The notes below the pieces were generated by a model. The model ran no database searches and was not told the origin of the DNA. It saw nothing but the letters and a program-made list of their open reading frames with translations. This document shows, in pieces, positions 1 through 64,000 of a stretch of 64,000 bases of DNA. Made by a program: the position numbers and the translations under genes. How positions within the stretch are numbered: position 1 is the stretch's first letter; each line of letters begins with the position of its first letter. Location: contig NZ_LMEA01000009.1 in assembly GCF_001425235.1 (NCBI RefSeq), positions 1 to 64,000 on the forward strand, given 5' to 3'. Source of the stretch: Devosia sp. Root413D1 (GTDB lineage Bacteria; Pseudomonadota; Alphaproteobacteria; Rhizobiales; Devosiaceae).

Positions 1-105
1 CCGGTACCACCGTACCAGCCGAGACAACCGATCCAGCGGACCATCACCCGAACCGGCAAGAACTGCATCGGCAAAACCCAACTGCCCTGTCCGCTTGATC
101 GCCAT
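1..105 (-). CDS. IS5-family-like transposase, N-terminal 35 residues only
   Basis: Reading leftward from an ATG at 105 gives 35 codons without a stop up to the window edge. The peptide starts MAIKRTGQLGFADAVLAG and continues with LDRLSRLVRWYR. In IS5-group transposases a short basic start followed by an L-(D/E)-R-(L/I)-x-x-L-(V/I)-x-W segment is usual, and that is the basis of the call. The DDE catalytic residues would lie outside the window. It is too short to exclude another family, and it is not known whether the gene is intact. Confidence 0.5.
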   Translation of the reverse strand, partial: MAIKRTGQLGFADAVLAGSGDGPLDRLSRLVRWYR

Positions 106-165
106 CGGTCATCAACTCCGCTCTCCATAGTCACGGAATCACACCTGCAGAATTATGCAACAGGC
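1..165 (-). mobile_element. Partial insertion sequence, IS5-superfamily-like, cut by the window edge
   Basis: The minus strand from 105 to 1 is open and reads like the N-terminus of an IS5-type transposase. Upstream of its start lies a noncoding stretch ending in TTATGCAACAGG (153-164), which resembles the terminal inverted repeat region of such elements. The rest of the element is outside the window, so neither the opposite end nor the target duplication can be seen. The outer boundary near 165 is an estimate. Confidence 0.5.
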
Positions 166-342
166 CCCAAGGGGGCGAGGGGACGCGAAACCACCCGCAG
201 TGCCAAGTTGCGGGCCATCTACAAACACCCCCCACATCGTTCAAACTCGATTCAACCCCGACTGAACCGGGCAAGCCCCAGGCAAGCTGTGGGCGCGCAG
301 GCTCACCGCGATGCCCGCCCGCGGGCTTCGGGAGGCGTGATC
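166..342. other. Intergenic stretch between the IS end and a small membrane protein gene
   Basis: No convincing gene or RNA is seen. An open frame extends upstream of 343, but the strong Shine-Dalgarno at 331-335 favours the internal ATG, so this stretch is treated as leader or promoter DNA. Confidence 0.4.
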
Positions 343-525
343 ATGTTCAGCTGGCTGTCGCAGGGTTCGGCGTCCATCGTCGCCTCGCTGCTTTTCATCG
401 TCGTCGTGTTCCTCATCGCCCGGGTGGCGCGGCTCAGCCAGCCGCGCGCTTTGGCGTTAGCTCTGGCGCCGCCCCTTGCGATCGTGGCCGCCCTGCAATA
501 TGCCTTCGCCAGCGGCCTGATCTGA
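343..525 (+). CDS. Small hypothetical membrane protein (60 aa)
   Basis: I do not recognise the family. The ATG at 343 is chosen because GGAGG lies at 331-335, at good spacing. The 60-residue product has a hydrophobic helix at about residues 12-27 (run LLFIVVVFLIA), a short basic loop with two arginines, and a second hydrophobic stretch at about 36-58 containing APPLAIVAA. This suggests a two-helix inner-membrane protein. Its neighbours are the IS end and the peroxiredoxin, neither of which suggests a function. An in-frame extension to 208 exists but is rich in Arg, Pro and His and lacks a ribosome site. Confidence 0.6.
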   Translation: MFSWLSQGSASIVASLLFIVVVFLIARVARLSQPRALALALAPPLAIVAALQYAFASGLI

Positions 526-834
526 CCCGTCCCGATCTCGTAGCGCGCTGCCGAAACCGACCTAGCACGCTGATTTTGCTGCTGACCGCGCCCCCGGGGG
601 AAGCGGTTGTTGCCGCTTGACGGCAAAACACAAAAAGATTTCAAGCGGCGCAGTCGCAATCGACTGGCCCGCGTTCGATAGTGGCGCGCGCTAGAGCGAG
701 ATCAGGAAAAGTTGTGAGACTTTTCCGGTTCGATCTCGCGACAAAACAAGGACGTGGAGCTGGAGGGCGATCGAACGATCGCAATCCTGCTCCAGTGCCA
801 GGCATGGCATACGACCCGCATCAAGGAGTTCATC
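526..834. other. Intergenic region before the peroxiredoxin gene
   Basis: This 309-bp gap holds a palindromic intergenic repeat (691-749) and the ribosome site AAGGAG at 823-828. The open frames crossing it on both strands are out of step with the repeat and have no start signals. No RNA gene or clear promoter hexamers are seen. Confidence 0.5.
691..749. repeat. Palindromic intergenic repeat, family A, copy 1
   Basis: The element begins CTAGAGCGAGATCAGGAAAAG and ends CGATCTCGCGACAAAACAA, with an internal GGAAAAGT...ACTTTTCC inverted repeat. Its reverse complement recurs at 42693-42750 with small changes. Elements of this form, beginning TCTAGAGCG and carrying an AGGAAAAGT arm, are widespread between genes in Rhizobiales. 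It lies about 85 bp before the peroxiredoxin start and may sit inside its 5' leader. Confidence 0.7.
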
Positions 835-1470
835 ATGGCAATTCTCATCGGCGATACCGCCCCCGATTTCGAGGCGGAGACCACCGAAGGTCGCATCCGC
901 TTCCACGATTACATCGACGGCAGCTGGGCCGTGCTGTTCTCGCACCCCAAGAATTTCACCCCGGTCTGCACCACCGAGCTCGGCTACACTGCCAAGCTGA
1001 AGCCCGAGTTCGACAAGCGCGGCGTCAAGGTGCTGGGCCTGTCGGTCGATAAGCTCGAGAACCATGCCGGCTGGGCTGCCGATATCGCCGAGACGCAGGG
1101 CGCCACGCTCAACTTCCCGCTGATCTCCGACGTCGATCGCGAGATCGCCACCAAGTTCGATATGATCCACCCCAACGCCAATGACAGCCTCACAGTGCGT
1201 TCGCTGTTCGTCATCGGGCCGGACAAGAAGGTGAAGCTCAAGATCGAGTATCCGGCCTCGACCGGCCGCAACTTCGACGAGATCATCCGCGTCATCGACA
1301 GCCTGCAGCTCACCGCCAAGCACCAGGTGGCGACGCCGGTGAACTGGAAATCGGGCGAAGACGTCATCATCGTCCCCGCCGTCTCCGACGAAGCGGCGCG
1401 TGAGAAGTACCCGGAAGGCTGGAAGACGCTGAAGCCCTACCTCCGCATCGTGCCGCAGCCGCGCGCCTGA
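835..1470 (+). CDS. 1-Cys peroxiredoxin (Prx6 family)
   Basis: This 211-aa protein is a thiol peroxidase of the Prx6 group, expected to reduce hydrogen peroxide and organic hydroperoxides in the cytoplasm. The catalytic motif FTPVCTTE is at residues 41-48 with peroxidatic Cys45, and His37 precedes it. There is no second conserved cysteine, consistent with a 1-Cys enzyme. The C-terminal extension beyond residue 160, with EDVIIVPAVSDEAA and a terminal KPYLRIVPQP, is typical of Prx6. The ATG at 835 is chosen for the AAGGAG at 823-828, and the 27-codon upstream extension looks noncoding. A factor-independent terminator follows, so it appears monocistronic. Confidence 0.93.
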   Translation: MAILIGDTAPDFEAETTEGRIRFHDYIDGSWAVLFSHPKNFTPVCTTELGYTAKLKPEFDKRGVKVLGLSVDKLENHAGWAADIAETQGATLNFPLISDVDREIATKFDMIHPNANDSLTVRSLFVIGPDKKVKLKIEYPASTGRNFDEIIRVIDSLQLTAKHQVATPVNWKSGEDVIIVPAVSDEAAREKYPEGWKTLKPYLRIVPQPRA

Positions 1471-1489
1471 TCAGGGTCAGAGATGTTGA

Positions 1490-1517
1490 ACGGGCGGTCC
1501 ACGAGGGCCGCCCGTTT
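1490..1517 (+). terminator. Rho-independent terminator after the peroxiredoxin gene
   Basis: The arms ACGGGCGGTCC and GGGCCGCCCGT form an 11-bp stem with one wobble pair and a 4-nt loop. They are followed by TTTTGTTT, 20 bp after the stop codon. Confidence 0.8.
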
Positions 1518-1535
1518 TGTTTCAGTATTGCCATG

Positions 1536-1616
1536 GAGTCCCCCGAAAGCGGGACCTCCGTTTGCGATCGTGCGGCAGGCACAAAAACAGAGGTTCCCGC
1601 TTTCGCGGGAATGACT
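1536..1616. repeat. Palindromic intergenic repeat, family B (AAGCGGGAACCTC type)
   Basis: The two arms, GAGTCCCCCGAAAGCGGGACC and the near-complement ending CGCTTTCGCGGGAATGACTC, flank a short spacer. The outer part of each arm carries the CCTCCGTTT / AACAGAGG segment. Related copies are at 1977-2044, 10266-10350, 10433-10457, 12181-12260, 36560-36640 and 54784-54863. Transcripts would form a long hairpin. Confidence 0.8.
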
Positions 1617-1635
1617 CCGCGGTAGCCGTTAGGGC

Positions 1636-1935
1636 ATGAGCACGAGCGGGCGGTTCTTCGTCTACATCCTCGCCAGTCGGAAGTACGGCACGCTATACAC
1701 CGGCGTAACCGGCGACCTTCCAGTGCGCATCTATATCCACCGCGAGGATCTGATCCCGGGCTTCTCATCCCGCTACCACGTGCACAAGCTGGTGTACTTC
1801 GAACAGCACGACGACCCTTACAACGCCATCACCCGGGAAAAACAGATCAAGAAGTGGCGGTGGGTCTGGAAGATCGAACTGATCGAAAAGGACAATCCCC
1901 ACTGGGACGACCTGTACGATGGGTTGTTCGGATAG
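1636..1935 (+). CDS. Single-domain GIY-YIG protein (YhbQ/UPF0213-like)
   Basis: This 99-aa protein is almost entirely a GIY-YIG domain. It has the first strand FFVYILAS (7-14), the second motif GTLYTGVT (18-25), the catalytic-type Arg31 with His35, and the distal Glu68 in REKQIKKWRR-like sequence (67-75). The family is related to nucleases that cleave DNA with a single catalytic Arg/Glu pair, and the solo domain proteins are thought to act in DNA processing. No partner gene is adjacent. The gene is flanked by two family-B repeats and converges on 2092-2358. The start at 1636 has only a weak AGGG upstream. Confidence 0.85.
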   Translation: MSTSGRFFVYILASRKYGTLYTGVTGDLPVRIYIHREDLIPGFSSRYHVHKLVYFEQHDDPYNAITREKQIKKWRWVWKIELIEKDNPHWDDLYDGLFG

Positions 1936-1976
1936 CTGTTGCTTCGCTCAGCCCTGATGGCACCCCACCCACCGGG

Positions 1977-2044
1977 TCATTCCCGCGAAAGCGGGAACCT
2001 CCGTTTGCGAAGCTCGCGGCGCCCCCAGCCTCTGCCGGGGTGAC
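1977..2044. repeat. Palindromic repeat, family B, degenerate copy at a convergent junction
   Basis: The left arm GTCATTCCCGCGAAAGCGG is a good family-B match. The right arm has drifted to GCCCCCAGCCTCTGCCGGGG, so the long stem is broken, although the inner CCCGCGAAAGCGGG still forms a hairpin. It lies between the GIY-YIG gene and the convergent membrane protein gene. Confidence 0.7.
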
Positions 2045-2091
2045 ATCGTGGGTGAGGGGAGACCCAGGAAAGCCCTCACTGAGAACCGGCC

Positions 2092-2358
2092 TCAGGCGTT
2101 GCCGCGCAGCGCCCGGTTGATGGCGCCCAGCAGCATGACGATACGCCCCAGCCCCATCAGCGCCAGCCCGCCGACGAACGGCAGCACGGCCCATTGCAGC
2201 AGCCGCGCCACGTCGATGAGCGTGGCAACGAGGTCCGAGCCGGGCGTATCGAGCGCCGTGTTGACCATCTGGATCAGGCCGGGCGCCCCGTACCCGGCAA
2301 CGACGAGCGTCGCCAGCACCGCAATCAGCCCAATAACATAAAGCAATCCCGCAACCAT
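2092..2358 (-). CDS. Small hypothetical membrane protein (88 aa)
   Basis: I do not recognise the family. The product has a strongly hydrophobic N-terminal segment (about residues 2-30, including YVIGLIAVLATLVVAGYG), an amphipathic middle and a second hydrophobic segment at about 55-80 ending in the basic RALRGNA. This suggests two transmembrane helices. The start at 2358 has a purine-rich GGGGGCGAAG just upstream on the coding strand. It stands alone, about 65 bp downstream of the end of the YjbR-like gene on the same strand, and could be read from the same transcript. Confidence 0.65.
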   Translation of the reverse strand: MVAGLLYVIGLIAVLATLVVAGYGAPGLIQMVNTALDTPGSDLVATLIDVARLLQWAVLPFVGGLALMGLGRIVMLLGAINRALRGNA

Positions 2359-2423
2359 CTTCGCCCCCTCATGGCTTATGCGGGGTAGTTAAGAAGGCCT
2401 GAACGACTTCGTCAACGTGCTGC

Positions 2424-2768
2424 TCAGATTCCCAGCTCGGCCTTGAGCTTGCGCGTCAGCTTGTCGGCGATCAGCCGATGCGATTGGCGGACATAGCCCT
2501 GAGCGAGCTCATTCTCGAGCGCGCCCGGCGAAACCCGCACCCACTGGCGCTTGGCGAAGTAAGCCGCCTGCGCAATCCCCTCGAGCTCGGTCAGCCCATC
2601 GAAGGCGATCTCGCCGACCTTGAAGACGATATCGCCCGAGGCGTCCCCGAGCAGGCAAAACACCTTGCCGCCGACCTTGGCGACCAGCGCTTCCCATTGC
2701 TCGTGCAGCGTCACCCCGGGGAGCGTGGTGACAAACGCGGTGAAGCCGTCGCGATCATGGAGGGTCAA
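2424..2768 (-). CDS. MmcQ/YjbR-family protein
   Basis: This 114-aa protein matches the length and pattern of the MmcQ/YjbR (CyaY-like fold) family. It has an N-terminal helix, the GGKVFCLLG strand at about 33-41, the FKVGEIAFDGL segment and a YFAKRQWVRV segment near residues 70-79. The C-terminal part is basic and helical. Family members are small cytoplasmic proteins, some proposed to bind DNA, with no settled biochemical role. It starts 12 bp after the stop of the membrane protein gene at 2781-3104, so the two are probably cotranscribed. Confidence 0.75.
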   Translation of the reverse strand: MTLHDRDGFTAFVTTLPGVTLHEQWEALVAKVGGKVFCLLGDASGDIVFKVGEIAFDGLTELEGIAQAAYFAKRQWVRVSPGALENELAQGYVRQSHRLIADKLTRKLKAELGI

Positions 2769-2780
2769 GGGCCGTTCCTG

Positions 2781-3104
2781 TCAGATCTGGTCGTGCCGGA
2801 CGAACAGCCGGGTCTTGCGCGAGCGCCCGGCCCAGGCCAGCAGGGCGCCGGGCACCGCCAGCACCGCCCAGCCCGGCATGGCGAAGATCGCCTCCGAGAC
2901 CGGCTCGAGCACCATGCCGAAGAACCGGCCGGCGAGGAACTCGCGCACCGTGGCGAGGCTCTCGGCATTGAGCCAGGTCCAGTTCTCGGCAAGCGAGGTG
3001 AAGATCAGCTGGTTGGCGCCGAGCGAGCGCGTCCCGTCGATGATCAACAGGATCAGCGCCACACCAAGGAGCCAGGTGCCCAAAAGCCTGATAAAAAGCC
3101 GCAT
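2781..3104 (-). CDS. Hypothetical membrane protein (107 aa)
   Basis: The ATG at 3104 is chosen because the protein then begins MRLFIRLLGTWLLGVALIL, a clean N-terminal transmembrane helix. A longer frame to 3203 exists but is Arg/Pro-rich. A second hydrophobic segment is at about residues 76-93 (MPGWAVLAVPGALLAWAG), and the tail is basic (GRSRKTRLF). Similar small membrane proteins are common and unnamed in Rhizobiales, and I can assign no function. It is the first gene of a likely pair with the YjbR-like gene. Confidence 0.65.
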   Translation of the reverse strand: MRLFIRLLGTWLLGVALILLIIDGTRSLGANQLIFTSLAENWTWLNAESLATVREFLAGRFFGMVLEPVSEAIFAMPGWAVLAVPGALLAWAGRSRKTRLFVRHDQI

Positions 3105-3344
3105 CGAGGTCCGTCGCGTCCGGGATGCGCCGTGCGGGGTCCCAATGCTCCACCGGCTGCTGGCAACCCTTTTGCCACGCGGTCCGCGCGCGGGACAAGA
3201 CAACTTTGCCGAGCCTTGACCGCAATCCCCGTCATCGGCGCGTTATGTGCCTTGCGGTCACGACGTCGATGAGTATATTGCGCCCGCTCCGGCAGGCTCA
3301 GCCCCCGGACACGCAGACCCGGGCCCGCCCGGCCCGCTGCATGC

Positions 3345-3434
3345 GGAGAGATGGCCGAGTGGTCGAAGGCGCACGCCTGGAAAGTGTGTAGGCGGGGAAC
3401 CGTCTCAAGGGTTCGAATCCCTTTCTCTCCGCCA
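3345..3434 (+). tRNA. tRNA-Ser (anticodon GGA)
   Basis: The acceptor arms GGAGAGA (3345-3351) and TCTCTCC (3424-3430) pair fully, followed by discriminator G and an encoded CCA. The anticodon stem CACGC/GTGTG encloses the loop CTGGAAA, giving anticodon GGA. A long variable arm (AGGCGGGGAACCGTCT region) and the T-arm GGGTTCGAATCCC are present, as expected for a class II serine tRNA. It reads UCC and UCU codons. A likely accessory block begins directly downstream. Confidence 0.97.
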
Positions 3435-3775
3435 TTGCGGCAATCGTGCCTCAACTATATGATTTCATTTAGCTCTTAATGGATCGATGTTGTTGATGGT
3501 GCCCCACGATGGTACCCTAAAATGCCTTTTGATATGGCTATCGCCGGATAGCTACCCTGAGCGGAGCTACCGGCTGGGCATGACGTAAGATTGCGTTGAT
3601 AGGTGAGCGGTATAGTGCCACAAGCGTGGTGTTGTACTTTTGCGCCTACGTCGCGGGTGACTGGAACGGCCAATAGATGTGCTGTTCATATCTATGGTCG
3701 CGGGGTGCATACGGGCGTCGTGGCGTGCTTCTGTAGTGCACATGCGTTTTGGCGCATCAAGCGGCGGATTTTGAA
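3435..3775. other. Gap between tRNA-Ser and the accessory genes
   Basis: This 341-bp stretch is visibly richer in A and T than its left flank. It has no plausible gene on either strand and no recognisable integrase remnant. I looked for a second copy of the tRNA 3' end between here and 8400 and found none. It probably carries the promoter of the ATPase/protease pair. Confidence 0.4.
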
Positions 3776-4849
3776 ATGGCACGCAGTGACCTTCTCCTAT
3801 CGATAGTCCGGGCCGGAGCGGAAGGCGATCATTCCACCCTTCGTGCTTCAGTCGAGGCTTTGGTCGCGGACGAGCGTGCGAAGAACCACAATGCTCTCGC
3901 GGATCGCCTAGCGCGGCTCCTGAACTCGGTGTCGGTTTCCAGCGAGATGACGCAAAGGCGCCAGCCGGCGCCGGGTCGCGATATCGTACTCGAGTCCGAG
4001 CCACAAACGCGTTTGGACGATCTGATCTTGCCGCTGCCGGTTATGCATCAGGTGCGAAACCTCATCGAGGAACAGCACCGGTCTGACGTGCTGCGGGCGC
4101 ATGGTTTGCAGCCTCGCCATCGGTTGCTGCTTTCGGGCCCGCCAGGTAACGGCAAAACCTCTGTTGCCGAGGCTGTTGCTGAAGCACTGGCTCTGCCGCT
4201 CTTTACAGTTCGCTATGACGCCCTCGTTGGCTCCTACCTAGGTGAGACGAACACTAGACTGCGGAAACTATTCGACTACGTAAGGACCACTCCCTGCGTC
4301 CTCTTTTTCGACGAGTTTGACGCGGTGGGCAAAGAGCGCGGTGATACTCACGAGACAGGCGAAATCAAGCGAGTTGTTTCGTTTCTCCTGATGCAGATAG
4401 ACCAGCTGCCGAGCTACGTGGTCACTGTTGCCGCCACAAACCATCACGAGCTTTTGGATCGGGCGGTGTGGCGTCGCTTTCAATTGCGGTTGTCTCTTCC
4501 CGCACCTGACTGGAGGCAACTAGCTGTGCTCATCGAGCGTCAGTTTGCCAACTGGGATCAGTCTCCCGGTATTTCTTCCGACAAACTTGCGAAGGCACTT
4601 GCACCAAGTAGTTTTGCGGAAGTAATTGAGTTCTGTCAGACCGTTCGTCGCCGCCACATCCTGTCCCTAGGCCAACGGTCACTGAAGGCTATTCTTTCAG
4701 AGGAAGTAGAGCTTTGGTCAAGCCGGGTCGAACAGCCGTCAAGTGAAAGCGGACCCATCGAAGCCCCTCCTCAAGCTCGACTTGCCCGAGCAAAGCGTTC
4801 GCCAGCCGGGTCACGGCGGGGCGACGCCGTCGAGGACGATCATCCGTGA
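3776..4849 (+). CDS. ietA: AAA+ ATPase, IetA-like
   Basis: This 357-aa protein has an N-terminal helical region (about 1-80) and one AAA+ module. Walker A is GPPGNGKT (121-128), Walker B is CVLFFDEFD (174-182), sensor-1 Asn is in AATNHHE (219-225), and the arginine-finger region is WRRF (232-235). The fold resembles FtsH/proteasome-type AAA ATPases. A stand-alone AAA ATPase overlapping a subtilisin-like protease is the arrangement of IetA/IetS, described on plasmid pTiC58 as a toxin-antitoxin and incompatibility locus and listed among antiphage systems; IetA is the antitoxin-like partner. The ATG at 3776 is preferred over an upstream TTG at 3749. Its end overlaps ietS by 107 bp. Confidence 0.8.
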   Translation: MARSDLLLSIVRAGAEGDHSTLRASVEALVADERAKNHNALADRLARLLNSVSVSSEMTQRRQPAPGRDIVLESEPQTRLDDLILPLPVMHQVRNLIEEQHRSDVLRAHGLQPRHRLLLSGPPGNGKTSVAEAVAEALALPLFTVRYDALVGSYLGETNTRLRKLFDYVRTTPCVLFFDEFDAVGKERGDTHETGEIKRVVSFLLMQIDQLPSYVVTVAATNHHELLDRAVWRRFQLRLSLPAPDWRQLAVLIERQFANWDQSPGISSDKLAKALAPSSFAEVIEFCQTVRRRHILSLGQRSLKAILSEEVELWSSRVEQPSSESGPIEAPPQARLARAKRSPAGSRRGDAVEDDHP

Positions 4850-7289
4850 TGAGCAAGGCAGGCGCTTAGGCCCGGTCTTCGACCGGCTGCAGCGGGTACT
4901 GGCCCAGAATAATCCTGAACTTGCCCTACGACGCGACCCTGCGGGCCTCGCTCCAGAACGGCTGCTGGTGTTTGAGGTGACCGGGTCGGTTACGGACTTT
5001 GCGAAGGCGGCTGCCAACATTCCGGGTCTATCCTTTGCGGGTGAGGACACGCTCGATGAGGATGAGGAAGACGAAGAGCCGACCGTCTACCTACTAGTCC
5101 CGGACTTGCTGGCTCTCAGGCAAATTCTCGGTCTTTGGCAGCGGTGGCAGCGCGGGGATAAAGCACAGCGCGGCTTTGCTCCTTGGGGTCACCTGTTTTC
5201 TAAGCTTCGCGATGTCCGCCCTTGGGGGCCAAGTGATCGCGTTCAGCCTGCAGATAGGTCTCAGTTAGCCGCCGCATATGAGGGAGTTCCGGACAGGGAT
5301 TTGGTCCGGCTCGAGTGCGAGATGGTCTTTAGGCCGAATGCGGAAAGTGCCGCGCTGGCTGAGCTAGCGGTTCGCAATTCTATCGCCGCAGGAGGTGGAC
5401 GTGTGGTCCATTCCGCTCGCCATCCCGAGTTCTCCTATCACGCGGTACTTCTTGATTTGCCCGCTAGTGGCGTCAGGCGGATCGTGGAACTCGATAGGAA
5501 TAGCCTCGCGGGACTAGAGCCTGTCCTTTCCATCTATCCCCAAAGTTTGGGCTCTACTCTCGAAGTAGAGGATGCGGCCGAAGCGGCAGCCCCAGAGCAA
5601 GCCGAGATTGCTGAGGAGCCCGTGGTTGCCGTGTTCGATGCGGTGCCTTTGCAAGCTCACCCATGGCTAGCGCCATGGCTGAATGTCGTGGACCCATATG
5701 GCTTGGATCAAATCTCCGTTGGTAGGCGTGTTCATGGCACCGCCATGGCCTCCATCGTCATTCACGGCGACAGAAGCGTCCCGCGCCCGCCCATAGGTCG
5801 CAGGCTTTATTTCCGCAGCGTGATGTTTGCCCCGGCTGCCGGTCCGTTTGGCCCACCGGCGGAGCGATTTGTTGACGATCGGCTGATTGTCGATGTGATG
5901 GTGGAGGCGGTCCGCACCATGAGAGGCGAGGGCGGCCAACGCGTTGTGGTTGTCAATTTGTCCCTCGGAGACACAAACAAGCGATTTGCGGATCGGCTGT
6001 CTCCATGGGCTCGTGCGCTCGACTATCTGTCGGTGGAGTACGGCCTTCTTTTTGTCGTGTCCTCTGGGAATGTCCCAGGTGATGTCGACGTCCCAGACTT
6101 TCCTGGCACCATCGAATTTGAGAGCGCCCCGGTCGAAGATCGCGCAGCCGGTGTGTTCAAGGCCCTAGATGCGGTGAAGGCGGACCGACGCATACTTTCT
6201 CCCTCGGAGAGCATCAACGCGTTGACCATCGGCGCGTGGCACAACGACCCAATGGCACCGGTCGCGTTGCCAAACATGAAGTTCTTCCCATACCCCGACA
6301 TGCGCATGCCCAATGTGTCGTCCGCGCTCGGCTTGGGACATCGGCGCTCAATCAAACCAGAGGCCCTCTATCCGGGAGGGCGAGAGCATCTGAATCTCCG
6401 GCCAGGGAGTGCCCCGGCAACGGTTAGGCCACACGCACATGGCAACGCTCTAGGCGGAATGAAGGTAGCGGCTCCTCCGGGGCCGGGGCAGGCCCTCGGT
6501 GCGAGCGCCTGGACTATCGGATCCAGTGGCGCTGCAGCATATGCAACGCACGCGGCTCATAAGCTTCACGATAGCCTTGAGGCCGAGTACGGCGAGGCCT
6601 TCGCCGAGCTTCCTAATATTCAGAGGGCTGCGATACTAAAGGCGCTTTTGATCCATCCCGCCTCGTGGGGCGACACACATGACTTCATCATCCGCACGAA
6701 ATTCCCAGTGCCCCAGAATTGGGAGACCATGCGGCGAGAAGTAAGCAGGCACCTGGGTTACGGGTTTGTGGAGCCGGATGACTGCCAAAGCTGTGCTGCC
6801 GACCGCGCTACCATGTGGGCGTCTTCGCGCCTTCTATCGGAGCAGGCGATAGAGTACTCGATCCCGTTGCCGGACGCCTTCAGCACAACGAACTCCTTGA
6901 GAGCGGTATATGCCACCTTGGCCTGGTTTTCGCCCGTTCGGCCGGGTCACCAGCTCTATCGGGCGGCCAAGCTCAAGGTGCTTCCCCTGGGAGATGATGC
7001 CAGGGCGGTTGCCGGTGTCGCTACTACCATCGAGCCTCCCTATCATCAGACGGAGGCGGGGACAGTCGTTCATCGTAGGTGGGCGGGCACGAGTTTCGGC
7101 CATGCCGGTGCGGGCGGTACGATCCGGTTGCAGGTGCAAAGGGAGAAGGATCAAGGGGGCCAGCTTGACGATGCAATTTCCTTCGGCTTGGCAGTGACCG
7201 TCTCGATGGATGGCAGGGACGGCATTTACGATGAGGTGCTGACCAGGGTCGCAGTCAAGCCACGTAGCAGGACCGTTGTCGCGATATGA
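4743..7289 (+). CDS. ietS: Subtilisin-like serine protease, IetS-like
   Basis: This 848-aa S8-family protease starts at a GTG inside the ATPase gene. The first 290 residues are a non-catalytic region typical of these proteins, with KPLL near the start, then GHGG and a VTGSVTDFAKAAANIPGL segment. The triad is Asp299 (VAVFDAVP), His331 (RVHGTAMAS) and Ser595 (IGSSGAAAYA), with oxyanion Asn443 (VVSSGN). There is no signal peptide, so it should act in the cytoplasm. In the IetAS system the protease is the toxic effector, restrained or controlled by the ATPase. The large overlap with ietA makes translational coupling likely. It is lower in G+C than the flanking core genes. Confidence 0.82.
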   Translation: MKADPSKPLLKLDLPEQSVRQPGHGGATPSRTIIRDEQGRRLGPVFDRLQRVLAQNNPELALRRDPAGLAPERLLVFEVTGSVTDFAKAAANIPGLSFAGEDTLDEDEEDEEPTVYLLVPDLLALRQILGLWQRWQRGDKAQRGFAPWGHLFSKLRDVRPWGPSDRVQPADRSQLAAAYEGVPDRDLVRLECEMVFRPNAESAALAELAVRNSIAAGGGRVVHSARHPEFSYHAVLLDLPASGVRRIVELDRNSLAGLEPVLSIYPQSLGSTLEVEDAAEAAAPEQAEIAEEPVVAVFDAVPLQAHPWLAPWLNVVDPYGLDQISVGRRVHGTAMASIVIHGDRSVPRPPIGRRLYFRSVMFAPAAGPFGPPAERFVDDRLIVDVMVEAVRTMRGEGGQRVVVVNLSLGDTNKRFADRLSPWARALDYLSVEYGLLFVVSSGNVPGDVDVPDFPGTIEFESAPVEDRAAGVFKALDAVKADRRILSPSESINALTIGAWHNDPMAPVALPNMKFFPYPDMRMPNVSSALGLGHRRSIKPEALYPGGREHLNLRPGSAPATVRPHAHGNALGGMKVAAPPGPGQALGASAWTIGSSGAAAYATHAAHKLHDSLEAEYGEAFAELPNIQRAAILKALLIHPASWGDTHDFIIRTKFPVPQNWETMRREVSRHLGYGFVEPDDCQSCAADRATMWASSRLLSEQAIEYSIPLPDAFSTTNSLRAVYATLAWFSPVRPGHQLYRAAKLKVLPLGDDARAVAGVATTIEPPYHQTEAGTVVHRRWAGTSFGHAGAGGTIRLQVQREKDQGGQLDDAISFGLAVTVSMDGRDGIYDEVLTRVAVKPRSRTVVAI

Positions 7290-7404
7290 CCGCGCCCTCA
7301 GCCCAGGATCCCATTGTCGGCAAGCGTGACCTCACGCGCCGATGACTGTTGGCTCGCGAGACACAAGAAACCGTCCGAAGGGGGCTCGACTACCGGAGGC
7401 AGCC

Positions 7405-8118
7405 ATGACCTACAAGTGCGTTGTTTGTGGACGCTCTCCGACTGTTCGGTCTCATATCGTTCCGGCGGCGTTTGCTAGAGACCTACGTGATGACGAGCCG
7501 AATGTAGTGGTGGTGAACCCTGCTGAAGGAAGCGTGAAGTTCAGCCAAAGTGGAGAGTGGCATCCGGGCTTGTTGTGCGACCAACACGAACAGGCGCTTG
7601 GTGTGTTCGACGACTATGGGGTCAGATTTGCTCGGTCACTGAAGACTTACGGGGTCACGGAAAACACGATGGCCGTTTCGGTTAAGAACGATCGGCCCGA
7701 ACGCCTAGCGGGCTTCGCCTTGGCGGTGATCTGGCGCTGGCACTGGAAGCATCGACTGAATATCGGCGAAAGCCCCTTGGGCCCCTACGAATCGCCATTG
7801 CGGGAGCATCTTCTGGGGTCATCACCGTTTCCGGTTTCTTTGATTGTGACGAAACCCAACGTCACGATCGAAGGAATACCAGCCCCAATGGCGGCCGACC
7901 CTGTGCGAATACGTTTCGCCGGACGGAATTCCTACATTCTCCGCTTCGGAGTAATGGACATGATCGTCCGAATGGATCGCAACAAGTGGCCGGCGGAAAT
8001 CGAAGCTCACGACACGAGCGAACGTTCACCGGCGCACGTCTTGATTGAGCGCACGAAGGATATCCGAGGGATTCCTGCATTCCGACCGCTTATCGAAAGG
8101 TTCGGCGGCACGGCGTAA
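7405..8118 (+). CDS. Unrecognised protein with CxxC/SHIVP zinc site, HNH-like
   Basis: This 237-aa protein has an N-terminal zinc-type cluster: CVVC (Cys5, Cys8), SHIVP (His17) and LLCDQHE (Cys58, His61). That pattern, CxxC followed by SH-I/V-I/V-P and a later Cys pair, is common in HNH-like or treble-clef nuclease-related proteins of defence islands, but I cannot name a family. The remaining 170 residues are alpha/beta with a Trp-rich stretch (AVIWRWHWKH) and no obvious second catalytic motif. The ATG at 7405 is chosen for CCGGAGG at 7393-7399. It lies 115 bp after ietS in the same direction and shares its atypical composition, so it may be a third component or an independent cargo gene. Confidence 0.6.
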   Translation: MTYKCVVCGRSPTVRSHIVPAAFARDLRDDEPNVVVVNPAEGSVKFSQSGEWHPGLLCDQHEQALGVFDDYGVRFARSLKTYGVTENTMAVSVKNDRPERLAGFALAVIWRWHWKHRLNIGESPLGPYESPLREHLLGSSPFPVSLIVTKPNVTIEGIPAPMAADPVRIRFAGRNSYILRFGVMDMIVRMDRNKWPAEIEAHDTSERSPAHVLIERTKDIRGIPAFRPLIERFGGTA

Positions 8119-8351
8119 TCAGCTCACCACCGCGACCGAGCTGGGGAGCCTAAGCTGTGACCGGCAGGCTTGGCGGGCGGAGGTCGCATGGCCCAATCAG
8201 CGTCGGCACGCCAATCGTGGCTCGGCGCAAATCCAGAACCCTAGGTCCATAGGATAGTTTAGGTCGCCCCGTGCCCTCGGTCCGGCGCTCTCTCGCCAAT
8301 CCATCTGTGGCCCACCCGCAACAACGCCGCCACAACTGCATCCCTCCACCC

Positions 8352-8374
8352 ATCAAGTCATCATATGACTTGAT
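8352..8374. promoter_or_regulatory. Perfect 10-bp inverted repeat before the outer-membrane protein gene
   Basis: ATCAAGTCAT and ATGACTTGAT are exact complements separated by CAT, and lie 33 bp before the GTG start. The size and spacing fit an operator for a dimeric regulator rather than a terminator, because no T-run follows. The regulator is unknown. Confidence 0.6.
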
Positions 8375-8406
8375 ATAGCCGAGTAATAACTCTTGGAGGT
8401 CGATTC

Positions 8407-9291
8407 GTGTTCCGTTCGTTCATGTTGTGCGTTAGCGCCCTGGCGCTGGTTTCGGGGGCTGAGGCTGCTGATCTGTTCATCGACACTGCGTATGAGGCGC
8501 CCGTTGCTGAATCCTATGGCCTCCGCGGGGTGGTTGAGCTTGGTGGGCTCGGCCGCATGGCGCAGGAGGACGGCGGCGATTTCAGTAGTTTCGGCGGGCT
8601 CTATGGCGCCTTCGCCATCGAAGGCCAGTACGATGCGCTGGTGCTCGGGCTCGATGGCTATGGCGAGTGGCTGGCGATCGAAGACAGCGATCCGAACGTC
8701 ACCAACGGCAATCTCGGCGTGCTCGGCGCGCAGGTCGGCATGCGGATGGACAATTGGTATCTCGGCGGCTTCGGCACGCTTGCCACCTATCCCGATGCCG
8801 AGACCGTGGATCAGTTCGTCGGCTATGCCGCGGGCGTCCAGGCGGCAGTGGATATCGATAGCGCCAAGCTAGTCGGCCGGCTCGGCTATGCCTTCGCCCC
8901 CAACGACGATTTCGACAATGACGACGAGGGCTTTGTCGGGCCGTTCGCCGAAATCGGCGCGGCCTATGCCCTGTCGAGCGATTTCGCCGTGATGGCCAAT
9001 GTCGGCTATGGCTTCAGCGCCAACTTCGACGTGTCCAACGATCCGGGCGAATATGTGAACTGGGGTCTCAAGGCGGCTTACCGGCTGCCGGGCGATCTCA
9101 ACCTCAACCTCGTCGCCTCCTATGAGGGCATGCACGCCTTCGACCAGGACGACGAGTCGAACACCACCCATACCGTAAAGCTCGGGATCTCGATCCCGTT
9201 CGGCGACGAGGGCACCGCGATCGATGCGTTGCGTCCGCTGGCGAGCCCGACCGCGCCGTTCCGCGCTTCGGTCTCGGCCGACGTCCTGTAA
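8407..9291 (+). CDS. Outer-membrane beta-barrel protein with signal peptide
   Basis: This 294-aa product starts at GTG with GGAGG at 8395-8399. Residues 1-20 form a signal peptide ending SGAEAAD. The remainder is a series of alternating aromatic/hydrophobic strands separated by acidic, Gly-rich turns (for example GFGTLATYPDAETVDQFVGY and DDFDNDDEGFVGPF), as in small alphaproteobacterial outer-membrane barrels. It lacks a clear family name and a typical C-terminal aromatic residue. The acidic loops suggest cation preference or Ca2+ binding, which is only an inference. It has its own operator-like repeat and terminator, so it is a single-gene unit. Confidence 0.7.
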   Translation: MFRSFMLCVSALALVSGAEAADLFIDTAYEAPVAESYGLRGVVELGGLGRMAQEDGGDFSSFGGLYGAFAIEGQYDALVLGLDGYGEWLAIEDSDPNVTNGNLGVLGAQVGMRMDNWYLGGFGTLATYPDAETVDQFVGYAAGVQAAVDIDSAKLVGRLGYAFAPNDDFDNDDEGFVGPFAEIGAAYALSSDFAVMANVGYGFSANFDVSNDPGEYVNWGLKAAYRLPGDLNLNLVASYEGMHAFDQDDESNTTHTVKLGISIPFGDEGTAIDALRPLASPTAPFRASVSADVL

Positions 9292-9315
9292 CCGCATCCG
9301 ACCGACGACCTGAAG

Positions 9316-9340
9316 AGGCCGGCGCCTGGCGCCGGCCTTT
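9316..9340 (+). terminator. Rho-independent terminator after the beta-barrel gene
   Basis: AGGCCGGCGC and GCGCCGGCCT form a perfect 10-bp stem with a 3-nt loop, followed by TTGACTTTT. Confidence 0.8.
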
Positions 9341-9450
9341 GACTTTTGCGGGCCATGCGCCGAGGATTCGGCGGCTGGCGCTGAGTCTGGGGCAGTGCGG
9401 CGCCTCCATTTACGGATCAGGCCTGATCAGCTAATTGCTGGTTGATGGTT

Positions 9451-9464
9451 GATCGTCAGCAATC
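9451..9464 (+). promoter_or_regulatory. Operator-like site A (GATCGTCAGCAATC)
   Basis: This site differs at one base from the consensus GATTGTCAGCAATC found at four other places in the window. It ends 11 bp before the GntR start codon, consistent with autoregulation. A partial second element, AATTGCTG, is at 9433-9440. Confidence 0.6.
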
Positions 9465-9475
9465 GCGGAGGGCTT

Positions 9476-10165
9476 ATGGCCAAGTTGACTAGCCTGAAGT
9501 CCGAAAAGCGCCTGCTCGATCGGCAGGCCGCCGATGGGATTCGCACCCACATTCTCGAGGGCATTCTGCCCGCCGGCGGGCGCTTGCTCGAGACCCAGCT
9601 GTCCGAGGAGCTCGAGGTCAGCCGCGGCACGGTGCGCGCCGCGCTGGCGCAGCTGGCGCGCGAAGGGCTGGTGCAGCAGGTGGCGTTCACCCGCTGGCAG
9701 GTGTCCGAGACCTCGCCGCGCGATGCCTGGGAGCTCTATACGCTGCGCGCCGCGCTCGAAGGGCTGGCGGCGCGGCTGGCGGCCGAGCACGGCGTCGCCG
9801 CCGACCACAAGCGGCTCAAATCTACCGTCGCCGAACTGACGCGCGCCGTGAAGGACAAGCGCTTCGAGGATGTGACCGACATCGATTTCCGCCTGCACCA
9901 GGAGATCGTCGAGATCGCCAAGCACCGGCGGCTGGCCGAGCAGCATGGCTTCATCATGCAGCAGGTGCGCTTCCACATGGTGCATTCGGGGTTCTTCCCC
10001 AAGGACTATGCGGCGCTGGTCGATGAGCATGCGGCGCTGATCGGCGCAGTGATCGAGCGCCAGCCCGATCTCGCCGAACAGCTGGCCAAGAGCCACAACG
10101 AGGCCGAGGTGAAGCTGCTGGCCGCACACACCGAAGAGAACCCGCGCACCGTAACCGCTTCCTGA
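9476..10165 (+). CDS. GntR-family regulator (FCD type), probable regulator of the catabolic island
   Basis: This 229-aa protein has a winged helix-turn-helix at about residues 15-75, with the usual LSEELEVSRGTVRAALAQL recognition region. An all-helical FCD ligand-binding domain spans about 85-220, with metal/ligand-type residues in DIDFRLHQEIVEIA (D, H) and later His residues. FCD regulators usually sense sugar acids or carboxylates and repress transport and catabolic genes. The ATG at 9476 is chosen for GGAGGG at 9467-9472. A copy of the 14-bp motif immediately precedes it and others precede uxaA, the TRAP genes and the BNR genes, so it is the best candidate to control them. Confidence 0.88.
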   Translation: MAKLTSLKSEKRLLDRQAADGIRTHILEGILPAGGRLLETQLSEELEVSRGTVRAALAQLAREGLVQQVAFTRWQVSETSPRDAWELYTLRAALEGLAARLAAEHGVAADHKRLKSTVAELTRAVKDKRFEDVTDIDFRLHQEIVEIAKHRRLAEQHGFIMQQVRFHMVHSGFFPKDYAALVDEHAALIGAVIERQPDLAEQLAKSHNEAEVKLLAAHTEENPRTVTAS

Positions 10166-10265
10166 GGTGCTGAGCTAGGGATTCCGGCCCTGTGCACGCT
10201 GCGTTAGCCGCAATAGGGTGACGCTGGGTATGCGAACCCGGGCGCTGCAAGTCCCCCCAACTCGG

Positions 10266-10350
10266 TGTCATCCCCCGCGAAAGCGGGGACCTCCGTTTGC
10301 GATCGCGCAACGGCCAAGAAAACAGAGGTTCCCGCTTTCGCAGGAATGAC
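10266..10350. repeat. Palindromic repeat, family B, full copy
   Basis: The arms GTGTCATCCCCCGCGAAAGC and the complement ending CGCTTTCGCAGGAATGAC enclose the spacer GCGATCGCGCAACGGCC. It is very close to the copy at 1536-1616. Confidence 0.8.
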
Positions 10351-10432
10351 CCGGTGGGTGGGGCGCGACCTAGTGCATATGCGCGAAGGTGGGGGATATC
10401 TCGGCCTCAGCGGATGCAGCGGCATCCCACTA

Positions 10433-10457
10433 GGTTCCCGCCTTCGCGGGAATGACC
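10433..10457. repeat. Palindromic repeat, family B, half copy
   Basis: Only one arm, GGTTCCCGCCTTCGCGGGAA followed by TGAC, is present. It is probably a decayed or partial element. Confidence 0.65.
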
Positions 10458-10544
10458 CCGGCGGTGCGCTGAGCCGCTGTGCTTCGCCTTATGGTGGTTT
10501 CGCTAGCCGGCAGGGTAGAAAATCCGGCTGGTCTTCGCGCTGCT

Positions 10545-10558
10545 GATTGCTGACAATC
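10545..10558 (-). promoter_or_regulatory. Operator-like site B (GATTGCTGACAATC)
   Basis: The reverse complement is exactly GATTGTCAGCAATC. The site is 41 bp before the uxaA-like start. GATTG and CAATC form symmetric half-sites. Confidence 0.65.
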
Positions 10559-10598
10559 GACGATTAGTGTGATTGTCTCTTCCCGAGGAGAGACGCTC

Positions 10599-12131
10599 AT
10601 GGCTGGTCAGGTCGCTGCGGTGCTGCAGCTGAAGCCCGGGGACGAGGTGGGGATCGCGCTGCGTGATCTCCATGCCGGCGAGGCGTTGGCGCCCTTTCCC
10701 GGCGTCGCCGCCACCGACATCCCGTTCGGGCACAAGGTGGCGCTGGTGGAACTTCGGCCGGGCGCCGCGGTGCACCGGTTCGGCCAACCGATCGGACTGG
10801 CGCGTCAGGCGATCGCCGCGGGCGCGCATGTCCATCTCCACAATCTCGGCTTCGAGACCTCGATGGCCGGCCATGCCATAGGCACCCGGCTCTCCAACGC
10901 GCCGCTCAGGCCGAAGGCCGAGATCCCGAGTTTTGACGGCATCGTGCGCGTCGATGGGCGGGTCGCGACCCGCAACTATGTCGGCGTGCTCACCTCGGTG
11001 AACTGCTCGTCGCTGGTGGCGCGGATGATTGCCGATCATTTCCGCGATCCCCTGCGGCTCGCTCCCTATCCCGGTGTCGATGGGGTGGTGGCATTGACCC
11101 ATAAATCCGGCTGCAGCGTCGCCGACGGCTCGATGTCGATGTCGATGCTGCGGCGGACGCTCGGCGGCTATGCCCGTCACCCCAATTTCGCGGGCGTGCT
11201 GCTGGTCGGACTGGGCTGCGAGGACAATCAGATCGACCAGCTGATCGACGAGGAGCAGTTGGAACTCGGCGACGAACTCAACAAGCTGGTGATGCAGGAG
11301 ACCGGTGGCACCCGCACCTCGATCGGCCGCGGCATCGAGCTGGTCGAGGCGATGCTGGAGCGTGCTGCCCAGGCCAAGCGTCAGCCGGTGCCGGTGAGCG
11401 AGATCATCGTCGGGCTGCAATGCGGCGGCTCGGACAGCTTTTCCGGCATTTCCGCCAACCCGGCGCTCGGCGCCGCGGTCGACCGGCTGGTGGCCTCGGG
11501 CGGTACGGCGATCCTCGCCGAAACGCCGGAGATCTACGGCGCCGAGAACCTGCTGCTCGAACGCGCCGTGACCAAGGACGTGGGCGAGAAGCTGCTCGGC
11601 CTGCTCGACTGGTGGGAGGACTATACCCGCAACGAGCCGCAGGGCTTCGACAACAACCCTTCGCCCGGCAACAAGGCCGGCGGGCTCACCACCATCCTCG
11701 AAAAATCCCTCGGCGCGGTGGCGAAGGGTGGCACCACCAACCTCACCGATGTCATCGGCTACGCCCAGCCGCTCGCCACCAGGGGCCTGGTCTTCATGGA
11801 TTCACCGGGGTTCGATCCGATGTCGGCGACCGGGCAGGTGGCGAGCGGCGCCAACCTCATCGCCTTCACCACCGGACGCGGCTCCTGTTTCGGCTGCCGG
11901 CCATCGCCCTCGATCAAGCTCGCCACCAACACCGCGATGTTCCGGCGCATGGAAGAGGACATGGATATCAATTGCGGCGCCATCCTCGATGACGAAGCCT
12001 CGATCGACGAGATGGGCGAGCTGGTGTTCCGCGAGATGATCGCCACCGCCTCGGGCAAGCCGACCAAGAGCGAATTGCTGGGCTATGGCGAAGACGAGTT
12101 CGCCCCCTGGCACGTCAATGCCTGGCTGTAG
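10599..12131 (+). CDS. UxaA-family sugar-acid dehydratase (altronate/galactarate type)
   Basis: This 510-aa protein combines an N-terminal SAF domain (about 8-85, with GHKVALVEL and GAHVHLHNLG) with a UxaA/GarD-type dehydratase body. The body includes GRVATRNYVGVL, LTHKSGCSV, the Cys in VGLQCGGSDSFSG, and the C-terminal TGRGSCFGC. The family eliminates water from altronate, galactarate and related sugar acids to give 2-keto-3-deoxy products, using Fe2+. Both halves, separate in some relatives, are fused here as usual. The start at 10599 follows GAGGAGAG. The exact substrate is unknown, but the following tautomerase and hydantoinase-like genes suggest an unusual acid. Confidence 0.85.
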   Translation: MAGQVAAVLQLKPGDEVGIALRDLHAGEALAPFPGVAATDIPFGHKVALVELRPGAAVHRFGQPIGLARQAIAAGAHVHLHNLGFETSMAGHAIGTRLSNAPLRPKAEIPSFDGIVRVDGRVATRNYVGVLTSVNCSSLVARMIADHFRDPLRLAPYPGVDGVVALTHKSGCSVADGSMSMSMLRRTLGGYARHPNFAGVLLVGLGCEDNQIDQLIDEEQLELGDELNKLVMQETGGTRTSIGRGIELVEAMLERAAQAKRQPVPVSEIIVGLQCGGSDSFSGISANPALGAAVDRLVASGGTAILAETPEIYGAENLLLERAVTKDVGEKLLGLLDWWEDYTRNEPQGFDNNPSPGNKAGGLTTILEKSLGAVAKGGTTNLTDVIGYAQPLATRGLVFMDSPGFDPMSATGQVASGANLIAFTTGRGSCFGCRPSPSIKLATNTAMFRRMEEDMDINCGAILDDEASIDEMGELVFREMIATASGKPTKSELLGYGEDEFAPWHVNAWL

Positions 12132-12180
12132 GAGTTTCGCAGATCAAAGAGAGTTTCACGGATGATTGACCCAAACTCGA

Positions 12181-12260
12181 TGTCATCCCAGCGAAAGCTG
12201 GGACCCAACTCACCGCCAGCGCCAGCCGATGGCTGGGTCCCAGCTTTCGCTGGGATGACA
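12181..12260. repeat. Palindromic repeat, family B variant (CCCAGCGAAAGCTGGG)
   Basis: The arms TGTCATCCCAGCGAAAGCTG and CAGCTTTCGCTGGGATGACA are exact complements. The same variant recurs at 36560-36640 and 54784-54863. Confidence 0.85.
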
Positions 12261-12349
12261 GCCGGTGGGTGTGGCGAGCGTTGAGTCCAAGCACCTCGCT
12301 GCCGCCGAGGCGTGAACGCTCAAACCACCCGACTTCAGGAGATACCGCA

Positions 12350-12535
12350 ATGCCGATGATCAAGGTCGAGCTGCTCAAGGGGCGCAGCATCGAACAGAAG
12401 CGCGAGTTCGCGGAGATCGTGACGCGCGAGACCGCCCGCATCCTCAAATGCCGGCCGGAGGTCGTCGACATCGTCTTTCACGATATCGAGCCGCATGACT
12501 GGGCCAATGGCGGCAAACTCAATTCCGACAAGTAG
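12350..12535 (+). CDS. 4-oxalocrotonate tautomerase-family protein
   Basis: This 61-aa protein has the size of 4-OT subunits and begins MPMIKVELLKGRS, so removal of Met would expose the catalytic Pro1. A helix (EQKREFAEIVTRETARIL) and a second strand (VDIVFHDI) complete the beta-alpha-beta unit. Family members act as hexamers or trimers on enol/keto acids. AGGAG precedes the ATG at 12350. It ends 3 bp before the hydantoinase A-like gene, so it is in one operon with it. It may isomerise an intermediate between the dehydratase and the later enzymes, which is an inference from position. Confidence 0.85.
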   Translation: MPMIKVELLKGRSIEQKREFAEIVTRETARILKCRPEVVDIVFHDIEPHDWANGGKLNSDK

Positions 12536-12538
12536 CCG

Positions 12539-14617
12539 ATGACCCACAGCGCCCGCCTCAGCGTCGATATCGGCGGCACCTTTACCGACCTCGTCTTGTT
12601 GCGCAGCGATGGCGCCAGCTTTTCGGCCAAGGTGAGTTCCACCCCCGAGGCGCCGGAGGATGCGCTGGTCATCGGTATGCTCGAGGTGCTGGCGGCAGCG
12701 GAGCTTCGTCCCGACGGGCTCACCGAAGTGCTGCACGGCACCACCGTCGGCTCCAACACGCTGCTGCAGAAACTGGGCGCCCGCTGCGGGCTGATCACCA
12801 CGCGCGGCTTTCGCGACGTGCTGGAGATCGGCCGGCTGCGCACCCCCGGCATGTTCGACCTCACCTGGGATAAGCCGGAGCCGCTGGTGGCGCGCCGCTA
12901 TCGGCTCGAAGCCACGGAGCGGGTGCGGGCCGATGGCACGGTGATGACGCCGCTGCGGCTCGACGACGTGCTGGCGGCAGGGCGGTTCTTCGCCGCCGAA
13001 GGGATCGAGTCGGTCGCCATCTGCTTTCTCAACTCCTACAAGAACCCGGTGCACGAGCGGCAGGCGGCGACCGCCTTTGCCGAGGCTTTCCCCGGCATCG
13101 CGGTCACCGCCTCGGTGGATGTGCTGCCCGAAGCTGGTGAATACGAGCGCACTTCGACCACGGCGGTGAATGCCTATGTGCTGCCGCCGCTGCGCGGTTA
13201 CCTGACCCGGCTGGAGCAGAAGTTGCGGGCCCATGGAGTGACGGCGCCGCTGTTGATCGGCAACTCCAATGGCGGGCTATCCTCGGCCCGCGTGGCGCAG
13301 CAAAAGCCGGTGTTCTTTATTTCCTCGGGCCGCTCCTCCGGTGCGGTGGGCGCGCTGCGGCTCGGCGCCGCCACCGATGAAGCCAACCTCGTTGCCTTCG
13401 ACATGGGCGGCACCACGGCATCGGCGGCGCTGATCCATCGCGGCGTCCTGGCGCGCACGCACGAATATGAGTTCCGGGCCGGCATGTCGGTGCCGTCGCG
13501 TTTCATCAAGGCGGGCGGCTACATGATGCGGGTGCCCACTGTCGATGTCGCCGAGGTCGGCAACGGCGCGGGCTCGATCGCCGCCATCGATCCGGCGGGG
13601 CTGCTGACCGTCGGGCCGCGCTCCGCCGGGGCAGCGCCCGGGCCGGTGTGCTACGGCCGCGGTGGCACGCAGCCGACCGTCACCGATGCCAATGTGGTGC
13701 TCGGCCTGCTGCCGCCACGCCTCGCCGGTGGCAGCCTGTCGCTCGATATCGCGGCGGCCCGCGCCGCCATCGATCGCCAGCTGGCGCAGCCGCTGGGGCT
13801 CAGCATCGAAGCGGCGGCCTATGGCATCCGCGAGATCGCCAACGCCAACATGGTGCGCGCTATCCGGGCGGTGACGGTGGAGCGCGGGCTCGACCCGCGC
13901 GACCTGACACTCCTCGCCTTCGGCGGCTCGGGCCCGGTGCATGCGGCGGATCTGGCGCGAACGCTCGGCATCACCCGCGTGCTGTTCCCGCCCTCGCCTG
14001 GCGTGTTCACTGCCATGGGCATGCTGGCCGGCACCGTGGAGCATCACGAGTTGCGGGCGCTCGCCGGCCGGCTCGACCGCGTCGATGCAGCGGAGGTCGT
14101 GGCGCTCTCGGCCGAGATGCAGCGAGCTGCGGTCGCGCAGCTCACGGCCCAGGGTTACCCTGCCGCGGCCATCGCCTGCAGCTATGAGATCGACCTCAGG
14201 CTCGATGGCCAGGACGCCGCTCTGTCGATCCCGTTCGACCGGTTCGATGCGGCGGTGCTCCGGCCCGCCTTTATCGCCGCCTATCGCGACAGCTATGGCT
14301 ACACCCCAACCGATGCGGTCGAGGCAGTGGCGCTGCGGCTCCACGCCCGTGCGCAGAACTCCGAGCCGCTGGATTTCCGCGCCCTCAAGGCCGGCGACCC
14401 CGGCGATGGCGAAGCAAACGCCGCCCGGCGCGAGGTGCATTTCGGTCGTGGTGGAGCGCAACTGACGCCGGTGCTGCGTCGCGCGGCGGTGACCGGCGCC
14501 ATCGATGGACCTGTGATCATCGAGGGCCCGGATACCACCATCGTCATTCCATCAGGCGCACGCGTTGCGCCCAATGCCACCGGCAGCCTCGTCGCCACGC
14601 TGGAGCCGGTCCGATGA
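12539..14617 (+). CDS. hyuA: Hydantoinase A/oxoprolinase-like subunit
   Basis: This 692-aa protein starts with the actin-fold ATPase signature LSVDIGGTFTDLVLL (residues 8-22). It continues with VLHGTTVGSNTLLQ, the central DMGGTTASAAL and the C-terminal LAFGGSGPVHAADLA, all characteristic of the HyuA/5-oxoprolinase alpha family. Such enzymes use ATP to open lactam or hydantoin rings or, in acetone and acetophenone carboxylases, to activate a substrate. The substrate cannot be told from sequence. It begins 3 bp after the tautomerase stop and overlaps hyuB by ATGA, implying coupled translation of both subunits. Confidence 0.85.
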   Translation: MTHSARLSVDIGGTFTDLVLLRSDGASFSAKVSSTPEAPEDALVIGMLEVLAAAELRPDGLTEVLHGTTVGSNTLLQKLGARCGLITTRGFRDVLEIGRLRTPGMFDLTWDKPEPLVARRYRLEATERVRADGTVMTPLRLDDVLAAGRFFAAEGIESVAICFLNSYKNPVHERQAATAFAEAFPGIAVTASVDVLPEAGEYERTSTTAVNAYVLPPLRGYLTRLEQKLRAHGVTAPLLIGNSNGGLSSARVAQQKPVFFISSGRSSGAVGALRLGAATDEANLVAFDMGGTTASAALIHRGVLARTHEYEFRAGMSVPSRFIKAGGYMMRVPTVDVAEVGNGAGSIAAIDPAGLLTVGPRSAGAAPGPVCYGRGGTQPTVTDANVVLGLLPPRLAGGSLSLDIAAARAAIDRQLAQPLGLSIEAAAYGIREIANANMVRAIRAVTVERGLDPRDLTLLAFGGSGPVHAADLARTLGITRVLFPPSPGVFTAMGMLAGTVEHHELRALAGRLDRVDAAEVVALSAEMQRAAVAQLTAQGYPAAAIACSYEIDLRLDGQDAALSIPFDRFDAAVLRPAFIAAYRDSYGYTPTDAVEAVALRLHARAQNSEPLDFRALKAGDPGDGEANAARREVHFGRGGAQLTPVLRRAAVTGAIDGPVIIEGPDTTIVIPSGARVAPNATGSLVATLEPVR

Positions 14618-16272
14618 ACGCCCTCGACCCCATCACCTTCGCGGTCATCAAATCCGGGCTCGATACCATCGTCGACGACATGGCCTATGCGGTGATGCGC
14701 ACTGCCCGTTCGCCGATCGTCCGCGACGTGCTCGATTACTCGGTGACCATCTGCGACGCCGAGGGGCGCATCCTCAGCCAGGCCAAGACCGTGGCACTGC
14801 ATCTGGGGGCGGTTCCCGACGCGATCGAGGTGGTGCGGAGCCGCTTCGCAGGCGACCTGTTCCCCGGCGACGTGATCGTCCTCAACGATCCCTATGACGG
14901 CGGCATGCACCTGCCTGACATCTTCATGTTCAAGCCGATCTTTGCAGGGGAACGGCTGCTCGGCTTCTCCGTGGTGATCGCGCACCATTGCGATGTCGGC
15001 GGCCGGGTGCCGGGTTCGAACGCTTCGGATTCGACCGAGATCTTCCAGGAGGGGCTGCGCATCGCCCCGATGAAGCTCTACGAGCGCGGCCGCCCCAACC
15101 GCACGCTCCTGACCATCATCGAAAAGAACGTGCGCCTGCCCGAACTGGTGCTGGGCGATCTCGATGCGCAATATGCCACCTGCAATATCGGCGAGCGCGA
15201 AATGCTGCGGTTGTTCGAGCGTCACGGCGACGAGCTGGAGCGCTATTTCGACCGGCTGATCGACTATGGCGAGGCGCTGACACGCAAGGCGATCGCCAGT
15301 TGGCCGGATGGGGAATACCGCTTCACCGACTATATCGATGGCGATGGCTTCTCACTGGCGCCGATCCCGATCGTCTGCTGCATCACCGTGAAGGGCGACC
15401 ATCTCTGGGTGGATTTCACCGGCTCGTCGCCGCAGGTGAAAGGCGCCATCAACGCGACGCTGAGCTTCGTCAAATCCGCAACCTATCTCACCATCCGCTG
15501 CGCCCTCGACCACGACGTGCCCAACAATGCCGGGGTCTATCGCTGCATCACGGTGACGGCGCCGGAAGGCTCGATCCTCAACCCGCGCATGCCGGCGCCG
15601 GTCGCGGCGCGCGCCCTCACCGGCTATCGCGTTGTCGACACCGTAATGGGGGCGCTGGCGCAGATCGCGCCGAAAAAGCTGATGGCGGCCGGCGAGGGCG
15701 GCAATACCGTGGTGGCGATCGGCGGCTATCACGGTGAGCCGCCAAAACCCTTCGTCTTCGTCGATATGATCAACGGCGCCTGGGGCGGCCGAGCCGACAA
15801 GGACGGGGTCGAGGGCATCACCAACCCCAGCCAGAACATGTCGAACCTCCCCATCGAAACCATCGAGGCGCGCTATCCGCTGCTGATGGAGGAATATGCG
15901 CTGAGGCCGGATTCGGGCGGCGCCGGCGAGTTTCGTGGTGGGCTTGGGTTGGTGCGGCAGTATCGACTGCTGGCCGAGAGCGCCGTGCTGCAGTTGCGCG
16001 CCGACCGCCACGAGCATTCGCCCTATGGCCTGTTCGGCGGCGGTCCGGCAGCCTCGTCGCGCAACCTGATCGATCGCGGTGCGGGCTTCGAGGTGCTGCC
16101 GGCCAAGGTGACGCTGGAGATCGGCAAGGACACAGTGATCCGGCACGAGCAGGCCGGCGGTGGCGGCTGGGGCGATCCGCAGCGGCGCGCGCGCCCCGCG
16201 ATCGAGGCCGACATCGCCAATGGCAAGGTGACGCCCGAAGCGGCGGCGAAGGATTATGGGAGCAAGCGATGA
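14614..16272 (+). CDS. hyuB: Hydantoinase B/oxoprolinase-like subunit
   Basis: This 552-aa protein matches the HyuB family. It starts with DPITFAVIKSGLDTIVDDMA, has VLDYSVTICDAEGR, the metal-site-like NDPYDGGMHLPDIFMFKPIF and HHCDVGGRVPGSNA, and near the C-terminus GGAGEFRGGLGLVRQYR. It forms a complex with the HyuA subunit in ATP-dependent ring-opening or carboxylating enzymes. Start and stop overlap the neighbours by 4 bp on both sides, so hyuA, hyuB and the SDR form a tight operon. Confidence 0.87.
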   Translation: MNALDPITFAVIKSGLDTIVDDMAYAVMRTARSPIVRDVLDYSVTICDAEGRILSQAKTVALHLGAVPDAIEVVRSRFAGDLFPGDVIVLNDPYDGGMHLPDIFMFKPIFAGERLLGFSVVIAHHCDVGGRVPGSNASDSTEIFQEGLRIAPMKLYERGRPNRTLLTIIEKNVRLPELVLGDLDAQYATCNIGEREMLRLFERHGDELERYFDRLIDYGEALTRKAIASWPDGEYRFTDYIDGDGFSLAPIPIVCCITVKGDHLWVDFTGSSPQVKGAINATLSFVKSATYLTIRCALDHDVPNNAGVYRCITVTAPEGSILNPRMPAPVAARALTGYRVVDTVMGALAQIAPKKLMAAGEGGNTVVAIGGYHGEPPKPFVFVDMINGAWGGRADKDGVEGITNPSQNMSNLPIETIEARYPLLMEEYALRPDSGGAGEFRGGLGLVRQYRLLAESAVLQLRADRHEHSPYGLFGGGPAASSRNLIDRGAGFEVLPAKVTLEIGKDTVIRHEQAGGGGWGDPQRRARPAIEADIANGKVTPEAAAKDYGSKR

Positions 16273-17030
16273 GCAAACTCGTGGTGGTCACCGGCGGCGC
16301 CAGCGGCATCGGCGAGGCGACGGCACGGCGCTTCGCAGCCGGCGGCTGGGCGGTGGAGATCGCCGACCGCAATGCCGAACGCGGCGAGGCCATCGCGGCG
16401 GAGCTGGGCGCCACCTATACCGGGCTGGATGTCGCCGACGACGACGCGGTGGCGGCCTATGCCACAGACGTGCTGGCGCGCCGCGGCGCGGTCGATGCGG
16501 TGGTCCACTCGGCCGGCGTGCTGCAGAACGCCGTGCGCGTGCTCGAAATGGATATGGCCGAGTATGACCGCATCCACGCCATCAATGTCCGCGGCACCCT
16601 GGTGGTCAACCGGGCCTTCGGCACGGCGATGGCGGCGCGCGGCGCGGGTGTGCTGATCAACATGGGCTCGCTCACCACCTACCGTCCCTCCGGCCAGCCG
16701 GCCTATGCCATGGGCAAGACCTCGATCAAAATGCTGACCGAAATCCTCGCCGCCGAACTGGGCCCCAAAGGTGTGCGGGTCAACGCCGTGGCGCCCGGCT
16801 ACGTGCTGACCCCGGCCATGCAGGCACGCATCGATTCGGGTCAGCGCGACCCGAAACTGATCATCGAAAAAGCCGCCCTCCGCCGCTTCGTACAGCCCGC
16901 CGATGTCGGCGAGGCGATCTGGTTCCTGTGCTCCGACGCCGCCTCGGCGATCACCGGTGTGACCCTGCCGGTGGATGCCGGCTGGCTGGCGACCAGCGCG
17001 TATACGGCTTATGCGGCGGTACCGGAGTAG
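16269..17030 (+). CDS. SDR-family oxidoreductase
   Basis: This 253-aa classical short-chain dehydrogenase has the NAD(P) motif TGGASGIG (8-15). Asp33 at the end of the second strand favours NAD. The catalytic residues are Ser134 (NMGSLTTY), Tyr146 and Lys150 (YAMGK), and the C-terminal GVTLPVDAGW is standard. It is expected to oxidise or reduce a hydroxy/keto intermediate in the pathway of this operon. It is the last gene, followed by a large inverted repeat before the convergent aldehyde dehydrogenase. Confidence 0.9.
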   Translation: MSKLVVVTGGASGIGEATARRFAAGGWAVEIADRNAERGEAIAAELGATYTGLDVADDDAVAAYATDVLARRGAVDAVVHSAGVLQNAVRVLEMDMAEYDRIHAINVRGTLVVNRAFGTAMAARGAGVLINMGSLTTYRPSGQPAYAMGKTSIKMLTEILAAELGPKGVRVNAVAPGYVLTPAMQARIDSGQRDPKLIIEKAALRRFVQPADVGEAIWFLCSDAASAITGVTLPVDAGWLATSAYTAYAAVPE

Positions 17031-17037
17031 GGGGCTC

Positions 17038-17212
17038 ACCCCCACCCTAGCTTTGCCAGGTCGCTTCACTCCCGGCGACGCTACCCTCCCCACAAGGGGG
17101 AGGGAGACCTGACTGCGAGCTCTCGGTTCCATCGTCTCCCTCCCCTTGATGGGGAGGGTAGCGCAGCTGGCCGCGTCAGCGGCTTAGCGAAGCTGGGTGG
17201 GGTGGAGCAGGT
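17038..17212. repeat. Large inverted repeat, family C (TCCCCTTGATGGGGAGG type), at a convergent junction
   Basis: Left and right halves contain CACCCTAGCTTTGCCAGG and its near-complement GCGAAGCTGGGTGG, plus CTACCCTCCCCACAAGGGGG and CTCCCTCCCCTTGATGGGG. The whole could fold into a very long hairpin between the two convergent stop codons. Confidence 0.75.
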
Positions 17213-17221
17213 CGCCCAGGC

Positions 17222-18691
17222 TCACGCATAGTTCACGTAGATCGTCTTCTTCTGGAAATACGCATCCAGCCCATAACGCCCGTCCTCGCCGCCGATGCCG
17301 GAATCGCGGATGCCGGCGTGGTGGGCCTGGACCACGTCGCCGCCCTGCTTGTTGACGTAGATCTCGCCGAATTTCAGCTCGCGGATCAGCCGCATCATGC
17401 GGCGCATGTCCTTGGTGAACACATAGGCCGAGAGGCCATAGCGGCTCTCGTTGGCGAGCCGCAGGCCTTCGTCGAAATCGGTGACGGTCATCACCGGCAC
17501 CACCGGCCCGAACACTTCGTCCTGCATGATCTGCATGGAGTTGTCGTTCACCTTCAGCACCGTCGGATCGTACCAGTGGCCGCGCGAGAACTCGCCCTCG
17601 GTGAGGCGGCGTCCGCCGGTCAGCACTTCGGCGCCGGCGGCCTTGGCCGCCTCCACCATGCGATCGACCTTGTCGAGTTCGGGGCGCGAGAATTTCGGCC
17701 CGACATCGACTAGCGTCGTGGGGTCGCCGACCTTCAGTTGCTTCACCGCGCCGGTGAAACGCTCGAGGAACTCGTCGGCGATCTTTTCGTGCACATACAT
17801 ACGCTCGTTGCAGATGCAGACCTGGCCGCAATTCTCGAAGCGCGACAGCACCGCGGCGCGCACCGCGGCGCCGATATCGGCATCTTCGGCGACGATGAAG
17901 GGCGCCTTGCCGCCGAGCTCGAGCCGAAGGATCTTGAGGTCGTCGGCGGCGTTGCGGAAGATGTCCTTGCCGGCCCGCACCGAGCCGGTGAGGGTAATCA
18001 ACCGGCTCTGCGGGTGGGTCACCAGTGCCCGGCCGACCCCTTCGCCGGTGCCGCTGACCATGTTGATGACCCCCGCCGGAAAGCCGACCTGGTCGGCGAG
18101 CTGGGCGATCTCCAGCGCCGTCGTCGGCGTCCCCTCGTGCGACTTCACCACCACGGTGTTGCCGGCGATCAGCGCCGGCCCGATCTTCCGGCACATCAGC
18201 GCGGCCGGGTAGTTCCAGGCGGTGAGCGCGATCACCACGCCATGCGCCACCTTCTGGATCCAGATCTGCTCGTCCGGATTGTCCGAGGGGATGATGTCGC
18301 CGGTGATGCGTCGGGCTTCCTCCGCGGCATAGCTGAGGTAAAGCGCGGCGCTTTCGATCTCGCCACGCGCTTCCTGCAACGGCTTGCCCTGTTCGGCGAT
18401 CACCATGCGGGCGAGCCGCTCGCGGTTTTCCAGGACGACGCGGGCGAGGTCCTTCAGCAACTGGCCGCGCGACGCCGGCGGCAGCGCTTCCCAGGCGGGC
18501 TGGGCCTGGTAGGCGGCGGTGACCGCACGGTCGGCATCGTCGGCATTGCCGCGCGGCACCGAAGCGATCACCTGGCCGGTGGCCGGGTTCTCCACCTCGA
18601 TCCATTCCTTGAGCGTCGAGTCCACCCACTGTCCGCCGATGAAGTTGCGGTAGCGGTCGGTGCCTTTGACGAGATCTTTCATGCCGGGCAT
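17222..18691 (-). CDS. NAD(P)-dependent aldehyde dehydrogenase, AldA-like
   Basis: This 489-aa enzyme has the Asn of AWNYP (160), the general base Glu258 (LELGGKAPF) and the nucleophile Cys292 (ENCGQVC). The overall order matches the AldA/lactaldehyde-glycolaldehyde dehydrogenase group, which oxidises small hydroxyaldehydes released by aldolases in sugar and sugar-acid catabolism. It lies at the head-proximal side of no other enzyme but 18 bp after the TRAP large permease in the same direction, so it is probably the last gene of the TRAP operon. Its job may be to oxidise the aldehyde formed by the aldolase at 22731 or the lyase at 21719. Confidence 0.88.
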   Translation of the reverse strand: MPGMKDLVKGTDRYRNFIGGQWVDSTLKEWIEVENPATGQVIASVPRGNADDADRAVTAAYQAQPAWEALPPASRGQLLKDLARVVLENRERLARMVIAEQGKPLQEARGEIESAALYLSYAAEEARRITGDIIPSDNPDEQIWIQKVAHGVVIALTAWNYPAALMCRKIGPALIAGNTVVVKSHEGTPTTALEIAQLADQVGFPAGVINMVSGTGEGVGRALVTHPQSRLITLTGSVRAGKDIFRNAADDLKILRLELGGKAPFIVAEDADIGAAVRAAVLSRFENCGQVCICNERMYVHEKIADEFLERFTGAVKQLKVGDPTTLVDVGPKFSRPELDKVDRMVEAAKAAGAEVLTGGRRLTEGEFSRGHWYDPTVLKVNDNSMQIMQDEVFGPVVPVMTVTDFDEGLRLANESRYGLSAYVFTKDMRRMMRLIRELKFGEIYVNKQGGDVVQAHHAGIRDSGIGGEDGRYGLDAYFQKKTIYVNYA

Positions 18692-18709
18692 GGCGGGGTC
18701 CTCAGGTGG

Positions 18710-20020
18710 TCAACGCATAAAATTGCCCTGGACTTTGTAGCCCGCCATTTCGGGCAGCCAGAGCGTGATTTGGGGCACATAGACGAGCACGAAGAGCAGC
18801 CCGATCAGCGCGATCAGAAAGGGCCAGAGCTCCTTGGTGATATCGGCGACCTTGATCCCGGAAACTCCGGCGATCAGGAACACCAGCTCGCCCATTGGTG
18901 GGGTGACGAGGCCGATCATCAGGTTCACCACCGAGACGACGCCGAAATGCACCGGGTCGATACCGAGCGCGATCACTGTCGGCATCAGGATCGGGATGAT
19001 GATCAGCAGCATCAGCAGCGTATCGAGGAAGGCGCCGAGGATCAGGAACAGCAACGTCACCACGAACATGAACAGCACCGGGCTGAGTTCGAGGCTGATC
19101 ATCCACTGGCCCATCGCCTCGGGGATCTGCTCGGCCGCCACCACCCAGTTCATCACCAGCGCGCCGGCAATGGTGATGGCGACAATGGCGGTGGCCTTCG
19201 ATGAATCGACCAGCACCCGGTAGAAGGCTTTGAGAGTCAGCGAGCGATAGAGGAAGGCGGCGAGCAGCAGGGCGCAGAACGCCGCTACGGCAGCGGCCTC
19301 GGTGGGGGTGACGGCGCCCGAATAGATGCCGCCGAGCAGGATCACCGGCAGGAACAGCACCGGGATGGCGTGAAACACCGTGCGCGCCGCCTCGCGGAGC
19401 TTTGGCGCCGGTTCGACCGGAAAATCCTTATAGCGCGCCATCACCGTGACGATCGCCGATTGCGCCCCGGCCAGCAGCAGCCCGGGAATGACCCCGCCCA
19501 TGAACAGGTAGCCGATCGAGGTGTTGGCGACGACGCCGTAAAGCACCATCGGAATCGAGGGCGGGATGATCGGCCCGATGATCGCCGAGGTGGAACTCAG
19601 CGCCGCGGCAAAACCTGGGCTATAGCCGGCCTTCACCATGGCATCGACCTCGAGCTTGCCGGGGCCGGCGGCGTCAGCCAGCGCCGAGCCGCTCATCCCC
19701 GAAAAGATCACCGAGGCGAGAATGTTCACATGCGCCAGCCCGCCCTTGAAGCGGCCGACCAGCATATTGGCGACGCCATACATCCGCTCGGTGAGGCCGC
19801 CGGCATTCATGATCTCGGCGGCAAAGATGAACAGCGGCACCGAGAGCAGCACGAAGCTGCCATAGAGGCCGTTGAGGCTCTGGGTGGCGACCAGCGCGAT
19901 ATCCTGCTGGGTCAGCAGCAGGTAGACGATGCCGCTCGCCAGCATGGCATAGCCGATCGGCATGCCGAGGAACGACCACAGGAAGAACAAGGCGAACATC
20001 GCCCAGGCGGAAAAGCTCAT
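18710..20020 (-). CDS. dctM: TRAP transporter large permease (DctM family)
   Basis: This 436-aa polytopic protein has about a dozen hydrophobic segments and typical DctM sequences: GYAMLASGIVYLL, MSGSALADAAGPGKLEVDAM, SSTSAIIGPIIPPSIPMVLYG, and a C-terminal VTPPMGELVFLIAGVSG. It is the ion-coupled membrane subunit that moves the substrate delivered by the binding protein. It lies 31 bp after the small permease. TRAP systems carry carboxylates including sugar acids, fitting the enzymes around it. Confidence 0.94.
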   Translation of the reverse strand: MSFSAWAMFALFFLWSFLGMPIGYAMLASGIVYLLLTQQDIALVATQSLNGLYGSFVLLSVPLFIFAAEIMNAGGLTERMYGVANMLVGRFKGGLAHVNILASVIFSGMSGSALADAAGPGKLEVDAMVKAGYSPGFAAALSSTSAIIGPIIPPSIPMVLYGVVANTSIGYLFMGGVIPGLLLAGAQSAIVTVMARYKDFPVEPAPKLREAARTVFHAIPVLFLPVILLGGIYSGAVTPTEAAAVAAFCALLLAAFLYRSLTLKAFYRVLVDSSKATAIVAITIAGALVMNWVVAAEQIPEAMGQWMISLELSPVLFMFVVTLLFLILGAFLDTLLMLLIIIPILMPTVIALGIDPVHFGVVSVVNLMIGLVTPPMGELVFLIAGVSGIKVADITKELWPFLIALIGLLFVLVYVPQITLWLPEMAGYKVQGNFMR

Positions 20021-20051
20021 GACGCTGGGGTTCTTTGGTGTCGCATCTCAG

Positions 20052-20534
20052 TCAAAGCGATTTCTGCCACTCGGCGCTCAATAGCCGCCGGATCCGGATC
20101 GCCGCGCCGACCACCACCGCAATGAGGAAGATGGCAAAGCACGAATAGACCAGGTCCATCCGCACATGCAGCAGCATCGTGCTGCGCTTGCCGAGGAATA
20201 GGATGTAGTCGATGACGCCCGGTAGCGCCGCGAGGAAGGCGAGGCCGAGGCAGGCGGTGTTGAAGATGGCAAGCCAGCGCCGCGGCCCCGGCTTGAACCA
20301 GTTGTAGATCACGTCGAAGACGATCTGCCGCCGCTCCGGCACCAGGATCCCGCAGCTCCAGAACACCACCCAGACATAGGCGATGGCGCAGAGCTCCAGC
20401 GTCCAGGCCACCGGCGCGTTGAAGATGTAACGCGAGGCGACCTGGACGATGAAGGCGAAGAACATGACGGCAAAACTCAGTGCCGCCACGCCCTCGGCCA
20501 CCTGCGTCCACAGGTTGCGGAGCCGGTTGGGCAC
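20052..20534 (-). CDS. dctQ: TRAP transporter small permease (DctQ family)
   Basis: This 160-aa protein has four hydrophobic segments (about 20-40, 55-72, 90-115, 128-150) with the loop APVAWTLELCAIAYVWVVFW, as usual for DctQ subunits. It pairs with DctM in the membrane and starts 3 bp after the binding-protein stop codon, so the three TRAP genes are cotranscribed in the order P-Q-M. Confidence 0.9.
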   Translation of the reverse strand: MPNRLRNLWTQVAEGVAALSFAVMFFAFIVQVASRYIFNAPVAWTLELCAIAYVWVVFWSCGILVPERRQIVFDVIYNWFKPGPRRWLAIFNTACLGLAFLAALPGVIDYILFLGKRSTMLLHVRMDLVYSCFAIFLIAVVVGAAIRIRRLLSAEWQKSL

Positions 20535-20537
20535 GGA

Positions 20538-21554
20538 TCAGGCGCCGGCGGCGTTGATGCGGTCGAGCAGCCCGGCCGGCCAGGTCTTGGCGAACTCGCT
20601 CTCGAGGAACTTCTTCTGCACCTGGTCGCGGAACGAGGCGACATCCGGGGTGACCACCGTCAGGCCCTGGCCTTCGAGGAACTTCACCGCATCGGCTTCG
20701 GCCGCCAGCACGGCATCATCGTTGAACGCCTTGGCTGCGGCCTCGGCGGCTTCGATGGCCTTCTTCTCGGTATCGCTGAGCCCGTCCCAATAGGGCTTGG
20801 CCACGGCAAAGAAGGTGTTGGAGACCATGTGGTCGGTCAGCACCACCTCCTTGGTCACTTCATAGAACTTGTTGGCGATCACGTCGGCCAGGGGGTTCTC
20901 GAAGCCGTCGATGGTGCCGGTCTGCAGCGCCAGGTAGATTTCCTCGAAGGCCAGCGGTGTGGCGTTGCCACCGAGCGCGTTGCCGAGGAACTGCCAGGTT
21001 TCGGAGCCGGGCATGCGCAGCTTCAGCCCGGCGAGATCGGCCGGGGTCTTCACCTCGCGCGGCTTCACCAGCACCAGCTGGCGCGAGCCCAGATACTGGC
21101 TGCGGACGATCTCGAGCCCGAGATCGGCGCCGACCTTGGCCTTGTACTCGGCCCCGACTTCGCCGTCATACACCGCGTCCAGATGCTTGGCGTCGCGCAT
21201 CAGGTAGCCATTGGTGAAGATCGAATATTCGGGGATCAGCGCCGCCACATCCTGTGGCGAGATCATCGCCACTTCGAGATTGCCCCGCTGCATCGCCTCG
21301 ATCTCGGTGCCCTGCGCGAACAGCGTGCCGTTATAGTGGATCTGCACATCGAAGCCGCCGGGCAGCGCCTTTTCGAGTTCGTCCTTGAACACCACCAGCG
21401 CCTTGGACTGGATCTCGTTCTCGGCGCCCGGGGTGGAAATGCGGAGCGCCTTGGCCTCAGCCAATGCCGGGCCGGCCATGGCGATGGAAACGACGAGAAG
21501 TGCGGCGCCCGATATCAGCGTGCGGCGCCCGAATTTCGGAACGTTGAACGTCAT
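20538..21554 (-). CDS. dctP: TRAP transporter periplasmic binding protein (DctP family)
   Basis: This 338-aa protein has a signal peptide (GRRTLISGAALLVVSIAMAG, cleavage after PALA at about 32). DctP signatures follow: IHYNGTLFAQGTEIEAM, LAGLKLRMPGS with the Arg that usually binds the ligand carboxylate, and QTGTIDGFENP. It captures a carboxylate ligand and delivers it to DctQM. The ATG at 21554 is preferred over an upstream frame because AGGGAGA lies 7 bp before it on the coding strand. The motif at 21650-21663 is 96 bp upstream. Confidence 0.92.
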   Translation of the reverse strand: MTFNVPKFGRRTLISGAALLVVSIAMAGPALAEAKALRISTPGAENEIQSKALVVFKDELEKALPGGFDVQIHYNGTLFAQGTEIEAMQRGNLEVAMISPQDVAALIPEYSIFTNGYLMRDAKHLDAVYDGEVGAEYKAKVGADLGLEIVRSQYLGSRQLVLVKPREVKTPADLAGLKLRMPGSETWQFLGNALGGNATPLAFEEIYLALQTGTIDGFENPLADVIANKFYEVTKEVVLTDHMVSNTFFAVAKPYWDGLSDTEKKAIEAAEAAAKAFNDDAVLAAEADAVKFLEGQGLTVVTPDVASFRDQVQKKFLESEFAKTWPAGLLDRINAAGA

Positions 21555-21649
21555 GATTGTTCTCCCTGCATGGAGCCGCACGCCGAAGCGCCCTCTGCGG
21601 CTCCTTTCGCAGTTTCGATGCTTCAACAGGGCGGGGGATGCGTCAAGCA

Positions 21650-21663
21650 CAATGTTGACAATC
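21650..21663 (-). promoter_or_regulatory. Operator-like site C (CAATGTTGACAATC) in a divergent promoter region
   Basis: It matches GATTGCTGACAATC at 11 of 14 positions. It lies between dctP (minus) and the lyase gene (plus), so a single site could control both. Confidence 0.5.
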
Positions 21664-21718
21664 GGCAATTAATCTTGATGATGACGAGCATCCTGAAGCT
21701 GGCCATTCGAGCCACGAA

Positions 21719-22717
21719 ATGCAGTTATCTCAAGAGGTTAGAGTGGATGGTCTGCCCAAGACCCGGTGCCTTGCGGTCGCCATAGCGACCCCTCTGACCA
21801 GGGATTTTCACCCCGATTTGCCGCGTCTGGTCGCCCGCATGGGGGCGCTGCTGGCGGCTGGCTGCGACGGCATCACGCTGTTCGGCACCACCGGCGAAGG
21901 CGCCGAGTTCTCTCTCGAGGACCGCACGCAAACGCTCGAGGCGGTGATCGCCGCCGGCATTCCCGCCGGCCGGCTGGTGGTCTCGATCGGCGCGCTGTCG
22001 CTCCCCGATGTGGTGGCGCTGGCGAGCCATGCCACCCGGCAGGGGGTGCACGGCGTGCTGCTGATGCCGCCCTGCGTCTATCGCGGCGGCATCACCGAGG
22101 ACGCGACGTTCCGCTATTTCGCTGCGGTGATCGACCGGGTAGCGCTCTCGGCGCTGCGGCTCTATCTCTACCACTTCCCCGATATCTGCGGCGTGCCGAT
22201 CACCCCGCAAGTGGTGCGCCGGCTCGACGAGCGCTATCCGGGGATGATCGCCGGTGTGAAGGATTCCGGCGGCGACCTCGATTTCACCATGGACCTGGTG
22301 CGCCGCTTCTCGCACCTGTCGATCTTCACCGGCAGCGAGATCCACCTGCCCGAACTGATCGCGGCGGGCGCGCGGGGCACCGTTTGCGGCCTCGCCAATG
22401 TCATGCCGCGCCTGATGCGCGGCATGATGGACGAGCCGACGGCGTTCGATCGCCGGGCCCTGCTGCCGCTGCTCTTTGCCGGCGACGCCATCCTGTCGCG
22501 CCGGCCGTTCATTCCGTCAGCCAAGGCGGTGGTGGCCGATTGGCTCGACGATGCCGAGTGGCGCAGGGTGATCCCGCCAATGCCGGATATCGCCATCCTG
22601 GAACGCCAGCACATCGTCGCCGATTTCCGCGCCTGGGATGCCGGCCTGCCCGAGCCGTGGCGCAGCATCGCCGCGGTGCCGGCGACCACTAATGTCGTCG
22701 ACCTCAAGCGCGCCTGA
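21719..22717 (+). CDS. DHDPS/NAL-family lyase or aldolase
   Basis: This 332-aa (beta/alpha)8 enzyme belongs to the dihydrodipicolinate synthase superfamily. It has the TTGEGAEF motif (57-64), the catalytic Tyr151 (LYLYHFP) and the Schiff-base Lys181 (IAGVKDSGGD). Superfamily members cleave or dehydrate 2-keto acids such as 2-keto-3-deoxygluconate and sialic acid. Located beside a TRAP transporter and a class II aldolase, cleavage or dehydration of a keto-deoxy sugar acid is more likely than lysine synthesis. The ATG at 21719 has a poor ribosome site. A GTG at 21743 preceded by AAGAGG is an alternative start. Confidence 0.85.
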   Translation: MQLSQEVRVDGLPKTRCLAVAIATPLTRDFHPDLPRLVARMGALLAAGCDGITLFGTTGEGAEFSLEDRTQTLEAVIAAGIPAGRLVVSIGALSLPDVVALASHATRQGVHGVLLMPPCVYRGGITEDATFRYFAAVIDRVALSALRLYLYHFPDICGVPITPQVVRRLDERYPGMIAGVKDSGGDLDFTMDLVRRFSHLSIFTGSEIHLPELIAAGARGTVCGLANVMPRLMRGMMDEPTAFDRRALLPLLFAGDAILSRRPFIPSAKAVVADWLDDAEWRRVIPPMPDIAILERQHIVADFRAWDAGLPEPWRSIAAVPATTNVVDLKRA

Positions 22718-22730
22718 CAGGAGAGTCCAT

Positions 22731-23534
22731 TTGGCCCACTCGCTCGACGGCAAGCCGCAACTTGCCACTGCTGCCGTGCTGCGCAGCAACGCGCCCGATC
22801 TCCACAGTCCGGCCGTGCGCGAAGCACGGGTCGATCTTGCCGCCTGCTTCCGCATGGCGGCGCGGCTGGGCATGCATGAGGGGATCTGCAACCACTTCTC
22901 GGCGGTGGTGCCGGGCCATGACGAGCTGTTCCTCGTCAACCCCTATGGCCGCGCCTTCGCCGAGGTGACGGCCTCGTCGCTGCTGATCTGCGATTATCTG
23001 GGCAATGTCATCGACGGCGATGGGGTGCCCGAGGCGACGGCCTTCTATATCCACGCCCAGGTGCATCGCCGGCTGCCGCGCGCCCGCGCCGCGTTCCACA
23101 CCCACATGCCCTATGCCACGGCCTTGTCGATGACCGAAGGCGACCCGCTTATCTTTGCCGGCCAGACGGCGCTGAAGTTCTATGGCCGCACCGCGGTCGA
23201 CCGCGACTATAACGGCCTGGCGCTCGACGAGCGCGAAGGCGAACGCATCGCCGCCGCCATCGGCGACGCCGATATCGTGTTCATGAAGCACCATGGCGTC
23301 ATGGTCTGCGGCAGGACCATCGCCGAGGCTTGGGACGATCTCTATTACCTCGAGCGGGCCTCAGAAGTGCAGTTGCTCGCCATGTCGACCGGCCGCGAGA
23401 TCAAGCCGGTATCCCCGGAAATCGCCGAGGCAGCAGCGCGGCAGATGCGCGACGGCGACGCCGAATCCGGCCGCCTGCATCTCGAGAGCATCAAGCGGCA
23501 GTTGGACAGCAGCGAGCCGGAGTATCGGCACTGA
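22731..23534 (+). CDS. Class II aldolase/adducin-family protein
   Basis: This 267-aa protein carries the zinc-binding histidines of class II aldolases in FHTHMPYATAL (His-x-His) and MKHHGVMVCG, and a conserved NHFSAVVPG near the N-terminus. Relatives include L-fuculose-phosphate aldolase and 3-oxo-tetronate 4-phosphate decarboxylase, so the reaction may be retro-aldol cleavage or decarboxylation. A TTG at 22731, five bases after AGGAGAG (22719-22725), is chosen as the start, and an in-frame upstream extension overlaps the previous gene. It follows the lyase by 13 bp in the same operon. Confidence 0.85.
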   Translation: MAHSLDGKPQLATAAVLRSNAPDLHSPAVREARVDLAACFRMAARLGMHEGICNHFSAVVPGHDELFLVNPYGRAFAEVTASSLLICDYLGNVIDGDGVPEATAFYIHAQVHRRLPRARAAFHTHMPYATALSMTEGDPLIFAGQTALKFYGRTAVDRDYNGLALDEREGERIAAAIGDADIVFMKHHGVMVCGRTIAEAWDDLYYLERASEVQLLAMSTGREIKPVSPEIAEAAARQMRDGDAESGRLHLESIKRQLDSSEPEYRH

Positions 23535-23549
23535 GGGTGGGGCTGGGCC

Positions 23550-23766
23550 GACACCGCTCCTCGCTTCGCTCATAGCGCGCTACGCTTCGCTCCGCGTACC
23601 CCTCATCCGGCGCTGCGCGCCACCTTCTCCCTCAAGGGGAGAAGGGAGTCCCGACTGAGATGCCTGAGGTGGTCGTCCTTCTCCCCTTGAGGGAGAAGGT
23701 GCCCGAAGGGCGGATGAGGGGTACGCGATTCGAAAGCATCGCCGATCCGAGCGGAGCGAGGAGCGA
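23550..23766. repeat. Large inverted repeat, family C (TCTCCCTCAAGGGGAGAAGG type), at a convergent junction
   Basis: CGTACCCCTCATCCGGCGCT and GGCGGATGAGGGGTACGC, plus TTCTCCCTCAAGGGGAGAAG and CTTCTCCCCTTGAGGGAGAA, are complementary halves. It fills the whole gap between the aldolase and the convergent GntR gene. Confidence 0.8.
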
Positions 23767-24405
23767 TTACCCCTCCGCGTGCAACATCCGCCCCGCATCC
23801 TCGATATGCTTCCGCAGCAACCCCACCGCCTTCGCCACATCGCGCCTGCGGCAGGCATCGAGGATCAGCTTGTGCTCCCGATGCGCATCGGCGCGGCCAT
23901 TGGTGGCCATCACCTGCATGCGGATATAGCGGCCGATGGTTTCGTGGGTACGGCGCAGCAGCTTCAGCATGCCGGGCCGGCCCGCCGGGGCGTAGAGCAC
24001 CTCGTGCAGCCGCCAGTTGGCGTCGCCCCAGCCGTCGAGGCTGATATCGGCCATTTCCGAGATGATGGAGGTGGCCTTGTTGAGGTCGGCCTCGGTCATC
24101 TCGGGGATAGCAAGCGCGATGAGGTGCGGTTCGACCAATAGCCGCAGCTCGAACAGTTCGGCGATTTCGGCACGCGAGATCGGGGAAACCTGGGCGCCCT
24201 TCTGCGGCGTCAGCACCACCAGCCCCTCGGCCTCGAGCTGGCCGAGCGCCTCGCGCACCGGGCTGCGGCTGACGCCGAGTTCCGCCGCGATCTGCTCCTG
24301 CTGCAGCTTCACCCCTTGCGGGTAGTGGCCGGCGAGGATGCGGCGGCGCAGTTCCTGCGCCACCTGGATGCTGATGGTCGTCTTGTCGAGCAGGCCTGTC
24401 GCCAT
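23767..24405 (-). CDS. GntR-family regulator (FCD type), local
   Basis: This 212-aa protein has an N-terminal winged helix (residues 10-72) with AAELGVSRSPVREALGQLEAE. The C-terminal FCD domain has helices including ELFELRLLVEPHLIALAI and metal-site-type residues in DANWRLHEVLY and AHREHKLILDACRRRD (His). It is transcribed divergently from the DHDPS-family gene at 24550, with a perfect TGTATACA-centred palindrome between them. That suggests a dedicated repressor of this gene and itself. It is distinct from the GntR at 9476, whose sites look different. Confidence 0.9.
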   Translation of the reverse strand: MATGLLDKTTISIQVAQELRRRILAGHYPQGVKLQQEQIAAELGVSRSPVREALGQLEAEGLVVLTPQKGAQVSPISRAEIAELFELRLLVEPHLIALAIPEMTEADLNKATSIISEMADISLDGWGDANWRLHEVLYAPAGRPGMLKLLRRTHETIGRYIRMQVMATNGRADAHREHKLILDACRRRDVAKAVGLLRKHIEDAGRMLHAEG

Positions 24406-24483
24406 GTCCCGTCTCTCCAGCTGGCCCTCAGGGCCTCAATCGCTGTTACAGAGCCTTGCCCCGCCTTGCAACGTCGAAATGAG

Positions 24484-24497
24484 GAATGTATACATTC
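24484..24497. promoter_or_regulatory. GntR-type operator, perfect palindrome GAATGTATACATTC
   Basis: A 14-bp perfect palindrome lies between the divergent GntR and DHDPS-family genes. TGTATACA cores are typical of FCD GntR sites. Confidence 0.75.
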
Positions 24498-24549
24498 GAC
24501 ATACGGCGGACCACAGGTCCGGCATTCCCAAGACAAGTTGAGGCGAGAG

Positions 24550-25437
24550 ATGACCTGGAGCGGCGTGTTCCCTGCAGCCACCACCAAGATGACGGCGAGC
24601 GGCGGGCTCGATCTGCCTGCCATGCAGCTGAGCATCGAGCGCCTGGTGAAGGGCGGCGTCAGCGGTGTCATCGTCTTGCCGATGCTGGGCGAAAACGCCG
24701 CGCTGACCCAGGCCGAAAAGGACAAGGTGGTGCGAGCGGCCAAGGAAGTGGTGGCCGGCAAGGTGCCGCTGCTCTCGGGCCTCGCCGAGCTCTCCACCGA
24801 CGATGCGATTGCCGCGGCGAAAAACTACCGCAAGCTCGGGGCCGAGGGGCTGATGGTGTTCCCCAGCCTCGCCTACCGCACCGACCGGCGCGAGACTATC
24901 GCCTGGTACAAGGCGGTGGCCACCGGCGGGCTGCCGATCATGATCTACAACAACCCCATCGCCTATAAGGTCGATGTCGACGTCTCGACGCTCGAGGGCC
25001 TGGCTGGGGTGCCGGAGATCGTCGCGGTGAAGGAAGAGACCGGCGATATCCGCCGCGTCACCGACCTCTACAACGCCTTCGGCGACCGCTTCGATATCTT
25101 CTGCGGCGTCGACGACCTGATCCTCGAGAGCCTGGCGCTGGGCGTCGTCGGCTGGGTTTCGGGCATGACCAATGCCTGGCCGAGCGAATGCGTAAAACTG
25201 TTCAACGCGGCGCGGGCCGGCAACTTCAAGGCAGCGCTGCCGCTCTACCGGCTGATGACTCCGGCCTTCCACCTCGATACCGACGTCAAGCTGGTGCAGT
25301 ACATCAAGTTCGCCGAGCACCTGGTCTACGGCGCCCCCGAACACATCCGCCCACCGCGGCTGCCGCTGGAGGGTGAGGAGCGGGCAAGGGTTGAGGCGGT
25401 GATCATGAAGACGATCGCGGACCTGAAGCGGGTTTAG
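24550..25437 (+). CDS. DHDPS-family lyase/deaminase, second paralogue
   Basis: This 295-aa protein has the superfamily Tyr133 (MIYNNP) and Schiff-base Lys161 (IVAVKEETGD), but the usual GTTGE loop is replaced by LPMLGENAAL (43-52). The opening MTWSGVFPAATTKM and the LGEN loop resemble members assigned to hydroxyproline catabolism (1-pyrroline-4-hydroxy-2-carboxylate deaminase) or to keto-acid lyases, so the assignment stays at family level. The start at 24550 follows GGCGAGAG. It is a one-gene unit controlled by the divergent GntR and followed by a repeat. Confidence 0.85.
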   Translation: MTWSGVFPAATTKMTASGGLDLPAMQLSIERLVKGGVSGVIVLPMLGENAALTQAEKDKVVRAAKEVVAGKVPLLSGLAELSTDDAIAAAKNYRKLGAEGLMVFPSLAYRTDRRETIAWYKAVATGGLPIMIYNNPIAYKVDVDVSTLEGLAGVPEIVAVKEETGDIRRVTDLYNAFGDRFDIFCGVDDLILESLALGVVGWVSGMTNAWPSECVKLFNAARAGNFKAALPLYRLMTPAFHLDTDVKLVQYIKFAEHLVYGAPEHIRPPRLPLEGEERARVEAVIMKTIADLKRV

Positions 25438-25451
25438 GTCACTGATGAACT

Positions 25452-25556
25452 TCCCCTCACCCAGACCCTCTCCCCGGAGGGGAGAGGGGACGCACTTTGA
25501 ACGGGCGGTGCCACATCGCCCCCTCTCCCCTCTGGGGAGAGGGTCGGGGTGAGGGG
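25452..25556. repeat. Inverted repeat, family D (CCCCTCACCC...GGGTGAGGGG), at a convergent junction
   Basis: The outer arms CCCCTCACCCAGACCCTCTC and GAGAGGGTCGGGGTGAGGGG are near-complements. The middle contains GACGCACTTTGAACGGGCGG. The copy at 57211-57339 shares both arms and the middle. Confidence 0.8.
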
Positions 25557-25567
25557 CAGTGCAACCC

Positions 25568-26593
25568 CTAAGCCACCCCACGCAAACTCAGCGCCTCGGC
25601 AAAATGACACGCCGCCAGATGCGGTCCCGTTACCCCTTCCACCTGCCGCAGCGGCGGCACCGTGCTTTTGCACACCTCCTGCGCATACGGACATCGCGGA
25701 TGGAACGGACAACCCGACGGCCGGTTGGCGGGGTCGGCGACTTCGCCGCGGATCGCCACGCGTTCGCGCCGCACATGCGGGTCGGGTTCGGGCACGGCCG
25801 ACAGCAGCGCTTCGACATAGGGCATTTTCGGGGTGCGGAGCAGCGCCTCGGTTTCGGCGAACTCGACGATCCGGCCCAGATACATCACTGCCACCCGGTC
25901 GCACTGGTGCTCGATCACCCCGAGGTCGTGCGAGATGAACAGGTAGGTGGTGCCCAGCCGCTCCTGGATGTCGCTCAGAAGGTTCAGCACCTGCGCCTGC
26001 ACCGACACATCGAGGGCCGACACCGCCTCGTCGCAGACGACGAAATCCGGCTCCAGCGCCAGCGCCCGGGCGATGCCGATGCGCTGCCGCTGGCCGCCGG
26101 AAAAAGTGTGCGGGTAGCGCAGCAGGTAGCTCGCATTGAGCCCGACCAGCTCGAGCAGTTCCACCACCCGGTCACGACGCTGCTTGTGCGTGAGGTGGTC
26201 GAGGCAGATCAGCGGTTCGGCGATGATCTCCTCGACATTCATCCGCGGGTTGAGCGAGGCATAGGGATCCTGGAACACCATCTGCATCTTGCGCCGGATG
26301 CGCTTCAGCTCGGTGCGGCCGAGCTTGGCCACATCGACCGTGCCATCGCGGTCGTGAAACAGGATCTCGCCGGCGCTGGGCTCGATGGCGCGGAGGATGG
26401 CGCGGCCGGTAGTGGATTTGCCGCAGCCGCTTTCGCCGACCAGCCCAAGCGTTTCGCCGCGCGTGATGTTGAGGTCGATGCCGTCGATGGCGCGCACTTC
26501 GCCGGTGACGCGGCGCGACAGGCCGGAATGGATCGGGAAGCGCTTGCTCAGTCCCCTGATCTCAAGCAGCGGCGCGGTCTGTGCCTCGATCAT
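25568..26593 (-). CDS. Opp/Dpp-type ABC transporter ATP-binding protein (OppF-like)
   Basis: This 341-aa ATPase has Walker A GESGCGKST, the signature [15 protein letters not shown] and Walker B DFVVCDEAVSALD. It ends with the Cys-containing oligopeptide-transporter C-terminal domain (GCPFHPRCPYAQEVCK), which in relatives can hold an Fe-S cluster. It energises the importer encoded by the four genes upstream. It overlaps the OppD-like gene by ATGA and is the last gene of the operon. Confidence 0.92.
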   Translation of the reverse strand: MIEAQTAPLLEIRGLSKRFPIHSGLSRRVTGEVRAIDGIDLNITRGETLGLVGESGCGKSTTGRAILRAIEPSAGEILFHDRDGTVDVAKLGRTELKRIRRKMQMVFQDPYASLNPRMNVEEIIAEPLICLDHLTHKQRRDRVVELLELVGLNASYLLRYPHTFSGGQRQRIGIARALALEPDFVVCDEAVSALDVSVQAQVLNLLSDIQERLGTTYLFISHDLGVIEHQCDRVAVMYLGRIVEFAETEALLRTPKMPYVEALLSAVPEPDPHVRRERVAIRGEVADPANRPSGCPFHPRCPYAQEVCKSTVPPLRQVEGVTGPHLAACHFAEALSLRGVA

Positions 26594-27627
26594 GCGGCCT
26601 CCAGCGCGACCGAAGCCGCCAGCACTTCAGGGTAGAGCAGGCACCGGGCCCGATGGCCGGGCGCCACCTCGGCCATCTGCGGTTTCACCACATCACAGAG
26701 CCCGGCGACCGCCTTGGGGCAGCGCGGCTGGAAGGCGCAGCCGGGCAGTTCGGCGAGCGCCGAGGGCACCGAACCGCGCATCGCCGGCAGCCGCTCGCGC
26801 TTGCCGCGCCGGCTGCCGAGCCGCGGCACCGAGCCGAGCAACCCTTGCGTGTAGGGGTGCCTGGGCGCATCGAACAGCGCTTCGGTGGTGGTCTCCTCGA
26901 CCACTTCGCCCAGATACATCACGGCGACGCGCCGTGTGGTCCGCGCCACGACGCCGAGATCATGGGTGATCAGCAGCACCGTCATTCCCAGCTCCTGCTG
27001 CAGCCGCTGCAGCAGTTCGAGTATCTGCGCCTGGATGGTGACGTCGAGCGCGGTGGTCGGCTCGTCCGCCACCAGCACGTCGGGCTTGCAGGCCAGCGCC
27101 ATGGCGATCATGGCGCGTTGCCGCATGCCGCCAGACAGCTTGAACGGGTGGGCATCGAAGTGCTGCCGGGGGTTGGGCATGCCGACCAGCTCGAGCATCT
27201 CGATCGAGCGCTCTTTCGCAGCGCGCTTGTCGAGCTTCTCGTGGATCAGCAACATCTCGGCGATCTGGTTGCCGATGGTGTGGACCGGCGAGAAGGCGGT
27301 CATCGGTTCTTGGAAGATCATCGCCAGCCGGCGGCCGCGGATGGCGCGCATCGGGGCTCCGTCCGGGTCAAGTGCGGCGAGGTCGACCGGCGGCGTCTTG
27401 CGGTCGTCGAGGACGATCGAGCCGGCGGTGATGCGCATCGGCGACGGTGTGATGTTGAGCAGTGCTCGCGCCGTCATCGATTTGCCGCAGCCGCTTTCGC
27501 CGACGAGGCCGGTGGTGGCGGCGCGGGGGAGGTCGAGGTCGATGCCGCGCAGGGGCCGCAGCATGCCATGGCGGCTGCGCGCCGCGACTTCGAGCCCGCG
27601 GATGGAAATGATCGGGCCGTCGGTCAC
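26590..27627 (-). CDS. Opp/Dpp-type ABC transporter ATP-binding protein (OppD-like)
   Basis: This 345-aa partner ATPase has Walker A GESGCGKSM, the signature [15 protein letters not shown], Walker [14 protein letters not shown] and the C-terminal GCAFQPRCPKAVAGLCD. The two different ATPases form a heterodimer in this family. Four-base overlaps join it to the permease and to OppF, which implies equal translation. Confidence 0.93.
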   Translation of the reverse strand: MTDGPIISIRGLEVAARSRHGMLRPLRGIDLDLPRAATTGLVGESGCGKSMTARALLNITPSPMRITAGSIVLDDRKTPPVDLAALDPDGAPMRAIRGRRLAMIFQEPMTAFSPVHTIGNQIAEMLLIHEKLDKRAAKERSIEMLELVGMPNPRQHFDAHPFKLSGGMRQRAMIAMALACKPDVLVADEPTTALDVTIQAQILELLQRLQQELGMTVLLITHDLGVVARTTRRVAVMYLGEVVEETTTEALFDAPRHPYTQGLLGSVPRLGSRRGKRERLPAMRGSVPSALAELPGCAFQPRCPKAVAGLCDVVKPQMAEVAPGHRARCLLYPEVLAASVALEAA

Positions 27628-28760
27628 TTAAAACTCTCCCGCGAGAACGGGTCGGCCGCATCGCGGAGGCCATCGCCGAGGAAGTTGAAGGCGAGCACGG
27701 TGACGATCACCAGCGCGCCGGGCAGCAGCAGCCAGGGGGCGGTGGCCAGCGTGTTGACGTTCTGCGCATCCTGCAGCAGCACGCCCCAACTCAGCGCCGG
27801 TGGGGTGAGGCCGATGCCGAGAAAACTCAGCGCCGTTTCGGCCAGGATCATCGAGGGGATCGACAGCGTCACCGAGGCGATGATGTGGCTCATGAAACTG
27901 GGTAGCAGGTGCTTGCCGATAATGCGGGCCTCACTGGCGCCGGCGAGCCGCGCCGCCATGACGAAATCCTCTTCGCGCAGCGACAGGAAGCGGCCGCGCA
28001 CCACCCGCGCCAGGTCGGTCCAGCCGACCAGCGACAGGATCACGGTGATACCGAAATAGACTTGGATGGTGGTCCAGTCATGCGGCAGCGCCGCCGCCAG
28101 CGCCATCCACAGGGGGATCGAGGGGAAGCACTGGATGATCTCGATCAGCCGCTGCACCGCGAGATCGACCCAGCCACCGAAATAGCCGGAGATGCCGCCG
28201 AGGATGACGCCCAGCACCAGGCTGATGGCGACGCCGACGAGGCCGATCGACAGCGAGATGCGCGAGCCATAGACCATGCGCGAGAACACGTCGCGCCCGA
28301 GGCTATCGGTGCCCATCAGGAAGAAGGCGCCGCCCTTGTCGACGCCGAACAGGTGCATGTCGGTAGGGAACAGGCCGAACCAGCTGTGCCGGTCGCCGGC
28401 AATGAACAGCTGCACCGGATATCGCTTGGACGTGTCGATGGCGTAGACGCGCTTGAAAGTCTTGCGGTCGAGCTGTTGCGACACGCCGAAGGCGACCGGC
28501 GGCCAGACGAACTCGCCATCGACCATCACGGTCGGCCAGCTCGGTGGCGAGAACGGCAGGCCGGTGCGGCTTTCGGGGTCGAAGGGCGCGATCCAGTTGG
28601 CAAAGATCGCCGTCAGGTACAGCGCTGCGATCACCCAGATGCTCGCGACCGCCAGCCGGTGGGCGCGGAACTTGTACCACATCAGGGTGAGCGGCGATTC
28701 GACCGGCGCGCCTCGCACGCTTCCGCCGCCGATCGGCAGGGGTTTGGCCGTAACGCTCAT
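27624..28760 (-). CDS. Opp/Dpp-type ABC transporter permease (OppC-like)
   Basis: This 378-aa protein has an N-terminal cytoplasmic stretch, one transmembrane helix, a periplasmic insert of about 130 residues (roughly 60-190) and then the five-helix BPD core. The core includes LGRDVFSRMVYGSRISLSIG and the EAA-type loop DFVMAARLAGASEARI. The long insert is larger than in classical OppC and is shared by the paralogue at 39816, so both belong to the same subfamily, often linked to saccharide rather than peptide uptake. Confidence 0.9.
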   Translation of the reverse strand: MSVTAKPLPIGGGSVRGAPVESPLTLMWYKFRAHRLAVASIWVIAALYLTAIFANWIAPFDPESRTGLPFSPPSWPTVMVDGEFVWPPVAFGVSQQLDRKTFKRVYAIDTSKRYPVQLFIAGDRHSWFGLFPTDMHLFGVDKGGAFFLMGTDSLGRDVFSRMVYGSRISLSIGLVGVAISLVLGVILGGISGYFGGWVDLAVQRLIEIIQCFPSIPLWMALAAALPHDWTTIQVYFGITVILSLVGWTDLARVVRGRFLSLREEDFVMAARLAGASEARIIGKHLLPSFMSHIIASVTLSIPSMILAETALSFLGIGLTPPALSWGVLLQDAQNVNTLATAPWLLLPGALVIVTVLAFNFLGDGLRDAADPFSRESFK

Positions 28761-29743
28761 GACAGCCGGATCCTGGGGTCGAGCCAGGCGAGGAGGATGT
28801 CGGAGATCAACACGCCAATCACCGTCAGCACCGCCAGCATCAGCACGAACGCACCGGCAAGATAGGTGTCCTGGCTGAGCAGCGCTGCATAGAGCAGCGG
28901 CCCGGTGGTCGGCAGGTTAAGGACGATCGAGACGATCACCTCGCCCGAGATCATCCCTGGCAGGATGAAGCCCATCGAGGAAACGAACGGGTTGAGCGCG
29001 ATGCGCACCGGGTATTTCAGGATCAGCAGCATCGGGTGCAGGCCCTTCGACCGCGCCGTCTCGACATAGGGCTTTCTCAGTTCATCGAGCACGTTGGCGC
29101 GGGTGATGCGGATCAGGCCCGCCGTGCCGGCGGTGCCGACGATCACCACCGGGATCCAGAGGTGACTCAAGAGGTCGATGAACTTGTCCAGGCTCCATGG
29201 CGCGTTGAGGTATTGCGGCGAGAACAGCCCGCCGATCGACAGGCCGAAATAGCGGTTCGAGATGTAGAGGAAGGTCAGCGCCAGCATGAAATTGGGAATG
29301 CCGAGGCCGAGAAAGCCGAGGATGGTGAAGAAGTAGTCGCCCAGCGAATACTGCTTCACCGCCGAGAAGATGCCGATCGGCAGCGCCACGCTCCAGGCGA
29401 ACAGTAGCGAGCAGGTGGCAACGAGGAAGGTGGTGGGCAGCCGCTCGATGATCAGCTGGCTGACCGGCAGGCGCCACTCGAACGAGTAGCCGAAATTGCC
29501 GTCGAAGACGATATTGCCGAGCCACTTGAAGTACTGCACCCAGATCGGGTCATTGAGGCCGTAGCGCAGGCGCAGCGCGTCGATCGTCGCCTGGTCGACA
29601 GTGGTGCCGAGTGCTTCGAGACGCGCGATATAGGAGCTCAGATAGTCGCCGGGCGGCAACTGGATGATGATGAACGAGATGATCGAGATCACGATCAGCG
29701 TCGGCACCATCCAGACGAGCCGTCTCAGTACGAAACCCCACAT
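28757..29743 (-). CDS. Opp/Dpp-type ABC transporter permease (OppB-like)
   Basis: This 328-aa permease has six hydrophobic segments, the periplasmic loop with LRLRYGLNDPIWVQYFKWLGN and the EAA loop ELRKPYVETARSKGL. It pairs with OppC to make the channel. It overlaps OppC by 4 bp and follows the binding protein gene after a hairpin terminator-like structure, which would lower its expression relative to the binding protein. Confidence 0.92.
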   Translation of the reverse strand: MWGFVLRRLVWMVPTLIVISIISFIIIQLPPGDYLSSYIARLEALGTTVDQATIDALRLRYGLNDPIWVQYFKWLGNIVFDGNFGYSFEWRLPVSQLIIERLPTTFLVATCSLLFAWSVALPIGIFSAVKQYSLGDYFFTILGFLGLGIPNFMLALTFLYISNRYFGLSIGGLFSPQYLNAPWSLDKFIDLLSHLWIPVVIVGTAGTAGLIRITRANVLDELRKPYVETARSKGLHPMLLILKYPVRIALNPFVSSMGFILPGMISGEVIVSIVLNLPTTGPLLYAALLSQDTYLAGAFVLMLAVLTVIGVLISDILLAWLDPRIRLS

Positions 29744-29757
29744 CGCATCGCCCCGGC

Positions 29758-29785
29758 AGAAAATCGGGGGGCAACTGCCCCCCTT
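29758..29785 (-). terminator. Attenuating hairpin between binding protein and permease genes
   Basis: On the coding strand, GGGGGGCA and TGCCCCCC form a stem with a short loop, followed by GATTTTC. It lies just after the binding-protein stop and is likely a partial terminator that keeps the binding protein in excess. Confidence 0.6.
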
Positions 29786-29802
29786 CTAGTTGGCAGGAAA
29801 GA

Positions 29803-31737
29803 CTACTGAGCGAGATAGAACTGCTCGGGATGATAGCGCGCCATGTAGCCCCAGTCCCATGAGGCCATGCCCTGTTCCGGGATATTGCGCATGGCGTTGG
29901 AGACGATCAGCGGCTGCGGGAACGCTCCGACCGTGCCGATGGTCCAGGCGCCGTCGGCATTGGCCTTCACCACGGCCTTGCAGCCTTCGACCAGCGCCTC
30001 GGGCGTGCCGGTAGCCTTGGCCTTTTCCCAGGCCGCCATGGCATCCTTCATGTCCTGCGGAGGCTCTTCGCCCTTTTCGCCATGGGTTTCGAACCAGGTG
30101 GCCCACAGGGTGGCGAAGGCGCCGTGCCGCTGCGTTCTCGGGATGATCTTCGGGCCGGTCACCCAGAGCGGGTCGGTGGCGCTGTCGGCGTGCCACAGCC
30201 CCATATCGTGCTGGTTGGAGGTGGTGAACTCGAAATAGAGGCTGCGCTCCACCTCGCGCACGTCGAAGTTGAGGCCGATATTGCGGAAATAGGTCTGGGT
30301 CAGCTCGACGATCTTGCGCTTGGCATCGCCGCCTTCGCCGGGCCAGTAGGTGAGGGTGAACTTGAACGGCTTGCCGTTGGGCAGGGTGCGCCAGTCGCCA
30401 TCCAGCTTCATGCCGATCTCGTCGAGCAGCGCCTTGGCGCCATCGGGATCGAACTGGGTGTTGGTCTTCGAAACCGCTTCATCCCAGCAGCGTCCGCCGA
30501 TCGGCAGGATCGAGTTCTGCATGGGCGTGCCGAGCCCGAAGAACACCAGCTCGTTGATCTCGTCACGGTTGATGGCGATCTCGAGCGCCTTGCGGAACCG
30601 GATGTCCTGGAACAGGGCGCGCTTGTCCGGATCGGCGACGGTCTGGTTCAGCATCATGTTGGCGATGTTGGTGAAGCCGGCGCTGTACTCGAGCACGCGG
30701 TAGCCGCCCTTTTCGGCATTGTCGATGAACACCGGCATCTGCGTGATGGTGGTGTTCTCGAGCGCCAGGTCGGCTTCGCCCGATGAGGCTTTGAGCGTGT
30801 AGACCTCGGGGTTCTGCACCAGGTCGACATCGACCTTGTCGATATAGGGCAGCTGGTTACCTTCGGTGTCGACCTTGAAATAGAAGGGGTTGCGCTCGAG
30901 GATCAGGTGGCTGCCATTGGTGGAGGCCGGCTTGAAGGCGCGGATCACCGGGCTGTCGAAATTGGCGACGCCGAACACGTCGTCGCTCAGCGCCTTCTGC
31001 GCGAACAGCTCGGCCCAGGTGGCGTAGCCGGCAGCCTTGGCCATCTCGGCGAGTTTGGCCGGATCGGCATATTTGGGGTGGAACGGTTTCAGGAAATGCG
31101 CCGGCAGGAAGATCTGCCCCTGATAACCGTCGCGGGCAATCAACAGCTCGATCAGCCGGTTCGGCGCCTTGAAGTCGAGCTTGAAGGTCTGCTCGTCGAC
31201 CACCGTCACCGTCATCGGCTCGCCGGCCGACATCCAGTCGCCCGGCATGGTCGGGGTCAGCTCGGCATTGTTGATGACGTCATCCCACCAGAAGGCAATA
31301 TCGGCGGTGGTGAAGGGCTCGCCATCGGACCATTTGAGGCCCTTGCGGAGCGTCATCGTGAGGGTCTTGTCGTCGTTCGACCATTCCCAGGATTGCGCCA
31401 GGTTCGGCTCGATCGTCGCGCCGTCTTCGGCGTTGAGCCGGGTCAGCGACTCGATGCCCACCACTGAGGTGGCGTCGCCGAACTCTTCGGTCGATGAGCG
31501 CATGGCGCGCGCCGTGCCGCCATAGCTGCCGACCTCGGAGACCGGCGTGACCACCAGCGGCTCGGGCGGCAGGCGCTGCTCGATCGGTGGCAGGCTGCCA
31601 TCGGCAACGGCCGCGTCGAGCATGGGAGACTGTTGGAATGCGGCCGCCCCGAAGGCCGTGGTCGAAAGCAACAAAGTCGCGAGGGTGGCGGTGCCGACAA
31701 GGCGCCGGCTCCATCCCCCGATTGTGCTGAGTGTCAT
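29803..31737 (-). CDS. Opp-family ABC transporter substrate-binding protein
   Basis: This 644-aa extracytoplasmic protein has an N-terminal signal sequence (helix LVGTATLATLLLSTTAFG) followed by SLPPIEQRLPPEPLVVTPV and the SBP_bac_5 signature WSDGEPFTTADIAFWWDDV. The size, about 100 residues longer than OppA, and the LPPIEQRLP start are shared with the protein at 34538, so the two are paralogues. Neighbouring glycan-related genes make an oligosaccharide or glycoconjugate ligand plausible. The start at 31737 has AGGGGAAG upstream. It heads the five-gene importer operon. Confidence 0.9.
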   Translation of the reverse strand: MTLSTIGGWSRRLVGTATLATLLLSTTAFGAAAFQQSPMLDAAVADGSLPPIEQRLPPEPLVVTPVSEVGSYGGTARAMRSSTEEFGDATSVVGIESLTRLNAEDGATIEPNLAQSWEWSNDDKTLTMTLRKGLKWSDGEPFTTADIAFWWDDVINNAELTPTMPGDWMSAGEPMTVTVVDEQTFKLDFKAPNRLIELLIARDGYQGQIFLPAHFLKPFHPKYADPAKLAEMAKAAGYATWAELFAQKALSDDVFGVANFDSPVIRAFKPASTNGSHLILERNPFYFKVDTEGNQLPYIDKVDVDLVQNPEVYTLKASSGEADLALENTTITQMPVFIDNAEKGGYRVLEYSAGFTNIANMMLNQTVADPDKRALFQDIRFRKALEIAINRDEINELVFFGLGTPMQNSILPIGGRCWDEAVSKTNTQFDPDGAKALLDEIGMKLDGDWRTLPNGKPFKFTLTYWPGEGGDAKRKIVELTQTYFRNIGLNFDVREVERSLYFEFTTSNQHDMGLWHADSATDPLWVTGPKIIPRTQRHGAFATLWATWFETHGEKGEEPPQDMKDAMAAWEKAKATGTPEALVEGCKAVVKANADGAWTIGTVGAFPQPLIVSNAMRNIPEQGMASWDWGYMARYHPEQFYLAQ

Positions 31738-31887
31738 AACGCTTCCCCTTTCCTGACTTCTTCCGAAGTCCCCTCGGGCTGGCCATGTCCCGGAAACCTC
31801 ACCGCCCCCTCGGCGGCAGGCTCCGTTCTGGCAATGGCGCGGTCCGATCTCCTCTCCGTCCTGCCCCATGGCAGGCCCGTAATCGCG

Positions 31888-32976
31888 TCAGGGCGCCCAG
31901 ATGGTGGCGCCGATGAAGCGCTCGCCGAGCGCCTCGTTGAAGTAGTAGGCGGTGACCAGCTCACCGGCCGCGTTGGCGACGGTGCGCGGATAGCCGAGGT
32001 CGTGGTTGCCGCCGTTGCGCCGGAGATGCCGGGCGGCGCTCCAGCTCCGGCCGCCATCGGACGAGATGCGTGCATCGATGGTGTAGGGCGCATCGCGGTT
32101 GCCGTAGGTCAGGGCGATCCGGCCATCCGGCAACAGGTTCAGCGTCGCCGGGTTGCCGAGGTGGTTGGCATGCCGGTCACGGAAGGCGGTGGCAATGCTC
32201 GGGCCATCCCAGCTCTTGCCGTTGTCGGTGGAGCGGTAGATCTCGACGGCATAGTCCTGGCCGTGTCCGGCGCGGGTGGCGACGAGAATCGTCCCGTCCT
32301 TGAGGCGCAGGCTCGCCGGCATGATGCCGTGGTCGAGATCGGGCAGTTCTTCGCCGATCCAGCTGAGAAAGTTCCAGCTGATGCCACCGTCGCGCGTCTC
32401 GGCCGCGAACACCCGGCCTTCGACCCCATCGGCTTTGTTGGCGGTGAGAAAGACGATCAGGTGGCTCTTGCCCAGCACCAGGTAATCGGTGCGGGCGGCG
32501 ACGCCGGCCCAGACGAATTGCGGGAAGGCAAACGGCCCCTGCCAGCTCTTCGCCCGGTCGAGCGACAGGTAGTAGAAGCTGCGGCAGCCGGGCTCCAGCC
32601 CATCGCGAGCGCACATCAGGGCGAAGTCGGGATGGCTGAAATCCACCGCTTCGGTTTGCGGCTTCGGCCCCTCCGGCCCATCGAGCAGCTCGCCGACGCG
32701 CAGGCCTGCCGCCATGTGTTCGTCAGCCGACAGGCCGCGGCCGCCCGGCGTCTTGCCGGGGAACCCGATCACCGTCCAGCTGCGGCCGCCATCGCGCGAA
32801 CGGGCCTGATGGGTCAGCGCCGGGTAGTTTTCGTTGCGGGCGTGGAACTCGGCATCCCGTTCGTAATGGCAGGTGACGAAGCCGACGACCAACTCGTCGC
32901 CCCAGGCCCACATGCCGTAATTGGCAGGCCAGCCCGCGAAGCGCCCCGGTTCTGAGTAGACGGTTACCTGCTCCAC
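31888..32976 (-). CDS. BNR/Asp-box repeat protein (sialidase-like), paralogue 1
   Basis: This 362-aa beta-propeller has repeated Asp-boxes: SRDGGRSW, TRDGGISW, STDNGKSW and SSDGGRSW. The fold matches the sialidase superfamily, but I do not see the FRIP-type N-terminal arginine motif or a convincing Tyr/Glu pair, so the activity is uncertain. It lacks a signal peptide, so it should act on imported, cytoplasmic substrate. The GTG at 32976 (VEQVTVYSEPG) is chosen because the paralogue starts with the same residues. It lies 124 bp after the paralogue at 33101, and site D is 45 bp upstream. Confidence 0.75.
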   Translation of the reverse strand: MEQVTVYSEPGRFAGWPANYGMWAWGDELVVGFVTCHYERDAEFHARNENYPALTHQARSRDGGRSWTVIGFPGKTPGGRGLSADEHMAAGLRVGELLDGPEGPKPQTEAVDFSHPDFALMCARDGLEPGCRSFYYLSLDRAKSWQGPFAFPQFVWAGVAARTDYLVLGKSHLIVFLTANKADGVEGRVFAAETRDGGISWNFLSWIGEELPDLDHGIMPASLRLKDGTILVATRAGHGQDYAVEIYRSTDNGKSWDGPSIATAFRDRHANHLGNPATLNLLPDGRIALTYGNRDAPYTIDARISSDGGRSWSAARHLRRNGGNHDLGYPRTVANAAGELVTAYYFNEALGERFIGATIWAP

Positions 32977-33020
32977 GGCGCGTCCCCGAAAGAGCCAGAG
33001 GTGGGTCTCTGTTGAGGATA

Positions 33021-33034
33021 TATTGTCAGCAATA
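33021..33034 (+). promoter_or_regulatory. Operator-like site D (TATTGTCAGCAATA)
   Basis: This symmetric copy matches GATTGTCAGCAATC at 12 of 14 positions and lies 45 bp before the start of BNR paralogue 1. Confidence 0.6.
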
Positions 33035-33100
33035 AAATCGCTGCACAAGCCAAGCCGCGGGGCGGCTCTATCGGTTGGAACATGGTGTCGATCATCGATC

Positions 33101-34192
33101 TCATGGTCGCCAGCGCGTGGCGCCGATGAAGCGCTCGGTTCTGGCGTCCTCGTTGAAATAGTAGGCGGTGACCAGGGTGCCATCGGCCGCGGTGACGGTG
33201 CGCGGATAGCCGAGATCATGGCTGCCGCCGCCGCTGCGCAGCACGATGGTCGGGCCCCAGGTCTCGCCATTGTCGGATGAGACCTTGGCGTCGATGCTGT
33301 AGGGGGCGTCGCGGTTGCCGTAGGTCATCACCACGCGGCCATCGGCCAGTTGGTTCAGCGTGCCGGGGTTGCCGAGGTGGTTCTTGGCATTGTCCTTGAA
33401 TGCCGCCGCCACCTGCATCGGCCCCCAGGTGCGGCCGAGGTCCCTCGAGCGGTAGGTTTCCATGGTGTAGTCGTGGCCGTGCCCGGCACGGACCACGACG
33501 AGGATGTCGCCGTTCTTCAGCATCAGGCTTGCCGGCATGATGCCGTGGTCCTTGCCCCAGAGCTCCTCGCCGATCCAGCTGAGGAATTTCCAGCTCAGCC
33601 CGCCATCCAGCGTTTCGGCCGCGAATACCCGGCCTTCCTCGCCGTCGAACTTGTTGGCAGTGAGAAAGACGATCAGGTGATCCTGGTTCACCACCACATA
33701 GTCGGTGCGGGCGGCGACGCCGGCCCAGACGAATTGCGGCCATTTGAACGGGCCCTGCCAGCTCTTCGCCCGGTCATAGGAGAAGTAGAAGAACGACTGG
33801 ACGCCCGGCTCGAGCCCGGTGCGCGCCGCCATGAAGGCGAAGTCGGGATGGGTGAAGTCGATCTTCTCGGTGAGCGCGGTCGGCCCTTCCGGGCCATCCA
33901 TTACTTCTTCGAGCTTAAGCCCCTTGATCATGTGCTCGTCGGCCGACAGCGCCCGGCCGCCGGGCAGCCGGCCAGGAAACGGCCCATAGCTCCAGGTCCT
34001 GCCGCCGTCGAGACTGCGCGCCATGGTGGTTGTGGTGGGTTGCGAGCGGTCGCGGGCATGGAAGCCGGAATTGGCATTGAAGGTCGACACGGTGAAGCCG
34101 ACGACCAGTTCATCGCCCCAGGCCCACATGCCGTAATTGGCGGGCCAGCCGGCGAATTTCCCCGGTTCGCGAAAGATCGTCACCTGCTCCAC
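33101..34192 (-). CDS. BNR/Asp-box repeat protein (sialidase-like), paralogue 2
   Basis: This 363-aa protein is clearly a paralogue of the one at 31888. Both share VEQVT at the start, then FAGWPANYGMWAWGDELVVGF, and the same series of Asp-boxes (SLDGGRTW, TLDGGLSW, SRDLGRTW, SSDNGETW). It is cytoplasmic by lack of a signal peptide. The GTG at 34192 follows GGAGGGG on the coding strand. Two adjacent, diverged copies under copies of the same operator suggest duplicated enzymes for related glycoside bonds. True sialidase activity is not supported by visible active-site motifs. Confidence 0.75.
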   Translation of the reverse strand: MEQVTIFREPGKFAGWPANYGMWAWGDELVVGFTVSTFNANSGFHARDRSQPTTTTMARSLDGGRTWSYGPFPGRLPGGRALSADEHMIKGLKLEEVMDGPEGPTALTEKIDFTHPDFAFMAARTGLEPGVQSFFYFSYDRAKSWQGPFKWPQFVWAGVAARTDYVVVNQDHLIVFLTANKFDGEEGRVFAAETLDGGLSWKFLSWIGEELWGKDHGIMPASLMLKNGDILVVVRAGHGHDYTMETYRSRDLGRTWGPMQVAAAFKDNAKNHLGNPGTLNQLADGRVVMTYGNRDAPYSIDAKVSSDNGETWGPTIVLRSGGGSHDLGYPRTVTAADGTLVTAYYFNEDARTERFIGATRWRP

Positions 34193-34269
34193 CGACCCCT
34201 CCAGCCTGCATAATGTCGACATTATCCACGATGCGGCACCCACCCCAACCGGTCAAGCGGAAAATAGAT

Positions 34270-34283
34270 GATTGTCAGCAATG
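34270..34283 (+). promoter_or_regulatory. Operator-like site E (GATTGTCAGCAATG)
   Basis: It matches the consensus at 13 of 14 bases. It lies 78 bp before BNR paralogue 2 and 255 bp before the importer operon, so it could act on both. Confidence 0.6.
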
Positions 34284-34389
34284 TTGGGCGTGCGCGTCTG
34301 TCACGTTTGTCAGCGGCCATGACCATAATCCCATGCGGGTCGAGCTGATAAGCCGGAATCGACGAGCAGAATGCAACTTTCGTCGTGCA

Positions 34390-34430
34390 TTTGTCATGGG
34401 CCTTGACAAAATAGGCGTTGGCGCTACCGT
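34390..34430 (+). promoter_or_regulatory. Possible promoter and inverted repeat for the second importer operon
   Basis: TTGACA (34403-34408) and TACCGT (34425-34430) are 16 bp apart, giving a perfect -35 and a weak -10. TTTGTCA (34390-34396) and TGACAAA (34404-34410) form an inverted repeat over the -35 box, which suggests a regulator site. Confidence 0.4.
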
Positions 34431-34537
34431 TTAGCTCAGCATTGCCTCGGGGGTGTTGAGGCAATCGCGGCCGGCGGGACGCTGGTACGCGGCGGGAGCA
34501 AGGGGCTCCACGCGCAGCAATCAGGGGAACATGTGAG

Positions 34538-36469
34538 ATGATCAAGCTATCCAGGAGACTGTTCGTCACGTCGTCCTTGGCGACGCTCGCCGCTGCGGCG
34601 ACTGGCCTCGGCCCGGCGCTCGCCGCTGCGATCGGCGAGGCGCCGATGCTGAAGGCGTTGGCCGATGCCGGCACACTCCCGCCGCTGGCTGACCGCCTGC
34701 CCAAGAACCCGATGGTGGTGACGCCGCTCAGGGAAGTGGGCAAGTACGGCGGCACCTGGCGCTCGACCATTGTTGGCGGCGGTTCGCTGTCGATGTTGTT
34801 CCGCTACCAGGCCTATGAGCCGCTGATGCGCTACAACCCGGAATGGACCGGGGTGATCCCCAACGTCGCCGAATCCGTCGTCGCCAACGACGCCGCCACC
34901 GAATTCACCTTCAAGCTGCGCGAAGGCCACAAGTGGTCCGACGGCCAGCCCTACACCACCGACGACGTGATGTTCTGGTACGAGGACGTGTTCTCCAACC
35001 CCGACATCGAGGTCACCAACCAGGACCACCTGATCGTCGGTGAGGACAAGGCGGTGTTCACCAAAGTCGACGCGCTCACCTTCACGGTCAGCTTCAAGAG
35101 CTCGAACGGCCTGTTCCTGCTGCTGCTGGCCTGGGCCGACAGCGACCAGACGACCCGCTTCCCCAAGCACTACCTCAGCCAGTTCCTGCCCAAGTACAAT
35201 CCGGACGCCGATAAGCTCGCGACCGACCAGGGCCTGTCGGGCTGGGTGCAACTGTTCCAGAAGAAATCCGGCGCGGCGCTCGAGGACGACTTCTTCACCA
35301 ACAGCGAAATCCCCGTCCTCCACCCATGGAAGATGAAGGTGGCGCCGGGCGAGAGCACCGAGCATGCCATTGCCGAACGCAACCCCTACTATTTCAAGGT
35401 CGATACCGCCGGCAACCAGCTGCCCTATCTCGACAGCATCGATTACGTGCTGGTCGCCGACGCCCAGGTGCTGCTGCTCAAGTGCCTGCAGGGCGAGATC
35501 GACCTGCTCGACCAGTATATCGGCACCCCGACCAACAAGTCGGTGCTGTTCGACGGCAAGGAACGTGGCGGCTACGACTTCTATACGACGCTCTCGACTC
35601 AGCCCAACGAGATGGCGATCTGCCTCAACATGACCCATCCGGACAAGGTCAAGGCAGAGCTCTATTCGAACAAGGATTTCCGCATCGGGCTGTCGCATGC
35701 CATCGACCGGCAGGCGCTGATCGACTCGGTGTTCGTCGGCATCGGCTCGGCCTCGCAGCCGGCCATCGCCGAGGGCGATCCGCTCTACAATGAGCGGTTG
35801 GCGAAGCAATTCACCGAGTTCGATCTCGCCAAGGCCAATGAATTCCTCGACAAGGCCGCGCCCAACAAGGATGCCGATGGCTATCGCCTCGACAGCTCCG
35901 GCCGCCGCATCACCATCATCGTCGAGCAGGATCAGAACCGGCTCGAAATGGTCGACATGATGCAGCTGATGATGCCGATGCTGAAGGCGGTTGGTATTGA
36001 CGGCCAGCTCAAGCTGATCGACCGCTCACTGTGGGAAGTGCGCATCCGCCAGAACATGGATTACGACGCCACCACCAACCGCTTCGGCGGCGGCATCGGC
36101 CTCGCGGCCATGCTCGATCCGCGCTACTTCGTGCCCTATAGCGGCAACGCCTTCTACGCCATGGGCTGGCAGATCTGGTATAACGATAAGACCGCCGCCA
36201 ATGCCGTCGAGCCGCCGGCCCAGGTGCAGGACGCGCTCAAACTCTATGACGAGATGAAGAGCACGGTCGACGATTTGAAGCGCGTCGAGGCGTTCAAGCA
36301 GATCCTCGAGATCGCCGCCGACCAGTTCTACTGCATCGGCATCAAGGTGCCCAACGACGCCTACGGCATCGTGCGCAACGACTTCCACAACGTGCCCGAC
36401 AAGATGCCGAACTCCTTCGGCTATCCCACTCCGGCGCCGACCAATCCCGAGCAGTACTTCAAGGCCTGA
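34538..36469 (+). CDS. Opp-family ABC transporter substrate-binding protein, second system
   Basis: This 643-aa protein starts MIKLSRRLFVTSSLATLAAA. This has the SRRxF pattern of a Tat signal, with cleavage likely after PALA. SBP_bac_5 features follow, such as WSDGQPYTTDDVMFWYEDV. The mature start, TLPPLADRLPKNPMVVTP, aligns with the protein at 29803, so these are paralogues. It feeds the permeases at 38830 and 39816. A terminator-like hairpin after the stop would favour its expression over the downstream genes. Confidence 0.9.
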   Translation: MIKLSRRLFVTSSLATLAAAATGLGPALAAAIGEAPMLKALADAGTLPPLADRLPKNPMVVTPLREVGKYGGTWRSTIVGGGSLSMLFRYQAYEPLMRYNPEWTGVIPNVAESVVANDAATEFTFKLREGHKWSDGQPYTTDDVMFWYEDVFSNPDIEVTNQDHLIVGEDKAVFTKVDALTFTVSFKSSNGLFLLLLAWADSDQTTRFPKHYLSQFLPKYNPDADKLATDQGLSGWVQLFQKKSGAALEDDFFTNSEIPVLHPWKMKVAPGESTEHAIAERNPYYFKVDTAGNQLPYLDSIDYVLVADAQVLLLKCLQGEIDLLDQYIGTPTNKSVLFDGKERGGYDFYTTLSTQPNEMAICLNMTHPDKVKAELYSNKDFRIGLSHAIDRQALIDSVFVGIGSASQPAIAEGDPLYNERLAKQFTEFDLAKANEFLDKAAPNKDADGYRLDSSGRRITIIVEQDQNRLEMVDMMQLMMPMLKAVGIDGQLKLIDRSLWEVRIRQNMDYDATTNRFGGGIGLAAMLDPRYFVPYSGNAFYAMGWQIWYNDKTAANAVEPPAQVQDALKLYDEMKSTVDDLKRVEAFKQILEIAADQFYCIGIKVPNDAYGIVRNDFHNVPDKMPNSFGYPTPAPTNPEQYFKA

Positions 36470-36479
36470 CCCGGCCTGA

Positions 36480-36514
36480 CCGGGGAGCCCCCCAGGGCTT
36501 CCCGGCGCTTTTTT
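36480..36514 (+). terminator. Rho-independent terminator after the second binding protein
   Basis: CCGGGGAGCCC and GGGCTTCCCGG form an 11-bp stem with one wobble pair and loop CCCA, followed by CGCTTTTTTCT. It probably terminates only part of the transcripts, since the related genes continue downstream. Confidence 0.75.
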
Positions 36515-36559
36515 CTCCGGCGCATTAGAGCCTTTCACCGATGACCTGAACCACCCCCG

Positions 36560-36640
36560 ATGTCATCCCTGCGAAAGCAGGGATCCAACCCTCCACCGGC
36601 GCCGGCTGCGAGATGGGTCCCAGCTTTCGCTGGGATGACA
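36560..36640. repeat. Palindromic repeat, family B variant
   Basis: The arms ATGTCATCCCTGCGAAAGC and CAGCTTTCGCTGGGATGACA flank a short spacer. The two arms differ slightly (CCCTGCG against CCCAGCG). Confidence 0.75.
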
Positions 36641-36674
36641 GCCGGTGGGTAGGTCCAGACCGAGCCTAACCGCC

Positions 36675-38825
36675 ATGCCGATGCAGCCAATGCGAAACGA
36701 TCTAGCGGTAGTAGCGATGAACAGCACAGCCGAGGCCCTGAGCGGCCTCAGGTCACCCACCTGGTATGAAGGCGCGACGCGCTGGACGCAGCTCACTTTG
36801 GTCGAGGACGACCCAGGGAGCTACGACCTCGATTTCTGGCTCGGCGTGTTCGACGAGACCCAGTCGAACGCCACCTGCCTCTCGGCCGGCGGCTATGTCG
36901 CCTACTATCCGAGCAAGATCCCGCTGCACTATGTCAGCCGTCATATCGGCGACGGCGATCCGTTTGGCGACCTGGTGGCCGGGGCGCGGCAGCGCAACAT
37001 GCACGTGGTCGCCCGCGTCGATCCGCACGCTGTGCACGCCGACGTGGCGGCAGCGCATCCCGAATGGATCTCGGTGACCGCCGAAGGCGAGCTCCGCAGA
37101 CACTGGTCGTTCCCCGAGGCCTATGTCACCTGCGCCTGGGGCGGCTATAACCGCGAGTTCATGAGCGAGGTAATCCGCGAGATCGCCGCCGGCTACGATA
37201 TCGACGCCATCTTCGCCAATCGCTGGTCCGGTCACGGCGTCTGCTACTGCGCCCATTGCAGCAGCGATTTCCGGGCGAAGACCGGGCGCGAGCTGCCACG
37301 CCGGCGCGATCCGTTCGATCCGACCTGGCAGGCCTGGCTGGGCTGGTCGCGCGATGTGCTCACCGAACTCGTCGGACACTGGAATGGCATCGTCGCGTCC
37401 GAGCGTCCGCATGGCCGCTTCATTCCCAATATCGGCAACTCCTCGATGCTCGACTTCGCCCTCGACGAGGTGAAACGCTATTGCCCTATCCTGTTCGTCG
37501 ACCACCAGGGGCGCACCGGCGTGGTGCCGATCTGGTCGGCCGGGCGCGACGGCAAGCGCATGCGCGGCGTGATGGGCGACAAGCCGATCGGACTCGTCAC
37601 CTCCACTTCGGTCGAGGAGAAGTGGCGCTGGAAGGATTCGGTGCAGTCGCCCGAGGAAATCCGCATGTGGATGATCGACGGCATGGCGCATGGGCTGAGG
37701 CCCTGGTTCACCAAGTTCAACGCCAAGGTGCACGACAACCGCTGGCTGCCACCGATCGTCGAAACCTACCGCCTCCATGCCGAGCTCGAGCCGGTGCTGT
37801 CAAAGCTGGCGCCGACTGCCGAAATCGCCCTGCTCGACCCCAGCACCACGCTGCGCACCTGGCACTCGGACGACCGCGACAATGCCGAGGGGCACGAGCT
37901 CGGCTTCTACCACGCGCTGGTCGAAGCCCGGATGCCGTTCGACCTGCTCTCCGACCTGGTGATGACCGATGCGGCGCTCGACCGCTACCGGCTGATCGCC
38001 GTCGCCAACGCGGCGTTCCTCTCCGAGGCGCAGTGCGACATGCTCACCCGCTATGTCGAACGCGGCGGTGCGCTGGTCACCAGCTTCGAGACTTCGCTCT
38101 ATGACGAGCACGGGGTGCAGCGGCCGGATTTCGGACTCTCCCGCCTGTTCGGCGCCAGCGTTGCCGGGCCGACCGAAGGGCCGGTCAAGAACACCTACAT
38201 CGCGCTCGACGGTGCCGATCACCCGATCCTCCGCGGCTTCGACGGCGCCTCGCGCATCATGGGCGGCACCCGCCGCATTCCCCTCGATGTTCACGGCGTC
38301 TCCGAAGTGCCGTTCCGTTTCGTGCCGCATTTCCCCGACCTGCCGATGGAGGAAATTTACGCGCGGGAGCCGGCCCTTGAACCTGCGGTGCTGGCCCGAC
38401 AGGTCGGCAAGGGCCGGGTGGTCTACTTCCCCTGGAACATCGGCGAGATCTTCTGGGAAGTGACCAATGCCGATCATTCGCGGCTGCTCGACAACGCCTT
38501 CCGCTGGGCGCTGGGTACCCCGGCGCGCGTGCAGTCGGCTGGCCCCGGCCTCGTCGACATTGCCACCCGCGACGGCGCGGGCCAGATTTCGGTGCACCTC
38601 GTGAACCTCACCAACCCGATGATGATGAAGGGCCCGATCCGCGAAACCATTCCGCTGCGTGGCCAGTCGGTATCCGTCGCTTTGCCGTCTGGCGCTACGA
38701 CGGCGACGGCGCGGCTGCTGGTTTCGGGGCAGGTGCCGGCCACCAGCCTCCAGGGTGGCAGGCTGCATGTCGATCTGCCCGAGATCCACACCAACGAGGT
38801 GGTGCTCGTCGAGTTCGGGCCCTGA
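36675..38825 (+). CDS. Glycoside-hydrolase-like protein with beta-galactosidase trimerisation-type domain
   Basis: This protein of about 716 aa has an N-terminal (beta/alpha)8-type region. It includes LSAGGYVAYYPSKIPLHYVS, ARVDPHAVHADVAAAHPEW, a Cys-rich GVCYCAHCSSDF (possibly zinc-binding, as in GH42 enzymes) and GVMGDKPIGLV. Residues about 390-560 resemble the GH42 trimerisation domain (YVERGGALVTSFETSLYDEHG, KGRVVYFPWNIGE), followed by a short beta domain. I cannot place it in a named GH family. No signal peptide is seen, so it probably acts on imported glycosides. The start is uncertain: ATG codons at 36675, 36690 and 36717 all lack a good ribosome site, and a GTG at 36645 lies next to the repeat. 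Confidence 0.7.
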   Translation: MPMQPMRNDLAVVAMNSTAEALSGLRSPTWYEGATRWTQLTLVEDDPGSYDLDFWLGVFDETQSNATCLSAGGYVAYYPSKIPLHYVSRHIGDGDPFGDLVAGARQRNMHVVARVDPHAVHADVAAAHPEWISVTAEGELRRHWSFPEAYVTCAWGGYNREFMSEVIREIAAGYDIDAIFANRWSGHGVCYCAHCSSDFRAKTGRELPRRRDPFDPTWQAWLGWSRDVLTELVGHWNGIVASERPHGRFIPNIGNSSMLDFALDEVKRYCPILFVDHQGRTGVVPIWSAGRDGKRMRGVMGDKPIGLVTSTSVEEKWRWKDSVQSPEEIRMWMIDGMAHGLRPWFTKFNAKVHDNRWLPPIVETYRLHAELEPVLSKLAPTAEIALLDPSTTLRTWHSDDRDNAEGHELGFYHALVEARMPFDLLSDLVMTDAALDRYRLIAVANAAFLSEAQCDMLTRYVERGGALVTSFETSLYDEHGVQRPDFGLSRLFGASVAGPTEGPVKNTYIALDGADHPILRGFDGASRIMGGTRRIPLDVHGVSEVPFRFVPHFPDLPMEEIYAREPALEPAVLARQVGKGRVVYFPWNIGEIFWEVTNADHSRLLDNAFRWALGTPARVQSAGPGLVDIATRDGAGQISVHLVNLTNPMMMKGPIRETIPLRGQSVSVALPSGATTATARLLVSGQVPATSLQGGRLHVDLPEIHTNEVVLVEFGP

Positions 38826-38829
38826 CGGC

Positions 38830-39819
38830 ATGCTGCTCTATATCCTCAAGCGCCTGCTCTACATGGTCCCGACGCTGTTCGGCATGTCGCTGGTATCGTT
38901 CCTGATCATCCAGCTGCCTCCGGGTGATTTCCTGACCTCGCTGACCTCGGCGATCGCCGATTCCGGGCAGTCGCTCGACCAGGCCTCGATCGACCGGCTG
39001 ACCGCGCTCTACGGGCTCGATCAGCCGTTCTACGTGCAGTACTGGAACTGGATCTCCAACATCATCTTCCGCGGCGATTTCGGCTGGTCGTTCGACTGGG
39101 GCCAGCCGGTGAGCCGGCTGCTCTGGGATCGCATGGGGGTGACGATTTTCGTCTCGGCCCTGAGCCTGGTGTTGATCTGGGCGCTGGCCATTCCGATCGG
39201 CATCTACTCGGCGGTGCGCCGCTACTCGATCGGCGACTATGTCTTCACCTTCCTCGGCTTTGTCGGGCTCGCCGTGCCGACCTTCATTCTGGCGCTGGGG
39301 CTGATGTACATCAGCTTCACCTGGTTCGGCCTCAATGTCGGCGGGCTGTTCTCGCCCGAATACGAGCAGGCGCCCTGGAGCCTCGCCAAGTTCATCGACC
39401 TGCTGCAGCATTTGTGGATCCCGGTGGTGGTGATCGCCATCTCGTCGACTGCGGCGCTGATCCGGGTGATGCGCGCCAATCTCTCCGATGAACTCAGTAA
39501 GCCCTATGTCGTCACCGCCCGCGCCAAGGGCCTCTCCGAGTTCACCCTGATCATGCGCTACCCGGTGCGCCTCGCGCTCAATCCGTTCGTCTCGACCATC
39601 GGCTGGGTGCTGCCCTCGCTGATCTCGGGCGTCACCATCACGGCGATCGTCCTCAACCTGCCGATGGCCGGCCCGCTGCTGCTGCGCGCCCTGGTCAGCC
39701 AGGACATGTATCTCGCCGGCGCCTTCATCCTGATCATGAGCGTGTTGACGCTGATCGGCATGCTGCTCTCCGACATCCTCCTCGCCGTGCTCGATCCGCG
39801 CGTCAGGTACCAGCGATGA
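38830..39819 (+). CDS. Opp/Dpp-type ABC transporter permease (OppB-like), second system
   Basis: This 329-aa permease starts MLLYILKRLLYMVPTLFG and has six hydrophobic helices. It has LTALYGLDQPFYVQYWNW in the periplasmic loop and the EAA motif ELSKPYVVTARAKGL. It closely parallels the protein at 28757. The ATG at 38830 is 4 bp after the GH-like gene stop, so enzyme and importer are cotranscribed. Confidence 0.92.
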   Translation: MLLYILKRLLYMVPTLFGMSLVSFLIIQLPPGDFLTSLTSAIADSGQSLDQASIDRLTALYGLDQPFYVQYWNWISNIIFRGDFGWSFDWGQPVSRLLWDRMGVTIFVSALSLVLIWALAIPIGIYSAVRRYSIGDYVFTFLGFVGLAVPTFILALGLMYISFTWFGLNVGGLFSPEYEQAPWSLAKFIDLLQHLWIPVVVIAISSTAALIRVMRANLSDELSKPYVVTARAKGLSEFTLIMRYPVRLALNPFVSTIGWVLPSLISGVTITAIVLNLPMAGPLLLRALVSQDMYLAGAFILIMSVLTLIGMLLSDILLAVLDPRVRYQR

Positions 39820-40976
39820 GCGGCGTGATGTCAGAAGAAGATTTGGCCCTGCCGCCGCCGATCATCGCGCGGGCGGGCAACTCGGCCGCGACCGCCAGTC
39901 AGTGGCGGCTGATGGCCTGGCGCTTCAGCCGCCACAAGCTGGCGGTGGTATCGCTGGTCATTGTGGTGCTGCTCTATCTCACCGGCATCTTCGCCGAGTT
40001 CCTCGCGCCCTACAGCCCTGAGACCACCCGGCCGCAATATACCTACGCGCCACCGCAGGGCATCAATCTGTTCGCGCCCTCAGCCGATGGTGGCTGGGCC
40101 TTCAACTTCCACGCTTCAGGCTATGACATCACCGTCGATACCGAAGCGATGCGCCGGAGCTTTACCGCCAACCCCGACAAAATCATTCCGCTCGGCCTGT
40201 TCGTCGAGGGCCAGCCCTATCGGCTGTTCGGGCTGATCGACGCCAACATCCACTTGATCGGCGCCACCGACCCCAAGGAGGTAGTGTACCTCTTCGGCAG
40301 CGACCGGCTGGGCCGCGATGTGCTGAGCCGGCTGATCCACGGCACCCGCATCTCGATGTCGATCGGGCTGGTCGGGGTGGTGATCTCGCTTGTCCTCGGC
40401 GTCTTTTTCGGCGGCATTTCCGGCTATTACGGAGGCTGGCTCGACAGCGTCATCCAACGGCTGATCGAGGTGATCAGCGCCATGCCCACCATCCCCTTGT
40501 GGATGGGGCTGGCGGCGGCGATCCCGCTGACCTGGGGGCCGATCGAGGTCTATTTCACCGTCACCGCCATCGTCTCGCTGCTCGGCTGGACCTCCCTGGC
40601 GCGCGAAGTGCGTGGTCGCTTCTTCTCGCTGCGCAACGAGGATTTCGTCACTGCGGCGCGGCTCGACGGGGCAGGCGAGATGCGGATCATCTTCCGCCAG
40701 ATGCTGCCCTCGATGACCAGCCACATCCTCGCCATGGTGACGCTGGCGGTGCCGGCAATGATCATTGCCGAGACCTCGCTGTCCTTCCTCGGCGTCGGGC
40801 TGAAGCCGCCGGTGGTAAGCTGGGGCGTGCTGCTGCAGGACGCGCAGAACCTCCGCGCCATCACCAGCGCCCCGTGGCTGCTGTTCTGGCCGGCTTTGTT
40901 CGTGATGATCGCAGTGCTCAGTTTCAACTTCCTCGGCGATGGGCTTCGAGACGCGGCGGATCCCTATGACAGCTGA
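39816..40976 (+). CDS. Opp/Dpp-type ABC transporter permease (OppC-like), second system
   Basis: This 386-aa permease has the same large periplasmic insert (about residues 70-170) as its paralogue at 27624. It then has GSDRLGRDVLSRLIHGTRIS and the EAA loop DFVTAARLDGAGEMRI. It overlaps the OppB-like gene by 4 bp and the fused ATPase by 11 bp. Confidence 0.91.
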   Translation: MSGVMSEEDLALPPPIIARAGNSAATASQWRLMAWRFSRHKLAVVSLVIVVLLYLTGIFAEFLAPYSPETTRPQYTYAPPQGINLFAPSADGGWAFNFHASGYDITVDTEAMRRSFTANPDKIIPLGLFVEGQPYRLFGLIDANIHLIGATDPKEVVYLFGSDRLGRDVLSRLIHGTRISMSIGLVGVVISLVLGVFFGGISGYYGGWLDSVIQRLIEVISAMPTIPLWMGLAAAIPLTWGPIEVYFTVTAIVSLLGWTSLAREVRGRFFSLRNEDFVTAARLDGAGEMRIIFRQMLPSMTSHILAMVTLAVPAMIIAETSLSFLGVGLKPPVVSWGVLLQDAQNLRAITSAPWLLFWPALFVMIAVLSFNFLGDGLRDAADPYDS

Positions 40977-42678
40977 ACCCGACATCGTCCTTTCGGTCCG
41001 AGATCTGACCGTCGACTTCACCCAGCGTCAGGGCAGCTTCCGCGCCGTCGACGGCGTCAGCTTCGATTTGCGCGCCGGCCGCACGCTGGGCATCGTCGGC
41101 GAAAGCGGCTCGGGCAAATCCGTCACCGCGCGCGCCCTGATGCAACTGGTCGATCCGCCCGGGCGGATCACCAGCGGTTCGATCCGGCTGGGCGAGATCG
41201 ACATCGCGCAACTGCCGCGGCGCGGCGAAGCCATTCGCGCCATTCGCGGCGCCGATATCTCGATGATTTTCCAGGAGCCGATGAGCTCGCTGTCGCCGGT
41301 GCATACCATCGGCGCGCAGGTGATGGAGGTGCTCGAGCTGCATTTAAAGCTCGACCGCAAGGCGGCGCGGGCCCGCACTATCGAGCTGCTCGGGCAGGTG
41401 GAAATTCCCAACCCCGAACAGGCGATCGATCGCTACGCCTACGAGTTCTCGGGCGGCATGCGGCAGCGGGCGATGATCGCCATGGCGCTGGCCTGTAACC
41501 CGCGTGTGCTGATCGCCGACGAGCCGACCACGGCGCTCGATGTGACTACCCAGGCCGAAGTACTCGACCTGATCGGCCGCATCCAGCGCGAACGCGGCAT
41601 GGCGATGCTCCTCATCACCCACGACATGGGCGTGGTGGCCGAGACGGTCGATGACGTGGCGGTGATGTATCGCGGGCAGGTGGTCGAGGCCGGGCCGGTG
41701 GACCAGGTCTTCCACGGCGCCACCCATCCCTATACGCAGCGACTGCTCGCCGCGACGCTGAAGCTCGAGCAGCCGGCAGCGCGCCCGGCGCTATCGGTCG
41801 TATCGTCGCCGATCCTCTCGCTGCGCAACCTGGGCAAGACCTATCAGCTCGGCATCGGCGCCTTCGGCGGCAAGGCCAAGGGCACGCTGCGCGCCGTTGA
41901 CGCCGTCAGCCTCGAACTCGCGGCGGGCGAAACGCTGGGGATCGTGGGGGAAAGCGGCTCGGGCAAGACCACCCTGGGGCGGCTGATCCTCCGCACCGTG
42001 GAGCCGACCGATGGCGAGGTGGTTTACTCGCCGCCCGGCGCGGCGCCGGTTGTGGTGCGGACGCTCGATAAGGCGGGGCTGCGCAACCTCTACAGCGAGA
42101 TCCGCTTCATCTTCCAGGATCCGTTCGCCTCGCTGAACCCGCGCATGACCGTGCGCCAGATCGTCGGCGAGCCGTTGCTGATCAACCGGCGCGGTTCGGC
42201 CGCTGAGATCAACGCCCGGGTCAGCCAGCTGCTCGAGCTGGTCGGGCTCGATGCCGAGATGATGGATCGCTACCCGCACGCCTTTTCCGGCGGCCAGCGC
42301 CAGCGCATCGGTATCGCCCGGGCGCTGGCGCTCGACCCCAAGGTACTGATCGCCGACGAGCCGACCTCGGCGCTCGACGTGTCGATCCGCAGCCAGATCC
42401 TCGACCTGCTGATCGAACTCAGGCAGCGGCTGGGGCTGAGCTTCATCTTCATCAGCCACGACATCGGCGTGATCCGCTATTTCTGCGACCGGGTCGCGGT
42501 GATGCGGCGCGGCCGGGTGGTCGAGGTCGGCGACGCGCAGACCATCTGTACGTCGCCCAGCCATCCGTATACGCAGGCACTGATCTCTGCCGTGCCCTAT
42601 CCCGATCCGCGCCGCCCGCGCATGCAGCAGCGCGCCCGCTACACCGAAACTTCCTTGGGCGTCGCTACGCTTCGTTGA
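40966..42678 (+). CDS. Fused OppD-OppF double ATP-binding protein
   Basis: This 570-aa protein carries two complete ABC ATPase modules in one chain. The first has [24 protein letters not shown] and [12 protein letters not shown]. The second, from about residue 285, has [24 protein letters not shown] and [12 protein letters not shown]. In the first importer these are two separate genes. The ATG at 40966 is chosen over one at 40939 because it reads directly into the conserved ATPase start after MTAEPDIVL, and the overlap with the permease is then 11 bp. The C-terminal oligopeptide domain is short and lacks the Cys-rich motif. Confidence 0.9.
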
Positions 42679-42692
42679 ATGCCCAAGGTATT

Positions 42693-42750
42693 GATTTTGT
42701 CGCGCTTTCGAACCGGAAAAGTCTGCAACTTTTCCTGAAAGCGCTCTAGA
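42693..42750. repeat. Palindromic intergenic repeat, family A, copy 2
   Basis: It reads GATTTTGTCGCGCTTTCGAA ... AGCGCTCTAGA, and its reverse complement closely matches the copy at 691-749. The internal GGAAAAGT/ACTTTTCC inverted repeat is kept. Confidence 0.7.
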
Positions 42751-42764
42751 GAAAGAGGAACAAA

Positions 42765-43631
42765 ATGGTCAAGGCAGCTTTCCTGGGGCTCGGCGTCATG
42801 GGCTACCCGATGGCCCGGCATCTGAAGGCCAAAGGGCACGAGGTCACCGTCTACAACCGCACCACGGCAAAGGCCGAAAAGTGGGTGTCGGAGCAGGGCG
42901 GCCGGCTGGCGAAGACGCCGGCAGAAGCGGCGGCAGGGCAGGACATCGTCTTCGCCTGTGTCGGCAATGACGATGATCTGCGTCAGGTGACACTGGGTGC
43001 CGAGGGCGCCTTCAAGGCGATGGCAAACGGTGCGGTGTTCGTCGACCACACCACCGCATCGGCCGGCATTGCGCGCGAACTCCATTCCGCGGCCTCCGCC
43101 GCGGGCTTCGGCTTCCTCGATGCGCCGGTCTCGGGCGGGCAGGCCGGCGCCGAGAATGGCCAGTTGACCGTGATGGTCGGCGGCGACCAGGCGACCTTCG
43201 AGATCGCCCAGCCGGTGATCATGAGCTTTGCCAAGGCGGCGCGGCTCCTTGGTGCGCCCGGCGCCGGCCAGCTCGCCAAGATGATGAACCAGATCTGCAT
43301 CGCCGGGGTGGTGCAGGGGCTGGCCGAGGCCATCCATTTCGGCAAGCAGTCGGGCATGGATATCGAGGCGGTGATCGACGTCATTTCGAAGGGCGCCGCC
43401 CAATCCTGGCAGATGGAAAACCGCTACAAAACCATGAATGCCGGCAAGTTCGACTTCGGCTTCGCCGTCGACTGGATGCGCAAGGATCTGGGCATCGTGC
43501 TCGAGGAAGGGCGCGCCAATGGCGCCAAGCTTCCGCTCACCGCGCTGGTCGATCAGTTCTATGCCGAAGTGCAGGCCATGGGTGGCAAGCGCTGGGACAC
43601 CTCGAGCCTCCTCGCGCGGTTGGAGCGCTGA
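42765..43631 (+). CDS. Beta-hydroxyacid dehydrogenase (3-hydroxyisobutyrate dehydrogenase family)
   Basis: This 288-aa protein has the NAD(P) motif FLGLGVMGYPMA (6-17) and NRTTAKAE after the second strand, which suggests NADP preference. The substrate motif DAPVSGGQAGAENGQLTVMVGG (119-140) and catalytic Lys172 (GAGQLAKMMNQI) are also present. The family covers tartronate semialdehyde reductase and 6-phosphogluconate-like enzymes, so it could reduce a semialdehyde from the aldolase steps. AAAGAGG lies 5 bp before the ATG. It follows the importer after a repeat and precedes the ROK regulator by 8 bp. Confidence 0.9.
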   Translation: MVKAAFLGLGVMGYPMARHLKAKGHEVTVYNRTTAKAEKWVSEQGGRLAKTPAEAAAGQDIVFACVGNDDDLRQVTLGAEGAFKAMANGAVFVDHTTASAGIARELHSAASAAGFGFLDAPVSGGQAGAENGQLTVMVGGDQATFEIAQPVIMSFAKAARLLGAPGAGQLAKMMNQICIAGVVQGLAEAIHFGKQSGMDIEAVIDVISKGAAQSWQMENRYKTMNAGKFDFGFAVDWMRKDLGIVLEEGRANGAKLPLTALVDQFYAEVQAMGGKRWDTSSLLARLER

Positions 43632-43639
43632 CCGGTATC

Positions 43640-44881
43640 GTGAGCGCGGAGAGCGACCAGGCTCCGGTTCGTCCCGCGCAGCTGCCGCCGGTGGCGCGGC
43701 AGCTGTCGGTTCGCGCCATCATGGAAACCATCCTGCTCAATGGCCCGACCTCGCGGGCCATGCTGGCGAAACATACCGGCCTGTCGCGCCAGACCACCAC
43801 GCAGGTGGTGCTGGAGCTCGAGCGCGACGGCTGGCTCGAAGTCTCGGGCAAGATGCAGGGCAAGCTCGGCCGCAGCGCCCCGACCTACGAGCTCACCGCC
43901 GGGTCGGCCTATGTGCTGGGCATCCGGCTCGAGGGTGAGATCGCGCAGATCGCGCTGGCCAATATCCGCGGCGAGGTGGTGGGCGAGATCGCCGCCGCCA
44001 CCGACCCGCGTGGTGGCACCAATGTGGTGCGCCAGATCGGCGTGCTCTATCGCGAACTGACCGACACGCTCGGGGTGCCGCGCGATCGGGTGAAGCTGGT
44101 GGTGGTCGGCAGCCCCGGCGTGGTCGACCCGGTCACCGGCCATATCGACATCGCCCCCTCCATTCCGCACCTCGGCGACATCAACGTGGTCGACGAGCTG
44201 CGCTCCGAGATCGGCGTGCCCCTGACCATCGAGAACGGCGTCAAGCTCTCGGCGCTGGGCGAGCTGTGGCAGGGCGTCGCCCGCGGGGCGCGCAACTTCG
44301 CCTATTTCGGTGTCGGGCGCGGCGTCGGCATGGGCATCGTCGCCGATGGCAAGCTGCTGCGCGGCGGGCGCGGGGCGGCCGGCGAAATCGCCTACCTGCC
44401 GCTCGGCGGCAACCCGTTCGATCCCTCCGGCTTCGCCTCGGGCACCTTCGAGACGGCGGCCAATGTCGATGCGCTGCAGCGGCGCTACGAGGGCTATGGC
44501 GGTGCCGCCGGCTTCTCGGTGACCGAGATCCTCGCCGCCTATGGCCAGGGCGAGGCGGCCGCCGTCGCCGCCATCGACGAGACCGCCCGCTTGTTGGCGT
44601 TGGCGATCGGCGCGGTGCATGCGGTGATCGATGTCGACCTGATCGTCTTCGGCGGCAGCATCGGGCTCAGGCCCGAGATCGTCGAACGGGTGCGCGGCCT
44701 GCTGCCGCGGCTGATGCGCGAGCCTCCGAAAGTCGAGGCCAGCGCGCTGGCCGACCGCGCCACCTTGGTGGGCGCCCTCGGTGAGGCGCTGCATCGCTTG
44801 CATGCCGAACTATTCGGCGTCGAAGCCGTCCGCCGCGAACTGACGCTGTCCGACCTCGGCAAGGGCCGCACACCGCGCTAG
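43640..44881 (+). CDS. ROK-family transcriptional regulator (NagC/XylR type)
   Basis: This 413-aa protein has an N-terminal winged helix (about 20-80; TSRAMLAKHTGLSRQTTTQVV) and a C-terminal ROK sugar-binding domain. The latter has VVVGSPGVVDPVTGHI, the catalytic-Asp region replaced by TIENGVKLSALGE, and YFGVGRGVGMGIVADGKLL. The ROK zinc Cys cluster is missing (PLGGNPFDPSG in its place) and there is no Asp at the kinase position, so it is a regulator only. It starts at a GTG 8 bp after the dehydrogenase and probably controls the sugar genes on either side. Confidence 0.87.
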   Translation: MSAESDQAPVRPAQLPPVARQLSVRAIMETILLNGPTSRAMLAKHTGLSRQTTTQVVLELERDGWLEVSGKMQGKLGRSAPTYELTAGSAYVLGIRLEGEIAQIALANIRGEVVGEIAAATDPRGGTNVVRQIGVLYRELTDTLGVPRDRVKLVVVGSPGVVDPVTGHIDIAPSIPHLGDINVVDELRSEIGVPLTIENGVKLSALGELWQGVARGARNFAYFGVGRGVGMGIVADGKLLRGGRGAAGEIAYLPLGGNPFDPSGFASGTFETAANVDALQRRYEGYGGAAGFSVTEILAAYGQGEAAAVAAIDETARLLALAIGAVHAVIDVDLIVFGGSIGLRPEIVERVRGLLPRLMREPPKVEASALADRATLVGALGEALHRLHAELFGVEAVRRELTLSDLGKGRTPR

Positions 44882-44963
44882 CGGGGACAAGCCGGAGTGC
44901 ATTGCAGCGCGGACGCGTGCTACCGCTTGGCCACCACTTGCATGTGCCAGGGACGCCGTCGAA

Positions 44964-45944
44964 ATGCCGAGCTCTGTTTTGTCCCCCGACGAACTGGGGC
45001 CGACCATCTGCGTCGGTGAGATCCTCGTCGAGATCGTCGCAACCACCACCGGCGAGGGGTTCCGTTCGCCGCAGCCGCTGGTCGGGCCGTATCCGAGCGG
45101 CGCGCCGGCGATCTTCATCGATCAGTGCAGCCGCCTCGGCGGCAGCGCCGCGATGATCGGCGCGGTCGGCGATGACGACTTTGGCCGGGTCAATCTCGAT
45201 CGGCTGCGCGCCGATGGCGTCGATGTGTCGGCCGTGGCCATCGATCGTCAGTTCCCGACCGGCAGCGCCTTTGTGCGCTACCGCGCCAGCGGCGCCAGGG
45301 ATTTCGTCTACAACATCGCCACTTCCGCTGCGTCGCGGTTCGGCTGGGACGACAAGGTCGAGGCGCTGGTCCGTCGTGCCGGCCACCTGCATGTCATGGG
45401 CACGGCGCTGTCGATGCCGAGCGCTCGCGAGGTCATTGCGCACGCCGTCGAGATCATCAAGGCGCGCGGCGGCACGCTGTCGGTCGATCCCAATCTGCGC
45501 AAGGAGTTGCAGCTGAGCGCGCCGATCGAGCGGCAATTCGCCGAGCTGGTGGCCAAAGCCGATCTCCTCCTCCCCAGCGCTGACGAGCTCGAGCGCGCCG
45601 CCGGAGTGGACGGGGAAGCGGCAGCGCTCCGGCGCCTGTTCGAGCTTGGCGTCGGCGAGATCGTGCTGAAGCGCGGGGCGGCCGGCGCCAGCTGGTTCGG
45701 CCGCGACGGATCCCGCATCGATGCCGCGGCATTCGCCGTGACCGAACTCGACGCCACCGGCGCCGGCGATTGCTTCGGTGGCGCCTATGTCGCCGGCCGC
45801 CGTCTCGGGATGGGGCCCGAACAGGCCCTCACCTATGCCTCCGCGGCTGGGGCGCGCAACGTTACGGTTCGGGGGCCGATGGAAGGCGCCGGGACGCGGT
45901 CCGAACTCGACACGTTCATCGCCGCTACGCCAAGACACGTGTGA
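44964..45944 (+). CDS. PfkB-family sugar kinase
   Basis: This 326-aa kinase has the N-terminal GG-containing motif (CSRLGGSAAMIGAVGDDDFG, residues 55-74). The C-terminal signature is DATGAGDCFGGAYVAG (263-278), with catalytic Asp269. Relatives phosphorylate fructose, 2-keto-3-deoxygluconate, tagatose or ribose. Near the mannonate dehydratase and hexuronate-type genes, a 2-keto-3-deoxygluconate kinase role (KdgK) is plausible but not proven. It lies 82 bp after the ROK gene. An unusual extended segment (TTTGEGFRSPQPLVGPYPSG) follows the first strand. Confidence 0.87.
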   Translation: MPSSVLSPDELGPTICVGEILVEIVATTTGEGFRSPQPLVGPYPSGAPAIFIDQCSRLGGSAAMIGAVGDDDFGRVNLDRLRADGVDVSAVAIDRQFPTGSAFVRYRASGARDFVYNIATSAASRFGWDDKVEALVRRAGHLHVMGTALSMPSAREVIAHAVEIIKARGGTLSVDPNLRKELQLSAPIERQFAELVAKADLLLPSADELERAAGVDGEAAALRRLFELGVGEIVLKRGAAGASWFGRDGSRIDAAAFAVTELDATGAGDCFGGAYVAGRRLGMGPEQALTYASAAGARNVTVRGPMEGAGTRSELDTFIAATPRHV

Positions 45945-46005
45945 TTGCCGCTTGCATAGGTCCTGCCTTCTTGCCTAAGCAGGTCTCCCGGTTGGGGAAA
46001 GCGTC

Positions 46006-47031
46006 GTGGTCACGATCAAGGAAATCGCCAAGGCAGTGGGCGTCTCGTCCGCGACGGTGTCGCGGGTGCTCAACTTCGACCAGACGCTTTCGGTGACGCC
46101 CAAGACCCGGCAGGCGATCATCGAAACCGCCGAGGCGCTGAAGTATGAGACGCCGCGGGCGCGCAACCGCGCCTATCAGCAGGGGCTCGGCAAGGTGGCC
46201 CTGGTGCACTACCTGCGCCCCGACCAGGAATTCGTCGATCCCTACTATGTCGGGTTGCGGCTCGGCATCGAGAGCCGCTGCCAGGCGCTGAAGATCGAGA
46301 CCATCAAGGTCTACCACACCGACAGCCTGCCCGAGGCCTCGCTGCTGCGCGGTGCCTCGGGGATCATCGCCATCGGGCGGCACGACGAGAACGAGATCGC
46401 CTGGCTCAAGCGGCACAACCGCAATCTGGTGTTCGCCGATTTCGCTCCGCCGACCGACGAGATCGATTCGGTCGAGGCGGACCTGATGCTGGCGACGCGC
46501 AAGCTCCTGCAGTCGCTGCGTGAGGCCGGCTACCGGCGGATCGCCTTTGCCGGCTGGGTCGATGTCTATGACGGGGTGGCGCCGACTCGGGTCGAACGGC
46601 GCTGCCGCGCCTATATCGAGTGGGCCAGGGAAGCCGGGGTGTTCGACGAGCGCATCTGTCTCACCGACGGCAAGACCGAAGACAGCGGCTACAAGCTGAC
46701 CCGCCAGATCCTGTCGCAGCCCGACCGGCCCGACGCGCTGATCACCGCCAATGACAACATGGCCGTCGGCGCCTACCGCGCCATCCATGAAATGGGTCTC
46801 AGCATCCCCGACGACATCGCCGTGGCGAGCTTCAACGACATCTCGGTGGCGCAGTTCCTCAACCCGCCGCTCACCACCGTGCACCTTCCCGCCGAAGAGA
46901 TCGGCGAGGGCGCCGTCGAGCTGCTGCTCGAGCGGATGGGCGGGCGCGAACTGCCCAAGCGGGTGACCTTGGCGACCAGCATTCGCTGGCGCGGCAGCAC
47001 CCGAATCCGGGCGCCGCAGACCGCGAACTAA
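46006..47031 (+). CDS. LacI-family transcriptional regulator
   Basis: This 341-aa regulator starts at GTG with the HTH VTIKEIAKAVGVSSATVSRV (2-21). It continues into the hinge LKYETPRARNRAYQQGLGKV and a periplasmic-binding-protein-like effector domain (ITANDNMAVGAYRAIHEMGL). The region before the effector domain resembles EbgR/MsmR-type repressors of beta-galactosidase and alpha-galactoside genes. It precedes the sugar ABC operon and the GH2 gene, which are its most likely targets. The 204-bp gap downstream has no clear palindromic operator, though CTTGCGCAGAGCGCAT at 47048-47063 is partly symmetric. Confidence 0.9.
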   Translation: MVTIKEIAKAVGVSSATVSRVLNFDQTLSVTPKTRQAIIETAEALKYETPRARNRAYQQGLGKVALVHYLRPDQEFVDPYYVGLRLGIESRCQALKIETIKVYHTDSLPEASLLRGASGIIAIGRHDENEIAWLKRHNRNLVFADFAPPTDEIDSVEADLMLATRKLLQSLREAGYRRIAFAGWVDVYDGVAPTRVERRCRAYIEWAREAGVFDERICLTDGKTEDSGYKLTRQILSQPDRPDALITANDNMAVGAYRAIHEMGLSIPDDIAVASFNDISVAQFLNPPLTTVHLPAEEIGEGAVELLLERMGGRELPKRVTLATSIRWRGSTRIRAPQTAN

Positions 47032-47235
47032 ATATTTACTGAAAATCTTGCGCAGAGCGCATCCCCCGGCTAACACTATGCTGGCGGGAGGGAGACCTGC
47101 ACGACCGCACTGAGCCGACCAAGAGCAAAAAAGCTCGGGCCCGGTTGGTTGCGAGCCACATGAAAGCCGATCCGTCGGCTGCTCATCGTGGCAGCGTCTG
47201 GAGGGACGTCGCGGCTGACGGCAGAGAGGGGGAAG

Positions 47236-48177
47236 ATGTCAGGAACGGATACGGCCCGGGGACCTAAGTCCATTTGGCGGCAGCTGGCGGACAGCAAGGT
47301 CCTCTTGCTGATGTGCGTCCCGGCGATCATTTTCTTCATCGTCTTCAATTACATGCCGCTGCCGGGCGCGTGGATCGCCTTCACCAATTTCAACTACCGC
47401 GACGGGATTTTCGGCAGCCCGTTCGTCGGCTTCAAGAACTTCGAGTTCCTGATCAAATCCGGCCAGCTCTGGACGCTGACGCGCAACACCATCCTCTACA
47501 ACCTCGCCTTCATCGTGCTCGGCAACATCCTGCAGATCGCCATTGCGATCATGCTCAACGAGGTGCGCCTGGCCTGGTTCAAGAAGCTCAGCCAGGCCGC
47601 GATGTTCCTGCCGTTCTTCATCTCGTCGGTGCTGGTCGGCGTCATCGCCTTCAACCTCCTCAACTACGACACCGGCGCGCTCAACGCGCTGATCAAGCAG
47701 ACCGGCGGCGACCCGATAAAGATCTACTCGAGCGCCGGCGCCTGGCCGCTGATCATCATCATGGTGCACCTGTGGCAGTCGACCGGCTATGGCTCCATCG
47801 TCTACTTCGCCGCCATCATGGGCATCGATCGCAGCCTCTACGAGGCGGCGACGGTCGACGGCGCCTCGGCCTGGCAGCGCATCCGTTTCGTCACCCTGCC
47901 GAGCCTCAAGCCGACCTTCATCATCCTGGTGCTGTTCGCGCTGGGCGGCATCATGCACGGCAATTTTGGGCTGTTCTGGAACCTCGTCGGCAACAATGCC
48001 GCGCTGTTTCAGACCACCGACATCATCGAGACCTCGGTCTACCGGATGGTGCTGTCGCAGAACAACTTCACCACCTCCACCGCAGTCGGCCTTTACCAGT
48101 CGCTGTTCGGCTTCGCCCTCGTCATGACGGCGAACTGGATCGTGCGCAGGATCAATAAAGACTATGCACTCTTCTGA
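47236..48177 (+). CDS. Sugar ABC transporter permease (LplB/YtcP type)
   Basis: This 313-aa protein has six hydrophobic segments and the pattern of LplB-like permeases: VFNYMPLPGAWIAFTNFNYR near the start and the EAA loop IDRSLYEAATVDGASAWQRI. The subfamily serves complex polysaccharide fragments in Bacillus and uses large binding proteins. The ATG at 47236 follows AGGGGGAAG. Its end overlaps the next permease by 14 bp. Confidence 0.9.
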   Translation: MSGTDTARGPKSIWRQLADSKVLLLMCVPAIIFFIVFNYMPLPGAWIAFTNFNYRDGIFGSPFVGFKNFEFLIKSGQLWTLTRNTILYNLAFIVLGNILQIAIAIMLNEVRLAWFKKLSQAAMFLPFFISSVLVGVIAFNLLNYDTGALNALIKQTGGDPIKIYSSAGAWPLIIIMVHLWQSTGYGSIVYFAAIMGIDRSLYEAATVDGASAWQRIRFVTLPSLKPTFIILVLFALGGIMHGNFGLFWNLVGNNAALFQTTDIIETSVYRMVLSQNNFTTSTAVGLYQSLFGFALVMTANWIVRRINKDYALF

Positions 48178-49120
48178 CCTGGCACGCCCGTTCGACACGG
48201 AAGGCGTCGGCCTCGGGCCGGCCAAGCCCCGCGCCATCAAGCTCGACGGCAGCGACATCGTGATCCGTTCGATTTCCTACATTACCATCACGCTGTTTGC
48301 GCTGTTCTGCCTTTTGCCCTTCATCATGATGCTGTCGGCCTCGCTGTCGAGCGAGGCGGCCATCATGAAATCCGGCTTCGGCATCCTGCCCAAGGATTTT
48401 TCGCTCGCCGCCTATGAGTGGATCTTCAAGGCGCCCAAGCAGATCATCGGCTCCTATGTCGTCACCATCGTGATGACGGTGTTCGGCACGGCGATTGGCC
48501 TGTTCATCATTTCGATGACCGGCTACGCGCTGCACCGGAAGGATTTTCCGTTCCGCAACCACATCTCGTTCCTCATCTACTTCACCACGCTGTTCTCGGC
48601 CGGCCTCGCCCCGACCTTCCTGTGGGTGGCGCGCGACCTGGGGCTGCGCGGCAACTACCTCGCGGTGTTCCTGCAGCTGCTGATGACGCCGTGGCTCATC
48701 ATCCTGATGAAGAACTTCATGCGCACCGTGCCCTACGAGATCATCGAATCCGGCAAGGTCGACGGCGCCGGCGATTTCCGCATCTTCGCCCAGCTCTGCC
48801 TGCCGATGATGAAGCCGGCGCTGGCGACGATCGGGCTGTTCCTGGCGCTCGGCTACTGGAACGAGTGGTACCTCAGCTCGCTCTACCTGGGCAGCACGGT
48901 CGAGTTCAAACCGCTGCAATACCACCTCTACAACATCATCAACACGGCGAACGCGCTGCGCAATTCCGTGGCCGGCTCCAATGTCAGCGTCACGGCGCTG
49001 CCGAGCAATACGCTGAAGATGGCAAGCGCCATCGTCGCGACCGGCCCGATCCTGCTGCTCTACCCGTTCGTGCAGAAATACTTCGTCAGCGGCATCACCA
49101 TCGGCGCGGTGAAAGGCTAG
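48164..49120 (+). CDS. Sugar ABC transporter permease (LplC/YtcP type)
   Basis: This 318-aa second permease has six transmembrane segments, LTRKDFPFRNHISFL-like loop sequence and the EAA-type loop YEIIESGKVDGAGDFRIFAQ. It pairs with the previous gene product. No ATPase gene lies in the operon, so a shared multi-sugar ATPase (MsmX/UgpC type) encoded elsewhere is probably used. Confidence 0.9.
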   Translation: MHSSDLARPFDTEGVGLGPAKPRAIKLDGSDIVIRSISYITITLFALFCLLPFIMMLSASLSSEAAIMKSGFGILPKDFSLAAYEWIFKAPKQIIGSYVVTIVMTVFGTAIGLFIISMTGYALHRKDFPFRNHISFLIYFTTLFSAGLAPTFLWVARDLGLRGNYLAVFLQLLMTPWLIILMKNFMRTVPYEIIESGKVDGAGDFRIFAQLCLPMMKPALATIGLFLALGYWNEWYLSSLYLGSTVEFKPLQYHLYNIINTANALRNSVAGSNVSVTALPSNTLKMASAIVATGPILLLYPFVQKYFVSGITIGAVKG

Positions 49121-49244
49121 CGGCGGCGAACAACCAACTACGCGGCCGGCGCCGATGACCGGCCGCACCCTCGAAGCCATTCGAGTTGAGGGAAATCTCG
49201 GCAGGAAAGTCGAAGAAGTCAGAAATTCAGAGGAGGAGTCTGAG

Positions 49245-50792
49245 ATGAAGAGAAGGAACTTCGTGCGGGTCGGGGCGGCGCTGCTGGCCATCGGCATCAG
49301 CATGCCGGCGCTGACGGCAGGGGCGTTCGCCCAGGATGCGCCGACCGAGATCACCATGCTGACCATGGGCAACAAGCCCACCAACGGTCGCCTCGAGGCG
49401 ATGCTCGAAAAGCTCAATGAGCTGCTGGTCGCCAAGGTCAACGCCAAGCTCGACCTGTTCTACATCGAATGGGCCGACTGGCAGACCCAGTACAACGTGC
49501 AGCTGCTGTCGGGCGACGACAATGTCGATCTCGTCGCCACGGCCACCGACTGGCTCTACGCCTGGGAGAACGCCGAGAAGGGCGCCTTCCTGCCGCTTTC
49601 GCCGGAAATGCTGCAGGCCAATGCGCCCAAGACCTGGGCGCAGGTCGAGGCCGACGGCCACTGGGATCTGACCAAGCTCGCCGACGGCAAGATCTATTTC
49701 GCCCCCGAGGATAACTACACCCAGTACACCAACCACGGCTTCTTCTACCGCGGCGACTGGGCCAAGGAGGCCGGCTTCGAGAACGGCGAGGTCACCAAGT
49801 TCGAGGATTTCACCAAGTACTTCGAGTGGGTGAAGGCCAATAAGCCCGACGCCTATCCGTGGGATGTGGCGGGCGCCAACGAGGCGGCGCTCACCGGCTA
49901 CATCCAGGGTCATACCGACTTCCAGACCCTGCAGGGGATCAGCGCCGGCAACTACATCCCGTTCCACACCACGGCGGCCAACCCCTTCACCGTCACCTCC
50001 TGGTACATGGAGGGCGACGCCCTGGTCGAAGCCGCAAAGCTCGCCAAGCAGTGGAACGATATCGGTGTGTGGCGCGAAGATGCGCTGAACTACGATGGCG
50101 ATACGCGTGAGGAGCTCTATGCCGGCCTCTCCGGCGTCGAGCAGCACCACACGCAGACCTTCGTCAACGACATCGTCAACAACATGAATACCAAGCAGCC
50201 CGGCTCCGACCCCAAGTTCTTCTACTGGGGCCAGGAAAACGGCAACTTCTTCAAGGACATCTTCACCCACGGCGCCATGGCCGTGAGCGCCTACTCGAAG
50301 CACCCGGAAAAGGCGCTGCAGGTCTATGACCTGATCCGCAACGACAAGGAAATCTACGACCTGTTCAATTTCGGCATCAAAGATGTCGACTACGTCATCA
50401 CTGCCGATGGCAAGCTCGGCTATCCGGAGGGCTACGACTCCTCGACCATGGCGCTGGGTACCGACTACTGGTGGGGTCGCACCGATGAGTTCGAGCTGCC
50501 GCGCACCACGCAGGCTCCGAACCGGGCGGAGATCATCGCCGCGCTCGATGCGAGGGCCAAGGACTACCCGTACTCGACGCTGATCGTGAACAAGCAGAAC
50601 ATCGACTCGACCCTCGCGGCGATGGCCGGCGTGCTGTCGGAGTACATCCCGCAGCTGCAATACGGCAAGTTCGAGGACCCGGCCGCTGCTGTCGCCGAGA
50701 TGCGCCAGAAGCTGAAGGACGTCGGCTACGAGGACGCCCGCGCTTCCATCCAGGCCGACATGGACGCCTGGAAAGCCGCCCGCGGCCTCTGA
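49245..50792 (+). CDS. Sugar ABC transporter substrate-binding protein (LplA/YtcQ type)
   Basis: This 515-aa protein is large for a sugar-binding protein, as is normal for the LplA/YtcQ group. It starts MKRRNFVRVGAALLAIGIS, a signal sequence with RR that may be Tat-dependent, and cleavage is likely after GAFA. Mature features include LFYIEWADWQTQYNVQLLSG and GAMAVSAYSKHPEKALQVYD, typical of family 1/ytcQ. The ATG at 49245 follows GGAGGAG. It ends just before a strong GC hairpin. Confidence 0.9.
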   Translation: MKRRNFVRVGAALLAIGISMPALTAGAFAQDAPTEITMLTMGNKPTNGRLEAMLEKLNELLVAKVNAKLDLFYIEWADWQTQYNVQLLSGDDNVDLVATATDWLYAWENAEKGAFLPLSPEMLQANAPKTWAQVEADGHWDLTKLADGKIYFAPEDNYTQYTNHGFFYRGDWAKEAGFENGEVTKFEDFTKYFEWVKANKPDAYPWDVAGANEAALTGYIQGHTDFQTLQGISAGNYIPFHTTAANPFTVTSWYMEGDALVEAAKLAKQWNDIGVWREDALNYDGDTREELYAGLSGVEQHHTQTFVNDIVNNMNTKQPGSDPKFFYWGQENGNFFKDIFTHGAMAVSAYSKHPEKALQVYDLIRNDKEIYDLFNFGIKDVDYVITADGKLGYPEGYDSSTMALGTDYWWGRTDEFELPRTTQAPNRAEIIAALDARAKDYPYSTLIVNKQNIDSTLAAMAGVLSEYIPQLQYGKFEDPAAAVAEMRQKLKDVGYEDARASIQADMDAWKAARGL

Positions 50793-50803
50793 TCGTCGAA
50801 CTG

Positions 50804-50831
50804 GACCGGGCGGTGTTCGCACCGCCCGGTC
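50804..50831 (+). terminator. Perfect GC-rich hairpin after the binding protein gene
   Basis: GACCGGGCGGTG and CACCGCCCGGTC form a perfect 12-bp stem around TTCG. There is no T-run, so it is more likely a 3' RNA-stabilising or processing element than a full terminator. Confidence 0.6.
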
Positions 50832-50848
50832 GCTCCGGAGGATCCAGC

Positions 50849-51496
50849 ATGGCAACTCTGTTCTCGCAGGACTCGGCGTTGATGCGCGGCCTGAGCCTCG
50901 TTGCCGATGTGATCGTCCTCAACCTGCTGTTCGTCGCCACCTCGATCCCGCTCTTCACCCTCGGCGCCTCGCTGACGGCGCTGAACTTCACCGCGATGCG
51001 GCTTGCAACTGGGGAGTGCAACTCGGTGAGCGCGGACTATTTCCGCTCGTTCCAGCGCAACTTCCGCCAGGCCACGCTGATCTGGCTGCTGCTGCTCGCT
51101 TTGGTCGGCGTCTTGGCCGCCTGGTATGTCGTCGTCACCAACCTGACCTTCGGACCGCTGGCCGAGCTGATCCTCCTCGCCATCTGGTATGTGCTCGCCT
51201 TCAACTTCGCCGCCGCCGCCCTGTTCGTCTTCCCCTATCTCGCCAGCTTCGACGGCCGTATCCGCGACGTGCTGCGCAACGCGCGGCTCCTCTCCTGGAA
51301 GCACCCGTTCACGGGCTTGGCCGCAATGGCGCTGATCGGCCTCTCGGTGATCGTCACCATCTTCTACCCGCAGTTCACCGGCTACGGACTGTTCTGGTTC
51401 TTCGTCGGCTTTGCCGGCATCGCCACCATCAACGGACGCCTGTTTGCCGGCGTCTTCAGCAAGTACATCGCTGCCGCTGCGTCGGCATCCACCTGA
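50849..51496 (+). CDS. YesL/DUF624-family membrane protein
   Basis: This 215-aa protein has about five transmembrane segments and the family features ATSIPLFTLGASLTALNFTA and SADYFRSFQRNFRQATLIW. DUF624 proteins such as YesL are found beside LplB/YtcP-type sugar transporters, as here, and their role is unknown. The ATG at 50849 is chosen for CGGAGG at 50836-50841. The gene lies between the transporter and the GH2 gene in the same direction. Confidence 0.87.
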   Translation: MATLFSQDSALMRGLSLVADVIVLNLLFVATSIPLFTLGASLTALNFTAMRLATGECNSVSADYFRSFQRNFRQATLIWLLLLALVGVLAAWYVVVTNLTFGPLAELILLAIWYVLAFNFAAAALFVFPYLASFDGRIRDVLRNARLLSWKHPFTGLAAMALIGLSVIVTIFYPQFTGYGLFWFFVGFAGIATINGRLFAGVFSKYIAAAASAST

Positions 51497-51516
51497 TAGA
51501 TAAGGGCCGACGGCTC

Positions 51517-53922
51517 ATGCATAGCTACGATATCCGCCGGTGGGTCTTCACCCTCACGGACACGCCGGAGGCCTGGGCCAAGGGTTTTGATGATACCGCG
51601 TGGCGGCCGGTCACCGTGCCGCATGACTGGAGCATCGCAGAGGATTTCGCCGAGCACCATTCGAGCGGCACCGGGTACCTGCCCGGCGGCATCGGCTGGT
51701 ATCGCGCGCACGTTTCGCTGCGTGACGTCGGCGATCTCGCCGGCAAGCACGTGCGGCTCAAGTTCGGCGGCGTCTACAAGAACGCCCGGGTCTGGGTGAA
51801 CGGCTACCATGTCGGCGGCCGTCCCTCGGGCTATGCCGAGTTCTCGTTCGATCTGACCGAGATCCTCTCCTACGCCAACAGCGACGACCTGGTGATCAGC
51901 GTCAGGGTCGAGCACACCGATATCTCCGATAGCCGCTGGTACAACGGCACCGGCATCAACCGGCACGTGACGCTCGAGCTGCATGAGGCGGTGCGCGTCG
52001 CCGAATACGGCACCGTGTTCGAGACGCTGGCGGCCGACTCTGCGGAAGCGTCGGTCCGCGTCACCCAGCGGCTGGTCAACGACACCGCGGCAGCGTTGAC
52101 GGTCGCGGTGCGGCACGAGTTGCGCTCGCTCTCGTCGGGCCGGACCGAAACCTTCGAAACCACGGCAGAGCTTGCCGCCGGGGCGTCGGCCGAGACCGTT
52201 GTCACGGCAACCGTCCCGCAGCCTGAGCTCTGGTCCGATACCAGCCCGAACCTCTATCGGCTCACTACCACCCTCAGCTGGGGCGCGAACCAGCGCGCCA
52301 TCTACGACGAGACCGTCGGCATCCGCACCTTCCGCTTCGATGCCGAGCGGGGCTTCTTCATCAACGGTGAGCCGCGCACCCTGAAGGGCGTCTGCCTGCA
52401 TGAGGATGCCGGCCCGTTCGGCACCGCGGTGCCATCAGAGGTGTGGCTGCGTCGGCTGCTCAACCTCAAGCAGCTCGGCTGCAACGGGGTGCGCATGGCG
52501 CACAACCCGCACGCCCCGGAACTCTATCGCCTCTGCGACGCGCTCGGTTTTTACGTCATCGACGAGGCCTTCGACGAGTGGGAGAACCCCAAGAACAAGT
52601 GGTGGCAGGGGCACAATGTCTACCCGCCGCGCCATCAGGGCTATGCCCAGGATTTTCATGAGTGGGGCGAACGCGACCTGATCAACATGATCGATGCGCA
52701 CCGCAACCATGCCTCGATCATCGCCTGGAGCACCGGCAACGAGATCGACTATCCCAACGATCCCTATGCCAGCGCCATGTTCGAGGCGATGACCGGCAAT
52801 AACGACGCCAACAAATCGGCCAAGCAACGCGCCTACGATCCGAACCGCCCCGATGCCCGGCGCCTCGCGACGATCTCGCGCCGGCTGGCTGCCATCGTGA
52901 AGGCCAAGGATCCGACCCGGCCGGTGACGGTGGGCGCCGCCTTCCCCGAGCTGTCGCGCTACACCGGCTTCCTCGAGCCGCTCGATCTCATCGGCTACAA
53001 CTACAAGGAGCACCTCTACTCGGCCGATCACGGCAAGTTCCCCGGCCAGCCGATCGTCGGCAGCGAGAACGGCCATGGCTATGCCGAGTGGCGCGCCGTT
53101 ACCGACAACGACTACATCTCCGGCCAGTACCTGTGGACTGGCATCGACTATCTCGGCGAGACCGACCGCTGGCCGCATCACGGCTCGCGCGCCGGGCTGC
53201 TGACCATCGCCGGTTTTATCAAGCACAGCGCCCAGTTGCGTCGCAGCTGGTGGTCGGATGAGCCGGTGGCCTATATCGCGACGCGCCAGCGCGGCGACGA
53301 AAAGAAGAACCTCTGGTCGCACCCGATAGCCCGGTCCTGGGATGACATCGCCGGTGGCGATGTGGAGGTCGTCTGCTTCTCCAACGGCGAACCGCGGCTG
53401 AGCTGCGCGGGCGTGGATGTCGCGCTGACCCGCGACGACGAGCACGGTTACTGGGTTGCCGCGGCCTTGCCATCGAACGGGCCGCTGCTGCTGGAGACAC
53501 GCCGGAACGGCCTGGTGGCGCAGGATACGCTCGGCTCACGCGGCGACGCGGTGCGGATCGACGCTGTGGTGTGGCAGGCGCCCGACGAAGCCATTCGCTG
53601 GTGCGCGGCCGCTGGCCTGCTCGGCGACAGCGTCATCCAGATCGAATGCACGATGCGCGACGCGCACGGCGAGGTGGCGCGCAACGACCTGCCGGTGACG
53701 GTCGAGGTGGATGGCGGCGTTCTGCTCGGCATCGAGAGCGGCGACCTCAGCGACAACACACCATACGCAGTGCCCGAGCGGCGCAGCTTCGACGGGCGGG
53801 CCATCGTCTTCGTCCGTGCCGGCGAAAACACCTCGCTGCGCCTCAGCGCTCCCGGCCTGCCGGAGCTCCGGCTTCAACCTCCCGAGGCCGGCCTCGCCGG
53901 CGAACCTCTCCCAACACGGTGA
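51517..53922 (+). CDS. Glycoside hydrolase family 2 beta-glycosidase
   Basis: This 801-aa enzyme has the GH2 order: a sugar-binding domain (PVTVPHDWSIAED, residues 31-43, RVWVNGYHVGGRPSGYAEF, 91-109), a middle beta-sandwich (about 155-270) and a TIM barrel. The acid/base is Glu409 (WSTGNEIDYP) and the nucleophile Glu517 (VGSENGHGY). There is no signal peptide, so it should act on imported disaccharides. Beta-galactosidase, beta-glucuronidase and related activities occur in the family. The neighbouring mannonate dehydratase favours a glucuronoside, though this is an inference. The ATG at 51517 has a weak ribosome site, 20 bp after the YesL-like gene. Confidence 0.9.
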   Translation: MHSYDIRRWVFTLTDTPEAWAKGFDDTAWRPVTVPHDWSIAEDFAEHHSSGTGYLPGGIGWYRAHVSLRDVGDLAGKHVRLKFGGVYKNARVWVNGYHVGGRPSGYAEFSFDLTEILSYANSDDLVISVRVEHTDISDSRWYNGTGINRHVTLELHEAVRVAEYGTVFETLAADSAEASVRVTQRLVNDTAAALTVAVRHELRSLSSGRTETFETTAELAAGASAETVVTATVPQPELWSDTSPNLYRLTTTLSWGANQRAIYDETVGIRTFRFDAERGFFINGEPRTLKGVCLHEDAGPFGTAVPSEVWLRRLLNLKQLGCNGVRMAHNPHAPELYRLCDALGFYVIDEAFDEWENPKNKWWQGHNVYPPRHQGYAQDFHEWGERDLINMIDAHRNHASIIAWSTGNEIDYPNDPYASAMFEAMTGNNDANKSAKQRAYDPNRPDARRLATISRRLAAIVKAKDPTRPVTVGAAFPELSRYTGFLEPLDLIGYNYKEHLYSADHGKFPGQPIVGSENGHGYAEWRAVTDNDYISGQYLWTGIDYLGETDRWPHHGSRAGLLTIAGFIKHSAQLRRSWWSDEPVAYIATRQRGDEKKNLWSHPIARSWDDIAGGDVEVVCFSNGEPRLSCAGVDVALTRDDEHGYWVAAALPSNGPLLLETRRNGLVAQDTLGSRGDAVRIDAVVWQAPDEAIRWCAAAGLLGDSVIQIECTMRDAHGEVARNDLPVTVEVDGGVLLGIESGDLSDNTPYAVPERRSFDGRAIVFVRAGENTSLRLSAPGLPELRLQPPEAGLAGEPLPTR

Positions 53923-53929
53923 TCTGAAC

Positions 53930-54715
53930 ATGCTGATCGATCTCAAGAACAAGGTGGCCATCGTCACCGGCGCCGGCCGCGGCATCGGCAACGAAATCGC
54001 CAAGACCCTGGCTGGCGAGGGCGCCATCGTCGTCGTCACGGATATCCGCCAGGAGCTGCTCGATGCGGTCGCCGAGGAGTGGCAGCGCAATGGCTGGCGC
54101 GGCCTGCAGCTGCTCTGCGATGTGCGCAAGACCGAGGACAATCGCGCCGCTGTTGCGGCGGTGGAGCAGGCCTTCGGCCGCATCGATATCCTCGTCAACA
54201 ATGCCGGCGTCGCCGGTGGTGCGCGGGTCGAGGAGCTCTCCGAGGAGACCTGGGACCTCAACCTCGACGTCAACCTCAAGGGCACCTTCCTGATGTGCCA
54301 GGCGGTCATCCCGGTGATGAAGCGCCAGCGCTCCGGCCGCATCCTCAACGCCTCGTCTTTCGCCGCCATCATCCCGTCGGTCGGCGGCGCCGCCTATGCC
54401 GCCTCGAAATCCGGCGTCGAGGGCCTGACCCGGGTGCTGGCCGGGGAGCTCGGGGCGCACGAGATCACCGTGAACTGCTATGCCCCGGGCATGATCCCGA
54501 CGGCGATGAACCGCTTCGCCGACCGGACCGATGCCGAAAAGAGCCGGCTGCTCGACACCCTGACGCTCCGCCGCTGGGGCAGCCCCAAGGACGTCGCCAA
54601 TCTCATCTGCTTCCTCGCCTCGGACCTGGCGTCCTACATCACCGGCACGATGATCGATGTCTCCGGCGGCAAGTTCGCCACCCAGATGCCGTGGGTCAGC
54701 CACCGCGAGCCGTAG
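53930..54715 (+). CDS. SDR-family oxidoreductase, possibly mannonate oxidoreductase-like
   Basis: This 261-aa enzyme has TGAGRGIG (13-20), Asp38 (VVVTDIRQ) for NAD binding, NNAG (90-93), Ser143 (NASSFAAI), Tyr156 and Lys160 (YAASK). It lies 7 bp after the GH2 gene. A role in reducing or oxidising a hexuronate-derived intermediate such as fructuronate/mannonate fits the mannonate dehydratase downstream but cannot be shown by sequence. Confidence 0.88.
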   Translation: MLIDLKNKVAIVTGAGRGIGNEIAKTLAGEGAIVVVTDIRQELLDAVAEEWQRNGWRGLQLLCDVRKTEDNRAAVAAVEQAFGRIDILVNNAGVAGGARVEELSEETWDLNLDVNLKGTFLMCQAVIPVMKRQRSGRILNASSFAAIIPSVGGAAYAASKSGVEGLTRVLAGELGAHEITVNCYAPGMIPTAMNRFADRTDAEKSRLLDTLTLRRWGSPKDVANLICFLASDLASYITGTMIDVSGGKFATQMPWVSHREP

Positions 54716-54783
54716 CTCTCTGCGCTTCACGATTCAGCTGCGCGATACGGCGGCTGGGCTCAAGCCTGGCCCCACTCACCGGC

Positions 54784-54863
54784 TGTCATCCCAGCGAAAG
54801 CTGGGACCCAACTATCGGCTGACGCGGGCTGAGAAATGGGTCCCAGCTTTCGCTGGGATGACA
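54784..54863. repeat. Palindromic repeat, family B variant, at a convergent junction
   Basis: The arms TGTCATCCCAGCGAAAGCTG and CAGCTTTCGCTGGGATGACA are exact complements, identical to those at 12181-12260. Confidence 0.85.
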
Positions 54864-54901
54864 CCGGGGATACTTGGTCGATCAGTGAAACGAACTGCGT
54901 T

Positions 54902-55669
54902 TCAGGCAGTCGGCGGATCCACATAAGCGTCCTGCGGCAGCTCTTTCTGCGTCACCCAGGCCGCCCACCAACCCTTGAGATGGTCGCGCATCGCCGTCTC
55001 CGCCGCATCGGGGTCGCGGGCGGCAATGGCGTTGAAGATGTCGGTATGCTGGCGATGCGCATGCTGTTCGGTGAACGACTCCCGCTGCAGCTTCGAGCGC
55101 CGTTCTTCGACCCAGCCGGCAAAGGCATCGTGCACCGCCTCGAAGATGCGGTTGTCTGCCACTTCGAACAACGTCCGGTGAAACAGCGCGTCGGTGCGGA
55201 CGAACTCGTGCCGGTCGCCGATGGCGCGGCCATTGCCGTCGAGCCGCTCGCGCAGCAGCGCCAGCTGTGCGTCGGTGATGTTTTTTGCCGCGTTGCGCGC
55301 CATTGCCTGCTCGAGGAATGAGCGGGCGGCGAACAGGTCCTTGAACGTCTCGCCGTCCTGCAGCGACAGGTGAATGACGCTGTCGAGCGATTCCAGCACG
55401 CTGAAGACATCGGGTTTGCGCACCCGCGCCCTCCGGCCGTTCTCGGTTTCGATCAGCCCCTTCTTCTCGAGGAACAGAAACGCTTCGCGCACCGAGGGCC
55501 GGCCGGTCTCGAAGGTCTCCATCAGGTCTCGTTCCGAGGGCAGGCGGTCCCCCGGCTTCAGTCGTCCATCGCGGATCGCCGCCTCGAGGCGAGCCGCCAC
55601 CACCTCGTACAGCTTGGGGCGGGATATCGGCGCCAGTCCGAGACCTTGGCTGGAATCGCCTTCGTTCAT
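54902..55669 (-). CDS. FadR-like GntR-family regulator (FCD type)
   Basis: This 255-aa protein has an N-terminal winged helix (about 18-85; LPSERDLMETFETGRPSVRE, a UxuR/ExuR-like pattern) and an FCD domain (LEQAMARNAAKNITDAQLAL and RTDALFHRTLFEVADN). The sequence style matches hexuronate-type UxuR/FadR regulators. Downstream genes on the opposite strand are a binding protein and uxuA, so regulation of hexuronate catabolism is the natural inference. A palindrome at 55726-55741 lies 57 bp upstream. Confidence 0.88.
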   Translation of the reverse strand: MNEGDSSQGLGLAPISRPKLYEVVAARLEAAIRDGRLKPGDRLPSERDLMETFETGRPSVREAFLFLEKKGLIETENGRRARVRKPDVFSVLESLDSVIHLSLQDGETFKDLFAARSFLEQAMARNAAKNITDAQLALLRERLDGNGRAIGDRHEFVRTDALFHRTLFEVADNRIFEAVHDAFAGWVEERRSKLQRESFTEQHAHRQHTDIFNAIAARDPDAAETAMRDHLKGWWAAWVTQKELPQDAYVDPPTA

Positions 55670-55725
55670 TGAGTGTCCTCGCTTGGTGCCGCCAGCATAA
55701 CCAAAACGGATGAGCCCACAAGACT

Positions 55726-55741
55726 TGATGTCATGCCATCA
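55726..55741. promoter_or_regulatory. Operator-like palindrome TGATGTCATGCCATCA between FadR-like and binding protein genes
   Basis: TGATG and CATCA are symmetric around TCATGC. The nonamer GTCATGCCA occurs again about 23 bp downstream (55754-55762). It lies in the divergent promoter region. Confidence 0.45.
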
Positions 55742-55850
55742 TGCTGTTACCTGTCATGCCAGTTTGGTGAGGTGGAGAGGAGGGTGGACGGCGCTGGCGC
55801 ACAGCGTTCGCCTGCCGCCGCCAGCACCGTTCACGTGGGAGGGAAAAGCA

Positions 55851-57167
55851 GTGAATGAGACCTTGAACCGAGCCGGCTGGACGCGCCGGCGGGTGCTGGC
55901 GAGCGCCGCAGGCGGCGTGGCCCTCGCGGCCGCCGGAGCGTTCCCGATGCCGGCCATCGCGCAGTCGAAGAAGCTGACCTATTGGGGCGGCCTGGTGCTG
56001 AGCGATACAGCCCACAAGCTGCTGATCGACGCCGTCACCGCCTGGGGCGCGGCCAACAATGTCGAGACCGAGGTCGTCTTGATCAACGTCAACGAGATCA
56101 CCCAGAAGGTCTCCGCCGCGATCGCCTCTGGCACGCTCCCTGATGTCTTCGATGTCGGGCTCGAGCTCCTGACGCTGCTGTCGCGGCAGGATGTCTTCGC
56201 CAAGGTCGACGACGTCTATGAGCGGATCGGCAACGCCCATGGTGGCTGGTTCGAAGGTCCGGCCAAGGCCAGCGACATGACCGCCGTAGCCGGCGGCCGC
56301 ACTGCCATTCCGTTCGGCGTCAGCGGCAACCTGCTGATGCGGCGCAAGGACCTGCTGGAGCCCGCCGGCTTCACCGAACCGCCCAAAACCTGGGATGAAC
56401 TGGTGACCCAGGCTGTGGCGATCAACAAATCGCCGCTCTCAGGTCTCGGCCTCGCGCTCTCCAACGTGGGTGACGGGAACCTCCAGACCAGTGTGCTGCA
56501 GTCATTCGGCGGCCGCATCGCCGACGATGCAGGTAAGAAAGTGATGCTCGACTCCCCCGAGACCCGCCTGTGGCTCACCTGGCTGAAGGACGCCTGGGAC
56601 AAGGGGTTGTTCGCGCCGGGCAGCACCGTCTGGGACGGCTCGGGCGACAACCAGGCTTACCTGTCGGGTCAGGTCGGCTTCATTGCCAATACCGGTTCGG
56701 TCGCCGTGGCGGCGCGCAAGGACGATCCCGAGCTGTTTGAGCAGACCGGCTTCTCGGCCCTGCCGGCCGGTCCGATCGGCACCATCTCGCCGGTCAGCCC
56801 GCAAAGCCGCGTCATCAACGCTAAAAGCCCGCTGGTCGAAGAGGGCAAGTCGCTGCTCGAGCACCTCGCCAACTCCGAGTTCATGAACGAGTATTTCCAG
56901 TACGCCATCTGGGGGCCGGTGCTGAAGGACCAGGAACAGCTGCCGGCTTTCGACGGCTCCAACACCATCCTCAATGGTCTGCTCGATCTGGCCAAGACCG
57001 GCACGCCACCCGCCTACCCTGATGTGTTCAACGCCGCCTATGCCGACATGTCGGCCAACTTCATCATCCCCAAGCTGGTGCAGCGCGTGGTGGTCGACGG
57101 CTGGGATTTCGACAAGGCCATCGCCGAAGGCCAAGCCTCGACCCAGGCGATTTACGACAAGTACTGA
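55851..57167 (+). CDS. Sugar ABC transporter substrate-binding protein (family 1), orphan
   Basis: This 438-aa protein has a Tat-type signal (WTRRRVLASAAGGVALAAAG, cleavage after AIA at about 37). Family 1 features follow: SAAIASGTLPDVFDVGLEL, FGVSGNLLMRRKDLLEPAGF, and DNQAYLSGQVGFIANTGS. It starts at GTG after GGGAGGG. No permease or ATPase gene is adjacent: the next gene is uxuA. It may serve the LplB/LplC permeases at 47236-49120 or a system elsewhere. Confidence 0.88.
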   Translation: MNETLNRAGWTRRRVLASAAGGVALAAAGAFPMPAIAQSKKLTYWGGLVLSDTAHKLLIDAVTAWGAANNVETEVVLINVNEITQKVSAAIASGTLPDVFDVGLELLTLLSRQDVFAKVDDVYERIGNAHGGWFEGPAKASDMTAVAGGRTAIPFGVSGNLLMRRKDLLEPAGFTEPPKTWDELVTQAVAINKSPLSGLGLALSNVGDGNLQTSVLQSFGGRIADDAGKKVMLDSPETRLWLTWLKDAWDKGLFAPGSTVWDGSGDNQAYLSGQVGFIANTGSVAVAARKDDPELFEQTGFSALPAGPIGTISPVSPQSRVINAKSPLVEEGKSLLEHLANSEFMNEYFQYAIWGPVLKDQEQLPAFDGSNTILNGLLDLAKTGTPPAYPDVFNAAYADMSANFIIPKLVQRVVVDGWDFDKAIAEGQASTQAIYDKY

Positions 57168-57210
57168 TCCGGTGGGACGGGCACCACTGAACGATCCGCG
57201 CGCTTGGCTA

Positions 57211-57339
57211 CCCCTCACCCTGGCCCTCTCCCCAAAGGGGCGAGGGGACGCACTTTGCGCCGGCAGTGCCACAACGCCCCCTCGCCCCTCCTAGGGGAGC
57301 GCGAGAGCGCCCCCGAGGGGAGAGGGTTGGGGTGAGGGG
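57211..57339. repeat. Inverted repeat, family D copy 2
   Basis: CCCCTCACCC...GACGCACTTTGCGCCGGCAG...GGGGTGAGGGG matches the arrangement at 25452-25556, with an extra TAGGGGAGCGCGAGAGCGCC insertion on the right. It lies between the binding protein gene and uxuA. Confidence 0.75.
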
Positions 57340-57435
57340 CCGCCAAGCGCACCGGACCATGACTGTTTCAACTCAACGTCCCGCCTTTCGCGGGGCGGCC
57401 GGTCAACGTCGAACCGAATTTTGGAGAAAGAGATA

Positions 57436-58482
57436 ATGGGTATCAGAGCGGCGGTGGGGCAGTTTCACGACCTGACCGAGGAGCGGCTGCGCTTCGCCAA
57501 ACAGATCGGCGTCACCGGGTTGCAGATGAACAATCCGGCGCTGCCCGGCGACGGCAAGTGGGCCGAACAGGATGTTCGCGAACTGGCCGACAAGGTCCGC
57601 GAGGCCGGGCTGACCTTCGAGGCGATCGAGAACGTGCCGTCGCAGTTCTATATGAAGGCGATGCTGGGGCTCGAGGGCCGCGACGAAGAGATCGAGAACT
57701 ACCAGGCGACGATCCGCGCCGTCGCCCGCGCCGGCATCCCGGTGCTGGGGCTGCACTTCATGCCCAACTCGGTGTGGACCACCGACTATGTCGGGGTGAC
57801 CCGCGGCGGCGCCACGGCGCGGAAGTTCGATATGGCCGTGGTCGAAGCCAACAGCGAGAACCTGGAACTGCTGCGCAGCTTCATGCCGACCGGGCTCGGC
57901 AGCCTCTCGGGAATGCCTTTGTTCGGCAAGGATGGCCCCTTCGTTTCCGAAGCGCAGATGTGGAGTAACTACAGCTACTTCATGAGCGCGGTGCTGCCGG
58001 TGGCGGAGGAAGAGGGCTTGCGGCTGGCGCTCCACCCCGACGATCCGCCAGTGCCGATGTTGGGCGGCGTGGCGCGGCTGTTCTACAAGCCCGACAACTT
58101 CAAAAAGGCCTATGAGCTGTTCGGCCAGTCGCCGAGCTGGGCGCTCGATCTCTGCCTCGGCTGCTGCTCGGAAATGATCGGCGGCAAGCAGAACGTCACC
58201 GAGATGATCGAGTTCTTCGCCCCCAAAGGCCGCATCGCCTATATCCATTTCCGCGACGTGCAGGGCACGGTGCCGAACTTCACCGAGTGCTTCATCGGCG
58301 ATGGCAATTACGATCCGGCCGAAGTGATCGCGCTGCTCGCCGAGAACGGCTTCGACGGCTTCCTGCTCGATGACCACGTGCCCAAGATGGATGGCGACAG
58401 CGACTGGAACCATCGCGGCCGCGCCCATGCCATCGGTTACATGCAGGGCCTGATCCGCATGCTCGAGTTCAGCCGCAGGTAG
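57436..58482 (+). CDS. uxuA: Mannonate dehydratase (UxuA)
   Basis: This 348-aa (beta/alpha)8 enzyme belongs to the UxuA family, which dehydrates D-mannonate to 2-keto-3-deoxygluconate. Characteristic pieces are RLALHPDDPPVPMLGGVAR, the metal-binding IAYIHFRDVQGTVPNF (His) and FLLDDHVPKMDGDSDW near the C-terminus. It is somewhat shorter than E. coli UxuA (about 394 aa) but the family includes this length. The ATG at 57436 follows TTTGGAGAAAG. With the kinase at 44964 it can complete a route from a hexuronate to a phosphorylated ketodeoxy acid. Confidence 0.92.
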   Translation: MGIRAAVGQFHDLTEERLRFAKQIGVTGLQMNNPALPGDGKWAEQDVRELADKVREAGLTFEAIENVPSQFYMKAMLGLEGRDEEIENYQATIRAVARAGIPVLGLHFMPNSVWTTDYVGVTRGGATARKFDMAVVEANSENLELLRSFMPTGLGSLSGMPLFGKDGPFVSEAQMWSNYSYFMSAVLPVAEEEGLRLALHPDDPPVPMLGGVARLFYKPDNFKKAYELFGQSPSWALDLCLGCCSEMIGGKQNVTEMIEFFAPKGRIAYIHFRDVQGTVPNFTECFIGDGNYDPAEVIALLAENGFDGFLLDDHVPKMDGDSDWNHRGRAHAIGYMQGLIRMLEFSRR

Positions 58483-58575
58483 ACGCCGCGCTGATCACCC
58501 GCAGGAAGCGACGCCGGTTGCAGCCTCTCGTTTTGCCCGTTACCTCAGCAGGCACGCCTCAGGAGGAGCAGCGTC

Positions 58576-59577
58576 GTGGCCGGCCCCCTTATCTTGTTCC
58601 GAACCCCGTATTTTCGCGGCCCGGTGCCGCTGGCAGGCGTGCCCGACGCGCTGCGGGATCACTTCACCGCCGATCAGGCGCGGCTCCGGGAAGCCGATGC
58701 CGTGGTGTTCCACATCCCGGACTGGCGCCCCACGCAACTGCACGATACGCCGAAATATCCCGGCCAGCTCTGGGTGCTCTGGTCGATGGAAAGCTCGGTG
58801 AACTATCCGCGCATGGGGGATCCGGCTTTTCTTCGCCATTTCGACCTGTTCGTCACTTACGAGCGGAGCGCCGATATCTGGTCGTCGTACCTTCCGCCGA
58901 TGGCCCAGTGGCAAACCGCCCTGCAGGTGCCGCAGCCGTCCAAGCCGGAAGCGGCGCCGCTCGTGCTGTTCCAGTCGGCGCTCATTGACGGCTGCGGCCG
59001 CAACGCCTTCTCCGGCGCCCTGATGCGCCGGATTCCGGTCGACTCCTATGGCCGGGTCTATCGCAACCGCACGCTGGCCGAGGACCTGGGGCGGCAGAGC
59101 AAGCTGGACACGATCTCGCGCTATCATTTCTGCCTGTCGCTCGAGAATTCGTTGTCGCCTGACTATGTGACCGAGAAGCTGTTCGACCCGCTGCTGGTCG
59201 GCACCGTGCCGGTCTATCGCGGCGCCCCCAACGCTGCCGAGTTCGCCCCCGAGCATTCCTATATCGACGCCGAGGCCTATAGCGGACCCAAGGGCCTCGC
59301 AGACTATTTGCGCCACCTGCTGCAGAGTCCGGCCGAGTACGCCGCCTATTTTGCCTGGCGACAGCGGCCGCTGCCCGATTGGATCGAGGAGAAGCTTCGG
59401 GCCTCGGCGACCTCGTGCTGGCTTCGCCTGCTCGAGCGCGTCGACACCGCCCGTACCGGACGGCGGAGCGGGCGGCCGGCGCTGCCCTTCGGTTTTCGAG
59501 CTGCACTCTCGGCGCGGACCACGCGGCTGCTGCGCCGGCTTGGCGGCCGGCAGTCACCGCCGGTACAGTTCCAATGA
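58576..59577 (+). CDS. Family-10 glycosyltransferase (alpha-1,3-fucosyltransferase-like)
   Basis: This 333-aa protein starts at GTG after GGAGCAG. It has the N-terminal acceptor-type segment LWVLWSMESSVNYPR and the GT10 signature FCLSLENSLSPDYVTEKLFD (185-204) followed by GTVPVYRGAPN. The Glu and Lys of that motif bind GDP-fucose in known enzymes. No fucose synthesis genes are in the window. It overlaps the nucleotidyltransferase gene by ATGA, so the two are translated together. The usual C-terminal heptad repeats of bacterial GT10 enzymes are replaced by an Arg-rich tail. Confidence 0.87.
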   Translation: MAGPLILFRTPYFRGPVPLAGVPDALRDHFTADQARLREADAVVFHIPDWRPTQLHDTPKYPGQLWVLWSMESSVNYPRMGDPAFLRHFDLFVTYERSADIWSSYLPPMAQWQTALQVPQPSKPEAAPLVLFQSALIDGCGRNAFSGALMRRIPVDSYGRVYRNRTLAEDLGRQSKLDTISRYHFCLSLENSLSPDYVTEKLFDPLLVGTVPVYRGAPNAAEFAPEHSYIDAEAYSGPKGLADYLRHLLQSPAEYAAYFAWRQRPLPDWIEEKLRASATSCWLRLLERVDTARTGRRSGRPALPFGFRAALSARTTRLLRRLGGRQSPPVQFQ

Positions 59578-60719
59578 CGGAGCGCCCGACCGCCAACCTG
59601 CAGGAGCTGCTCGTCGCCTGTCTGCGGTTCGATGGCGCTGAGGGCGATCAGGCCCTGGCTGGCCGCATCGCGGCTGCAGGGTGGGAGCAGTTGCTCGGCC
59701 ATGCCGACGAGCTGCGCCTTGCTTCGGTGCTGATCACGGCAGTCATGCGTCGCCGTCTCGCGCCACCGGTGCCGCCGCTGACCCTGCCTGACGGACGCAT
59801 GACCATTACCAGGGCGCTGCAGCAACGCTGGACCGATCACCTGGCGCGTCGCGCCATCATGCGGCAGCGCCTTGACGAGATCGTCGGAGCCCTGCGGCGC
59901 GAGGCCATCGTTCCGCTGGCGCTGAAAGGCGGGCGATCGATCGTCACCGGCGCGCCGGACTGGCGGCACCTGCGCGACCTCGACCTGCTGGTCGCGCCGG
60001 CTGAGGCGCAGCGCGCTCAGCAGATCGTCCTGGCGCTCGGCTATCGTCCGGCCGGCGAGCCCCGTCCCCGGCTGATCCATCATCATCTGCACGAGCTGTA
60101 CCGCGCCGACATGCCCGGCTGGATCGAAATTCACCGGCGCGGCGGCCCCTCGCGCGTCGAGCAGTTCCTTCCCTCTGCCGAGCTGCTGGCCGCAGCCATG
60201 GACGCCTCGCCGGGCAATGCGGGCGCTATGGTCCTGCCGGACCATCTGCACGTCCTGCACGGCATCATCCATCACCATGTCGGCCACCGCGCCGTGAAGC
60301 ATGCCACCATCGAGCTCAAGGCGCTCTACGAGTTCGCCGCCGCGGTCATCGACATGGACGAGGGCGGGCGACGCCAACTGGTCGAGCGCGCCGCGAGGCA
60401 TCCGCGCCTGCTGGCAATCCTCGAGCTCTGGACGGCGGCGGCAAGCGATTTGCTGGGCATGCCGGTGGCGGCGTCGCTGCACCTGGCGACGGATTCGATC
60501 GCCTGGTGGGCCAGCATGTGCCGGGCGACGCCGGACATACCGTCACCGGGGATCGGGCCGGAACTGCGCGCGGCCACGTCTGCCGAGCGGATGCGCCGGG
60601 CAGCCGGCGGCGACAGCGCCCTGCGCCGGTTCTACTGGCGGCTGACCATGCCGCTGACCTTCGTCAAGCGGCCGATGCTCATGCCAACGCGGCGGCACCG
60701 CCAAGCGCCATCGCCTTGA
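59574..60719 (+). CDS. Nucleotidyltransferase-family protein (NTP_transf_5/PF14907-like)
   Basis: This 381-aa protein has the PF14907 pattern: a helical N-terminus, PLALKGG (115-121), the metal-binding RHLRDLDLLV (131-140, DxD at 135-137), GWIEIHRRG and a His-rich HVLHGIIHHHVGH. These proteins are common beside peptide-modifying genes with PqqD-like or HprK-like proteins, as here on the opposite strand. The transferred group is unknown. Its last 41 bp overlap the end of the convergent GT2 gene. Confidence 0.8.
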   Translation: MTERPTANLQELLVACLRFDGAEGDQALAGRIAAAGWEQLLGHADELRLASVLITAVMRRRLAPPVPPLTLPDGRMTITRALQQRWTDHLARRAIMRQRLDEIVGALRREAIVPLALKGGRSIVTGAPDWRHLRDLDLLVAPAEAQRAQQIVLALGYRPAGEPRPRLIHHHLHELYRADMPGWIEIHRRGGPSRVEQFLPSAELLAAAMDASPGNAGAMVLPDHLHVLHGIIHHHVGHRAVKHATIELKALYEFAAAVIDMDEGGRRQLVERAARHPRLLAILELWTAAASDLLGMPVAASLHLATDSIAWWASMCRATPDIPSPGIGPELRAATSAERMRRAAGGDSALRRFYWRLTMPLTFVKRPMLMPTRRHRQAPSP

Positions 60720-61803
60720 CGCGATATTCCTGAACCCCCGGGGCGGCGGCGGCCGCGCGCGCAAAGGCTGCGGCTGCCTCGGCGCGGTTACCCAGGCGCA
60801 GCAGCGCGACGCCCATCAAGTCGTGGGCATAGGCGCCGAAAATCCGTCGGTCGTGCGCCAGGATGTCGTCGACGACCGCATCGGCATCTTGTGCAAGGAG
60901 CAGCCGCAGGTCGTCGATCGCCGCACCAAATGCTCCGGCATTCACGCTGGCGCGAGCTCGGAGGAACAGCAGCGACCAATTCTCGGGGTGAAACGTCAAT
61001 CCCGCTGCGATCAACTCGCGCATATCTTCTCCGCGCTGCATGCGAAGGCGAGCGTGGGTGTGGATCAGCATGCTGCGCATGATGCGGCCCGGCCGGTCGG
61101 TGGGCTCACGGCGCCCCAGCCCCTGACTCGAGACCGCGATCGCCTCGTCCAACTGGTCCAGTCCGGCCAGCGTGTTGGCCAGATCCTGCCAGTAGTAGCT
61201 GCGATCGGGATGGCGCTCCACCGAGGCGCGCAACAGGGGCAGGTTGCGGCGGTACTTCGCCAGCATGTCGCCGTCATAGCCCAGATGGAAGAGCTTGGCG
61301 GTCGTGTCGATGACATGCACTCCGGCCGCACGCTGCAGCGCCGACAGGTCGGGCAGCATCGTCTCGTGCATTGCTCCCTTGAACCGGAGCCGCTTGTCGT
61401 TTCGGAACAGCCGGAACTCGCGGTAGAGCGTGCTGTTGCTGGTCACCCGGAACAACAGTCGGGCGGCATAGACATCGGGGGCATCGAGCCCGACGCGCAG
61501 GTCATCGCGCGTGGTTTCGACCAGGCGTTCGTCCGCGTCGATGTAGAGAATCCACTCCGACCCGGCCGCCTCGAGGCCGACATTGCGGGCGGCGGCGAAA
61601 TCATCGTGCCAGGCATACCGAAGGATGCGTGCCCCATGCGCCCTGGCGATGTCGACCGAGGCATCCGTAGAGCCGGTATCGACGATGACGATCTCGTCGA
61701 CCAACCCCTGCAAAGATTTCAAGCAGCCGTCGAGGAACGGCTGCTCGTTCTTGACGATCATGCACGCGCTGATCCTGGGATCAGCGCGCGGTGTTTGGCT
61801 CAC
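60679..61803 (-). CDS. Family-2 glycosyltransferase with TPR-like C-terminus (SunS-like)
   Basis: This 374-aa protein starts ISACMIVKNEQPFLDGCL and has VDTGSTD, a typical GT2/GT-A nucleotide-sugar site, with the metal-binding DAD at 89-91 (LYIDADERL). The C-terminal half (about 200-370) is a chain of TPR-like helices (YYWQDLANTLAGLDQLDEAI, AYAHDLMGVALLRLGNRAEA). This architecture matches the SunS/cd02511 group, which includes the enzyme that glycosylates sublancin on cysteine. The GTG start at 61803 overlaps the stop codon of the upstream peptide gene (GTGA). The peptide has no cysteine, so any sugar would be O- or N-linked. Confidence 0.83.
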   Translation of the reverse strand: MSQTPRADPRISACMIVKNEQPFLDGCLKSLQGLVDEIVIVDTGSTDASVDIARAHGARILRYAWHDDFAAARNVGLEAAGSEWILYIDADERLVETTRDDLRVGLDAPDVYAARLLFRVTSNSTLYREFRLFRNDKRLRFKGAMHETMLPDLSALQRAAGVHVIDTTAKLFHLGYDGDMLAKYRRNLPLLRASVERHPDRSYYWQDLANTLAGLDQLDEAIAVSSQGLGRREPTDRPGRIMRSMLIHTHARLRMQRGEDMRELIAAGLTFHPENWSLLFLRARASVNAGAFGAAIDDLRLLLAQDADAVVDDILAHDRRIFGAYAHDLMGVALLRLGNRAEAAAAFARAAAAAPGVQEYRVKAMALGGAAALA

Positions 61804-61982
61804 GAACCGGTGGAGTTCGCAGCGAACGCCGGGCTCACCATCAGGCCATCGACGGCAAACGATACCACCACAGGAACGGCAAACGCCGAAGTCGTCACCA
61901 GTTTGCGCAGCGCATCGCGGCGACCCTGGTCAACAGTTTCGAGCGCCTGTTCGAGCCGCTCGCTCTCGTTCTTCTCAGACAT
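61800..61982 (-). CDS. Candidate modified-peptide precursor (60 aa)
   Basis: I do not recognise a named family. AAGGGG lies 6 bases before the ATG, and the stop overlaps the GT2 start, so this is a real, coupled gene. The N-terminal 27 residues are charged (MSEKNESERLEQALETVDQG then RRDALRK). Residues 29-50 are hydrophobic with AVPVVVSFAVDGLMVS. The end is PAFA-ANSTGS, where AFA resembles a signal-peptidase site and the tail is a six-residue Ser/Thr/Asn sequence. No Cys, Trp or Tyr is present. Located between an HPr-kinase-like gene and a glycosyltransferase, and after a PqqD-like chaperone, it may be a leader plus core peptide, or a small membrane-anchored substrate. Confidence 0.7.
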   Translation of the reverse strand: MSEKNESERLEQALETVDQGRRDALRKLVTTSAFAVPVVVSFAVDGLMVSPAFAANSTGS

Positions 61983-62032
61983 CGCAACCCCTTGCTCTCA
62001 ATCAGCTGCGAAATGTTGCTCCGCAACGTGGT

Positions 62033-62866
62033 TCACGTCAACTGCGATGCAATACTTGACAGGTGCCATTCAGCGGTAGCGAGGTCTCCGAGCAACAGTT
62101 GGTAGGCTGGTACCTCCACCGCCACCTGCCGCAGCCGCCCGGCAGCGGCGGCTACGCCGGTACGCGGCAGCATCACTTCGCCCATCAATCGCCCGAAAGC
62201 ATCCTTGCTGACGATCGGCCGCGCCGCCGAGCGCCCACCGTGGTTCGCAACGAGGAATACCATGGCGTCAAGCCGGCCCGGGCGAATCGCCCATGGCCGT
62301 CCGCCCACCGCGGGACTGATCGAGCGGACAATCGAGCCGTCCCAGTTGTGAACAGAGGGCGCTTGCCAGACCTGATCCGGCAGCTTCGCGACCAGGTGCA
62401 GGCTCCCCTCTTTCACCCGCAGGGTTCGAGGACGCGCCACCACCTCGCTGTCCCGAATGACCAGGTGTTCGTCGCCCTCGACGTCATAGCCGGCCAGCGC
62501 CAGATGCAAAGCGAGTGTACTCTTGCCCGATCCCTTGTGCCCGACCAGCAGGACGCGGCGCCCGCCGATCATCACCGTGGCCCCATGCAGGAACGGGGCG
62601 CCCGGCTCACCTTCGACCAGATCGGCGAGGATGATCCGGTGCATGGCGCTGAGCACATGGTTCGGCGTTCCCTCGACGAGTTCGCCCGAGGGCAGGGTGG
62701 CCGCGAGAAAACCGTCGCGGAAGCGCACCGGAATATCGAGAACCTCGAGCGGCAGAGCCGGCAATTCTGGCGCCGCTTCGACGAAGCGCAACAGCGAAGC
62801 GACCTCGTCGGAGGGGGGATGCAGCCGATACTCTCGCCTCAGGGTGCGGCAGACGATGGGGCGCAA
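62033..62866 (-). CDS. HPr-kinase-related ATPase (HprK-rel-A type)
   Basis: This 277-aa protein has the P-loop GHKGSGKST (109-117). After it comes the HprK-like DVEGDEHLVIRD (128-139), then LHGATV before the P-loop. It lacks the N-terminal regulatory domain of true HPr kinases. Related proteins phosphorylate Ser in peptides of lasso-peptide clusters, and they accompany PqqD-like proteins in the so-called HPr-rel-A cassette. No HPr gene is present. A TTG at 62866, overlapping the end of the PqqD-like gene by 28 bp, is the best start, with AAGGG upstream. The longer frame to 62992 is Arg-rich shadow sequence of pqqD. Confidence 0.8.
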   Translation of the reverse strand: MRPIVCRTLRREYRLHPPSDEVASLLRFVEAAPELPALPLEVLDIPVRFRDGFLAATLPSGELVEGTPNHVLSAMHRIILADLVEGEPGAPFLHGATVMIGGRRVLLVGHKGSGKSTLALHLALAGYDVEGDEHLVIRDSEVVARPRTLRVKEGSLHLVAKLPDQVWQAPSVHNWDGSIVRSISPAVGGRPWAIRPGRLDAMVFLVANHGGRSAARPIVSKDAFGRLMGEVMLPRTGVAAAAGRLRQVAVEVPAYQLLLGDLATAEWHLSSIASQLT

Positions 62867-63135
62867 ACCACCAGCCCTTCGTCGAGCAGCGAGGCGAGGC
62901 AGTCCTTGACTGCCTCGGTCGGCGCCACGTCGAGGCCGAACGCATCGGCGATGAAGGCCTCGATCTCGCCGGCCGTCTTGTTGAGGCCGCACAGTTCGAA
63001 CACGATCAGCGCGGTCGGATTGAGGAAGTGCACGCGCTCGCGTTCGTTCTGGTAGACCATGGCGCCATCCGGTACGCGATTGACCTCGATGCCATCGACG
63101 GAACTGAACTTCGTATCGGGTGCGATCTCAGTCAT
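62839..63135 (-). CDS. PqqD-like peptide chaperone (HPr-rel-A system type)
   Basis: This 98-aa protein has the PqqD layout: VNRVPDGAMVYQNERERVHF (beta hairpin), then FLNPTALIVFELCGLNKTAG and a helical C-terminus (EIEAFIADAFGLDVAPTEAV). PqqD proteins bind leader peptides and present precursors to modifying enzymes. Its presence suggests the 60-aa peptide downstream is a substrate. It begins 27 bp after the glycosyltransferase stop codon and overlaps the HprK-like gene. Confidence 0.83.
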   Translation of the reverse strand: MTEIAPDTKFSSVDGIEVNRVPDGAMVYQNERERVHFLNPTALIVFELCGLNKTAGEIEAFIADAFGLDVAPTEAVKDCLASLLDEGLVVCAPSSAAP

Positions 63136-63162
63136 CGCATCTGGTCTCCTTTGGCCCGCTGG

Positions 63163-64000
63163 TCATCTAGCTGCAATTTCCGAAAGGCGGCAAGCGAGCC
63201 GTTCGATGACGCCACCCCGCTGATACTGCGCGCGGACGATAGACCATGCGGCCTCCACGCGGGTCGCGCTGGCGCGGGCATCGGCGATAGTATCGAGCGT
63301 CGCCTCGGCGAACCCGGCGACACTGTCGGCGAGCAGCAAGTGCTTGCCGCTTTCGAACGGCAGCCCCCTGGCGCCGAGGGTGGTTGCGACCAGCGGCACC
63401 CGGTGCGCGGCGGCTTCGAGCAGTTTCACCCGCGTACCGGCGCCAGCGCGGAGCGGCGCAAGAAACACCGTGGCTCGACCATAGGCATCGGCGACGTCTT
63501 CGATATCGGGTTGAACCTCGACCCTGTCCCGCTGCCCAAGCCGGGCAACCCGGCCGGCATCGCGCCCAACGATCAGCAGACGCAGCGGACGAGCCGCATG
63601 GCGTTGGATGAGAGGCCAGATCTCCTCAACGAGCCAGTTGGCCGCATCGACGTTCGGTGCGTAGCCGAATGAGCCGAGAAACAGCAGCGTTGCGCCATCA
63701 TCTCGCCGATGGGTTTCGGCCGGCACACTCACCGCGTTCTCGATGACCTCGAGCCCGGCGGTCGTCGGGTGGCGGTGCTCGATCAGAGCTGCATCGAGCC
63801 GGCTCGAGATGAACCGGGCGGCAAAGCGCGGGGCTTGCCGCCCGATGAGTGCGGCCATGGCGTCGGCCTCCGCCGCTGCCCAGGCCGAACCGACCGGATC
63901 GCCCGGCTCCAAAGTTGCGGCGATCTCACGGTGGGAGGTCCACTCGTCCTCATCGAGATCAACGGTCGCTCGTGCGGCGTCGAGCACCTGAAGCGCGTCG
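63163..64000 (-). CDS. Glycosyltransferase (GT-B, family 4-like), truncated by the window edge
   Basis: The frame is open from 64000 to the stop at 63163, giving the C-terminal 279 residues. LLFLGSFGYAPNVDAANWLV, LRLLIVGRDAG and APLRAGAGTRVKLLEAAAHR, followed by VPLVATTLGARGL, are the Rossmann and nucleotide-sugar binding motifs of GT4-type enzymes. The start is off the window: the internal GTG at 63987 is unlikely to be real because the preceding residues (ALQVLDAARATVDLDEDEW) continue the usual N-half pattern. It is probably the first visible gene of the operon leading to the peptide and GT2. Confidence 0.8.
   Translation of the reverse strand, partial: DALQVLDAARATVDLDEDEWTSHREIAATLEPGDPVGSAWAAAEADAMAALIGRQAPRFAARFISSRLDAALIEHRHPTTAGLEVIENAVSVPAETHRRDDGATLLFLGSFGYAPNVDAANWLVEEIWPLIQRHAARPLRLLIVGRDAGRVARLGQRDRVEVQPDIEDVADAYGRATVFLAPLRAGAGTRVKLLEAAAHRVPLVATTLGARGLPFESGKHLLLADSVAGFAEATLDTIADARASATRVEAAWSIVRAQYQRGGVIERLACRLSEIAAR

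Follow-up and report, generated by a model that had tools for sequence, protein, structure and literature searches.

Gene content of the locus

The right-hand end of the window, the whole stretch of 64,000 nucleotides of Devosia sp. Root413D1 DNA analysed here, carries seven genes, all found at the positions given by the initial annotation:

58576..59577, + strand: GT10 fucosyltransferase-like gene (PF00852, 110 bits; PF17039, 55 bits)
59574..60719, + strand: PF14907 nucleotidyltransferase-fold protein (74.4 bits, above the gathering score of 31.2)
60679..61803, - strand: GT2-TPR glycosyltransferase, probable peptide glycosyltransferase (PF00535, 66 bits; weak TPRs)
61800..61982, - strand: 60-aa peptide, very probably a precursor (conserved, under purifying selection in four Devosia genomes)
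62033..62866, - strand: HprK-like kinase (start uncertain; TIGR04352, 40.4 bits)
62839..63135, - strand: PqqD-like protein, probable RiPP recognition element (RRE) (TIGR04353, 21.6 bits; PF05402, 19.4 bits)
63163..64000, continuing to 64398, - strand: GT4 glycosyltransferase (PF13692, 79 bits; cut by the window edge)

The start and stop overlaps described previously are real: GTGA is common to the peptide stop and the GT2-TPR start, and ATGA to the GT10 stop and the PF14907 gene start. Pfam agrees with the GT10-like and PF14907-like assignments of the first two genes. The GT4 call is upheld by PF13692 for a gene that is incomplete in the window; against TIGR03087 of the XrtA system it scores 103 bits, below the cut-off of 317. 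Past the window edge, the DNA continues with the remainder of the GT4 gene, two further glycosyltransferases (GT71- and GT62-like, matching PF11051 and PF03452), an FkbM methyltransferase and a GDP-mannose-dehydratase-like epimerase.

By profile similarity, the kinase and the PqqD-like gene are distant members of the HprK and PqqD superfamilies, not of unrelated families. The families TIGR04352 and TIGR04353, named for them earlier, indicate the right superfamilies, with scores that fall short of the cut-offs (40.4 bits against 200, and 21.6 against 35). Among 21 aligned cassette kinases, 13 match TIGR04352 at E<=0.001 (best E 7e-12); the kinase profile retrieves an ABC-F ATPase from the PDB first (4e-7), with HPr kinase 1ko7 behind (7.8e-6). 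The P-loop, GHKGSGKS, is intact in the window kinase and lost in three of the 21 (the second copy in L055, L059 and L073), so phosphorylation may be confined to some of the loci. For the start of the kinase, TTG 62866 is the closest usual in-frame codon ahead of the homologous part, which begins at about 62854; the longest reading frame runs from GTG 62992. The PqqD-like protein lies below the gathering score of PF05402 (19.4 bits against 23.4), a family matched at E<=0.001 by 19 of its 22 aligned relatives; in the PDB, the TfuB1 and PqqC/D matches of its profile are no better than that of A-Raf (0.016).

SunS of the glycocins and GmaR, which acts on flagellin, use a GT2 domain for the cytoplasmic glycosylation of a peptide or protein. 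The GT2-TPR profile finds GmaR as its best PDB match (3.9e-46) and SunS next (1.2e-33), and an IDADER motif is invariant in 19 aligned sequences. The earlier description as SunS-like holds as a profile relationship, with GmaR closer and the SunS family TIGR04195 at 70.9 bits against a cut-off of 350. The enzyme is probably a peptide glycosyltransferase. In a plasmid collection, the only matches are general GT2 relatives that each cover less than 80% of the query. In the PF14907 protein, KG, R and DxD are invariant across 12 aligned sequences, and its profile has no meaningful match among solved structures. Membership of the HPr-rel-A or SunS families was rejected, the curated cut-offs of TIGR04352, TIGR04353 and TIGR04195 all being missed.

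Conservation of the peptide and its cassette

The 60-aa reading frame is a real gene, conserved under purifying selection in four Devosia genomes, with leader pN/pS values of 0.02-0.26 in all six pairs. Clear copies of the peptide and of the kinase occur in the same four of 19 Devosia-group genomes, and further relatives of the peptide lie mostly in alphaproteobacterial loci. Devosia insulae DS-56 is one strain with the cassette (locus L051). Several loci hold tandem copies: seven in G198, three in G290, four in L072, three in L084 and two in L066. An order-wide search detects the peptide in at least 13 of 397 genomes at E<=0.01, the strong matches being the window's own genome and four others; a second such search yields at least seven of 397, two of them weak. 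Among the matches listed in the class- and phylum-wide searches, only the window's own genome appears (1/385 and 1/398). The window peptide has no NCBIfam match at E<=10.

A scan anchored on the GT62-like enzyme, and hence independent of the peptide, returned 36 loci, 20 of which contain an HprK-like gene. A peptide above threshold is present in 17 of these 20 loci and in none of the other 16; PqqD is found in 20 against 2, GT2-TPR in 20 against 1, GT4 in 19 against 6, and the GT71-like enzyme in 18 against 2. The reading frame is thus unbroken and conserved in most related loci, and its place directly between HprK and GT2-TPR is kept in 15 of the 20, in line with the conserved position raised in the initial annotation. 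PF14907 occurs in ten of the 20, some of which are cut by contig ends, and GT10, present in four, is an optional part of the cassette. The three remaining HprK loci comprise L063, with a peptide just under threshold, L059, with a divergent one, and L056, where the enzymes are present and no recognisable peptide was found. Loci L050 (3.4 kb) and L062 (7.2 kb) are not true negatives, because contig ends cut the cassette there. Rough clustering of the reading frames of 23 loci, which used the longest-ORF choice and could miss families, gave FkbM (five loci) as the only other recurrent family. Distances between cassette proteins correlate with r of 0.55-0.91, values that carry no taxonomic control and are not read as co-evolution.

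Leader and tail of the peptide

The leader of the window peptide contains R21-R22, the RRE-motif-like stretch F34-A-V-P37-V-V and an AFA, and its tail ends in NSTGS. The pattern [FYW]xxPx[LVIAFY] is present in the leaders of 37 of 37 peptides from 23 of 23 loci (5000 shuffles: mean 1.0, maximum 6), a statistic that, like those below for leader and tail, is partly circular, since the peptides were found by a profile of the same family and the loci are related; the L059 peptide was included on visual inspection, for its motif. The stricter [YW]xxP is met with in 8 of the 37. W/Y/LxxP sequences are described as a known class of RRE sites (PMC12710340), and the leader [FYW]xxPx[VI] resembles the YxxP site that RREs bind. 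An AxA follows the leader motif in 18 of the 23 loci (shuffle mean 3.3, maximum 11).

In the tail, an Asn lies 11-17 residues past the anchor in 22 of the 23 loci (shuffle mean 10.5, maximum 18), and this near-invariant residue keeps a similar distance even where the tail is long. With an NxS/T sequon present in 13 of 23 loci, N-glycosylation cannot be taken as established, and a strict sequon fails as a description. In 11 of the 23 loci, including all four Devosia, one or more peptides end in Ser. Because six loci (L069, L071, L073, L074, L076 and L081) have long tails, a short tail is not general.

The hydrophobic stretch of the window leader reaches a Kyte-Doolittle mean of 1.93 over 18 residues, and the leader as a whole looks like a signal peptide. 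TatC and signal peptidase I are both encoded in the genome. A plain Tat signal was rejected by profile: among four cassette peptides and six HPr-rel-A partners, none of the ten proteins exceeded the TIGR01409 cut-off of 16.7 (best 7.5 bits), and the window peptide had no match. As the initial annotation stated, no protease or exporter is visible, and no SpI-like peptidase or MsbA-like transporter stood among the recurrent unassigned reading frames in the rough clustering of 23 loci; what had been overlooked is the signal-like leader with its AxA, which probably explains the absence of both.

Proposed pathway and related systems

The cassette apparently points to an undescribed class of ribosomally made glycopeptides, no description of it having been found in the open-licence PMC literature; the whole model, in which the cluster makes such a product, we hold to be evenly balanced. 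Judging by conservation, synteny and co-occurrence, the 60-aa peptide is very probably the precursor and substrate of the cassette, with a leader that doubles as an export signal. The PqqD-like protein is likely to bind [FYW]xxPx[VI] within the hydrophobic portion of that leader; it would then offer the tail for modification and might mask the export signal until this ends, as the authors of the bufferin study suggest a partner protein may do there (PMC12452194). With reasonable probability, GT2-TPR would begin the glycosylation of the short tail, which reads NSTGS in the window peptide, with a sugar close to the conserved Asn or to a neighbouring Ser or Thr; GT4, the GT71- and GT62-like enzymes and, in this locus, GT10 would extend that sugar to a mannose/fucose-type oligosaccharide. 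Together with the PF14907 protein in loci that have one, the HprK-like kinase may phosphorylate a tail Ser and cap the phosphate, a step we place slightly below an even balance and one that probably does not take place in every locus. Its analogy is PsmK/PsmN in pseudomycoidin, where PsmN is reported to be needed for a hexose on phospho-Ser (PMC9266682), and LppK is a further precedent (PMC13381572). The modified precursor would, on balance, use general secretion (Sec or Tat) to exit, with signal peptidase cutting at AxA, and therefore no dedicated exporter or protease would be needed. The [FYW]xxP leader motif and the GmaR/SunS kinship of GT2 lend strength to the initial annotation's idea of a modified ribosomal peptide with a chaperone; its phosphorylation, its glycosylation and its attachment to a surface glycan are steps that we infer. 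Poorly characterised HprK/PqqD/PF14907 cassettes hereby gain a concrete candidate substrate, a predicted binding site, a putatively modified tail and a candidate export route. If the model is true, fungal-type mannosyltransferases join ribosomal peptide chemistry, and a signal peptide can serve as a RiPP leader.

The closest known systems are the linear polyphosphorylated peptides (LPPs) of Bacillota (PMC13381572) and the paeninodin and pseudomycoidin lasso peptides. With the former, the cassette shares a discrete RRE, an HprK-like kinase, an NTP transferase, a glycosyltransferase-rich setting, a patchy distribution and a conserved leader followed by variable C-termini (PMC13381572); the gene trio is matched in the window at superfamily level. 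LPPs differ in having a SipW-like peptidase, an MsbA-like transporter and the leader motif YxxPxVLxHQ (PMC13381572), whereas here the leader resembles a signal for export and the GT2-TPR, GT4, GT62-like and GT71-like genes are near-constant partners. In paeninodin (PadeK) and pseudomycoidin (PsmK, PsmN), a kinase and a nucleotidyltransferase likewise act on a ribosomal peptide (PMC9266682), but the leader is unlike that of the cassette peptide. A lasso peptide was rejected as product, the window's seven genes including neither a macrolactam cyclase nor a B2 peptidase; neither enzyme is a recurrent extra family in the rough clustering of 23 loci.

The product could instead be a linear (poly)phosphorylated peptide like those of Bacillota, with PqqD presenting the precursor, the kinase phosphorylating a tail Ser, PF14907 adding a hexose or nucleotide, and the glycosyltransferases belonging to a neighbouring surface-polysaccharide locus. 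This is rather unlikely, even though the LPP core genes likewise combine an RRE with an HprK-like kinase and an NTP transferase, in glycosyltransferase-rich capsule loci (PMC13381572), the final Ser recurs in the loci counted above, and in G261, which has three peptides, a PqqD-HprK-like fusion and PF14907, the listed downstream genes include no glycosyltransferase. Against it, GT2-TPR, GT4 and the GT71-like enzyme track HprK in the anchored scan, PF14907 is present in only half of the HprK loci, the P-loop is lost in the single-kinase loci L059 and L073, and none of the 37 cassette peptides contains YxxPxVLxHQ. An alternative we consider unlikely casts the peptide as a primer or anchor that receives the first sugar and on which a surface glycan is grown, giving a peptide-linked polysaccharide in place of a free glycopeptide. 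Five glycosyltransferases, the methyltransferase and the epimerase in one cluster, the sub-threshold TIGR03087 resemblance of GT4 and a tail too short for a protein are consistent with it, but no polymerase or flippase recurs in the rough clustering of 23 loci (which could miss some), and multiple peptide copies with varied tails fit small products better.

It is improbable that the peptide is an unmodified secreted or membrane accessory of a glycan locus (a signal, small anchor or regulator), with PqqD and HprK acting elsewhere. The hydrophobic leader stretch would suit such a role, as would a weak likeness to TIGR02811 ('formate dehydrogenase region TAT target'), far below cut-off, in two HPr-rel-A partners and one cassette relative; yet the invariant aromatic-xxP is a known kind of RRE site in a gene whose cassette includes PqqD, and the spacing of the near-invariant Asn persists in long tails. 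That the short reading frame is spurious, or its neighbours unrelated polysaccharide genes, is hardly credible: a frame of 60 aa is not too long to arise by chance in GC-rich DNA, but purifying selection, tandem copies and a synteny that spans many genera already contradict this, and with the co-occurrence in the same four of 19 genomes they rule out a chance ORF.

The glycopeptide reading can be taken further, tentatively, to a new class in which one sequence is both RRE-binding leader and general export signal. PqqD would clamp FxxP in the hydrophobic core and keep the precursor cytoplasmic; meanwhile an oligosaccharide would be built at an Asn-centred core of 5-12 residues by a GmaR/SunS-like enzyme and by yeast-type (GT62- and GT71-like) mannosyltransferases, and on release the secretion machinery would take over. 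The same logic of signal, PqqD and kinase would account for the HPr-rel-A cassettes with their SCWxSF-type partners. Glycocins share the GT2 domain, and differ in Cys-rich cores and dedicated exporters; they are not known to carry PqqD or HprK. Bufferins are RiPP precursors with a general export signal and so a precedent for Sec signals on such precursors; they differ in their MNIO enzymes, with kinase and glycosyltransferases unnamed in that account (PMC12452194). The RRE-glycosyltransferase fusions that RRE-Finder names in passing (PMC7470986) also link the two functions genetically, here compared by description only. The HPr-rel-A cassettes (TIGR04352, TIGR04353) combine, by their NCBIfam names, a kinase with PqqD, but the present cassette scores far below their curated cut-offs, and the mature parts of their partner proteins measure roughly 100-130 residues. 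In 20 loci above the TIGR04352 cut-off, a PF14907-like gene (own profile) is present in 12, a PqqD pattern in six, and a protein with a signal-like RRR leader upstream in 17. Between the leaders of these partners and those of the cassette peptides there is a moderate profile match over 27 columns (E 0.0004, probability 35%).

Gene content and spread of the cassette

Every gene named in the initial annotation is found in the window (bases 1-64000 of the 575,790-base contig C9, in a genome of 5.85 Mb). The cluster extends beyond the window edge: GT4 ends at 64398, and four further genes lie outside, with Pfam names taken from profile matches; the PF03452 and PF11051 proteins correspond to GT families 62 and 71.

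about 64395-65888: PF11051 (Mannosyl_trans3, GT71-like) protein
65999-66754: PF03452 (Anp1, GT62-like) protein
also beyond the edge: FkbM methyltransferase
also beyond the edge: epimerase of the GDP-mannose-dehydratase kind

The 60-aa peptide ORF, whose stop codon overlaps the start of the glycosyltransferase GT2-TPR (GTGA), is a gene. Within the genus, four of the 19 genomes have clear copies, and it is these four that hold the kinase; in all six pairs of these Devosia genomes, synonymous differences in the leader far exceed non-synonymous ones (pN/pS 0.02-0.26). Weaker matches in 6 of the 19 genomes, one of which has a clear copy as well, are at chance level (E 0.3-0.9) and were left uncounted. 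Order-level peptide searches add 4 further genomes with clear relatives, with 7 tandem copies in one and 3 in another; their neighbouring genes match those of the window, save that GT10 was not found within 20 kb in genome G198, nor GT4 within 20 kb in genome G212. The seven tandem genes of G198 (L046:9115-10884) have near-identical [VA]ANGSG cores with variable last residues, and the locus holds two HprK and two GT71-like genes.

The genome scan, covering one genome per species in 84,980 species, was anchored on the GT62-like protein, so the peptide had no role in the choice of loci; two exact peptide patterns of the anchor protein were used, and the yield of 36 loci is a lower bound (at least 36). 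An HprK-like gene is present in 20 of the 36, and these loci hold PqqD (20/20), GT2-TPR (20/20), GT4 (19/20), a GT71-like gene (18/20), a peptide over threshold (17/20), PF14907 (10/20) and GT10 (4/20). The 16 HprK-less loci, of which L050 and L062 are short contigs cutting the cassette, hold PqqD in two, GT2-TPR in one and a peptide over threshold in none, L065 giving a 16-bit match. The peptide lies directly between HprK and GT2-TPR in 15/20 HprK loci. Among the HprK loci, the L063 peptide scores slightly below threshold, that of L059 is a divergent ORF accepted by eye, and the peptide profile found no recognisable peptide in L056. Nineteen of the 20 are labelled alphaproteobacteria and one (L069) a deltaproteobacterial MAG; MAGs make up 17/20. 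The cassette is real and conserved and, going by the open-licence literature, apparently undescribed.

Two contigs labelled actinobacterial MAGs carry a GT62-like gene, one with a PqqD-domain protein (L067:458-1483, 55 bits with the profile built in this analysis), the other with a weak leader-like ORF (L065:667-762, 16 bits). In genome G327 (L104:8159-10285), PqqD (52 bits) and a peptide with TGNT as its last residues lie close to a NodZ fucosyltransferase (200 bits); a transposase-like ORF, recognised by eye, adjoins them, and no kinase was noticed there.

Anatomy of the peptide

The anatomy was drawn from 37 peptides of 23 loci (19 found by the scan, with L003, L024, L046 and L048 added), and its motif figures are partly circular, as the peptides were gathered with the family profile from related loci; neither the Devosia peptides nor the genomic association is touched by this. 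[RK]R precedes a hydrophobic stretch in 36/37 peptides (RR in 19), and an aromatic-xxP motif followed by x[VI] is present in 37/37. The pattern ending in x[LVIAFY] occurs in 23/23 loci, against a mean of 1.0 and a maximum of 6 in 5000 shuffles. The usual aromatic is F, the strict Y/W form being found in 8/37 peptides. The motif is similar to RRE recognition sequences of the W/Y/LxxP class, which spans PqqD and lasso RREs (PMC12710340). AxA follows the motif in 18/23 loci, an Asn lies 11-17 residues past the motif in 22/23, and an NxS/T sequon is present in 13/23. The Asn is retained both with a 5-residue tail and with the pentapeptide-repeat tail of about 180 residues in L069 and L074. In these two loci (L069:14458-15123, L074:14452-15141), a pentapeptide-repeat protein carries the same leader, the Asn lies just past the signal, and the gene follows PqqD instead of lying between HprK and GT2-TPR.

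Putative modifying enzymes and the proposed pathway

The kinase, PqqD and SunS assignments of the initial annotation hold as distant kinship but fall far short of the curated cut-offs; the window proteins are therefore distant relatives. Profiles for PDB searches were built from 21 kinase, 22 PqqD and 19 GT2-TPR aligned proteins. The kinase profile matches HPr kinase 1ko7 at 7.8e-6, ranked after an ABC-F ATPase at 4e-7; the PqqD profile matches TfuB1 and PqqC/D at 0.016, with an equally good match to A-Raf, and Pfam PqqD is matched by 19/22 of the aligned relatives at E<=0.001. GT2-TPR matches GmaR at 3.9e-46 and SunS at 1.2e-33. Since both of these enzymes act in the cytoplasm as glycosyltransferases of proteins or peptides, GT2-TPR is likely the cassette's peptide glycosyltransferase. 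The start codon of the window kinase is uncertain, TTG 62866 being the nearest usual start. The P-loop is missing in 3/21 aligned kinase copies, two of them the sole kinase found in their locus, so phosphorylation cannot be a universal step. These copies, which have lost the P-loop lysine (L055:6392-7195, L059:6274-7065, L073:5968-6765), are possible pseudokinases.

Taken together, the gene set is consistent with an RRE-guided RiPP-like pathway, a variant among HprK-containing kinds set apart by its unusual signal-like leader and fungal-type mannosyltransferases. PqqD would bind the aromatic-xxP motif of the leader, GT2-TPR would glycosylate the tail and the remaining glycosyltransferases would lengthen the sugar. 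The kinase, joined by the PF14907 protein in loci that have it, may add phosphate, perhaps with sugar on the phosphate. The occurrence of PF14907 in half of the HprK loci counts against this scheme. The product would be exported by the general secretion machinery, with signal peptidase cleavage at AxA. The window's genome encodes TatC and signal peptidase I. The peptides scanned score below the Tat profile's cut-off, which also counts against the scheme.

The best precedent for pairing a kinase with a nucleotidyltransferase is pseudomycoidin, in which PsmK phosphorylates the C-terminal Ser and PsmN is required for the hexose on the phosphate (PMC9266682). For a linear product it is the LPP family of Bacillota, in which LppK phosphorylates core Ser3 and LppN proved inactive in the test host (PMC13381572). 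Bufferins are RiPP precursors with a Sec signal, which their authors suggest is masked until modification is complete (PMC12452194).

Relation to a possible wider HprK/PqqD/PF14907 module

Among the 20 loci over the TIGR04352 cut-off (L105-L124), a signal-like RRR-leader ORF, picked out with a permissive pattern plus visual inspection, lies upstream of the kinase in 17; an example leader is RRRRLLKGLAAGVPAIVTLQSGAALA. These upstream proteins, 15/17 of which carry [ST]CWxS[FLI] close to the C-terminus, are candidate substrates of the HPr-rel-A system. The leaders of 13/17 align in register with the cassette peptides (E 0.0004, probability 35%). Genome G261 (L103:9685-12751) encodes three tandem tail-less peptides (RRxxxxKLxKGxAYxAP), PF14907 and a fused PqqD-HprK-like protein, with PF05402 over its cut-off (33 bits) and the HPr kinase part under it (14 bits); no glycosyltransferase is among the downstream genes listed. 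The alignment and the G261 gene set suggest a general module of signal-like precursor, PqqD, HprK-like kinase and PF14907; the Devosia-type cassette would be this module with glycosyltransferases added.

On contig C12 of the window's genome (L005:11957-15702), HprK-like (22 bits) and PF14907 (80 bits) genes form a second locus. Five short peptides of the [KT]xYxxPxL type accompany them, together with PqqD (50 bits) and a B2-like Transglut_core3 protein (44 bits), making this a lasso-like multi-precursor cluster.
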